From Bdellovibrionales bacterium (lineage in GTDB: Bacteria > Bdellovibrionota > Bdellovibrionia > Bdellovibrionales > UBA1609), in assembly GCA_013216195.1 (NCBI GenBank), contig JABSOQ010000003.1, positions 1 through 38,418 on the forward strand: DNA of 38,418 nt, written 5' to 3'. This document shows, in pieces, positions 1 to 38,418 of this stretch. Every line of letters begins with the position of its first letter. Position 1 is the stretch's first letter. Position numbers and translations under genes: made by a program. The notes under the pieces are model-generated. The model saw nothing but the letters and a program-made list of their open reading frames with translations. It had not been told where the DNA came from and did not search any database.

Positions 1-1269
1 CTCGACTACAGCTCTAGCACCTATCAAGACCTCTTTCTCAATAAACTCTCGATTGCCTTCTTTTTCTAGCTCGATACCAAAGGGCTGCAAAAAGACTTGC
101 GCTCCTGGAACTCCAATTTTGTTGTTTGCAAATGAATAGCCTGATTCAACAACAACTCGTATTTCATCACGATCGGGAGTCTCAAGTGCAATTGATAGAG
201 ATGCAATCTGAGTTTGCTTTAAGCTTTGAATCTCAAGAGTGTCCAATCGGACTTTTCCCTCTTGCAACACATCTCCGGCAGGCTCAGTAATTTGGGCTAA
301 AAGGTAACCAGCTGATCCCTCGACTGAGATTTCATACCTGAAGTCTCGGCTCCATACTGTTCCTTCAGACATCACTCGCCCATCTACAATATGTAGGAGG
401 CTTATTTTAGAATCAGCAGAAACCTCTTGAACCGTTTTGAGTCGGCCTGAAATCAAATACGGGGTATCAAGCGTCTTCTCTTCAAGCACACTTCCCCAGG
501 AATCTGCAGGTTCTGATAGAGATGAATCGCTTGCAGCCACTCGGCTGATCTTATTGTCAGCTACGTTCGGCTGGCTAGCAATTGTTGTTGCTTCAGATGG
601 CTGCTTTGGTGCCATGACCACAATTTGCTGACCAGATGAAGTGGCAATCGTCACCCTTTGATCTTTGCTCTGCTCTTCAAGTGCCTCGTTTACGAGTCGT
701 TCCGCTTTGCTTTCAAAACTATTCGGATTCTTATCGAAGTTGGCTGTCGCCAGAAAGTTAGACGATGGTGTGGCAATCTTAGCAACTAAGGGGTTTCTCA
801 TGCTTGCCGAAGCAAGCAGCACGGGTTGAAGCCGAGAGCCAGATTCAAGCTCAACAGGCAAATCCACTTCTTCCACTTCGCCAGCTGAAATGCGAATGCC
901 GTTTAGTCGAGGAGCTGAATCATAAGGGTTCAAGTCGCTTGGGCCAGATGGAAGCTCTAATTGGTTTGGCTGATCGAAGAGATCTTGCATACCCTGACCC
1001 GAGTTCAAAGTGACTACACCCATGTTTGTTGTTTCGAGATTCATTTCAACGTCAAACTCTTCGCCTCTGGTAATAGGCTTTTGATACTGAACTTCACGAA
1101 CAGCTACCATTGCAGGGCTAGAGTCATCTATCTGTATTCTCATCGTAACGGCAGGAGCACTTCGAACATCAACTTCCAAAAATGTTGACGGAAAAAGAAC
1201 AACAAAGAATGCCGTCAGTGCAGCAAACTTGCTAATTGATTTGAGATAACCTTTTAGAAGCTCTTTCAA
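1..1269 (-). CDS. Signal-anchored envelope protein of unknown function (partial)
   Basis: The frame is open for 423 codons from a TTG start to the left edge of the window, so the C-terminus is missing. Residues about 1-13 are basic and about 14-31 are hydrophobic, which suggests a signal peptide or signal anchor; the rest is hydrophilic and would be periplasmic or exposed. I see no repeats, cysteine pattern or catalytic motif I recognise. The composition (many Ser, Glu, Val; alternating hydrophobic stretches after about residue 260) suggests a flexible middle followed by beta-rich domains. TTG is chosen because the first in-frame ATG lies after the hydrophobic segment and a stop occurs a few codons upstream; a GAGAG-like Shine-Dalgarno (SD) sequence precedes it. 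It follows a small lipoprotein gene on the same strand with an 86-base gap and could be co-transcribed with it. Confidence 0.7.
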   Translation of the reverse strand, partial: MKELLKGYLKSISKFAALTAFFVVLFPSTFLEVDVRSAPAVTMRIQIDDSSPAMVAVREVQYQKPITRGEEFDVEMNLETTNMGVVTLNSGQGMQDLFDQPNQLELPSGPSDLNPYDSAPRLNGIRISAGEVEEVDLPVELESGSRLQPVLLASASMRNPLVAKIATPSSNFLATANFDKNPNSFESKAERLVNEALEEQSKDQRVTIATSSGQQIVVMAPKQPSEATTIASQPNVADNKISRVAASDSSLSEPADSWGSVLEEKTLDTPYLISGRLKTVQEVSADSKISLLHIVDGRVMSEGTVWSRDFRYEISVEGSAGYLLAQITEPAGDVLQEGKVRLDTLEIQSLKQTQIASLSIALETPDRDEIRVVVESGYSFANNKIGVPGAQVFLQPFGIELEKEGNREFIEKEVLIGARAVVE

Positions 1270-1355
1270 AACTTTGTTCTCTCTCTATATCTATTTCTTG
1301 TGAAGCTACTGACCGTACGCTGTACAGACAAATGGCCCCCACTCTTTAAGTCTAG

Positions 1356-1814
1356 TTAGAATACCCGAAAATCGTCAATAATATTGAGGTCTTCGCGACG
1401 TTTGGAGAGTTGCTCAACGATGCGTTTGCGAATCAATTCAGCAAGTCTTTCGTCGGTGTCGACAGTTTCAAACCTGCCAACCCCTGATGTTGCTCTTTGT
1501 TTGATCTGCTTGAAAACTGAGATCTCTACAGAGTAGGGCCTTCGGTCGCCACGGATCAGCACATCCGCGTAGAATCGGGTGTCTGATTCAATCGGCCTTA
1601 AAAACTTGTTCTTACCTGCCAAAAAATAATGTGATTCGAGTCTCTTACCCTCGCGGTCCATTGTTCTGGTCCCAAGAGGTAGTGAGCTTTTAATAGCTCT
1701 TTTAATTGTCGAAAGGGGCTTGTCGACATCTCCTATACGGACTGTCGTCCAGGAAGCACATCCTGAAAACTGTAAAGCAGCACAAAGAGCAATAAATGAA
1801 ATTAGTATTCTCAT
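1356..1814 (-). CDS. Small lipoprotein of unknown function
   Basis: This is a 152-residue protein with a short basic N-terminus, a hydrophobic core and a lipobox ending F-S-G-C at Cys19, so it should be cleaved by signal peptidase II and anchored in a membrane by lipid. The mature part is basic, mixes strands and helices, and has no motif I recognise. It lies just after the terminator of the dap operon and so probably has its own promoter. The next gene downstream is the signal-anchored protein at the window edge. The SD sequence upstream of the ATG is poor, but no better start keeps the signal peptide. The function is unknown; the lipoprotein call rests on the lipobox alone. Confidence 0.75.
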   Translation of the reverse strand: MRILISFIALCAALQFSGCASWTTVRIGDVDKPLSTIKRAIKSSLPLGTRTMDREGKRLESHYFLAGKNKFLRPIESDTRFYADVLIRGDRRPYSVEISVFKQIKQRATSGVGRFETVDTDERLAELIRKRIVEQLSKRREDLNIIDDFRVF

Positions 1815-1866
1815 ATCTAAAAATAGGCTAACTCAACTCTGAGCTATAAGCGAGCGCTTTGGAATG

Positions 1867-1922
1867 AAAAAAACCGCCAACTGCCTAGAGCAAAACTAGG
1901 CTCATATGGCAAGATCAGGCGG
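1867..1922 (-). terminator. Rho-independent terminator of the dap operon
   Basis: Read on the minus strand, CCGCC pairs with GGCGG around an inner GCCTAG/CTAGGC hairpin, and the structure is followed directly by a run of seven T. It begins about 55 bases after the stop of the transaldolase gene, the last gene of the operon. The layered stem and T-run are seen directly; termination is inferred. Confidence 0.8.
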
Positions 1923-1976
1923 CTATCATTGGCGACACATTAGATGCAGAAAAATGAAAATGACTTAATACTCTGC

Positions 1977-2621
1977 TTACGAAGGCAATCGGCCAGCATC
2001 TTTCAAGAACTGCTCTAGCCCTTTGTCTGTAAGGGGATGCTTAGCAAGACCTGGTAGCACCTTATAAGGCAGAGTCACGATATCAGCACCAATTAAAGCA
2101 GACTCTAATATATGGACGGGATGTCTCACACTAGCTGCCAAGATTTCGGTTTTGAAAGAGTAGTTATCGTAAATCTGGCGAATCTGTTGAATCAGATCCA
2201 TTCCTGTTGAGGAGATATCGTCGAGGCGTCCAATAAAAGGCGAAGCCATTGTAGCCCCCGCTTTCGCAGCCAATAGTGCCTGCAAAGGGCTGAATATCAA
2301 GGTGACGTTTGTTTTAATGCCATCAGAAGACAACCTTTGAACAGCCACTAGGCCATCAGCCGTCATCGGAATCTTAACCACAACATTTTCGGCTATCTTA
2401 GCTAACTCAAGCCCCTCGGCTACCATTTCTTCAGCATCGACTGCCAAAACCTCTGCAGAAACAGGGCCTGCGACTTCAGCACAGATCTCTTTGATTACAG
2501 TCGCATGATCTCGACCAGATTTAGCAATAAGCGAAGGGTTCGTCGTTACCCCATCCACTAGGCCCATTTTGTTCGCCGCTCTTATATCTTCAATTTCTGC
2601 ACTGTCGATAAAAAACTTCAT
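1977..2621 (-). CDS. Small transaldolase / fructose-6-phosphate aldolase family
   Basis: This 214-residue protein belongs to the short transaldolase family (TalC/FSA type, TIGR00875-like), a TIM barrel that forms a Schiff base with sugar phosphates. Members act as transaldolase in the pentose phosphate pathway or as fructose-6-phosphate aldolase, and sequence alone does not separate the two. The N-terminus MKFFIDSA, the TTNPSL motif near residues 26-31 and the Schiff-base lysine in VVKIPMT (Lys83) are all present. The length is normal. An ATG 11 codons further upstream exists, but this start has a strong AGAGGTG SD sequence at the right distance and matches the family N-terminus. It is the last gene of the dap operon and is followed by a terminator. 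Its link to diaminopimelate genes may be only genomic. Confidence 0.92.
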
Positions 2622-2702
2622 TGAGATCACCTCTTTGGTTCTTGCGAGCACCAACTTCGGCCTCGCTATAACTAGCTTAAATTGTCAGCAAGTGAGCATG
2701 GT

Positions 2703-3272
2703 TTACGCCTGGGCTTCAGAAAAATCAAGCAAGGTTTTGCCCTGGCTATGGAACTCTCCCCACCTCAAATTGGCGAAACGCTTAGTAAGCGAGTTTAAAG
2801 ACTCTTTCAGCACCGGATGCAGATATTCTGGCCAAATTTCGACAGCTGGAAAGAGACTCTCGGGCTTCAAATGAAACTCTGGGTGAGGCAGGGTCAAAGA
2901 GGAGGTCATGACTGTAATATCGTCATAACTCAATAGATTTAGACTCAGACTTCTATGCTCGCCCATGGTCTCAAGATCGAGACCAACCTTTTGCAACCAC
3001 TCAAGTAATTGCCCTGGCTCCATAGAAGTTTCGACTTTGGCCACCACACTCAAGCCATCAAAACTCGAAACCCGTTTTAAATCATGAACATGCTTAGGGC
3101 TGCGCAACTCGCCTTCGATGCGGTAGACAGATGAGATCGAAATAACCTCACACTCTTCATCGATTGACTGAAACACCTTGCGCATTAGCGCTATTCCGTC
3201 ATTAGAAAACGACTTGAGACCTACCAGTGCTAAGTGTGATGCAAGCTCATTGGCATTTCTAGATGCGCTCAT
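2703..3272 (-). CDS. FolK-like (HPPK fold) protein, probably catalytically inactive
   Basis: This 189-residue protein resembles 6-hydroxymethyl-7,8-dihydropterin pyrophosphokinase (FolK), a folate-pathway enzyme. The match covers the start (ALVGLKSFSND against the usual A-x-GSN-x-GD), the SSVYR segment, a central V-ETS-P--LL-WLQ--- segment, and LTLPHPEFH near residues 126-134, all in FolK order. The key FolK motif R-T-L-D-L-D, whose two aspartates bind the Mg ions, reads R-S-L-S-L-N here (residues 107-112), so both metal ligands are gone; the GSN loop is also altered. The reading frame is intact and overlaps dapB by 14 bases, so it is translated as part of the operon and is not a decayed gene. 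I infer a pseudoenzyme or a protein with a new role. Homology is likely; the function is open. Confidence 0.7.
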   Translation of the reverse strand: MSASRNANELASHLALVGLKSFSNDGIALMRKVFQSIDEECEVISISSVYRIEGELRSPKHVHDLKRVSSFDGLSVVAKVETSMEPGQLLEWLQKVGLDLETMGEHRSLSLNLLSYDDITVMTSSLTLPHPEFHLKPESLFPAVEIWPEYLHPVLKESLNSLTKRFANLRWGEFHSQGKTLLDFSEAQA

Positions 3273-3951
3273 TGATCACATCTTCTAAAATATAGACACC
3301 GTTCTTCTGACCCAATAACCATTCGCAGCTTTTGACTGCTCCCGATGCAAACACAGACCTGTTCAGTGCAGAGTGCTTAAACTCAAGAACTTCATCTTCA
3401 GACATAGCGAACACCGAGTGCACTCCATAAATACCACCACCACGCAGAGCCGAGACCTCGGTAACTTCTCGGCCAATTCGGTGTTCAAGAGCCTTTTGTA
3501 GGTGAATCGCAGTGCCACTTGGTCGATCAACTTTTTTATTGTGATGAAACTCTTCAATAGCAAAATCAAACCAATTGGCCTTAGTAAAAACAGCCAAAGC
3601 TTTTCTCAAAACGGCAATACCTAAAGACATGTTTGGCGACCACAGCACCGGAATCTTCTCGGCAGCATCTTTAATCTTATTCAATTGATCATCAGTGATG
3701 CCCGTCGTCCCACTCACTAGAGGCTTTGAGTGCTCTACACACCACTCAAGAACCTTCTCGAAGCCGTCGGGTAAAGAGAAATCAATGACAGCGTCTACCT
3801 CTGCAGGGTCTAAATCTGAAGGGTTTGCCACATAATCAGTTGAGCCATGGGCAACACCCTTAACGAACTGCAAGCTCTCGTGATTTTGCAAGATACGAAC
3901 GACCTCTTGGCCCATTCGACCCGAGGCTCCCATAACTGCTATCTTTTCCAT
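3259..3951 (-). CDS. dapB: 4-hydroxy-tetrahydrodipicolinate reductase
   Basis: DapB reduces the product of DapA with NAD(P)H, the second step of the diaminopimelate branch that feeds lysine and peptidoglycan. The nucleotide-binding loop GASGRMGQ is at residues 8-15. The catalytic signature EEFHHNKKVDRPSGTA (about 133-148) contains the His pair, Lys140 and the substrate-binding SGTA. At 230 residues it is somewhat shorter than the E. coli enzyme (about 270), with a compact central region. It overlaps dapA by one base (TAATG) and the FolK-like gene by 14 bases, so translation is probably coupled. Confidence 0.97.
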   Translation of the reverse strand: MEKIAVMGASGRMGQEVVRILQNHESLQFVKGVAHGSTDYVANPSDLDPAEVDAVIDFSLPDGFEKVLEWCVEHSKPLVSGTTGITDDQLNKIKDAAEKIPVLWSPNMSLGIAVLRKALAVFTKANWFDFAIEEFHHNKKVDRPSGTAIHLQKALEHRIGREVTEVSALRGGGIYGVHSVFAMSEDEVLEFKHSALNRSVFASGAVKSCEWLLGQKNGVYILEDVINERI

Positions 3952-4829
3952 TACAATAGCTCCAGAGTTTTCATCTCTTCGACCACCTGATCTGTGCCAG
4001 AGCCAGACATCGTGGTCATTGGCAAACGCAACTCTGGCGAGTCAAAAATACCTTGCTTGTGAAGCGCCATTTTTATGCCTATCGGATTAGGCTCAGAATA
4101 AATCGACTTCATCAAACCGGAGTAGGTCTCATTGAAACTCTTCGCATCACTGACAGTCTTTTGCTCGGCTTCATAGAATTCAACCATTGGCTTTGCGAGA
4201 ACATGCGATATCACCGAAATCACCCCGTCACCAGACTGTGCACACATCTCAGCCCAAGTGTCATCATCGCCGCTCAGAATGATAAAATCATCTGGCGTTT
4301 GTTCTCTCATTTGTTTGTAGAGTTCTAGATCTCCAGTCGCCTCTTTAATGCCGATGATATTCTCAATTTTAGCGAGTCTCGCCGTAGTCTCGGCGGTCAG
4401 GCTAACGACCGTTCTGCCTGGCACGTTGTACAGAATTATTGGCAACTTGGTCGACTCGGCGACTTTTTTGAAATGCTCAAACATGCCCTCTTGGCTTGGC
4501 TTATTGTAATAAGGCACAACGACCAGTAGAGCATCAGCGCCCCAATCTTCAGCTTGTTTGCTATTCTCAATTGTCGCTTTAGTGCTATTTGTGCCAACAC
4601 CAACGATGATCGCTGTGTCGTCATCTGTCTCGGCGACTGTGCAATCGATCAACCTTTTGACTTCTTCTTTCTCCAAACAAGGGCTCTCAGCAGTTGTGCC
4701 ATTAACCACAAAGCTTTTGATCCCGGCTTGCACCTGGCTCTGCACCAATTTTTTGAAGCTCAACAAATCAAGATCTTCATCTACAAACGGAGTTGCTAAG
4801 GCTGTAATGATTCCCTTAAAGCTCTTCAT
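3951..4829 (-). CDS. dapA: 4-hydroxy-tetrahydrodipicolinate synthase
   Basis: DapA condenses pyruvate with aspartate semialdehyde, the committed step towards diaminopimelate and lysine. It is a cytoplasmic TIM-barrel Schiff-base aldolase, usually a tetramer. Seen here: GTTAESP (44-50, normally GTTGESP), the catalytic tyrosine in LYNVPGRT (Tyr134, Arg139) and the Schiff-base lysine in IKEATGD (Lys162). The length of 292 residues is typical. A longer frame opens 17 codons upstream, but the start used here matches the family N-terminus (MKSFKGIITALATPF) and has an AGGAG SD sequence seven bases away. That SD sequence lies inside the coding region of the upstream lipoprotein, which overlaps dapA by 14 bases, so the two are translationally linked. 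Confidence 0.97.
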   Translation of the reverse strand: MKSFKGIITALATPFVDEDLDLLSFKKLVQSQVQAGIKSFVVNGTTAESPCLEKEEVKRLIDCTVAETDDDTAIIVGVGTNSTKATIENSKQAEDWGADALLVVVPYYNKPSQEGMFEHFKKVAESTKLPIILYNVPGRTVVSLTAETTARLAKIENIIGIKEATGDLELYKQMREQTPDDFIILSGDDDTWAEMCAQSGDGVISVISHVLAKPMVEFYEAEQKTVSDAKSFNETYSGLMKSIYSEPNPIGIKMALHKQGIFDSPELRLPMTTMSGSGTDQVVEEMKTLELL

Positions 4830-5022
4830 TTTCTTGCTCCTCTTCTTCGGGCAATTCTTGTTCAATTTTTTGCTTATCAATTTCTAAATCATCTACAGCA
4901 CGAGAATAAGTTGGCGTACCTCGCCCAAGCTTCGGAGCATCTTCTGGAGGAAGGGGGTCACCCTTAACTCCACACCCTGTGATCCATATTATTCCGATCA
5001 AAACTGCGATGAATTTCACCAC
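4816..5022 (-). CDS. LptM/YifL-like small lipoprotein
   Basis: This 68-residue lipoprotein has a short signal peptide and the lipobox I-T-G-C at Cys17, followed at once by CGVKGDPLPPE. That resembles the C-G-x-K-G-P-L-x-x-P signature of LptM (YifL), a small outer-membrane lipoprotein that helps the LptD LPS translocon mature. In Proteobacteria LptM-like genes often sit beside lysA or dapF; here the gene is joined to dapA, which supports the call. The C-terminus is a very acidic tail (PEEEEQENEE). The GAA/GAG codons of that tail also form the SD sequence of dapA, and the stop lies inside dapA. The family call is by motif and context; the function in this organism is inferred. Confidence 0.75.
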   Translation of the reverse strand: MVKFIAVLIGIIWITGCGVKGDPLPPEDAPKLGRGTPTYSRAVDDLEIDKQKIEQELPEEEEQENEEL

Positions 5023-5034
5023 GAAACCTCTGTC

Positions 5035-5928
5035 TTATTTATCTGGCTGTAAATAAGCCTCAACCACTGCCAATTGCGAGCATACGTAGCCTTGGCGAAA
5101 CATCTTGGTTCTATATCTTAGCGAGAGGTTTTGGCAAAGATTTACGTAATTTTGAGCGTGAGAGACATCAATTTGCCCCTCGAGGGGGTCTAGCTTCCAC
5201 AGCCAGTATGAGATGTCTGGGAACTTAGGATGATCTTTTTTCAATTGTCTTAGCCTCAAACGACCTTCCTCGAGCTGTCCATCACGGACCATTTTTCTAA
5301 TCCTATAAAGTTCGAGAAAGGGGTTCTTCTCCAAACCATTTTGCTGAAGAAACTGCTCATTCAAGCTCTCAAAAACTTCAGTGCTTCGATCTAAACATTC
5401 TAAAACCTGCATTTTGTATACCTGAAGCCCAGAGTCGTATGGCACCAACTCTATAGCTGGCCCTAACAATTTCAACGCCTGGGAACATCGGCCCTGGCTC
5501 AGATAAAGCCTCGACAGGTCTTTCACCACTAGTGAATTCGTTCCCCCCTCTTTCTCGTGGCTCGAAGCAAACCAAGTCTTTGCCCGCCCTGGGCTCTCTA
5601 CAATGGCATCTACACCGAGCCCGTGAAGCCTTTGCCCTTCTTCAGTCAAAAACGTTTTCGAGTACTGCAAAACTAGGTTGGTGATCTTAGAGCTAAGTTG
5701 ATTGTAATCAGGGGTTGTCAATGGAATCTGAGCTAGCCTAGCTTTCGCAAGGTTGATGGCCTCTGACCTTTTCTTTTCGAGCATCAGAAATTGAGTTTGC
5801 TTTACAACCTCAGCATACACATCTTGGTTCGATACAGGTTCTTCTGAGAAAGCATAAAAACAAAAAAGGCTGATAGAAACTATCAGCCCTTTTCTTAAAG
5901 CATATAGACTCATAAGTCTCGATAGCAT
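5035..5928 (-). CDS. Secreted TPR-like helical repeat protein
   Basis: This 297-residue protein has a hydrophobic segment at about residues 14-28, probably a signal peptide. The rest is helical and looks like degenerate tetratricopeptide repeats, for example the LYLSQGRCSQALKLLGPAIEL segment near the middle and later leucine-rich helices. Such proteins usually act as periplasmic scaffolds. Five cysteines occur in the mature part. Its start overlaps the stop of the preceding secreted-protein gene by one base (TAATG), and the LptM-like gene follows after 12 bases, so it is inside the dap operon. No specific family is recognised. A role in envelope assembly is suggested only by neighbours. Confidence 0.75.
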   Translation of the reverse strand: MLSRLMSLYALRKGLIVSISLFCFYAFSEEPVSNQDVYAEVVKQTQFLMLEKKRSEAINLAKARLAQIPLTTPDYNQLSSKITNLVLQYSKTFLTEEGQRLHGLGVDAIVESPGRAKTWFASSHEKEGGTNSLVVKDLSRLYLSQGRCSQALKLLGPAIELVPYDSGLQVYKMQVLECLDRSTEVFESLNEQFLQQNGLEKNPFLELYRIRKMVRDGQLEEGRLRLRQLKKDHPKFPDISYWLWKLDPLEGQIDVSHAQNYVNLCQNLSLRYRTKMFRQGYVCSQLAVVEAYLQPDK

Positions 5929-6494
5929 TACTGCTTCAAGAAGTCAGTCAATTGAAGAGTCACTGTGCCAAATTGGCTTGGTGCTTTGTTTTGAAGCATT
6001 CCAGAAATTGGAATTTCACTTGGGTTAATCCAAGCTTCTGAAGTCTCATCTTTGTCTAGATCACGAATTTTAACGTAAACGCAGTCAAAAGTTCCAGCAG
6101 GCACAGTAATGTTGGCCTCTTGCATGTCTTCAACTTCCATATTTGATTCTGGCACGTCTTGCTTTTCGCCATTTACGAGGAGACGAATGATGCTTCCGTC
6201 AGTCTGGTCGAAAAGAATTTCAACTTTTTGCTTTTGACCCATGATATCGACGTTTTGCTCAACCCATGGTCCTTCTTCAACATACTCACGTACGTGCATG
6301 ACCATAGTTCCCTTGATGAAACCCATGTCGATTGTGTAGTTACCGCGATCTCCGACCTTCCAGTCGATCATTTGAACGCGTGCCTGATCCATCACAGACT
6401 CTTGTAGCTGCGAATAATCAAAAATCATGTCAATTGGTAGAGCTAAAGAGACATTAGCAAAAAAGGCCACCGCTAGGGCCAATAGGCATTTCAT
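5928..6494 (-). CDS. Secreted protein of unknown function, first gene of the dap operon
   Basis: The protein has 188 residues with a clear signal peptide (MKCLLALAVAFFANVSLA, likely cut after A-L-A) and a mature domain of beta-strand character rich in Asp, Glu and Met. Segments such as GNYTIDMGFIKGTMVMHVREY and VPAGTFDCVYVKIRD recall single-domain periplasmic beta proteins in which a VPAGTF-C-V motif is common (DUF3108-like and related), but I do not assign a family. The start was moved nine codons downstream of the longest frame because a perfect AGGAGG lies six bases before this ATG. It heads the seven-gene operon and overlaps the next gene by one base. Confidence 0.8.
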   Translation of the reverse strand: MKCLLALAVAFFANVSLALPIDMIFDYSQLQESVMDQARVQMIDWKVGDRGNYTIDMGFIKGTMVMHVREYVEEGPWVEQNVDIMGQKQKVEILFDQTDGSIIRLLVNGEKQDVPESNMEVEDMQEANITVPAGTFDCVYVKIRDLDKDETSEAWINPSEIPISGMLQNKAPSQFGTVTLQLTDFLKQ

Positions 6495-6504
6495 AGTTCC
6501 TCCT

Positions 6505-6537
6505 TGATAAGTACATTTCACTTCAATGTGATAAGTA
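6505..6537. promoter_or_regulatory. Pair of TGATAAGTA direct repeats before the dap operon
   Basis: TGATAAGTA occurs at 6505-6513 and again at 6529-6537, a 24-base period, with an ACATT/AATGT inverted repeat between them. The first copy touches the SD sequence of the first operon gene. The spacing fits two protein-binding half-sites near the promoter. Operator function is inferred only. Confidence 0.3.
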
Positions 6538-6683
6538 AAAAAATCAGATCACAGGAGGCTATCGCCCTCAAGGTTCTCTCGTAAAAAATTGGGCCTCGCC
6601 GCATTGCATGCCGATCGATCTGTCACGGCAGACAGAAAGTCAGCTTATAATCTGTTATTTTTGCTCTGGTTTAAGCTGAAGAG

Positions 6684-9077
6684 CTAGAGTTCGCTGAGAT
6701 CTCTTACTAAAACCTGTCGGGGTTTACTGCCATTGGCTGGCCCGACAACGCCTTCACTTTCAAAGATTTCGATCATTCTAGCTGCCCTAGGGTAGCCCAA
6801 CCGAAACTTGCGCTGTAACAGCGAGGCACTGACCTCTTTCATGGAGGCAACAAAGGCTAAGATCTCGTCATAACGCTCGTCTTTTTCTTCTTCGAGGTCT
6901 TCTTCAACTCCGCCTTCAAAATCGTAGCCGCCACCTGAGCCCTCGATGGCTCTCATGGCGAGAGGGTCATATTCTGCTTCACCCTGATCTTTCCAGAAGT
7001 CGACTACGGCAGAAATCTCTTCTTCAGCTAAATAAGCACCATGGTGACGCATGGGTTTCGACACGCCAGGTGCCAAGAAGAGCATATCACCTCTTGCGAG
7101 CAGCCTTTCGCCACCAGCCTCATCAAGAATAATACGAGAGTCCATTTTTGAAGACACTTTAAAACTAATTCGGCCTGGTATGTTGGTCTTAATTAAGCCG
7201 GTTACCACATCTTTACGCGGGCTCTGCATTGCTAAAAGCAAATGAATGCCGCAAGCCCTGGCCATTTGAGCAAGCCTAACCACTGCTTGTTCCACATTGG
7301 ACTTGTCGACCGCCATCAGATCGCCAAACTCTTCAACTACAATACAAATGTAGGGCTGAGGCGTGTAATAGTATGAGTCTAAAACCCCCACACCCTCTAG
7401 CTCTTCGTTGAAAGTTTCGTGCTCCTCTATCTTCTCTTTGCTGAGATCCGAAACCTTTTTGTTGAACTCTTCAATGCCTCTCGCACCAAACTTCGACATA
7501 GATCGATAGCGTTTGTCCATTTCTTTGATTGCCCAACGAAGAGCACCTACAGCCTTTTTAGCTTCGCGAATTGGCGGCATAATAAGGTGTGGCAGATCGT
7601 TGAAAGCCGCCAAATCAACCTGCTTCGGGTCCACCAAAATAAGCTTCAGACTCTCGGGCGAATGGCGAAAAAGTAGAGCAGTTAAAAACGAAACTACAAA
7701 AACCGATTTACCTGAACCCGTCGTACCCGCAACCAAAAGGTGGGGCATTTTTCTCAAATCAACAATTTTTGGTTCACCATCAGCTTGTCGACCAAGCGCA
7801 ACAGGTAGTTTTATGTCTTCAGACCAAAACGGGTCATGCTCAAGGACATCTTTGAGATACACCGTTTCTCTTGCTGAATTCGATGTCTCAATACCCACAA
7901 CATTACGCCCCGGTATCGGTGCAATGATTCTCACGGATTCACTGCTGAGTGCGAGCGACAAATCATCAGCCAACTCGACAATCTTTGAGATTTTGACATC
8001 GGCAGCAGGCTTAAATTCAAACATGGTAACAGCCGGCCCTGGCTTGATGCCTACAACCTCACCTCTTACTGAAAACTGAGATAACTTCTCAACCAACAAA
8101 TTTGATTTGATCTTTATTTCCCTCTCGTCAAGCTGAAGCCCTGATTCAGGAGGGTCAGACAATAGAGCTAGTTCTGGCATATCCCAATTGGCAACTCTCG
8201 GAGGCCTTCGCTTGGGTCTCTTCTTTTTAGCAGGGGGCTGCTTTTGGCTTTTTGTGAAAAAACCTTTCAATGGGCCACCGAAGGCCAATTGCTCACCCTC
8301 TTCAGGCTCCTCTTCGCCCTCAGAATCAATTGGCAAAAAGACTCTCTCAGATGGCTCTTCCCGCAAGGTGGTCTTACGCTCTTTGATCACGAAAAGCCCA
8401 TCTTGATTCAGGCTAGCTCTTCCCGCCTCATCAGTTGTCAGTGGTTTGGGGGATCTTTTAAATGCTGACTTCAACTTTGCGAAAGCTGAACTAAACCAAG
8501 CGCCGTAGTCAAACTCAGCGACCTTTGCCCAAGTGTGATTCACCAAATGAATCGGGTACTTAAATAAGGTCTGTAGCGATTTTTCAGTGAAAAATACTAC
8601 TAACACTGTAAAAACCGTCCAGAGAATGATGGCCACTCCAACAAAGTTGAATATATTCTTCAGGCCATTTGCGGTTATCTGACCCAACAGGCCACCAGCC
8701 CTCACTTCGCCAGCAAAGAACGTTGCCGTTGGAAAGTGCAACTCTGCTAGAGAGGCCATAGTGAGTATAAGCATTGCCGACCACAGCCACCTCAACCGAT
8801 TGGCTTTAATGTTCGAATTTGTGAAGTTGCCCACGGCTTTATACACACATGCGACTACTGCCATCCAAGCCATGATGCCTAGGCTTTGAAATAAAATGTC
8901 AGCTAGAAATGAACCAAAGTAGCCACACCAGTTCGATGCCACCATATTCTTACTGGTAGAATTGAAGGAGGGATCCAGGTGGTTGTAGCTATAAAGAGAC
9001 AGGCCTATAAACAAAGAGGCTGAGAGCCAAACTAGGCCGAGAATATCTCTTCTAAATTTTTCCAATAAATGATTCAT
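6684..9077 (-). CDS. ftsK: DNA translocase FtsK/SpoIIIE
   Basis: This 797-residue protein pumps chromosomal DNA through the division septum and helps resolve chromosome dimers. The N-terminus has about four membrane helices (near 13-30, 56-80, 97-112, 142-164), followed by an acidic and then basic linker (about 250-295). The alpha/beta motor domains contain Walker A GTTGSGKS at 451-458, and Walker B LKLILVDPK follows at about 480. The last 70 residues form the winged-helix gamma domain (ASLLQRKFRLGYPRAARMI) that reads polar KOPS sites. Compared with E. coli FtsK (1,329 residues) the linker is very short, as in SpoIIIE-type members. It is transcribed away from queE across a 173-base gap. The SD sequence at the start is weak. 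Confidence 0.97.
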   Translation of the reverse strand: MNHLLEKFRRDILGLVWLSASLFIGLSLYSYNHLDPSFNSTSKNMVASNWCGYFGSFLADILFQSLGIMAWMAVVACVYKAVGNFTNSNIKANRLRWLWSAMLILTMASLAELHFPTATFFAGEVRAGGLLGQITANGLKNIFNFVGVAIILWTVFTVLVVFFTEKSLQTLFKYPIHLVNHTWAKVAEFDYGAWFSSAFAKLKSAFKRSPKPLTTDEAGRASLNQDGLFVIKERKTTLREEPSERVFLPIDSEGEEEPEEGEQLAFGGPLKGFFTKSQKQPPAKKKRPKRRPPRVANWDMPELALLSDPPESGLQLDEREIKIKSNLLVEKLSQFSVRGEVVGIKPGPAVTMFEFKPAADVKISKIVELADDLSLALSSESVRIIAPIPGRNVVGIETSNSARETVYLKDVLEHDPFWSEDIKLPVALGRQADGEPKIVDLRKMPHLLVAGTTGSGKSVFVVSFLTALLFRHSPESLKLILVDPKQVDLAAFNDLPHLIMPPIREAKKAVGALRWAIKEMDKRYRSMSKFGARGIEEFNKKVSDLSKEKIEEHETFNEELEGVGVLDSYYYTPQPYICIVVEEFGDLMAVDKSNVEQAVVRLAQMARACGIHLLLAMQSPRKDVVTGLIKTNIPGRISFKVSSKMDSRIILDEAGGERLLARGDMLFLAPGVSKPMRHHGAYLAEEEISAVVDFWKDQGEAEYDPLAMRAIEGSGGGYDFEGGVEEDLEEEKDERYDEILAFVASMKEVSASLLQRKFRLGYPRAARMIEIFESEGVVGPANGSKPRQVLVRDLSEL

Positions 9078-9250
9078 TCCAATAGTTTAGAGGACAGATT
9101 GGGGCATGGAAAGTCTGGATTTTTGACCAAATATAGGTTACACCTAGCCTTTCATCCAGCATTCTTGATTTGGCAGTGGTTTTACTGTTCATCGAGCTCA
9201 ACGAGAATTTATGAGTTTTTTTATTGTGCCGTTCACAGGAGCTGCGTTAG

Positions 9251-9889
9251 TTGATCAAAATTAATGAGATCTTTTTTAGCATTCAAGGTGAGTCCTCTTA
9301 TGTTGGCTACCCAACTGTGTTTGTTAGAACATCGGGTTGTCATCTGCGCTGCACGTATTGCGACACGACCTATGCCTACCATCAAGGTTCGAATATGGAG
9401 CTTGATGACGTCGTTAAAAATATTAAACAGCATGCGACAAAATATGTTTGCTTAACTGGTGGTGAACCCCTTTTGCAGAAAGAGACACTCCCCTTAATGT
9501 CACAGCTTTGTGACGACGGTTACATTGTATCTCTTGAAACCTCTGGTGATATCGACTGCAAAGAGGTTGATCGCAGAGTGAAAAAGATCATTGATGTCAA
9601 AACACCAGACAGTGGTGAACCAAATAAATTCGCTACAGCCAATCTTGAATTCGCCAACAAAGAGACCGAATTCAAATTTGTCATCTGCTCTGAAAAAGAC
9701 TTTGAATGGGCAGAGAACTTTGCGCAAAAAAATAATCTTTTTGAAAAATCAAATGTTTTGTATAGCCCATCGTTTAGTGTCATAGATGAAAATTGGCTTG
9801 CAAAAAAAATTCTTTCTGCTGGTTCACAAGCCCGCTTGCAATTACAGCTTCATAAGTATATCTGGTCTCCTACAGAGCGCGGCGTCTGA
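9251..9889 (+). CDS. queE: 7-carboxy-7-deazaguanine synthase
   Basis: QueE is a radical SAM enzyme that turns 6-carboxytetrahydropterin into 7-carboxy-7-deazaguanine in the preQ0/queuosine pathway for tRNA wobble modification. The compact CxxxCxxC motif is at Cys30, Cys34 and Cys37 (SGCHLRCTYCDTTYA), preceded by the family start NEIFFSIQGES and followed by CLTGGEPLL, which helps bind SAM. The 212-residue length is typical. The start is TTG with AGGAG upstream; the next ATG in frame would remove the cluster motif. The Fis-like gene follows after 93 bases. No other queuosine gene is in the window. Confidence 0.95.
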   Translation: MIKINEIFFSIQGESSYVGYPTVFVRTSGCHLRCTYCDTTYAYHQGSNMELDDVVKNIKQHATKYVCLTGGEPLLQKETLPLMSQLCDDGYIVSLETSGDIDCKEVDRRVKKIIDVKTPDSGEPNKFATANLEFANKETEFKFVICSEKDFEWAENFAQKNNLFEKSNVLYSPSFSVIDENWLAKKILSAGSQARLQLQLHKYIWSPTERGV

Positions 9890-9982
9890 TTTCGTTTCGG
9901 CGAAAGAATTTGACAAACGCTTTGGCTGATGGAAAAACACTTGAACTCGAATTGACTACAACGTCCGGGGGGTAAGGGTCTT

Positions 9983-10291
9983 ATGACTCCAGATCTAAAC
10001 AACTCTGATAATCTATTTGTTGCTAACCTTAAAACAGTCAGCTTGGAAAACTTGGTAAAGAGCAAACTAGAAGTTCTTTTTCAACAAACTGAGCAAGCTC
10101 AAGTTGAGCTTAATGGCCTGCATAAAGTTGTTATTGAGCAAGTAGAAAAGCCTTTAATTGAGCTTGCCCTTCAGACTTACAACGGTAACCAAGTGCGCAC
10201 AGCGAAAATGCTTGGCATCAATCGTAATACGCTTAAGAAAAAGATTGATACCTACCGTATTCCCGTTAGAAATAGTACATTCAATAACTAA
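9983..10291 (+). CDS. Stand-alone Fis-family DNA-binding protein
   Basis: This 102-residue protein has a C-terminal helix-turn-helix (about 68-92, GNQVRTAKMLGINRNTLKKK) that matches the Fis C-terminus closely ([20 protein letters not shown]). The preceding EKPLIELALQTYN matches Fis helix B. The N-terminal part differs from Fis but keeps the size, so it is a free-standing Fis-like protein and not a fragment of an NtrC activator, since no AAA+ domain or its remains are upstream. Fis proteins bend DNA and adjust transcription and chromosome structure. A G-rich SD sequence (GGGGGGTAAGGG) precedes the ATG. It may share a transcript with queE; dnaB follows after 219 bases. Confidence 0.85.
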   Translation: MTPDLNNSDNLFVANLKTVSLENLVKSKLEVLFQQTEQAQVELNGLHKVVIEQVEKPLIELALQTYNGNQVRTAKMLGINRNTLKKKIDTYRIPVRNSTFNN

Positions 10292-10379
10292 AATCATTGG
10301 CCGCAACAGCGGGTCACCTTGTTATTCTTCTTAGTCGAGGCCCGCACTATCTGGAATCTCTTTCATGATAAAGACAGAA

Positions 10380-10407
10380 GCTCGTGTCTATTTTTTTAGA
10401 CGTGAGC
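10380..10407 (+). other. Hairpin with an all-T/A loop between fis-like gene and dnaB
   Basis: GCTCGTGTCT and AGACGTGAGC form a ten-pair stem with two G-T pairs around an ATTTTTTT loop. It lies about 90 bases after the fis-like stop and 100 before dnaB. The T-run is in the loop and not after the stem, so it is not a standard terminator. A TAGAAT box at 10440-10445 could be the -10 element of a dnaB promoter, but no good -35 is seen. Confidence 0.35.
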
Positions 10408-10510
10408 ATTGTTGCGTGAATTAGATTTAAAGAATCGTGTAGAATTATTGTGCAGCAATGTTAAAGTACTGTGTCTACTGAAACATTGTCTGTGATAGGC
10501 GGTCGAGGCT

Positions 10511-12001
10511 ATGAGCAACTCAGAAACTCAAATGATGACTAACAAAGTTCCTCCTCAAAACCTTGAGGCAGAACAAGCTGTTCTTGGTGGCCTACTTATG
10601 GAGGGCGACGCTTGGGACGACATCGCTGATCTCGTTAAAGAAGCTGACTTCTATAGCCCTGCCCATAAGATGATCTTCGCCAGCATTGGCGAACTCATCA
10701 AAAACAACAGACAAGCCGACTTGATCACATTGACCGATTGGTTAATGCAAAAGCAGAAGCTAGAGGCTATTGGTGGCGTCGCTTATTTGAATGAAATTTT
10801 AGAGAACACTGTCGGCACAGCTAGCCTTATCGGTTATGCCAATATTGTTCGTGAGAAATCGCTTTTAAGACAAGTGATCCACATGACTCAAAGTACAATG
10901 GAAGAAGCCTTTTCAACCATTGAAGACATTGATTCTTTTTTAGACCGAATTGAAGCCAAATTTTTTCAGGTGGCAGAGCAAAAGAACACGAGTGGTCTAA
11001 TCGATGCCAGTGAGTTGGTAAAAGGCAGTATGATGAAAATCGAAGAGCTCTATGGCCAAAAAGGCCAGATCACTGGTGTGCCTAGTGGTTTTCAAGAGCT
11101 CGATGATATGACGGCCGGTTTTCAACCCGGTGAAATGATCATTCTTGCCGCCCGTCCTTCAATGGGTAAGACAGCTTTTGGGCTAAACTGTGCACTGAAT
11201 GCCGCTTTAAGAGAAAAGAAAAAAGTCGCCTTCTTCTCTGTTGAGATGGGTAAAGAGTCAATTATGACCAGGCTTCTTGCGAGCGCCGCAAAAGTTAGCT
11301 TATCAGACATTCGGGTTGGTCATCTTGATGATAAAGCTTGGCCTCGATTGATCAACACAGCCGCAGCTTTGAGTGAAACCGGCCTATTTATCGACGACAC
11401 CGCAGGTATTAGCCCCTTTGAGATTCGAGCGAAGTGTCGCCGAATGAAAAAGAAGCATGGTATCGACATGATTATGATCGATTACCTTCAGTTGATGTCT
11501 ATGAAAGAAAAGTACGATAGCCGAGAGCGAGAGGTCTCTGAAATTTCAAAGCTTTTGAAATCAATTGCGAAAGAGCTAAAAGTACCGGTGATTGCACTCG
11601 CTCAGCTTAACCGAGGGGTTGAAGGTCGAACAGATAAAAGACCGATGCTCTCTGACCTTCGTGAATCTGGTTCTATTGAGCAAGATGCCGATGTGATCAT
11701 GATGATCTTTCGTGAAGACTACTACGACCGCGACAACCCAGACATCAAGGGCGTGGCTGAAATCATCATTGGTAAACAACGTAACGGACCTACGGGTGCA
11801 GTTAAACTAAAATGGGTGCCGCAATTTGGATTGTTTGAAAACCATGTCGCTGGCCCTCCAGATACACCAATGCCAGATGCACCGCCACCGGGCACAGATT
11901 ACGACTCTAAACCACCTCAAGCTAATCAATCAGGCCCCAACGAAGCACCGCCTCGTGGCCCAAATGGTGAACCGCCAAACTTTGCGCCCGGCGGGCCCTG
12001 A
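10511..12001 (+). CDS. dnaB: Replicative DNA helicase DnaB with Pro-rich tail
   Basis: This 496-residue protein is the hexameric helicase that unwinds the replication fork. The N-terminal DnaB domain (PPQNLEAEQAVLGGLL, about 14-30) is followed by a linker and the RecA-like motor domain with Walker A ARPSMGKT at 214-221 and Walker B IDMIMIDYLQLM near 322. The C-terminal arginine-finger region (GKQRNGPTG) is present. The normal domain ends near residue 450; the last 45 or so residues are an added tail rich in Pro, Gly, Asn and Ala that is not part of the usual fold. No intein is present. No clear terminator follows the gene. Confidence 0.97.
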   Translation: MSNSETQMMTNKVPPQNLEAEQAVLGGLLMEGDAWDDIADLVKEADFYSPAHKMIFASIGELIKNNRQADLITLTDWLMQKQKLEAIGGVAYLNEILENTVGTASLIGYANIVREKSLLRQVIHMTQSTMEEAFSTIEDIDSFLDRIEAKFFQVAEQKNTSGLIDASELVKGSMMKIEELYGQKGQITGVPSGFQELDDMTAGFQPGEMIILAARPSMGKTAFGLNCALNAALREKKKVAFFSVEMGKESIMTRLLASAAKVSLSDIRVGHLDDKAWPRLINTAAALSETGLFIDDTAGISPFEIRAKCRRMKKKHGIDMIMIDYLQLMSMKEKYDSREREVSEISKLLKSIAKELKVPVIALAQLNRGVEGRTDKRPMLSDLRESGSIEQDADVIMMIFREDYYDRDNPDIKGVAEIIIGKQRNGPTGAVKLKWVPQFGLFENHVAGPPDTPMPDAPPPGTDYDSKPPQANQSGPNEAPPRGPNGEPPNFAPGGP

Positions 12002-12106
12002 TAGTGCTCATTTTGATTAATCGAGAGCCTTTAGGGCTCATGAGACCATCGTATAGATCGCATGACAGAGTTTTTGCTTTTAGATTTAAAAGCTAACGTC
12101 TGAAGG

Positions 12107-12673
12107 TTACTTGCAGTTTGCAACGTACAAGGGTGCGATAAAGTTTTTGCCCTCATTCATTCGAAGAATTTTTCTCTGAGCGGTTGTTCGACCACTAAGG
12201 TTTTCTTCACTACGAAAGCCAGCACAGACAACAATTGTGCTATCCGTCCAGACACAGCTGGCATCAACAAAACATGCATTTGAAGTTTCGGAGCAAGCTG
12301 CCCCACAGGCGTTGCCCGAGTTGGTATTGGTTGCGTTTGTCCCTGCTGCTGCACCTGGGCCACGGTAATTTGGCGGTGCTGGGTTACTTGCCCCGCCAGC
12401 GTTTGCCCAAAAGCCAATTCTGAAATTCAAATCACCATTCGCTTGATAAGCCAGATTTCGCCAGTCGCCGAAGTATTGATAGTAGCGAGCTCGAAAGGTC
12501 TGCGCCCTCGACCAGATCATCGACATTTCGACTTTGGCTTCCCCCTGTATGGCTCGTGCTCGGTACTGATTGTACTGACCGTAACCAACCACTGTGAGTA
12601 CGCTCACGATGCCAACTGCTATTAAAAGTTCAGTGAGCGAGAAGCCTTTTTGATTTCTTGAACAAGTACCCAT
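12107..12673 (-). CDS. Type IV pilin-like protein (prepilin N-terminus)
   Basis: This 188-residue protein has a short basic leader ending in Gly10, then FSLTELLIAVGIV, the class III signal cut by prepilin peptidase PilD, with the conserved Glu at mature position 5. A long N-terminal helix follows. The globular part contains seven or more cysteines, two of them in CGAACSE and the last near the C-terminus (VANCK), which fits a minor pilin or pseudopilin with disulfides. It is separated from the next two pilin-like genes by a small unknown gene and about 500 bases. The start has no clear SD sequence, but no other in-frame start keeps the leader. Confidence 0.85.
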   Translation of the reverse strand: MGTCSRNQKGFSLTELLIAVGIVSVLTVVGYGQYNQYRARAIQGEAKVEMSMIWSRAQTFRARYYQYFGDWRNLAYQANGDLNFRIGFWANAGGASNPAPPNYRGPGAAAGTNATNTNSGNACGAACSETSNACFVDASCVWTDSTIVVCAGFRSEENLSGRTTAQRKILRMNEGKNFIAPLYVANCK

Positions 12674-12690
12674 ACTTATATGTTAAGCGC

Positions 12691-12715
12691 TGATCGTTTT
12701 AAGAACAAACGATCA
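12691..12715. promoter_or_regulatory. Nine-base perfect inverted repeat upstream of the pilin gene
   Basis: TGATCGTTT and AAACGATCA are exact inverted copies separated by seven bases, 18 bases before the pilin ATG. It is a candidate operator or RNA hairpin in the leader. No T-run follows it on the minus strand, which argues against a terminator for the upstream small gene. Confidence 0.35.
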
Positions 12716-12773
12716 CAGAAAAGTAGGGCTATGAGCCCATCCTTTGGCCTAGTATGAGACGATTTAGGTGAAA

Positions 12774-12977
12774 CTAGTAATCGGTGTTCAAGTCGCTTTT
12801 CGCAGCAACGAAAACATCTTGAAGGTATTCGGCAAGAACCTCTCTCAACTGGTCTAAAGTCAGATGGCTCTCGGCAATACTGTTCTGCTCTAATAAGCCT
12901 TTTAGTTCTGCTGTTATCAGCTCTGATGGAATATCAGCTGACTGGGTTACGGCTTTTATTAAGTCTTTTCCCTTCAT
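12774..12977 (-). CDS. Small acidic protein of unknown function
   Basis: This predicted 67-residue cytoplasmic protein is mostly helical and rich in Leu, Glu and Ala, with no signal peptide, membrane helix or cysteine. The leucine spacing suggests one or two amphipathic helices that could bind a partner. GGAAGGG lies about eight bases upstream of the ATG, which supports translation, and codon use resembles the neighbours. It sits between pilin-like genes but does not look like a pilin. I do not recognise the family. Confidence 0.6.
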   Translation of the reverse strand: MKGKDLIKAVTQSADIPSELITAELKGLLEQNSIAESHLTLDQLREVLAEYLQDVFVAAKSDLNTDY

Positions 12978-13136
12978 GAGATCTTTCCCTTCCTTGGGCT
13001 AACAAGCTCTAATGAGTATTGCTGGGGCACTTCCTGTCCCCTATCTTGCTGACACTCTCATTCAATCAGGTGGTTAAGAATTTCTCTACAGACTCACAGA
13101 GGTTTCTGGACCTAAATCTGAACAGAAAATGGCCTT

Positions 13137-13158
13137 ACAACTCAATTCATTGAGCTGT
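13137..13158. repeat. Inverted repeat after the PilX-like gene
   Basis: On the minus strand ACAGCTCAAT and ATTGAGTTGT pair (one G-T) around a two-base loop, 30 bases after the PilX-like stop. It is followed by only a short T-poor stretch, so it could be a weak terminator or an mRNA end-stabilising hairpin. Confidence 0.35.
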
Positions 13159-13187
13159 AGAGAGAGACCGTCAGTTTGAAAAGCAAT

Positions 13188-14045
13188 CTAAGGTGTTGAA
13201 ACCACTGGCCGGGTCACTGCAACAGTCTGCCAGTACCAATCAGCTTCGACGGCTTGATCACAAGCTCCCCAACCCATCAGGTTTTTTGGGCAAACCGCAA
13301 GCCTAATACAAGCAGGCCTTGGTTGGCCGGCAATTGGAGCACCAGCTTCAGAGCAAATCATGCAAACATTAGTCGGAGATGCGGCTGTTGAGCACTCTTC
13401 TGCTGCGGCGAGATCAAAACCATACACGGGTGCAGTAAGGCCAGCAAAAACAGCCCGATCTATCATGTAATCTTGGTAGCGAACAGCATGTGCAACTGGC
13501 GCCTGATTGAGAACAACTTGAGCTACCTCAATCGATTTTTTACCGAAGCTATGATTGAAGTTTCGAATTCGGTTTGTCATTTCTGCTACGAAAGTGAGAT
13601 TTTTTTGTTTCTGTTTAAACTCAACGAACCTAACTGTGCGACTGCCGGCACCGGCTGTCCAATCGGCATCGAAACAAATTTCGCTACCACCAATAGTACC
13701 GTTCGGATCAAGGGGGTGTGAGACACAGAAACCACCTGGGGGAAAACAAAAATCACCAACTTCAACAGTAGCTCCACCATCGGCTAAGGCACAATCTGGA
13801 TTACCCTCAACGAAAGTTTCTTGGTGATGCCGCTCTCTAGCCATTTGAGCTGTCTCACCGATTTGCCTCATCAGCTCAAAGCCCATAAGCTGCCGAACCT
13901 GCCTCTTTGATTCGGTCATCATCATTACATAGCTGGTAGCCGTGAACGCCGTATAAGACAAAACAGCTGTTGTTACGGCGATTACCATCGCAATTGTGGC
14001 GATACCGTCTTGATTTGCTAAAGGATTAAAGCCTTGTTTTTTCAT
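13188..14045 (-). CDS. PilX-like type IV pilus accessory protein
   Basis: The protein has 285 residues from this start. Residues about 14-40 (DGIATIAMVIAVTTAVLSY) form a single N-terminal helix preceded by a short polar leader, as in PilX-type minor pilins, which have a loose prepilin site and often lack the Glu at position 5, as here. The body contains about twelve cysteines, several in pairs (CMIC, C-PKNLMGWGAC), and the pattern suggests disulfide-rich surface domains. It directly follows the PilW-like gene, and both probably belong to one minor-pilin operon. A GTG two codons upstream is the alternative start and has the better SD spacing (GGAG). Confidence 0.7.
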   Translation of the reverse strand: MKKQGFNPLANQDGIATIAMVIAVTTAVLSYTAFTATSYVMMMTESKRQVRQLMGFELMRQIGETAQMARERHHQETFVEGNPDCALADGGATVEVGDFCFPPGGFCVSHPLDPNGTIGGSEICFDADWTAGAGSRTVRFVEFKQKQKNLTFVAEMTNRIRNFNHSFGKKSIEVAQVVLNQAPVAHAVRYQDYMIDRAVFAGLTAPVYGFDLAAAEECSTAASPTNVCMICSEAGAPIAGQPRPACIRLAVCPKNLMGWGACDQAVEADWYWQTVAVTRPVVSTP

Positions 14046-14061
14046 AGCCACATGGTCTCCA

Positions 14062-15075
14062 TTAGTTTTCCCACACATCAGGAAAGATCGGTCTAAAAAA
14101 GTGCAAATTGCCCATTGGTCTCTCCATAGCCCAGTTCACTGCCGCGTTGTTAGCCGGGTTACGGCCGACACCAGTCATAGGCATGCCGAGGTTGTTGTTG
14201 GCGAAAGACACTTTCACTTCTCTTTGCATATCAATATAAGCCGCACCGGCGTCGCAACCAGCAGTTCCGTTCAGAATATCTTGGTCCGGGCAGTACGACA
14301 CATCTGCATTGTTCTGTAACTGAATGCGCATGGTAAAGTTGATTGTATAGCCCTTTAACATAGTGAATGGACCACCCGGCAAACTTCCCGGCGCACTAAC
14401 ATCTGGATTCGTGCCGACGTTGTCTACTAGACCGGTCGCTCTCTCTGCAATCTGCTTCTGAACCGAAATTTCTGTGATACCAAGAAACCAAAGGTCACCC
14501 AGATCTGGGCTAGTACGCCGACTTGGAGGCCCTGCCACAGCACCGCCATCGTCGATGAAGATCATACCTGCTTTACCAGGCAGTGCACCTGCTCGTGGTA
14601 TAGGTGGCAGGTAGTAAATCCCTGTGCCCAAAACTCTTGAAAAGGTCGTATTGGCGGCTTGAGTACGGCGACTATTGCCCCATTCTCTTAAAAATGAGCC
14701 AATCGTAATAAAATCACTCCCTGCACGAGCAGCAGTCATCAATGCAATGGTATTCAAGTTTTGAGCTGTTCCGTTAGCAGGGCCCAAGAACCGACCCATC
14801 TCATCTGTGCGCACATCACCACCCTGAGCAATCGGAGTGGCTTCAACTTGAAGAGCCTGAGACATATACTTTCTAAGAAGCGTTTCGAGCCTCATCACAT
14901 CTCGTTGTGCTTGAATCTCAGCCTGCAGCCTTCTGAATTCGTTGCCACCCCATACGGCTAGCGTTGCAACCGAAGACATAATCACAGAGGTGATGAACAT
15001 CATCACTAGCAGCTCACTCAAACTGAAACCCAAATTTTCAGACAATAGCTTAAAACGGGTACGAACAGGCTTCAC
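14062..15075 (-). CDS. PilW-like prepilin-type protein
   Basis: This 337-residue protein has a leader ending ENLG, then FSLSELLVMMFITSVIMSS, a prepilin cleavage site with Glu at mature position 5 and a long hydrophobic helix. The large body (over 300 residues) with segments such as IYYLPPIP and GLVDNVGTNPDV fits a PilW-type minor pilin, a component of the initiation complex at the pilus tip. The longest open frame begins 43 codons upstream, but GTG at 15075 has a GGGAG SD sequence six bases away and gives a normal-length leader, so it is preferred. The PilX-like gene follows after about ten bases. Confidence 0.8.
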   Translation of the reverse strand: MKPVRTRFKLLSENLGFSLSELLVMMFITSVIMSSVATLAVWGGNEFRRLQAEIQAQRDVMRLETLLRKYMSQALQVEATPIAQGGDVRTDEMGRFLGPANGTAQNLNTIALMTAARAGSDFITIGSFLREWGNSRRTQAANTTFSRVLGTGIYYLPPIPRAGALPGKAGMIFIDDGGAVAGPPSRRTSPDLGDLWFLGITEISVQKQIAERATGLVDNVGTNPDVSAPGSLPGGPFTMLKGYTINFTMRIQLQNNADVSYCPDQDILNGTAGCDAGAAYIDMQREVKVSFANNNLGMPMTGVGRNPANNAAVNWAMERPMGNLHFFRPIFPDVWEN

Positions 15076-15222
15076 AAAACACTCCCTACAGTTACATAGA
15101 GAATATCGGCAAGAATTGTCCAAATTTTGAGGAAATTTCGACACTTGGCCTGCTTTAGACCAAGTTTTTAAAAGCGAAAACCTGAATGAAACTGATACCA
15201 TCAACTGTTTCAGCAGTTTCTC

Positions 15223-15252
15223 AAAAAGAAACGCCGGGCTCTCACCTGGCGC
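15223..15252 (-). terminator. Terminator of the rpsF-rplI operon
   Basis: On the minus strand CGCCAGG pairs with CCCGGCG (one mismatch) around a six-base loop, followed by TTTCTTTTT. It lies about 80 bases after the rplI stop. A second, unrelated inverted repeat (CTCAAGT/ACTTGAG, 15265-15286) lies just before it. Confidence 0.6.
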
Positions 15253-15331
15253 ACTATCTCGATGCTCAAGTCTGTTCTAACTTGAGACACTCAAACAAAC
15301 TTATACCCGCTTGTTTCATCGAACCACAGTC

Positions 15332-15790
15332 TTAGTTCTCTACGATCGACTTTCTTTCAACCACTAAAGTGATCTCAGTTTGCAAGCCTTCACCGAGATT
15401 TACCATGGCCTTGTGCTGACCCAAAACTCGAATTGAGTCATCTAGCTCGATGTCTCTCTTGTCAACTTCGTAGCCCTGAACTTCAAGAGCATCAGACACA
15501 TCATGGTTTGTAATTGAACCGAAAATCTTATCAGTTTCGCCGGCTTCGACCTGAAAAGTAAGAGTCACACCTGACAGTTTTTCGATAAGCTCTTTTCGCT
15601 TAGTAACTGCTTTCTTTTTGCGAATCTCTGCAACCTGCTGGAGGTGCTTCCACTCAGCGACTTTTTTCTCTGTAGCCTCTGCAGCCAGTCTACGCGGGAA
15701 CAAAAAGTTTCTGGCGTACCCGTTACTCACAGAGACAAGATCCCCAACTTTACCCAAGTTTTTTACGTCTTCTTGTAAGATTACTTTCAT
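15332..15790 (-). CDS. rplI: 50S ribosomal protein L9
   Basis: L9 binds 23S rRNA and stretches away from the ribosome surface. The start [21 protein letters not shown] and the following [14 protein letters not shown] are the family signature of the N-terminal domain. A charged connecting helix and a C-terminal domain complete the normal length of about 150 residues (152 here). It is the last gene of the rpsF operon and is followed by a terminator at about 15223-15252. Confidence 0.97.
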
Positions 15791-15828
15791 TTTATACCTT
15801 CCTGTAAACTCTAAAAATAACTATCTAT

Positions 15829-16698
15829 CTAACTTCTTTGCTCGATTGGGTTTTGCTTTTTACCCTCACGAAACTCGAGCCACATGTCAGCAACGCCAAC
15901 CATAGCTACAAGTACAACTAATTGAGAGGCAAGAATGGCAAAAGCCAGCGCTCTCCAAATCAAACCTAATTTTATGCGATTAAAAAAGTGAGCTGTTACA
16001 GCCAACCCCTGGAAGAAGTATATGCCAATCGTGATCATCAACACATTTGAACCGATGTAAGTAATCGGCTTCAGGTCATGCTGATAAAAAGCAGCCAACA
16101 TACTGCCAAGAAGCACCCATATCAGTTCATCTGGCACCTTAAAGAGGTTTAAAGCCTTACTGTGAAAACGATCAACTTCTAGCCACCGGCTGAAGAGGCG
16201 TTCTCCCAATAGAGAGAAATAGATCGCAACCATCAACATGAGCACGAAGGCCCCGGGCAGCTGCAAAAGTAAACCCTCATGAGTGATCTCTAGATCAGGC
16301 TTGAACTGAAGAACTTGATCATAAAGAGGCTGTGTAACTGCAAGTATTTGACTTAGCCAAGTACCAGGGTTGCTACCTATCCAAAAGGCGAAGCTAGAAG
16401 CCGCCACTATCGAGATAAGCCCAAGCGCTCCTAGCCCAGCTACAGGGATAGAAAAGCCCATGTCTTCAAGTTCTGCAAATAGCCCAACCGACGCGAATAT
16501 CGCAAGGTATGAGCCTGCAAGCACAGGAGCCCCAACAAGAAAAAGCATTGCAACCATAACAACATTAATGCCCCAATAGCCCGCCGGCCCCATCGCTTTT
16601 CGCAATGATCGCAGTGGTGCTCCGCCCGCAAAAGCGAGTGTGGCCGTCATTAGTGTTGAGAGGGTCACAACAAACCCTATGCGGGCATACTTTTTCAA
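15829..16698 (-). CDS. DUF2232 (YybS-like) membrane protein
   Basis: This 289-residue protein has a cleavable-looking N-terminus and about seven further hydrophobic segments. The C-terminal part FFQGLAVTAHFF and the ending GVADMWLEFR match the DUF2232/YybS family, in which a late FxQGLAV segment and a terminal G-x-x-D-x-W-x-x-FR motif are typical. Such genes are often next to rplI, as here, which supports the call. The molecular function of the family is not established. The gene occupies the place where rpsR normally lies between rpsF and rplI. Gaps to rpsF and rplI are 40 and 38 bases, so it is in the same operon. Confidence 0.8.
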   Translation of the reverse strand: MKKYARIGFVVTLSTLMTATLAFAGGAPLRSLRKAMGPAGYWGINVVMVAMLFLVGAPVLAGSYLAIFASVGLFAELEDMGFSIPVAGLGALGLISIVAASSFAFWIGSNPGTWLSQILAVTQPLYDQVLQFKPDLEITHEGLLLQLPGAFVLMLMVAIYFSLLGERLFSRWLEVDRFHSKALNLFKVPDELIWVLLGSMLAAFYQHDLKPITYIGSNVLMITIGIYFFQGLAVTAHFFNRIKLGLIWRALAFAILASQLVVLVAMVGVADMWLEFREGKKQNPIEQRS

Positions 16699-16738
16699 AC
16701 TTGAACTCCTAACCGAGACCTACGATCACAATCGTAGT

Positions 16739-17182
16739 CTAGTTTCTTCTCTCTTTGCGGTTAGCCATAGCCGCTTTGCGAGCCTTGAACTTTTCTTCTC
16801 TCTCTTTTTCTCTCTTGTTAGTTTCTTCAAGAGCAGATTTAAATGTCTCCATGTATTTAGAAAGAGTTGTTCTTTCATCAAGTCTTGTATGACTGAAACG
16901 GAGAACGTCATCAGAGATTCTCATTGTTCTTTCGAGTTCTTTAATAGCATCTGGTTCTGCTTCGAAAGTTCCGTGGAAATAAACACCACGAGTGAACTTG
17001 CCAATTGGGTTCGCAAGCTTTCTCTTACCCCAAGAGTCTAGAGAGAAAAACTCTCCACCAAAGTCTTTTAGAATGCTTTTGTTTTTTTGAAAGAGAGCCT
17101 TTTGGCTATCTTCAGCAAGGTCTGGGTTTAGAATTACGATGGTTTCGTAATTGCGCTTAATAGCAGAGCTTTGTGTCTCCAT
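16739..17182 (-). CDS. rpsF: 30S ribosomal protein S6
   Basis: S6 binds S18 and 16S rRNA in the platform of the small subunit. The core RNYETIVILNPDL begins at residue 10 after a nine-residue extension, and the conserved WGKRKLANPI and KGVYFHGTFEA-type strand (here RGVYFHGTF) follow. After residue about 115 comes a strongly charged Lys/Glu/Arg tail of about 30 residues, common in S6 but longer than in many species. It is the first gene of the rpsF-DUF2232-rplI operon. Its leader can form two hairpins, described separately, which may control translation. Confidence 0.95.
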   Translation of the reverse strand: METQSSAIKRNYETIVILNPDLAEDSQKALFQKNKSILKDFGGEFFSLDSWGKRKLANPIGKFTRGVYFHGTFEAEPDAIKELERTMRISDDVLRFSHTRLDERTTLSKYMETFKSALEETNKREKEREEKFKARKAAMANRKERRN

Positions 17183-17183
17183 G

Positions 17184-17224
17184 CTAGACGATCCTTCCGG
17201 TTGAAACCCCTAGATTGGTCTAGG
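17184..17224 (-). promoter_or_regulatory. rpsF leader with two competing stems and an ACCG loop
   Basis: On the minus strand CCTAGA and TCTAGG form a six-pair hairpin with a four-base loop. In the alternative fold, CTAGAC from the same place pairs exactly with GTCTAG, which lies one base before the rpsF ATG; this encloses the SD sequence GGAAGG and an ACCG sequence. The known S6:S18 autoregulatory motif has a conserved CCG-containing loop near rpsF starts, so this may be a form of it. The pairings are seen; regulation is inferred. Confidence 0.45.
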
Positions 17225-17391
17225 AGTAAGGATTAAATTCCTTAAGTTTTGGAGGGGTTATATCAGCCTCAATGCACTGGGACAAGGTCTAAGACTTCCA
17301 AAATGCATTCTAATCTCCTTAAATTCTTAGATATACTAGTGTTTTAAAGATCTAAGCCTATCCAAAGGCCAATGATTTCGAGGATATGGGG

Positions 17392-19389
17392 ATGAAGTTC
17401 TATTTGGTAGTACAATCGGGCCCTCTCGAGGGAAAAGCCTTCCCAGTCAAGGGTGGTGAGATTATCGGCCGCGAGAAGGGCGACATCGTACTCTCAGACC
17501 CGAAGGTTTCGGGCAAACACGCCATTGTAAAAAAGACATTGCTTGGGAAACTGTATCTTCAGGATCAAAAATCAAAAAACGGAATCAAGGTAAATGGCCG
17601 CAGGACTGACAAAGTAACTCTAGAGCTCGGTGCTACTTTTCAAATCGGTGCCAATCAGTTTGAAGTTCGAGATAAAAGGCCTCGACCTAGCAGTAGCAAA
17701 GCTGGGCCCCCGATAAAGTCGCCTAGCCAACCTTCCAACAAAAGTGAATCTGAGCCTCTTGGCCCACCGTCTCTCAAGAAAATGGATATTGCGCAAGGAA
17801 GCTTGTCTTCGATACCTGGAATCAAACAAGCAGCCGACGAGTTTTCTCGGCAGAATAAAGAAGCTCCTGATGACCATGATTCTATCGACGACAGCACGGG
17901 CCCATTAACCGACCTTTCTCAAATTCAAGAGAAGCTTACCTCTACTGATTTCAAAAGGCCGCTCATTACCGATCCGTCTATAAGAGCTGATGTTGAATCT
18001 CAAAGCTTTGAGCAAGAGGAGAATCCTCAAGAGCTCGAACCAGCCCTCGACTCTTCACTGGAATTCAATGAAGAGGCCAGCCCGAATGCAGATCAAAATG
18101 AGCTTGAAGATGCCGAGCCAAGTACTCAGTTGATCAATGATGTTCTCGCAGACCTCGACCCTTTGTCTGAAGAGAGTGCGCGACCCGAACAGCAGACACT
18201 TAAAATCACCGTACAAAGTTCAAACGATGCAGATGGATCGACAAAGAAGATTGAACAGGAGATGGTGGCCGACGAAGGTTCCACTAAAACCATCGCTCAA
18301 GAGCCTTTTGATGACCAGTCTATTGAGAAAACAATAGTTACCAACCCTGACAAGAACCCCTATCTAAACCCAGACGATGAGACACCTTCAGATGCGTCTT
18401 TTGCACCAGAAGATTCTATCGATGAGCACAGTCTAAAATTCAACGACAGTGTAGATAGTTCTGAACCCTCTGGTGTTGAGACAGACGATTTGTCTTTTTC
18501 TGATGAAACCGTCTACTCACCTGCCGAAGAACCTAAGTCAGATCCATCGATTAGAATTGTGACATCAAACTCTCAGATCAAACCGGTAAAGCCTGAAACT
18601 CAAGATGAACAAATCGAAGCCGCGAAAGGCCCAAGCACCAAACCTAAAGATGATGCCGTAGAGATTGATGAAGATGAGACCATTGATGCCAAGGCACTCG
18701 CTGCAGATCCAGATGAAACTAAAAAGCCTGCCCCTAAACCTGCACCAAAACCCGCTGCTGAAGACGAATCGTTAGGTCTAGACAACAAGGGAGAGCTTTC
18801 TCTTTCAGGCCTGGTCTCTGAGGTGAAGAGTGACATCGTTGAAGTCAGCGAATCTCGTGCACCGGGTGGGCTAGGTGAAAAACCCAAGCCCAAAGAGCCT
18901 GAGTTTGAGGAACCTCAAGAAAACTCAAAGCCAGGCGCTTCTATTTCACTTCGAACACTGCATGAAAAAGAGCAATTTCAAGAGCATCACCCTCAGCAAA
19001 AAGAAAAGCGTCAGCGCTGGAATCACATTCTCGAAGGTTTTTCTCGAGATTGCGTCAGAGAAATAGGCTCTCAGCCTAAAAAGCTCGAACCCTTTCAAAA
19101 CACTATAAAGTTAACATTTTATAAGGGGATACAAGCCGAAACTGAGTGGCTTATCGGCTACGGCCCTAGATACGTGGGTAGAAAATCTCTCGATCTTCCG
19201 CTCACCGACGATAAGACCCCTGGAGATATCTCTTTCTCCTTTCATCCTCAGGGTGAAACCGCTATATTTCGGACACCTTTTCCTAAAGAGGTAAAGGTGA
19301 ATGGCAAAGCTATTAGTGAAGTTGAGGTTAAGAATGGTGACATCATCACTCTTAACCAAACTGAAATTGAGATCGAGATTTTGAGATGA
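17392..19389 (+). CDS. FHA-domain protein with long acidic linker and C-terminal FHA-like domain
   Basis: This 665-residue cytoplasmic protein has no membrane segment. The N-terminal FHA domain (1-95) keeps the phosphothreonine-binding residues: GR at 26-27, SGKH (Ser40, His43) and NG at 63-64 and 68-69. Residues about 100-540 are disordered, very acidic and rich in Asp, Glu, Ser and Pro, with a run of KPAPKPA repeats. The last 95 residues again read as an FHA-like fold (YVGRKSLDLPL, VKVNGK, VKNGDIITL), but the SxxH loop is lost, so phosphopeptide binding there is doubtful. The second ATG of the frame is preferred because GAGG lies eight bases before it. An ATGA overlap couples it to a hydrolase. 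FHA proteins read Ser/Thr kinase signals, but no kinase is in the window. Confidence 0.88.
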   Translation: MKFYLVVQSGPLEGKAFPVKGGEIIGREKGDIVLSDPKVSGKHAIVKKTLLGKLYLQDQKSKNGIKVNGRRTDKVTLELGATFQIGANQFEVRDKRPRPSSSKAGPPIKSPSQPSNKSESEPLGPPSLKKMDIAQGSLSSIPGIKQAADEFSRQNKEAPDDHDSIDDSTGPLTDLSQIQEKLTSTDFKRPLITDPSIRADVESQSFEQEENPQELEPALDSSLEFNEEASPNADQNELEDAEPSTQLINDVLADLDPLSEESARPEQQTLKITVQSSNDADGSTKKIEQEMVADEGSTKTIAQEPFDDQSIEKTIVTNPDKNPYLNPDDETPSDASFAPEDSIDEHSLKFNDSVDSSEPSGVETDDLSFSDETVYSPAEEPKSDPSIRIVTSNSQIKPVKPETQDEQIEAAKGPSTKPKDDAVEIDEDETIDAKALAADPDETKKPAPKPAPKPAAEDESLGLDNKGELSLSGLVSEVKSDIVEVSESRAPGGLGEKPKPKEPEFEEPQENSKPGASISLRTLHEKEQFQEHHPQQKEKRQRWNHILEGFSRDCVREIGSQPKKLEPFQNTIKLTFYKGIQAETEWLIGYGPRYVGRKSLDLPLTDDKTPGDISFSFHPQGETAIFRTPFPKEVKVNGKAISEVEVKNGDIITLNQTEIEIEILR

Positions 19390-20273
19390 ATAAAACCCCT
19401 AAAAAGGTCGGCTACTTTAAAAGCTACGATGGTACCAAAATCTACTACGAAGTACGTGGAGAGGGTAAGCCGATCGTTCTATGTTATGGGATTGGCTGCC
19501 TAATCAATCACTGGAACCACCAAGTAAAGTACTTCTCTAAAGGCTACCAAACCATCGTTTTTGATTACAGAGGACATCATAAATCAGATTCACCTGAAGA
19601 TAGATCTCAGTTGAGTTTCGATGCTCACGCTCAAGACCTTCATGCACTTCTTAACCATCTGCAGATCAAAAAGGCTAGCTTCTGGGGTCACAGCTGGGGT
19701 GTTCAAGTTCTCATTAGAACCTATGACATGTTTCCAGAGATTTTTGAAAACCTTGTTTTTGTAAATGGCTTTATGAGAAACCCGATTAGTGGAATGTTTG
19801 GCAGTGACATGGCCGAGTCTTTCTTTCAGCTCTTCAAGTCTGGCTACAATGTGTTGCCTGAATCTTTGGGCTATCTCTGGAGAGCCGGCGTTACCAATCC
19901 CTTGGCGGTTCAGTTCAGTGCTCTAGCAGGTGGCTTCAATATTGAGCTCACAAAGCTTAGCGACATTGAAATCTATGCCCGAGGTTTGACCTCGATGGAT
20001 CTTAAATCTTTCATAGAGCTGTTTGACTATATGATGAAATACGACGGCTCGCCTGTACTCGAGCGCATCAAAGTACCCTGCTTGATTATTGGTGGTACGA
20101 AAGACAGTGTCACACCACAGACTTTTCAAGAAGAAATGCACTTGAAGATTAAAGGCTCACAGTTTCTTATGATTCCGTATGGTTCTCACTGTACTCAGTT
20201 AGATATGCCCGATTTCGTGAACCTCAAAATCGATCAATTTTTGCTCAAAAACAAGTTTACACCAACAAACTGA
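19386..20273 (+). CDS. Alpha/beta hydrolase
   Basis: This 295-residue protein has the alpha/beta hydrolase fold, used by esterases, haloperoxidases and C-C hydrolases. The oxyanion region is LCYGIGCLIN (near 34-41), the nucleophile elbow is GHSWG (Ser103), the acid is Asp240 in GGTKDSVTP and the base is His268 in YGSHCTQ, so the triad is complete. There is no signal peptide, so it should be cytoplasmic. The substrate cannot be deduced. It overlaps the FHA gene by four bases (ATGA), which implies coupled translation and perhaps a joint role. It ends shortly before a tandem repeat and a bidirectional terminator. Confidence 0.9.
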   Translation: MNKTPKKVGYFKSYDGTKIYYEVRGEGKPIVLCYGIGCLINHWNHQVKYFSKGYQTIVFDYRGHHKSDSPEDRSQLSFDAHAQDLHALLNHLQIKKASFWGHSWGVQVLIRTYDMFPEIFENLVFVNGFMRNPISGMFGSDMAESFFQLFKSGYNVLPESLGYLWRAGVTNPLAVQFSALAGGFNIELTKLSDIEIYARGLTSMDLKSFIELFDYMMKYDGSPVLERIKVPCLIIGGTKDSVTPQTFQEEMHLKIKGSQFLMIPYGSHCTQLDMPDFVNLKIDQFLLKNKFTPTN

Positions 20274-20303
20274 GCTGTATCTAACTACTCAGCCCACGAA
20301 GCT

Positions 20304-20366
20304 GACTTGTGACTTGTGACTTGTGACTTGTGACTTGTGACTTGTGACTTGTGACTTGTGACTTGT
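20304..20366. repeat. Tandem repeat: nine perfect copies of GACTTGT
   Basis: The heptamer GACTTGT is repeated nine times without a mismatch over 63 bases, between the hydrolase stop and the terminator of the facing protease gene. It is a pure short-sequence repeat of the kind that changes copy number by slipped-strand mispairing. It lies outside any gene I can support. Confidence 0.97.
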
Positions 20367-20375
20367 GTTGACCAC

Positions 20376-20405
20376 AAAAAAAAGGGAGGTGCAAACCTCC
20401 CTTTT
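20376..20405. terminator. Bidirectional rho-independent terminator
   Basis: GGGAGGT pairs with ACCTCCC around a GCAA loop; the stem is flanked by A-runs on the left and T-runs on the right, so it works as a terminator in both directions. It serves the FHA-hydrolase pair on the plus strand and the protease on the minus strand. Confidence 0.92.
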
Positions 20406-20430
20406 AAAATTCTCAATGTTGAGACCAAGA

Positions 20431-22080
20431 TTATCTGTAGGCAATCGCTTCAACATCAAAACCGTAACGGTTCACACTACCATCAGTAGTTAATCTCAAC
20501 GTTACTGTGTCACCTGTAATGATTGGTGAGAAACCACCATCGTGGCTACCACTCATTGTGCCAACAACTGCACCACTAGCATCGATGAACTCGACAGTGT
20601 CGTAGCTACGCTCAGTTTCGAAGCGGCTGAAAACCACAGCGATCTGAGAAGCACCTGGAACTGAAAGAGTCCACTCTTGCGAAGCATCGTTTGCGTACGG
20701 GTGATCAGTTGAAACTTGCTCAGCAACCTTCTCCCATCCCCAAGGATCATCTGGATCAACTGGAGCTGACTCATTGATCAAAGCGTAGTAAGCACTCACG
20801 ATACCACCAGAAGCGACTTTACCACGAACTGCACTTACAGGCTTAGTCGTATTGATAAGTCTGTCGCGAAGATCAGTCATTGTAATCTCTGGCTCGTTAG
20901 CTAGAACTAGAGCAGCTACACCAGAAACGTGAGGAGTTGCCATTGAAGTTCCAGACCAGCTTTTAAGACCATCAGGAGTAGTTGAAAGCACGTTCACACC
21001 TGGAGCAGCTACATCAACAGTAGTAGCACCGTAAGATGAGAAGCTTGCAAGACGACCGCGGCTGTCGATGGCAGCAACTGATACAATGTTATCAACATCA
21101 TATGTGGCTGGGTAAGTCGGGCGTGCGTCGTTGTTTTGACGGCTGTTACCAGCAGCTGCTGTAAACAAGATACCAGCTTCTTTTGCTCTGATGATTGAGT
21201 TTTTCAATTCTTCAGAGAAGCCACCGCCACCCCAAGAGTTTGACATCACATCAACACCCATAAGAGTTGCATAGTCGATAGACTTAATCGCACCTTCAAG
21301 AGTTCCGCCACCACGAGCAGTAAGAAACTTAATACCCATTAGTTTCACGTTCTGAGCAACACCAACGATTCCGATACCGTTGTTACCAGAAGCACCGATT
21401 GTTCCTGCACAGTGTGAACCGTGACCGTGATCATCCATTGGGTCAGAATCTTCGTTAGCGAAGTCCATACCATATATGTCATCAACGAATCCGTTACCGT
21501 CATCATCAACACCAGCTTCACCGTTAAGTTCGGCATCGTTTGTCCATACGTTTGGCACAAGATCGTCAATTGTGTAATCGACACCAGTATCGATAACTGC
21601 AATTACAACTTCGTCAGAACCTGTAGTGATCTCCCAAGCTTTAAGAGCATCTACGTCGATACCCGCAGAATTCAAACCGTCAGGTCTTGAATCAGTGTTA
21701 TGTAGACCCCAAAGAGCGTTGAACTCAGGATCGTTTGGAACAGTTGTTGGCTGTTCATCAGTGTCGATTGTGTAAATAAAGTTTGGCTCTGCGTTGGCGA
21801 CCATTGGGTTGCTTTTCAGTGTGCTAACTACGTAGTCTTCTCTTTCAAGAGGACTTCTCTTCACTACAACTAAGTTTTTGTCGAGACCGAAGCGCTCACC
21901 AACTTCTCCACCAAGAATTTGCGACAAAGGTGTCACATTTTGAGTGGCAATTGTTTCTTTAAGTCTAACGACGTATTCGCCTGGTACTGATTGTACGTTT
22001 GGTGCAGCTTGAGCAACACCAGCAAAGCCCAATACAGCTAAAAGTGCTCCAGCCGCTTGACCCCATCTTCCTTGAATCAT
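20431..22080 (-). CDS. Secreted subtilisin-family (S8) serine protease
   Basis: This 549-residue protein has a signal peptide (about 1-26, ending A-Q-A), an inhibitor I9-type propeptide (about 33-105), the S8 catalytic domain (about 120-435) and a C-terminal beta domain of about 110 residues. The triad is Asp164 (VIDTGVD), His220 (HGSHCAGT) and Ser379 (GTSMATPH), with oxyanion Asn312 (AAAGNS), so it should be active. Acidic Asp-rich loops (GVDDDGNGFVDD) probably bind calcium. It is secreted and likely degrades proteins outside the cell or in a prey or host cell; that role is inferred. AGGGGG lies four bases before the ATG. The gene ends at the bidirectional terminator, convergent with the hydrolase. 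Confidence 0.96.
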   Translation of the reverse strand: MIQGRWGQAAGALLAVLGFAGVAQAAPNVQSVPGEYVVRLKETIATQNVTPLSQILGGEVGERFGLDKNLVVVKRSPLEREDYVVSTLKSNPMVANAEPNFIYTIDTDEQPTTVPNDPEFNALWGLHNTDSRPDGLNSAGIDVDALKAWEITTGSDEVVIAVIDTGVDYTIDDLVPNVWTNDAELNGEAGVDDDGNGFVDDIYGMDFANEDSDPMDDHGHGSHCAGTIGASGNNGIGIVGVAQNVKLMGIKFLTARGGGTLEGAIKSIDYATLMGVDVMSNSWGGGGFSEELKNSIIRAKEAGILFTAAAGNSRQNNDARPTYPATYDVDNIVSVAAIDSRGRLASFSSYGATTVDVAAPGVNVLSTTPDGLKSWSGTSMATPHVSGVAALVLANEPEITMTDLRDRLINTTKPVSAVRGKVASGGIVSAYYALINESAPVDPDDPWGWEKVAEQVSTDHPYANDASQEWTLSVPGASQIAVVFSRFETERSYDTVEFIDASGAVVGTMSGSHDGGFSPIITGDTVTLRLTTDGSVNRYGFDVEAIAYR

Positions 22081-22448
22081 CTTTCCCCCTAGCTCTCATC
22101 CCTGAGCAACAAGTTGGTTGGTTAATAAAGCATGTTTGAAACCACACTTCCGTTGGGTGATCTCCTAAACAGTTCCAAAATGGTACCAAAGGGTGGGTTA
22201 AACGGGAAAACAATTAGTCTGGGCAATAGTCCAGATTTCTTTAGCTTTGAGTCAGAAACCAGTTTCGAAATTATTGGCGCTATTGACGACTAAGTCAGAC
22301 TATATATTGAGAGTTTGGTTGGTTGTGATTTGTTATGTTCAATGGTTCTAACATTATGTTTTTTTGAGTTTCGACGCAGAGTATTTCTGTCATGAATTAC
22401 AGAAATTTCAGCTTAAAAACTCGAGCTTACATGTCTGGATTTGCGAGC
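22081..22448. other. Gene-free stretch upstream of the protease gene
   Basis: The 368 bases should hold the protease promoter on the minus strand. I see no convincing -35/-10 pair. TCTGG/CCAGA can form a small hairpin near 22218-22235, and a longer inverted repeat is listed separately at 22383-22406. No RNA gene or coding frame of merit is visible. Confidence 0.5.
22383..22406. promoter_or_regulatory. Eight-base inverted repeat, candidate operator
   Basis: ATTTCTGT and ACAGAAAT are exact inverted copies separated by eight bases, about 43 bases after the small gene at 22449-22679 and 300 before the protease start. The arms are AT-rich and no T-run follows, so a protein-binding site is more likely than a terminator. 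Confidence 0.3.
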
Positions 22449-22679
22449 CTAAACAAACTTTTTTATTGAGAGTTGTGACTTCTTTAGTGAATCAAAATCA
22501 AACTCGAGTTGCGCAGGTTTTGATTGATCGACAGATTTCGATTCGGGCATCGGGATAACTTCACCTTTTGTGCTTTCAAGTAAGTGCTTCTGCAAATTCT
22601 TTAAAAAAGCATCTTGAGTTGAAGACTTCGAATTTTTATTGAAGGCCATCTCTTTTAATATGTCTGATGCTTTTTTCAT
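22449..22679 (-). CDS. Small polar protein of unknown function
   Basis: This 76-residue protein is rich in Lys and Ser with no signal peptide or membrane segment. Residues 1-35 could form an amphipathic helix (ASDILKEM, AFLKNLQKHLL); the rest looks flexible and ends in a basic stretch. GGAG lies six bases upstream of the ATG, which supports a real gene. I do not recognise a family. It stands alone between two gene-free stretches. Confidence 0.6.
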   Translation of the reverse strand: MKKASDILKEMAFNKNSKSSTQDAFLKNLQKHLLESTKGEVIPMPESKSVDQSKPAQLEFDFDSLKKSQLSIKKFV

Positions 22680-23131
22680 TTCTCAACTCCGGTTAGGCCG
22701 CCGAATGCGGCTGTGAAAGCCAAAACTTTCTTACAAACACCCTCGGCTAAAGTGCTATCGGTGACCGAGTTCTGTTTTGTTAGGATCAAAGTTGAGAGAA
22801 CTGAGTTGCATAAGATAAGACTCCAAAGGCACCAAAAGTGGTGAATCTTTTTACAATTTTCTCTAATTTAAGCAGATTATGTGGATAACTCTGTGGGTTG
22901 GTGTTTACAACCACGGATATTTAGAATTCACGCAGGAAGCTAAACTAAATACAGTTCTTAAATTCTTATGCCCATATTTTTCGCTCTACAGTTATGTATC
23001 AGAGCATTTTGGCTGTCGACTAGTAACTTGATTCGTCAGAAATTTTGCCTTCAAATTCGACGCGTCAAAAATGATTTTGTCCTATTTTTTGTGCACCTTT
23101 GCTTCGGCAAACTGCGCTACCGAGCTGAGGA
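22680..23131. other. Longest gene-free stretch in the window
   Basis: The 452 bases carry the promoter region of the 76-residue gene and the 3' side of the small membrane-protein gene. Seen inside are a GCCGC/GCGGC hairpin at 22697-22711 just before the SD sequence of the small gene, a perfect DnaA box at 22880-22888, several AT-rich runs, and a hairpin with a TTCG loop at 23098-23111. No coding frame is convincing. Confidence 0.5.
22880..22888 (-). promoter_or_regulatory. Single perfect DnaA box
   Basis: TGTGGATAA is the reverse complement of the consensus DnaA box TTATCCACA. I see no second perfect box nearby, so this does not define an origin. One such match in 38 kb is not far from chance. 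Confidence 0.3.
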
Positions 23132-23563
23132 TCATGAGTAGACAGCGTAAATAAATATCGATGTGAGGCCCATCAAACACACTAGAATACACAAAACAAA
23201 GTAAGTGAGTGGAGCGTTAGCAGCCTTTAGATTATCGATTTCTTCATACTGGAGACTCAGTTTTCTTACCCGGACAAAACTCGCCTCTCCAGCTTGGTCT
23301 CTGCGTCTGTTTTCTATATAGACGACCGAGAGAGTCAGAAGCCCCTCGAAAGCTGAGAATACTGCCGCGACTCGAAAACTCCATAGCCCGAAGATGAAAG
23401 ATCCCGCACTGCTCGAATGATCTAACTCTTGTGAAAGAACCTCGAAGAAAAACTCACATAAAAAAACCAAACACAAAACTATGACAAAAACGTTCGCGGC
23501 CTTAAGGCCTACCTTCATGCTATTTGAAATGTGCCTTAAGTATTTAGTCGGATAGCTGAACAC
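23132..23563 (-). CDS. Small membrane protein of unknown function
   Basis: Three hydrophobic segments (about residues 22-42, 55-82 and 118-142) with a basic, polar loop between the second and third (ENRRRDQAGE) suggest a small inner-membrane protein. No family is recognised. The GTG start lacks an SD sequence; an ATG 15 codons downstream (23518) is as likely and gives 128 residues. It lies downstream of sdhB on the same strand, separated by a strong hairpin, so it may be transcribed from its own promoter or by read-through. Confidence 0.6.
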   Translation of the reverse strand: MFSYPTKYLRHISNSMKVGLKAANVFVIVLCLVFLCEFFFEVLSQELDHSSSAGSFIFGLWSFRVAAVFSAFEGLLTLSVVYIENRRRDQAGEASFVRVRKLSLQYEEIDNLKAANAPLTYFVLCILVCLMGLTSIFIYAVYS

Positions 23564-23592
23564 ATACTAACGATACCAAGCAATTGCACCTG

Positions 23593-23640
23593 GGCAACCA
23601 AAGAACCTGTTTATAAACCTGATTCTTTGGACTCCTTGCC
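23593..23640 (-). other. Large inverted repeat after sdhB
   Basis: CCAAAGAA pairs exactly with TTCTTTGG, extended by GGCAA/TTGCC across a five-base bulge, around an AT-rich loop that itself contains GTTTATAAAC. It starts 20 bases after the sdhB stop. No T-run follows, so it may protect the 3' end of the sdh mRNA or act as a weak terminator. Confidence 0.5.
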
Positions 23641-23660
23641 CTTTGCTAACTATCAAAGTT

Positions 23661-24434
23661 TTACTTCCTTCTTTGCAGGCCCGCCTTTAGGAAGTCTCTG
23701 TTCATTCGAGCAATGTTCTCTAGGCTGATCTCTTTCGGGCAAGTGGCCGAGCAAGCACCTGTGTTCGTACAAGCGCCAAAGCCCTCTTCATCCATTTGTG
23801 TGACCATCGCATGAGCTCTCTCTAAGCGTTCTGCCTGCCCTTGAGGTAGCAAAGCCAAGTGAGAGATTTTTGCTGATACAAAAAGGCTCGCAGAGGCGTT
23901 CTTACATGCCGCTACACATGCCCCGCAACCAATACAGGCTGCCGACATAAATGCTTCATCAGCATCAACTTTTGGTACCGGAATCGCATTCGCATCAGGA
24001 GCGTTACCCGTGCTCACTGACACATAACCGCCAGCTTGCATAATTCTATCGAAAGCTGATCTGTCGACAACGAGGTCTTTAATCACAGGGAAAGCCTTCG
24101 CTCTCCAAGGTTCAACCACAACGGTGTCGCCGTCTTTAAAACGTCTCATGTGAAGCTGACAAGTGGTTGTCGCTTTGTCGGGGCCGTGCGGGTTACCATT
24201 GATCACCATATTGCAAGAGCCACAAATGCCCTCTCGGCAATCGTGATCAAATTCAACCGGCTCTTTGCCCGAGTTGACAAGATCTTCGTTCACGACATCC
24301 ATCATCTCTAGAAAAGACATATCTGGAGAAACCGTTTCAGCAGTGTGCTCGATAAAATGACCCTGATCGCTTGGGCCATCTTGTTTCCAGATCTTCAACT
24401 TGATTTTCATTGTTTCTGTACTAGTTCCACCCAT
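23661..24434 (-). CDS. sdhB: Succinate dehydrogenase iron-sulfur subunit
   Basis: SdhB passes electrons from the flavin subunit to the membrane quinone site through three Fe-S clusters. The 2Fe-2S ligands are Cys66, Cys71, Cys74 (CREGICGSC) and Cys92. The 4Fe-4S and 3Fe-4S ligands are in [11 protein letters not shown] (167-177) and [12 protein letters not shown] (222-233). The sequence [15 protein letters not shown] is typical of the branch found with a single b-type cytochrome subunit. The gene follows sdhA after 13 bases. A start at residue 9 is possible but has a weaker SD sequence. The operon order on this strand is sdhC-sdhA-sdhB. Confidence 0.96.
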
Positions 24435-24447
24435 AGTTTCGTTTTCC

Positions 24448-26373
24448 CTATTTGTAGCTACGCTGTGTGAGTTTCACATAATCAAACTTGAGGTCTTCTG
24501 TATGTCGCTCCCAAGACGGCTTCTCGCCCTCTTTCATTTCGAAGGCTGCCACATGACAGAAGTCTTCATCATTTCTCAATGCCTCATTCTCAGGAGTCTG
24601 ATGCTCTTCTCTGAAGTGGCCACCACAAGACTCTTCTCGAGCCAAGGCATCTCGCGCCATCAACTCGCCAAGTTCAAGTAAGTCAGCAATACGGCCTGCC
24701 TTCTCAAGCTGGTGGTTTTTGGTATTCTCTTCACCAGCAACACGGCCATCACTCCAGAACTTATCTCTAAGCGTCTGAATGTTTGTGATTGCCTCATTAA
24801 GACCCTCTTTGCTTCTCGACATACCAACTTGGTTCCACATGATTTTACCTAAATCTCTGTGGATATCGTCGATATGAGTCGAGCCTTTGAGACCAACCAA
24901 TGTGTTCATTCTGTTCTTCACATTGTTCTCTGCCTCAGCAAACTCAGGGTGGTCAGTAGTAATGTCTGCCATCTCTGTGCCCGCAATGTAATGACCGATA
25001 GTGTACGGGATCACAAAGTAGCCATCAGCCAAACCTTGCATAAGCGCCGAGGCACCTAGTCTGTTCGCACCGTGGTCAGAAAAGTTCGCTTCACCAGCTA
25101 CGTGCAAGCCAGGCAATGAGCTTTGTAAGTTATAATCAACCCACAGACCACCCATTGTGTAGTGAACGGCAGGGTAGATTCTCATTGGCATCTTGTAAGG
25201 GTTCTCGTCGGTGATCTTTTCATACATTTGAAAGAGGTTACCGTACTTCTCAGAAATCGTACTCTCACCATCTCTTTTGATTGCATCTAAAAAGTCGAGG
25301 TAAACAGCTTCTCCAGTAGGTCCAACCCCACGGCCTTCATCTACACGAAACTTGGCTTGTCTGGAAGCCACGTCTCGTGGCACCAGGTTACCAAAGCTAG
25401 GGTAGATACGTTCTAGGTAGTAATCACGCTCTGCCTCTGGGATATCATTCGGCTTACGCTTGTCACCTTTGTCTTTTGGAACCCAGACTCGCCCGTCGTT
25501 TCGTAGCGACTCCGACATCAGAGTCAGCTTAGATTGGTAATCACCCGATCTCGGAATACAAGTTGGGTGAATTTGTGTGAAGCAAGGGTTTGCAAAGAAA
25601 GCACCTTTTTTGTGACATCGCCAGGCAGCTGTCACATTTGAATTCTTGGCGTTTGTTGAAAGGTAATAAACGTTTCCGTAACCACCTGTCGCCAATACAA
25701 CTGCATCCGCAACATGTCTTTCGATCTTACCCGTTGTAATGTCTCGGGTGATGATTCCACGCGCTTTGCCACCAACAACTACCACATCTAGCATTTCGTG
25801 ACGGTTATGCATTTGGACTTTGCCGGCATTGATCTGTCTGTTCAGAGCAGAGTAAGCCCCTAGCAAAAGCTGCTGACCAGTCTGCCCTCTGGCATAAAAG
25901 GTTCGAGAGACCTGAGCGCCACCAAAAGACCGGTTGGCCAATAGCCCACCGTAGTCACGCGCAAACGGCACACCTTGAGCCACACAGGTGTCGATAATGT
26001 GGTTCGAAATTTGAGCTAATCTATAAACATTACTTTCTCTAGACCGAAAATCTCCACCTTTCACAGTGTCGTAGAACAACCTAAAGATTGAATCACCGTC
26101 GTTGGGATAGTTTTTAGCAGCGTTGATTCCACCCTGTGCAGCAATTGAGTGAGCTCGCCTTGGTGAATCGAGAATACCAAAAGTTTTAACGTTGTAACCC
26201 AACTCGGCCATTGTTGCAGAGGCTGAAGCGCCCGCCAGGCCAGTACCTACCACGATAACTGTGTGTTTTCTTTTGTTAGCTGGGTTCACAAGTTTCATCG
26301 AGAAACGATGCTTGTCCCATCTCTCTTCAATATTGCCTGTTGGCTCGTTCGAATTAAGTTTAGGATGTGCCAT
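24448..26373 (-). CDS. sdhA: Succinate dehydrogenase/fumarate reductase flavoprotein subunit
   Basis: This 641-residue subunit oxidises succinate to fumarate with covalently bound FAD. The Rossmann motif [19 protein letters not shown] is at 41-59, and the FAD-linking histidine is His75 in [11 protein letters not shown]. The substrate-site segment [10 protein letters not shown] and the FAD-binding [19 protein letters not shown] are present. It is longer than E. coli SdhA (588), which is usual for the type with a single-peptide cytochrome b subunit. It starts directly after the sdhC stop (TAA then ATG), so the subunits are made together. Confidence 0.97.
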
Positions 26374-27048
26374 TTAAGACCCCTTATGAAATAGAAAAAC
26401 GTAAACTGGCTGAGCAATAAAGCCTCCAACAACGACTAGCGCATAAAGCAGACTGATCGTCTTTAACATTGGAGTGTATTTTGGATGGTTAACCCCGAGT
26501 GTCTGAAAGGCCGAGGCAACACCGTGCTTAACATGAAAGCCCAAAATCAAAAGCGCCACAAAGTAACCACCCACATACGCTGGCGACTGAAAAACCTCTA
26601 TAACCAATCGATGCAAATCTCTGATTGTTTCGCCGTCGTATGTAACATAGTAGATTGTACCAAACTTAAAGGTATTGAGATGCAATATAACGAAAACTAG
26701 TATGAGAAGGCCCTGTGCCCACAGTGTCTTTTGTACCGCAGTAGTAGCTTTTTCGCCGGAAGCAGCTACGTGGTACTTCTGAGGTCGTGCTTGGTTATTT
26801 TTGATGGTCAACTGAATTGCTTTAGCTAAATGAGCCACGAAAATGACTATTAAGCCCGCCTCTGCGATATAGATGGCTGGGTTTGAGATCAGGGCATGAC
26901 CATATTTGTTGTAGGCCTCGGCACTTACAAACATGAGCATGATACCTGCCATGTGAGCTACCAAAAACAAGGCAAATGACAAGCCTGTAATGCCCACAAG
27001 GGTTTTGCCACCAATGGTTGATTTCATAATACGCATGAACAGTTCCAT
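26374..27048 (-). CDS. sdhC: Succinate dehydrogenase cytochrome b558 subunit
   Basis: This 224-residue inner-membrane subunit has five hydrophobic segments and histidines placed to hold two b hemes (for example in FLVAHMAG, IFVAHLAK, HLNTF and GFHVKHG). It anchors SdhAB and passes electrons to quinone. The family is the b558 type. A GTG seven codons upstream has no SD sequence; ATG at 27048 has GGGAG four bases before it and is preferred. It heads the sdhCAB operon, divergent from etfBA. Confidence 0.92.
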   Translation of the reverse strand: MELFMRIMKSTIGGKTLVGITGLSFALFLVAHMAGIMLMFVSAEAYNKYGHALISNPAIYIAEAGLIVIFVAHLAKAIQLTIKNNQARPQKYHVAASGEKATTAVQKTLWAQGLLILVFVILHLNTFKFGTIYYVTYDGETIRDLHRLVIEVFQSPAYVGGYFVALLILGFHVKHGVASAFQTLGVNHPKYTPMLKTISLLYALVVVGGFIAQPVYVFLFHKGS

Positions 27049-27191
27049 AAGACTCCCGAATGACTTCACAATATTCAGTGGATTTGTCAGTTAACTTACA
27101 TTAAGGGCCCTAGGAGGTCTACGTTTCGTTTCAAAGTCTGAAATCTAGTGACATATACATGTTGCGCCGACCCCATGCTGTATTGCGAATG

Positions 27192-27220
27192 TTGCTTTCA
27201 ATGAAATGAAAGTCTATACC
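27192..27220 (+). promoter_or_regulatory. Possible promoter of etfBA
   Basis: TTGCTT and TATACC lie 17 bases apart, about 50 bases before the etfB start, at sigma70-like spacing. A GGGG-CAAT-CCCC mini-hairpin (27231-27242) follows in the leader. The match to consensus is moderate. Confidence 0.3.
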
Positions 27221-27267
27221 CGAGACCGTCGGGGCAATCCCCTTATTAACTTTTCACGGGAGTACAT

Positions 27268-28047
27268 ATGCGTATTTTTGTTTGCATTAAGCAGGTTCCT
27301 GATACTGAAACCAAAATTAAGCTGAATAGTGACAACTCAGGTATCGACGAAGCCGGTATCAAATGGATCATGAACCCTTACGATGAATACGCAGTCGAAG
27401 AAGCCCTGCAGGTGAAGCAAAAGGCGGGAGACGCCAAAATCACTGTGGTTACCGTGGGCCCAAAGAAGCGCTGTGTTGATTCGCTTCGAACAGCCCTTGC
27501 GATGGGCGCCGATGATGCTGTGATTGTCGACACTGACGCGGCGATGGACCCTTATCTCACTGCAAAAGCCTTAGCTGAGGCAATTAAGAAGCAAGATACG
27601 CCTGTAGACCTCGTATTTACCGGAAAGCTTGCAATCGATGACAACGCTGGCGCAGTGAGTCAGTATCTTGCTGAGTTCTTGAGCATTGGTCACGCTACTG
27701 TGGTTTCTTCTTTTGAATACGCAGAGGGCAAATTGACCGCTGAGCGAGAAACCGAAGGTGGAACTCGCGAAGTCTACGAAATTGAAGGGGCTGCTGTTAT
27801 CGCCGCAAACAAGGGCCTAAACACTCCTCGCTATGCTTCATTACCTGGCATCATGAAAGCAAAAAAGAAGCCTTTGGCTGAGTTGAGTCTAGATGATCTC
27901 GGCATCGCAGCCGATCAGATAAAAACCAAATTTGTGAATTTTGAACTTCCAGCTGAAAAACCTCCTGTTCAAATGCTTGAGGGTGAAGTTGCTGATCAAG
28001 TGAAGAGTCTTGTAACTAAGCTAAGAGAAGAAGCTAAGGTCCTGTAA
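27268..28047 (+). CDS. etfB: Electron transfer flavoprotein beta subunit
   Basis: EtfB binds AMP and, with EtfA, carries electrons from acyl-CoA and other dehydrogenases towards quinones. The N-terminus MRIFVCIKQVPDTETKI, the AVEEALQVK segment, LAMGADDAVIV and the C-terminal LPGIMKAKKKPL are family signatures. The 259-residue length is normal. A GGGAG SD sequence lies five bases before the ATG. It is followed by etfA after 17 bases. No acyl-CoA dehydrogenase is adjacent. Confidence 0.96.
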   Translation: MRIFVCIKQVPDTETKIKLNSDNSGIDEAGIKWIMNPYDEYAVEEALQVKQKAGDAKITVVTVGPKKRCVDSLRTALAMGADDAVIVDTDAAMDPYLTAKALAEAIKKQDTPVDLVFTGKLAIDDNAGAVSQYLAEFLSIGHATVVSSFEYAEGKLTAERETEGGTREVYEIEGAAVIAANKGLNTPRYASLPGIMKAKKKPLAELSLDDLGIAADQIKTKFVNFELPAEKPPVQMLEGEVADQVKSLVTKLREEAKVL

Positions 28048-28064
28048 GGGTTAAGGGAGATAAA

Positions 28065-29027
28065 ATGTCTTTTGTAGTATTTTGTGAACATCAAAACGGT
28101 GAATTAAAAAAGGGAAGCCGCGAACTATTGAGTTTCGCTGCAACAACTGGTGAGAGCATTACAGCCTTACTTTTTGGGCCAGGCTCATCTGAAGTCGCAA
28201 AGCAAGCTAGTCGCTACGGCGCGAGCATTGCGTTTGCTGGTGACAGTGCCGAGTTCGAAAAGTACAACCCCGTTGTTTTCGCGGCCTCTGCCAGCGCTGC
28301 CATCAAAGAGTCGGGCGCCAAGTTTTTGCTTGCGAGCTCAACCATGATGGCGAAAGATCTGTTTCCTAGAGTAGCTGGTCAGCTCGACACAGGCGTAGCC
28401 TCAGACTGCACAGATTTGGTATTTGAAGGTGGTAACCTGAAAGCCAAAAAGCCCCTTTATGCCGGCAAATGCAAAGCCGAAGTGGAGTTCAGCAACAGCC
28501 CTGTTCAAATGGTTTTAATGAGACCGAATCAATTGCCAGTTGCTGATGCTGGTGATGAGAGTGCAATTGATGTCAAAGCTATTGAAGTGGTGGCAACCGA
28601 GATAAAACAGATCACAAAAGAGATTAAGCAAGGTGCCTCAGACAAAGTCGATTTGACTGAAGCCAATGTTATTGTTTCAGGTGGTCGAGGCATGAAAGAA
28701 GCCGACAACTTTAAAATGCTCGATGATCTTGCTGATGTCTTGGGAGCCACTGTCGGCGCTTCGAGAGCTGTTGCAGATGCGGGTTGGGTTCCACACAGCA
28801 TGCAAGTTGGACAAACTGGCAAAACGGTAGCACCGAGCCTCTACATTGCTTGCGGAATCTCTGGGGCTATTCAACATTTGGCAGGTATGAGTGGTAGTAA
28901 GGTGATTGTAGCTATCAACCAAGATCCTGATGCTCCTATCTTTGCGAAATCTAGCTATGGAATCGTAGGTGACCTGTTTGAAGTGGTGCCTAAGCTAACC
29001 GAAGAATTCAAAGCAGCCCTAAACTAG
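28065..29027 (+). CDS. etfA: Electron transfer flavoprotein alpha subunit
   Basis: EtfA holds the FAD of the heterodimer. The C-terminal FAD-binding region is clear: [37 protein letters not shown] and [17 protein letters not shown], with NQDPDAPIF near the end. It has 320 residues, as is typical. GGGAG lies five bases before the ATG. The DUF374 acyltransferase gene starts six bases after the stop, so the three genes form one transcript. Confidence 0.97.
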
Positions 29028-29032
29028 ATTTT

Positions 29033-29686
29033 GTGAAGGCTGCTTTTCGAAAGCACATTTTACCGTGGCTTGTCCTTTGGATATATCGCCTCTTCGTTTG
29101 GAGTTGGAACACCAAACTGGACGAGCCACCAGAACTAAAAGAAGCCCTTCAAAATGGCGAGCCTCTAATTTTCGCCTTTTGGCATGGTCACGAACTGGCT
29201 GTCGCCCAACTTACAAAACGCTATAGGCTTGCAACCATGACCTCTCATTCAAAAGATGGTGAGCTCATGACTTTTGTAATTCATAAGCTCGGAGGTACCA
29301 CCTCAAGGGGTTCTAGCTCTAGGGGTGGGGCTGGTGGGCTGAAAGGGCTCATTCGTTTGGTAAAAACTGGACGTCCGGCTAGTATCGCAGTTGATGGACC
29401 ACGAGGCCCAATATACGAGGTTAAGCCTGGGGTTTTTGAGCTCTCGCGCCTATGTAAAGCCAAGATCTTCGCCGTTGGTCTAGACGCACCAACTGCCTGG
29501 ATCTTTGAAAAGTCCTGGAATAAGGCCATTCTGCCTAAACCTTTTTCTACAATCTCTGTGTCTTACTCAATAGGGATGGGACCAGTTACGTCTGACATGG
29601 ACCCAAAGTCTGCAGAGCTTGCGAGTGAGCTTAAAGAGCACATCTCTGATGCTTGCCAGCAAGCCCGCAAACTCATTGATTCGTAG
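29033..29686 (+). CDS. DUF374 lysophospholipid acyltransferase-like protein
   Basis: This 217-residue protein of the DUF374 branch of the LPLAT superfamily has an N-terminal hydrophobic helix (about 10-24). FWHGHE (near 49-54) is the family equivalent of the catalytic HxxxxD/E box, and AVDGPRGP (near 118-125) is the second hallmark. Such proteins are thought to acylate lipids of the envelope, but substrates are unknown. The start is GTG, six bases after etfA, with no separate SD sequence, so translation is probably coupled. An imperfect stem (TCGTAG/CTACGA, 29681-29704) followed by TTTTCT may end the transcript. Confidence 0.85.
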   Translation: MKAAFRKHILPWLVLWIYRLFVWSWNTKLDEPPELKEALQNGEPLIFAFWHGHELAVAQLTKRYRLATMTSHSKDGELMTFVIHKLGGTTSRGSSSRGGAGGLKGLIRLVKTGRPASIAVDGPRGPIYEVKPGVFELSRLCKAKIFAVGLDAPTAWIFEKSWNKAILPKPFSTISVSYSIGMGPVTSDMDPKSAELASELKEHISDACQQARKLIDS

Positions 29687-29739
29687 AATTATCGAGTGCT
29701 ACGATTTTCTAGGACGAAATGCATCAAAGGGTTGTTATT

Positions 29740-30570
29740 ATGAAAAAAACTCTGATTGAACTCATCATCCTGCTTGTCGTGTCGGCATTTTTAGCGCCAA
29801 GCTCTTACGCTCAAATTGTTGTGGCGACTGTTGGTGGCAAAAAGATCACTCTTAAAGAGTTCAAAAAGAAGTTTCGCGATGTGAAGCAAAACTCAATCAA
29901 CCCACCAAAACCTGAAGTTTTTTTGGAAGACCTGATTCGCTTTGAAATGGGTGTTCAAGAGGCTGAAAAAATGAGCCTTCGTAATGATCCAATTGTACAA
30001 GAACGGTTTAAGCAAGAGATGTACAAGGCCCTTCTCGAGAAAAAACTAGGTAAGCAAGTTGAAGGCATCAAAGTAAATGAAAAAGAAATGCGCCGTTGGT
30101 ACAAGAAAAACCCTGAGTTGCGTTTGAGTCACATTTTGATCGAGTTTTCTCCAACAGCAACCGCCTCTCAAATAAAAGAGGCTAAAAAAAGAGCCAATGA
30201 GATCTACGCTGAAGTTAAATAAAGTAAGAGACCTTTTGAAGAGTTGGTCAGGCTCTACTCAGATGATTCACTCAGTAAAAACACCGGTGGTGATATCAAC
30301 TACCAATCACGCCTAACAATCGTGCCACCAGTTTACGAAACAGCTCTGCGCATGAAGGTTGGTCAGGTTAAAGGTTTGGTTCGAACTCAGTATGGTTATC
30401 ACATTTTGAAGCTCACCGGTAAGCGAAGCTATGACCAGGCAAATAAACGTTCGATTAGAACTGGCGTTTTTGATTCTAAACGGAAAAGAATCTTTGATGG
30501 CTACTTCAAGAAACTTTCTGGAAACTACAAAGTTAAGCGCAACAGACAGGCTTTGAAAGGCGTTAAGTAA
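29740..30570 (+). pseudogene. PpiC-type peptidyl-prolyl isomerase interrupted by one in-frame stop
   Basis: The frame encodes a signal peptide (ending S-Y-A before Gln25), a SurA/PpiD-like helical N-domain and a parvulin domain from about residue 133. Codon 161 is TAA (30220-30222). After it the same frame continues for 115 more codons, giving SKRPFEELVRLYSDDS, GGDINY and TQYGYHILKL, the second half of the parvulin domain. No frameshift is involved. The two parts join to a normal protein of about 276 residues with Lys the likely lost residue (AAA to TAA). It could be a recent pseudogene, stop read-through or a base error. The truncated product lacks the active half of the domain. An alternative ATG lies seven codons upstream. 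It starts a cluster of folding factors. Confidence 0.85.
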
Positions 30571-30626
30571 AAGCTTAACCAGCTCTTTTCATCTCTCAGC
30601 TTGTCTGATACCAGTGGATAATCAAT

Positions 30627-31601
30627 ATGAAAAAGTTCACTCAGATTACCCTGATTTTAGGCGTCTTGTTTCTAGTTGGTTGTACCAAAGGGTGTTTGTT
30701 AAACCGCTCAGGCCAGTTATCAGAAAGAGTTGTCGTCAAAGTCAATGAAGTGGACCTCACGGCTGAAGAGTTTGCTAATGCTTTGGCCGATCAACTCAAA
30801 AACTACGATGCATTAACTGTTAAAGAAGAGGGCTTGATCATTCAAGCCAAGCAGCAAGTGGTTCGAGACTTTATCATTCGAGTTATCACAGAATCTTGGG
30901 CTCAAGAAAACGGCTTGCTCGTTCAAAAAGAAGAGCTGGAAGCAGAACTCGCCAACATTAAAAGCCAATACCCCGACGATCTCACCTTTAGACAAAAGCT
31001 AATTGAACAAAATATTTCTTATGAAACATGGCGCAGCCAAATAAAATTGCGTAAATTGCAACACAAAGTCGTGGAGCAACTCAAAAGCAAGATCAGCCAA
31101 CCGTCAGAATCTGAAATGAAAGAGTTCTTTAAAGAGCACAAAAAAGAGTACTCACATGACAAGCAAGTTTTACTCGAGCAAATCGTAGTGCGCACTGAAG
31201 ATGAAGCCGACAGAATTCGTCAAGGCCTAAGAAAAGGCAAAAAGTTCGGCGAACTTGCTAAACAGTTTTCGATTACACCTGAATCAGAGAATGGTGGTCG
31301 GCTAGGCTGGATAGAGCAGGGCATGTCTGACACTTTTGACAGCGCGTTTCAGCTACCAGTAAACCGATTAAGCGGCGTGTTAAAGAGCCCTTATGGCTAC
31401 CACATCCTCAAAGTTGTTAAAAAGCGCAAGGCATTCACTGAGTCATTTGAAGATGTGAAAGAACGTATATATAAACAATTGATACAAAATCGTGAGCAAG
31501 CTGCGTATTCAAAGTGGCTCGAAAAACAAATTCGAAAGGCAAAAGTATTAAAAGACGAATTCTTTATTGCCAGCATGAGAGTCGAAACTTCAGCAGAGTA
31601 A
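30627..31601 (+). CDS. Periplasmic PpiC-type peptidyl-prolyl isomerase lipoprotein
   Basis: This 324-residue lipoprotein has the lipobox LVGC (Cys19), a long helical N-domain (about 35-150, SurA-N-like) and one parvulin domain (about 178-265) with GGRLGWIEQG and SPYGYHILKV, where the terminal His is typical. It should be lipid-anchored and help fold outer-membrane or secreted proteins. It follows the interrupted isomerase gene and overlaps surA, so the three form a folding-factor cluster. The exact substrate is unknown. Confidence 0.9.
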   Translation: MKKFTQITLILGVLFLVGCTKGCLLNRSGQLSERVVVKVNEVDLTAEEFANALADQLKNYDALTVKEEGLIIQAKQQVVRDFIIRVITESWAQENGLLVQKEELEAELANIKSQYPDDLTFRQKLIEQNISYETWRSQIKLRKLQHKVVEQLKSKISQPSESEMKEFFKEHKKEYSHDKQVLLEQIVVRTEDEADRIRQGLRKGKKFGELAKQFSITPESENGGRLGWIEQGMSDTFDSAFQLPVNRLSGVLKSPYGYHILKVVKKRKAFTESFEDVKERIYKQLIQNREQAAYSKWLEKQIRKAKVLKDEFFIASMRVETSAE

Positions 31602-32554
31602 TTCTAGCCTTAATTGCACTTATGGTGATCACTTCACCGTTCGCCAGAGCTGAACTAATTGAACGCATAGTTGCTATTGTAGACAATGCTATCGTGACGA
31701 AAACTGATCTTGAGGCCTACCGTGAGAAGCTCAAATCAGGTGGCCTTGTCGACGATGCTCTTCTCAAAATGAAAGACCCGAAGGCTCTTATGAGCGATGA
31801 CAACGCACTTGTGAGTCATCTGGTCGACGAGCGAGTTATCGACCAAGAGATTCAACGATTGGGCATGGCTGTCACTATCGAAAAGGTAGAACAAGAAATT
31901 CGCAGTGTTACCTCTAGAAACGGTATTACTAGAGCTCAGTTGAAAGAGGCCCTAACTGCTAGAGGTGTTAAGTTTTCTGATTACCAAGACTTCATTCGTA
32001 CATCGTTAGAAAGACAGGCCCTGATCGATCGTGAAGTTGCCTCTAGAATTAAGATCTCTGAAGAAGACATTTCAAATTTCTATCTTGCCCAAACTCAACA
32101 AACCAACGCTCAGGTTTTTGAATACCGACTTGCTCACATTTTGATTAGGCCTGTTGAGCGGGGAGGGCAAAGCCCAGATGAGAGAATCAAGTTGGTTCAA
32201 AGAAAAGTCTCAGAGGGTACAAGAAGCTTTTCAGAGCTAGCTTCTCAATTTTCAGAAGACCCTAATTTTTCACAAGGTGGCATTCTAGGTTCTTTTAAAG
32301 CAGGTGAAATGCTACCTGCCCTTGAAAATGGAATTCGCAGTTTAAATGTCGGTGATATTTCACAGCCTGTTAAAACACCTGCCGGTCTTCATATCATTAA
32401 AGTGATTAACAAAACCCTTGTTGAGGATCCAAATTTAAAAGCACAGAAAGTACAAATTCAAAATATTCTCTACGCCAGAGCTTTCAAAGACCAATTTAGA
32501 AAGTGGCTCGACCAAAAGAGAGAGAACTCATTTATTAGGATCAACGAGCAATAA
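31514..32554 (+). CDS. surA: SurA-like periplasmic chaperone/isomerase
   Basis: This protein has 346 residues from a GTG start. It has a hydrophobic signal segment (about 29-41) ending A-R-A before Glu47, then the SurA N-domain (ERIVAIVDNAIVTKTDLE) and a single parvulin domain (about 203-305) with LAHILIR, GGILGSFKAGEM and LHIIKV. E. coli SurA has two parvulin domains; one is missing here, as is common outside Enterobacteria. SurA escorts outer-membrane proteins through the periplasm. The start is uncertain: this GTG has no SD sequence and makes an 88-base overlap with the preceding gene, but no other common start codon precedes the signal segment. pdxA follows with a one-base overlap (TAATG), the same order as surA-pdxA in E. 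coli. Confidence 0.85.
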   Translation: MARKTNSKGKSIKRRILYCQHESRNFSRVILALIALMVITSPFARAELIERIVAIVDNAIVTKTDLEAYREKLKSGGLVDDALLKMKDPKALMSDDNALVSHLVDERVIDQEIQRLGMAVTIEKVEQEIRSVTSRNGITRAQLKEALTARGVKFSDYQDFIRTSLERQALIDREVASRIKISEEDISNFYLAQTQQTNAQVFEYRLAHILIRPVERGGQSPDERIKLVQRKVSEGTRSFSELASQFSEDPNFSQGGILGSFKAGEMLPALENGIRSLNVGDISQPVKTPAGLHIIKVINKTLVEDPNLKAQKVQIQNILYARAFKDQFRKWLDQKRENSFIRINEQ

Positions 32555-33486
32555 TGCTGAATCATGTTGTTATCACTACTGGCTCCCCAGAAGGGGTTGG
32601 CTCAGAGATCGTCAAAAAAGCACTGCTAGAGATAAAGCCGAATTCAAAACTGAGATACACAGTGCTCTCTCACAATTCGGCTTTGCCAATTCAGCTTAAA
32701 GGACCTTGGCGCGTAAAAAAAACAGACAAGAGCGAGCTTGCAAGATGGAGAGCTTCTGACCGAGATGTTGTTCGCTTAATATCTTACTCAGGGTCACCCG
32801 CCAATATGGTCAAGGCAGCAACTCAACTCTGCATAGACGACAGCAATACAGCAGTTTCAAACGCTCCGATGCGAAAATTGAAATCAGGTGCTGGTCATAC
32901 CGAGATCATCAAAGACATGAGCAAATCGAAACATGTCACAATGGGTTTTATTGGTAAAAGGTTTAATGTCTGTTTAGCTACGACCCACATTCCGCTAGAA
33001 AAAGTACCAGGTCAGTTAACTAAATCTAGAGTTACTGTGGTGGCTAAAGCCACAGAGAAGTTACATCAACTTACGGGACCTTCAGCAGACACAATAGGGG
33101 TGCTGGGCTTAAACCCGCATGCCGGTGAAAGCGGGGCCATCTCTAAACTCGATGCCAAGCTTTTCTCGGTCTTGAAACAGTGTCGATTGAGCTCGCCAAT
33201 AAGCCCCATGTTGCCAGCCGACGGAGCTTTTATGAATGGGGCTCCACATCGAACCCTGCTTGCCTGGTATCATGATCAGGGCCTGATCCCATTTAAACTT
33301 ATCCATGGCTTATCTATGGGAATTCAAATCACCCTGGGGATCCCCTTTATTCGAACAAGTGTCGACCACGGAACAGCTGAAGATCTTCACGGCAAAGGAA
33401 TAGCCGACCATAAGTCTATGAAAATGGCTATTCAGTGGGCCGCCAAACTACAAGCCCAACATGGAAACAGCCTGTTAGATCTCTGA
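32554..33486 (+). CDS. pdxA: 4-hydroxythreonine-4-phosphate dehydrogenase
   Basis: PdxA oxidises 4-phosphohydroxy-threonine in the vitamin B6 pathway that uses deoxyxylulose phosphate. The metal-binding histidines are kept: His145 (TTHIPL), His189 (LNPHAGE) and His240 (YHDQGLIPFK), and the substrate segment RTSVDHGTA is present. Two motifs drift from the usual form (start TTGSPEGVGSE for T-GDP-GIGPE, and PADGAF for PADT-F), so activity is likely but could be shifted. The 310 residues fit the family. It is coupled to surA through TAATG. Confidence 0.9.
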   Translation: MLNHVVITTGSPEGVGSEIVKKALLEIKPNSKLRYTVLSHNSALPIQLKGPWRVKKTDKSELARWRASDRDVVRLISYSGSPANMVKAATQLCIDDSNTAVSNAPMRKLKSGAGHTEIIKDMSKSKHVTMGFIGKRFNVCLATTHIPLEKVPGQLTKSRVTVVAKATEKLHQLTGPSADTIGVLGLNPHAGESGAISKLDAKLFSVLKQCRLSSPISPMLPADGAFMNGAPHRTLLAWYHDQGLIPFKLIHGLSMGIQITLGIPFIRTSVDHGTAEDLHGKGIADHKSMKMAIQWAAKLQAQHGNSLLDL

Positions 33487-33577
33487 ATTACGTCTAATAT
33501 TGCTAAACTTTGAGGCTGCTTCTTAGCTAGAATGTGATAGTTTTGTAGGGCTTTTTACCTAAACCTGAGGTGATTTT

Positions 33578-34945
33578 ATGAAGATGGATACAGTTATTTT
33601 CAGAGAGTACGATATTCGTGGAGTTTGGAACGAGCAATTTGATATCGAATTTGCAAAAGACCTCGGCAGAGCACTTTTCACCTACCTAAAAAAAGAGAGA
33701 TCTGTAGATAGCCCTACAATTTCAATCGGCTACGATGCTCGCTTAAGTAGCCCTGAAATTGCGGCTGCACTTACAGAGGGCTTTACTGGATGTGGGGGTG
33801 ATGTGAAGCTCCTCGGCTTGATTACATCGCCGATTAGCTATTTCTCCACCTTCACTCTAGATGTTGATGGTGCCTTCATGGTGACAGGAAGCCACAACCC
33901 ACCTGAGTTTAATGGCTTCAAAATTTCAGCTGGTAAGTCGACCATTTACGGTGAAGAGATTCAGAAACTCAGAGCTATTATTGAAAACAAAGATTTCTTT
34001 GAAGGCTCTGGTTCAGCCGAAGAGCACGATATCTTTCCAAGTTATTTGGCTCGCTACAAAGAAGAGTTTACAGACCTCAAAGACATTCCGGTGGTTTTAG
34101 ACTGTGGCAATGGTGCGGCCGGATGCATTGTAAAAGACCTTTTTGAAACGGTTGGCTTGAAGCCTGAAATACTTTTCGAAAAGCCAGATGGCACGTTTCC
34201 AAACCATCACCCTGACCCTACTGTTGAAAAGAACCTCAAAGATCTTCAGACATCTGTAAAAAGCTCAGGGGCTAAAGTAGGAATCGGTTTCGATGGAGAC
34301 GCTGATCGTATTGGTGTCGTAGATGAAACTGGTAAAATGATCTACGGAGATGAGCTTATGTGTCTATACTCAAAGTTCGTTCTTCAAGACTCGGCTGAAA
34401 AGAAGATTATCGGCGATGTGAAATGCTCCGACCGAATGTATGACTACATCGCCAAACATGGTGGTGAACCCGTAATGTGGAAAACAGGCCACAGCCTGAT
34501 TAAACAGAAAATCAAAGATGAAAAATCACCTTTCGGTGGTGAGATGAGTGGTCACATATTTTTCGCTGACCGTAACTACGGCTATGATGACGCTCTTTAC
34601 GCTGGTCTTAGAATTGTTGAGATCTTATCAAAGTCAGGTAAAACCATCACTGAACTTCTAAGTGACCTTCCAACTGCGTACAACACACCAGAGCTACGTA
34701 TTGATACAACGGAAGAAAAGAAGCATATGATTGTTGAGAGGCTGAAAGAGACTTTCTCTGCCCCTAGTGACGAATACAAAGCCAACCTCATAGACGGCAT
34801 CAGGGTTAGTTTTAAAAATGGTTGGGCCTTAGCCAGAGCCTCAAACACTCAACCCGTACTGGTATTGAGATTCGAAGCTGATTCTGAAGACAACTTGGCT
34901 CAAATTCGCTCTCAGTTTGATGAGGTTGTAAACCCACTATTGTAA
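33578..34945 (+). CDS. Phosphomannomutase/phosphoglucomutase
   Basis: This 455-residue alpha-D-phosphohexomutase interconverts hexose 1- and 6-phosphates for LPS and polysaccharide precursors. The phosphoserine loop is VTGSHNPPEFNG (Ser105), the Mg site is GFDGDADR (Asp239, Asp241, Asp243), the sugar-binding loop is GEMSGH (321-326) and the phosphate-binding loop is RASNTQPVLVLR near the end. It resembles ManB/AlgC-type enzymes that take both glucose and mannose, but specificity is not certain. GAGGTG precedes the ATG. A bidirectional hairpin follows the stop. Confidence 0.95.
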   Translation: MKMDTVIFREYDIRGVWNEQFDIEFAKDLGRALFTYLKKERSVDSPTISIGYDARLSSPEIAAALTEGFTGCGGDVKLLGLITSPISYFSTFTLDVDGAFMVTGSHNPPEFNGFKISAGKSTIYGEEIQKLRAIIENKDFFEGSGSAEEHDIFPSYLARYKEEFTDLKDIPVVLDCGNGAAGCIVKDLFETVGLKPEILFEKPDGTFPNHHPDPTVEKNLKDLQTSVKSSGAKVGIGFDGDADRIGVVDETGKMIYGDELMCLYSKFVLQDSAEKKIIGDVKCSDRMYDYIAKHGGEPVMWKTGHSLIKQKIKDEKSPFGGEMSGHIFFADRNYGYDDALYAGLRIVEILSKSGKTITELLSDLPTAYNTPELRIDTTEEKKHMIVERLKETFSAPSDEYKANLIDGIRVSFKNGWALARASNTQPVLVLRFEADSEDNLAQIRSQFDEVVNPLL

Positions 34946-34971
34946 TGGTTTAAGAACCAATAGTGATTTGT

Positions 34972-35003
34972 AAGGCCGCTCAGTTTGCGGCCTTATTTAT
35001 TTT
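34972..35003 (+). terminator. Terminator hairpin shared with the end of the facing gene
   Basis: AAGGCCGC and GCGGCCTT form an eight-pair stem followed by ATTTATTTT on the plus strand, 27 bases after the phosphohexomutase stop. The stem contains the last codons and stop of the convergent membrane-protein gene, so the same DNA serves both. Confidence 0.85.
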
Positions 35004-35720
35004 ACTGTGGTGGTAGACGTTTGTGAGCTTGTCGCTGGCAGCCCCCAGAAAAAACAATCCAAAAGAAATCAACAAATGAAACACTGCCCGCTTTTGGTTG
35101 TCTGCTTTACGCACCTCATAGTCAGCCCAGCGCTGTTTCATTGTTTCATCTTTTATCTGTTGAGTTCGACTCTCTAGGCTCTTCTGGTTTTCTGCGGCAA
35201 TATCTCTCTCTATTTGCTCGATTGAAGTCTGTTGGGAGTCACCAATTTCATGGGCAGATACTGGCTTTGCATTTGCAATCAAGTTCATTTGATCGAACAA
35301 GTTCTGTCTCTCTATTTGTTCTTTTGCCTCGGTACGTGCCTGTAAGTCTGTAATCTCTTGAGGCGCTTTAGTGGGCTTGAAGCTAATTGAAAAAGTGAGG
35401 AAAATCGCTATCGCTCCTACATAAATAAGAGTAGCAGATACAAGGTTCAAAGGGCTAAATTTGCTTTTGTGCTCTTCGGGTAAGTCTCTTGGTAGCAATT
35501 TCGACAACAAAGGGTTCGCCACTAGGGCTGGCCGAACCGAGGTGGTGTAAGCAGGTAGTAAGATCACGATAAAGATTGCAACACCAAATACTGAACCTGG
35601 CACACCAAAAGCATTTAAACCCGTCGTTAGCAAAAGCGCGAATGCCACAAGAAGAAAAACATCTAGTGCATTAAAGCTCATGTTCTTTATAATATCGGCT
35701 GTTTTGGTAAAATCGTTCAT
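34980..35720 (-). CDS. Membrane protein with long coiled-coil loop, unknown function
   Basis: This protein has 246 residues. Three hydrophobic segments (about 17-35, 40-58 and 93-110) are followed by a polar, Gln/Glu-rich helix of about 100 residues with coiled-coil character (for example IEQIERDIAAENQKSLESRTQ) and a last membrane helix near 215-233. No family is recognised. The start chosen has AGGAG seven bases away; two earlier ATGs are too close to or upstream of the SD sequence. It starts 11 bases after the stop of the 738-residue gene, so the two form an operon. Its last codons lie inside a terminator hairpin. Confidence 0.8.
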   Translation of the reverse strand: MNDFTKTADIIKNMSFNALDVFLLVAFALLLTTGLNAFGVPGSVFGVAIFIVILLPAYTTSVRPALVANPLLSKLLPRDLPEEHKSKFSPLNLVSATLIYVGAIAIFLTFSISFKPTKAPQEITDLQARTEAKEQIERQNLFDQMNLIANAKPVSAHEIGDSQQTSIEQIERDIAAENQKSLESRTQQIKDETMKQRWADYEVRKADNQKRAVFHLLISFGLFFLGAASDKLTNVYHHSKINKAAN

Positions 35721-35730
35721 TCTCATACTC

Positions 35731-37947
35731 CTATGCTGCATCAAAATTCTTGAAGGCCTGTTGTAATAGGCTTTTGATAAGGTTTCTTGCTAAATACTGC
35801 TGATATCTTTTGAAGTCGTCTCTCGCTATGTGTAGCTCTCTAGTTTTTTTGTTTGCTGCCAACTTGTCTTTTTGCCTCGGTAAAATGTTTCTGCCATCGT
35901 TTAGGTACTTGTAGAACTTTTGATTCTTTTCGAGATAAATGTAGGTTTTAAAATCGACAGGCATGTCGATATCAATATCATTAACTTGAATGGTAACCAT
36001 GTTCGGGTCTGCTTTAGAAACCTTCATCTCAGGAACAGACTCTGAGGTCTGCAAAAAGGTCAGAGCAATTTCTTCTCTCTGAGACTGTTCAAAGATTGTG
36101 AACAAGCCAACGTTGTCTTTCCAAAAATCAAATGTGAACTTCTCGGTGTCCATGATAAATGGGTTCTGACAAGTGACATCAATGCCTTGAGCTGAGAAGG
36201 TCGACTCAATAGACATCAACAATGTATCTAGAAGGTCTGAACCGAGTTCAAAGCCAATACCACTTCGACTAATCACCACATAGCCAGATAAAATACTCGT
36301 GTTAATCGGGATAACCCCAATCTTTTCCACATCTTCAATTTCAATTTTAACATCAGGGTCTGCTTCTGATGTCGCAGCTTTTAAAGCCTCTTTCATTAGA
36401 CTTCTGAATTTATCTTCTGATTCTTTGAGTTCGCCTTTCGGAACACCATCTAAACTGGCCTCTTTAAGTTTCTTTTTTTGTGCTGCTTTCTCATTCTCAG
36501 AGGTCTGTTCTTTTGATTTTTTACTGTCGCTCTCTCTTAGTCCACGTGAGGGGTGGGACTTACCCGAGGCAAAATCACCTTCATTTGCATCCTTTTTTGA
36601 TTTCGCATCGGCTCCGAGTTGATTCTCAGCCTGAGCTTTTTTGTTGAAGCCATCTTCATTAGCCCCTTGTTGAGCCCCTTTCTCTTTGCTCGAGAGGCCT
36701 TCGGCATTAGCTTGGTTCGGCTTTTTACTGTTTGGGCCTTCTTGAGAAAACTCTCCACCCTTACCCTTGGCTGCTTCTTGGGTGAGGTCGGGACCATCTT
36801 TTTTCTTGTCTCCTTTTTGTAGACCTAGTGACTTTTCATCCTTTTGAAGTCTTTGTTTCTCTTTTTCTTCTGAACCTTTTTGAAGATCTTTGCGACTTTG
36901 CTTCATTTCAAACGAAGCACCTGGGCGTGTATCTTGATTTTTTATCGCATCTTCTTGTGGCTTTTCATCTTTCTGCCACGGATACATTTTTCTCTGTGGT
37001 CTCTTCTTCTTTTTGAAACCTTGTTCGTCATATTCATCAAATGAGTTTGTTGAGGAAGACGCACTAGAGCTGTTTTGACTTCGACTCGCTGGCCCGGCTT
37101 TGTTGCCCTCTTGGGTAGCTGATGATCGACTTGCTGCTTTAGGACCAGATGTCTTCGCTGAGAAAGAGGTCTTAGAGGCGCTCTCTTGGGCTCTGGCCTG
37201 TTCAGCAGCTGACATTCCGCTGTGGCTAGGTCCTCTGGCTTCTCCTGCTTGTATCTTTCCACCCTTAGCGGCAGCTTCTGCTAGGTCTTGGGCCGCGCTC
37301 TTTTTGCTACCAGGCCCTGTGGCAGACTTCTGTATCAGAGGATCACGGCTTTCTGCGGCTCGTATTTGTGATGCTGCAGATCCCTTTACTGTGATTGGGC
37401 CGGTCTTTTTGTCATTGCTAAAAGTCTGATTGTCATCTGCGGAGCTTGCAGACCCTTTTACCTCTATGCTGTCTTTCTTGTTTGCTGCAACGGCTTTGCG
37501 CCTTTTGCGAGTCTTATCTTCGTACTTGTGTGGGTTGTGAACTCGGTCAAGAATCTGCCTTATAAATCGATGAAAACTCGGACCTGAAGGGTAACCAGAA
37601 AACTTATGCTGAAACCTAGAGTTACTTAGCTTCTGAATAGACATGCTGTCGCCGGTTTCACTAAACCCAATGGTGATTGCATTCATCGACTGACTAAGAA
37701 GTGTTGGAAGCCTCATCACATTTGGGTTCGGGTGATTTACTGACACCATCACCACTTCAGGCTGACTGTTTACGATTGTATCAATTGATTTAGCGATGTT
37801 GTTTTGGCAAACAGTTTCCCAACCTCTGCGATTCAAAAAACTTACAGCAGAGTTCATACCTGATGTGTCTTTTACCAGCATAAAGATTCTGATATCGAGT
37901 TCATCGATATCAACGTCTTTTGGTGCCTGACCTACTTCATCACTCAT
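35731..37947 (-). CDS. Receiver-like domain plus long disordered linker plus novel C-terminal domain
   Basis: This 738-residue protein has no signal peptide or membrane segment. Residues about 17-135 look like a response-regulator receiver fold (IRIFMLVKD at the first strand, PEVVMVSVN at the third), but the phosphoacceptor Asp is replaced by Ser/Val, so it should not be phosphorylated. Residues about 140-505 are disordered and rich in Lys, Gln, Glu, Gly, Ser and Ala. Residues about 505-738 form a folded alpha/beta domain of unknown type, ending in basic helices (KRYQQYLARNLIKSLLQQ). It is the first gene of a two-gene operon with a membrane protein. The function is unknown; scaffold or signalling roles are inferred from the design. 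Confidence 0.75.
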   Translation of the reverse strand: MSDEVGQAPKDVDIDELDIRIFMLVKDTSGMNSAVSFLNRRGWETVCQNNIAKSIDTIVNSQPEVVMVSVNHPNPNVMRLPTLLSQSMNAITIGFSETGDSMSIQKLSNSRFQHKFSGYPSGPSFHRFIRQILDRVHNPHKYEDKTRKRRKAVAANKKDSIEVKGSASSADDNQTFSNDKKTGPITVKGSAASQIRAAESRDPLIQKSATGPGSKKSAAQDLAEAAAKGGKIQAGEARGPSHSGMSAAEQARAQESASKTSFSAKTSGPKAASRSSATQEGNKAGPASRSQNSSSASSSTNSFDEYDEQGFKKKKRPQRKMYPWQKDEKPQEDAIKNQDTRPGASFEMKQSRKDLQKGSEEKEKQRLQKDEKSLGLQKGDKKKDGPDLTQEAAKGKGGEFSQEGPNSKKPNQANAEGLSSKEKGAQQGANEDGFNKKAQAENQLGADAKSKKDANEGDFASGKSHPSRGLRESDSKKSKEQTSENEKAAQKKKLKEASLDGVPKGELKESEDKFRSLMKEALKAATSEADPDVKIEIEDVEKIGVIPINTSILSGYVVISRSGIGFELGSDLLDTLLMSIESTFSAQGIDVTCQNPFIMDTEKFTFDFWKDNVGLFTIFEQSQREEIALTFLQTSESVPEMKVSKADPNMVTIQVNDIDIDMPVDFKTYIYLEKNQKFYKYLNDGRNILPRQKDKLAANKKTRELHIARDDFKRYQQYLARNLIKSLLQQAFKNFDAA

Positions 37948-38114
37948 GAAATAATTGATCCTAATGGGTTCATTCTCATTAGAATAAATCGGTGTTTTCA
38001 GATGGTTAGCTGAGTCCAGATAGACTCATTGTTATCGATTTTTAACTGTTTTCGGGCACAGACTTTTGTTGGGCTAAGGCTGTTTAGTTTTCTTTGAAGT
38101 CTTACTTATTCGAT

Positions 38115-38126
38115 CTCACATGTGAG
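38115..38126. promoter_or_regulatory. Twelve-base perfect palindrome, candidate operator
   Basis: CTCACATGTGAG reads the same on both strands, about 170 bases upstream of the 738-residue gene. Perfect palindromes of this size are typical of dimeric repressor sites. It differs from a CRP site, which has six bases between half-sites. Confidence 0.35.
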
Positions 38127-38213
38127 CATTTAATTTTTTCGAAAACATCACGACAGTCTAGACTTAGATATAGTGAAAGACGAGGGGTTAGAGACCCTAT
38201 CAGGCCAAATCGA

Positions 38214-38257
38214 TCCGCTAGAGCTTAGTCTGGTTTACAGTTTGAGGCTCTAGCGGA
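38214..38257 (-). terminator. Eleven-pair hairpin after atpE
   Basis: TCCGCTAGAGC and GCTCTAGCGGA are exact inverted copies around a 22-base loop, about 20 bases after the atpE stop. The following bases are not T-rich, so it is either a factor-dependent end or an mRNA-stabilising hairpin of the atp transcript. Confidence 0.5.
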
Positions 38258-38275
38258 GATTCTGCAATTTGAAAA

Positions 38276-38418
38276 TTACAAGTACTTGTAGATCAGTGCG
38301 AAAATCACAAGTGATTCGATAAACGCAAGACCAAGAATCATCGGAATGAACATTTCGCTTTGCGCTTGTGGGTTTCTAGAAATGCCGTCCATTGCTGAAG
38401 AAACAATGCGGCCTTGTG
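38276..38418 (-). CDS. atpE: ATP synthase subunit c (partial, C-terminal end)
   Basis: The last 47 codons of the c subunit are present; the N-terminal part lies beyond the window. [15 protein letters not shown] is the polar loop that contacts the F1 stalk, and [18 protein letters not shown] is the second membrane helix with the ion-carrying Glu. In the ring, each c subunit carries one proton or sodium ion and drives rotation. The residue after the Glu is Ser, but the first helix is needed to judge ion choice. Confidence 0.93.

Follow-up and report, generated by a model that had tools for sequence, protein, structure and literature searches.

Results

Two adjacent genes on the minus strand

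The window, by which we mean the whole stretch of 38,418 nucleotides analysed here, lies within contig C221, which is 108,651 bases long and belongs to a draft genome of 4.1 Mb. It carries two neighbouring genes, P0001 and P0002, each with an ATG start codon and a Shine-Dalgarno-like sequence upstream. By codon usage, frame 0 is clearly best for both, and both are therefore taken as coding. They lie where the original prediction, made from the DNA letters, had placed them, although the gap between them is 10 bases (35721-35730) and not the 11 given there. The features considered below are these:

35731-37947, minus strand: P0001, 738 aa, with a degenerate receiver, a disordered linker and a CheX-like / HD-GYP-associated C-terminal domain
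37498-37947, minus strand: N-terminal degenerate receiver, residues 1 to ~150 (PDB profile matches, AlphaFold, Foldseek)
36415-37497, minus strand: disordered low-complexity linker, residues 151-511 (composition over orthologs)
37381-37467, minus strand: two copies of an I-x-V-K-G docking-type motif, IEVKG at 161-165 and ITVKG at 185-189 (motif count in orthologs)
36043-36435, minus strand: CheX-like fold without the catalytic helix, residues ~505-635 (Foldseek, hhalign)
35776-36003, minus strand: HD-GYP-associated module, residues 649-724, homologous to the Bd1817 N-terminal domain (profile search, Foldseek)
35734-35739, minus strand: C-terminal Ala-Ala, a proposed ClpX-type degron (end residues of orthologs against controls)
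34980-35720, minus strand: P0002, a membrane orphan of 246 aa whose loop is polar and probably helical; 10 bases separate it from P0001 upstream
34970-34996, unstranded: terminator-like hairpin between a convergent pgm-type gene and P0002

In searches of Pfam, NCBIfam and PHROGs, P0001 gave no convincing family match, and its PADLOC match was weak; the protein thus stands outside the families of these collections, as had been predicted. Pfam matches to Mrx7, VpsR, Oxidored_q3 and HTH_15, PADLOC matches to CARF and ThsB, and a PHROGs match to an Rz-like spanin were weak or below the cut-off, covered the proteins partially and were set aside. One ortholog alone matched ClpS in Pfam (E=2.5e-4). 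The three-part architecture of P0001 is kept in 47 distinct orthologs.

At lower coordinates (29719-34945) the window holds a row of PpiC/SurA-type chaperone genes together with pdxA and a phosphomannomutase-type gene, in an order kept in most relatives. The first PpiC-type gene, at 29719-30222, is followed immediately on the same strand by an ORF (30244-30570) that resembles the remainder of a PpiC protein, so a frameshift or an assembly error may have split this gene.

P0002 is confined to one of 144 genomes

Hydrophobic segments of P0002 lie near residues 30, 53 and 103, and a fourth, judged by eye, lies near its C-terminus; the loop between hydrophobic segments is polar and probably helical. 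This agrees with the earlier description of the second protein as a membrane protein with a loop. The P0002 ribosome-binding site overlaps the stop codon of P0001 on the same strand, so coupled translation is likely. The P0002 stop codon itself lies inside the terminator-like hairpin.

Homologs of P0002 were absent from the other genomes in a set of 40 relatives and from 143 other genomes of the class, including both congeners. Its own genome is thus the single occurrence among 144, two further matches at E about 0.009 in that set being chance-like. P0001 orthologs, in contrast, were found in 27 of the 39 other relatives searched, a count that leaves out one genome (G021) in which the HD-GYP module alone was matched. 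In other genomes, unrelated genes fill the slot downstream of P0001 orthologs. Hence the two-gene module of the original prediction is a local arrangement: the pair is not conserved in related genomes, and the conserved function of P0001 cannot need P0002. We conclude that P0002 is a recent, species-specific neighbour of P0001, probably co-transcribed with it.

A receiver fold with a replaced active site

An alignment of the N-terminal region from 17 orthologs matched response regulators in the PDB (best E=1.3e-4), with FrzS structures among the weaker matches (E=0.02). The AlphaFold model of this domain (pLDDT 79.8, pTM 0.70) has the (beta-alpha)5 fold of phosphorylatable receivers (PF00072), and its best Foldseek matches are response regulators or receiver-like constructs. 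Unlike those receivers, P0001 lacks the acidic pair, the phospho-Asp and the Lys after beta5. The phospho-Asp position (residue 69) is Ser in 44 of 47 orthologs, including P0001 itself; no conserved acidic pair was found after beta1 in the 47 receivers; and [ST]-G-P stands at the place where Lys-Pro is expected. The earlier view of this domain as a non-phosphorylatable receiver is thus well founded.

Other residues of the domain have become fixed. Glu97 and Leu107 are present in all 47 orthologs and Arg41 in 46, while in the [ST]121-G122-P123 motif the first two positions are invariant (47/47 each) and Pro123 is kept in 46/47. This pattern looks like a conserved surface and not like decay. Judged by the alignment, the receiver has lost its phosphorylation residues and keeps a different conserved pocket.

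A long linker with a short motif

The linker, predicted at about 360 residues, comprises 361 and is of low complexity. Across orthologs its prevailing residues are S, G, A, E, K, N, D and Q, and domain matches are spaced 94 to 540 residues apart. In 34 of 47 orthologs the receiver is followed directly by [IV]-x-[IVL]-[KSR]-G, mostly as I-x-[IV]-K-G, against 1.7 expected from shuffled linkers; this expectation serves as a guide only, since the pattern was picked after the alignment had been viewed.

The C-terminal unit joins a probable CheX-like fold to an HD-GYP-associated module

Residues 500-738 are modelled with high scores (pLDDT 88.6, pTM 0.83), which bears out the prediction that the protein ends in a folded domain. 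That this domain is new does not hold, for one part of it matches Bd1817 and another looks CheX-like; a C-terminal domain of wholly unknown kind is thereby ruled out.

The first part, residues ~505-635, matches CheX in Foldseek at E=4.5e-4, and the four PDB matches better than E=0.001 are all CheX/CheC-type structures. It shares with the CheX/CheC/FliM-type fold the order helix-strand-strand-helix-strands. A profile of the 47 orthologs aligned with a Bdellovibrionia CheX profile at P=5e-5 (hhalign), whereas decoys (nine unrelated families, the reversed CheX profile and the P0001 family's own N-domain) gave 0.06 or worse. The similarity is nonetheless remote. TM-scores of 0.26-0.31 normalised by query, with an rmsd of 7-9 A over the whole alignment, indicate a fold relationship and not a close family tie, and no direct match to the Pfam CheX family (PF13690) was found. 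Phosphatases of the CheX/CheC/FliM type have a helix bearing the ExxN pair; in the P0001 model this extra helix is missing, and no conserved ExxN pair is present in alignments of the family.

The second part, residues 649-724, resembles the N-terminal domain of Bd1817, an HD-GYP protein from B. bacteriovorus (PDB 3tm8), at about 30% identity, with E=0.01 for the single sequence and E=1e-12 for the profile, and the two superpose in Foldseek with an rmsd of 2.0 A over 73 columns. This module of ~70 residues, common to P0001, Bd1817 and related HD-GYP proteins of Bdellovibrionota, is widespread in the phylum and precedes an HD domain in four proteins of P0001's own genome. Bd1817-type proteins have an HD-GYP domain; P0001 does not, and has a long linker and the CheX-like fold in addition. 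In a search for HD-GYP (PF13487), no HD family was matched in P0001, which ends about 14 residues past the module.

Small residues at the C-terminus

Sequence and length vary among orthologs just before the end of the protein. The last two residues are both A, S, G, V or T in 42 of 47 orthologs, against 4 of 134 control proteins drawn from nine syntenic families (P=8e-31, a statistic that ignores phylogeny). The ends are AA in 13 orthologs, AS in 8 and VA in 7. C-terminal Ala-Ala and related ends are recognised by ClpX, the ssrA tag and Caulobacter CtrA being two examples. On sequence grounds, the small terminal residues suggest a ClpX-type degron; they could also have a role other than ClpX recognition. 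A literature search for a C-terminal degron combined with a receiver returned no result.

Distribution and neighbours of the family

P0001 orthologs are common in class Bdellovibrionia, B. bacteriovorus included, and all N-domain matches better than 1e-8 come from this class. Among 40 genomes, the family is present in 28 of 31 that encode flagellin and in none of the nine that do not (Fisher P=8e-7, phylogeny ignored). Three flagellated genomes thus lack it. The nine without flagellin have reduced genomes of 1.2-2.4 Mb. Five of them retain HD-GYP domains, so the P0001 family tracks flagella more closely than HD-GYP. Because these genomes are small and the test takes no account of phylogeny, the link to flagellin is only suggestive.

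Of the 18 regions that were informative, about 12 have the gene immediately downstream of atpZ-atpI-atpB-atpE-type genes; it usually converges on pgm-pdxA-surA-type genes (names of both groups assigned by eye). In the genus Bdellovibrio it adjoins iscS and not ATP synthase genes, and in other lineages that lack the ATP synthase adjacency its neighbours are thymidylate synthase/DHFR-type genes or flagellin. In one such genome (G032, L030 11370-12215), a flagellin gene directly follows the P0001 ortholog.

One protein of genome G104 is identical to Bd1817 over the compared part, and we therefore take this genome to be B. bacteriovorus HD100. Its P0001 ortholog has 531 aa (1,134,336-1,135,931, minus strand) and lies 7 kb from zapA, which by description matches Bd1185, the 'activator of cell division' (PMC12546842). 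In a literature search for the locus tag of this ortholog, the neighbours Bd1185 and probably Bd1192 were found, and the gene itself was not.

In genome G020, a region on contig C133 with atpE and a P0001-family gene looks protein-identical to that of G008, and a different ortholog of its own lies on contig C42 (L027 9536-10594, L031 8411-10210; also L048 and L049). The duplicate probably reflects cross-binning, since HKST-UBA10 and UBA12 are two metagenome assemblies from a single study.

The same parts in an operon of the same genome

Elsewhere in the genome that carries the window, on contig C35 (L113 258-2448), an operon encodes a STAS-CheX protein of 281 aa that ends in QQAA, followed by a protein of 455 aa composed of a degenerate receiver, the HD-GYP-associated module and HD-GYP. 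A degenerate receiver thus stands in front of the module in the operon's HD-GYP members, as it does among the parts of P0001, and the receiver of these proteins aligns with that of P0001 over its full length (P=8e-4). CheX and HD-GYP matches adjoin in the same order in several relatives (e.g. G009:C41, G013:C68, G018:C151, G031:C1).

Discussion

The shared parts and the operon indicate that P0001 is one chain made of non-catalytic versions of parts that cooperate elsewhere in the cell. Of what was originally predicted for this locus, the scaffold role remains the best reading for P0001. To judge by sequence and models, the simplest form of it is that P0001 acts as an adaptor or a competitor in a CheX/HD-GYP network. 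P0001 represents a family spread over the class Bdellovibrionia, and we tentatively propose, as the likeliest reading, that it is a non-enzymatic, phosphorylation-independent adaptor hub in CheX/HD-GYP signalling.

Such a hub would draw its parts from the CheX and receiver/HD-GYP repertoire of the lineage. The receiver pocket and the linker motif may hold fixed, putative partners whose binding would be independent of phosphorylation, and the C-terminal unit could bind the STAS-CheX and HD-GYP proteins of the cell, which carry the same modules, or compete with them. ClpXP-type proteolysis, acting through the C-terminal Ala-Ala, would remove P0001. If so, the amount of protein, and not its phosphorylation, would be the signal. 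That the family is restricted to flagellated genomes suggests that it controls motility or a switch between swimming and prey-associated growth. Some observations weigh against the adaptor reading: the gene usually lies beside ATP synthase genes and not motility genes, the likeness to CheX is remote, and the flagellin link ignores phylogeny. We consider it rather improbable that the proposal holds in its most detailed form, that of an undescribed family of proteolysis-timed hubs in predatory Bdellovibrionia. In these hubs docking and turnover would replace phosphorylation, a Ser/Glu/[ST]-G-P pocket would take the place of the phospho-Asp pocket, and a dead CheX fused to the HD-GYP regulatory module would help the switch between swimming and prey-associated growth.

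Alternatively, P0001 could be a polar scaffold of the RomR/FrzS type, with a receiver and linker that mark one pole and recruit regulators of motility or pili, and with no special relation to CheX or HD-GYP. By analogy this is conceivable, and we regard it as doubtful. FrzS and other pseudo-receivers use a receiver fold without a working phosphorylation site as a protein-binding module, as P0001 may do, and the weak profile matches to FrzS structures fit this idea; the middle of FrzS, unlike the P0001 linker, is a coiled-coil. The layout of P0001 is also that of RomR in Myxococcus and Bdellovibrio, with a receiver, a long non-conserved middle and a conserved C-terminal part (PMC6428892). Moreover, B. 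bacteriovorus RomR itself no longer uses receiver phosphorylation (PMC6428892), the same independence that we propose for P0001. However, no RomR-like C-terminus was recognised in P0001. RomR has a phospho-Asp site in its annotated sequence where P0001 has Ser69, and the B. bacteriovorus ortholog of P0001, near zapA/Bd1185, is not romR, which is Bd2761 (PMC6428892). Gene position and the missing phosphorylation site together rule out P0001 as RomR.

The presence of the HD-GYP-associated module raises the question of c-di-GMP. P0001 could be an effector whose C-terminal unit binds c-di-GMP and whose linker relays this to the partner of the receiver, and in the other cases examined the module does accompany HD-GYP domains. 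Yet for Bd1817, which has this module too, PMC3774798 reports that c-di-GMP binding could not be detected, and P0001 matches neither PilZ nor another receptor family, which makes such an effector unlikely. The frequent position directly downstream of ATP synthase genes could likewise point to a regulator acting on the neighbouring F-type ATPase. This we hold to be very unlikely, because the adjacency is lost in Bdellovibrio and several other lineages and because many genomes lack the P0001 family while ATP synthase is a housekeeping enzyme. Equally improbable is a self-contained, undescribed membrane system of P0001 and P0002: the short gap, common strand and overlapping ribosome-binding site are what such a system might show, but the orphan status of P0002 rules out a conserved pair, and a complex of the two could at most be a local adaptation in this species.

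The adaptor reading thus draws on elements of which several have precedents. Pseudo-receiver scaffolds, the Bd1817 module and CheX folds are already known. We found no earlier description of their combination in P0001 or of the replacement pocket, linker motif or terminal signature. The family provides a conserved, uncharacterised protein with a precise anatomy in the model predator B. bacteriovorus, and it offers testable sites in Ser69, Glu97, the linker motif and the two final residues. Should the adaptor reading be true, P0001 would link receiver, CheX and HD-GYP parts, which are known to control motility, in predatory bacteria.
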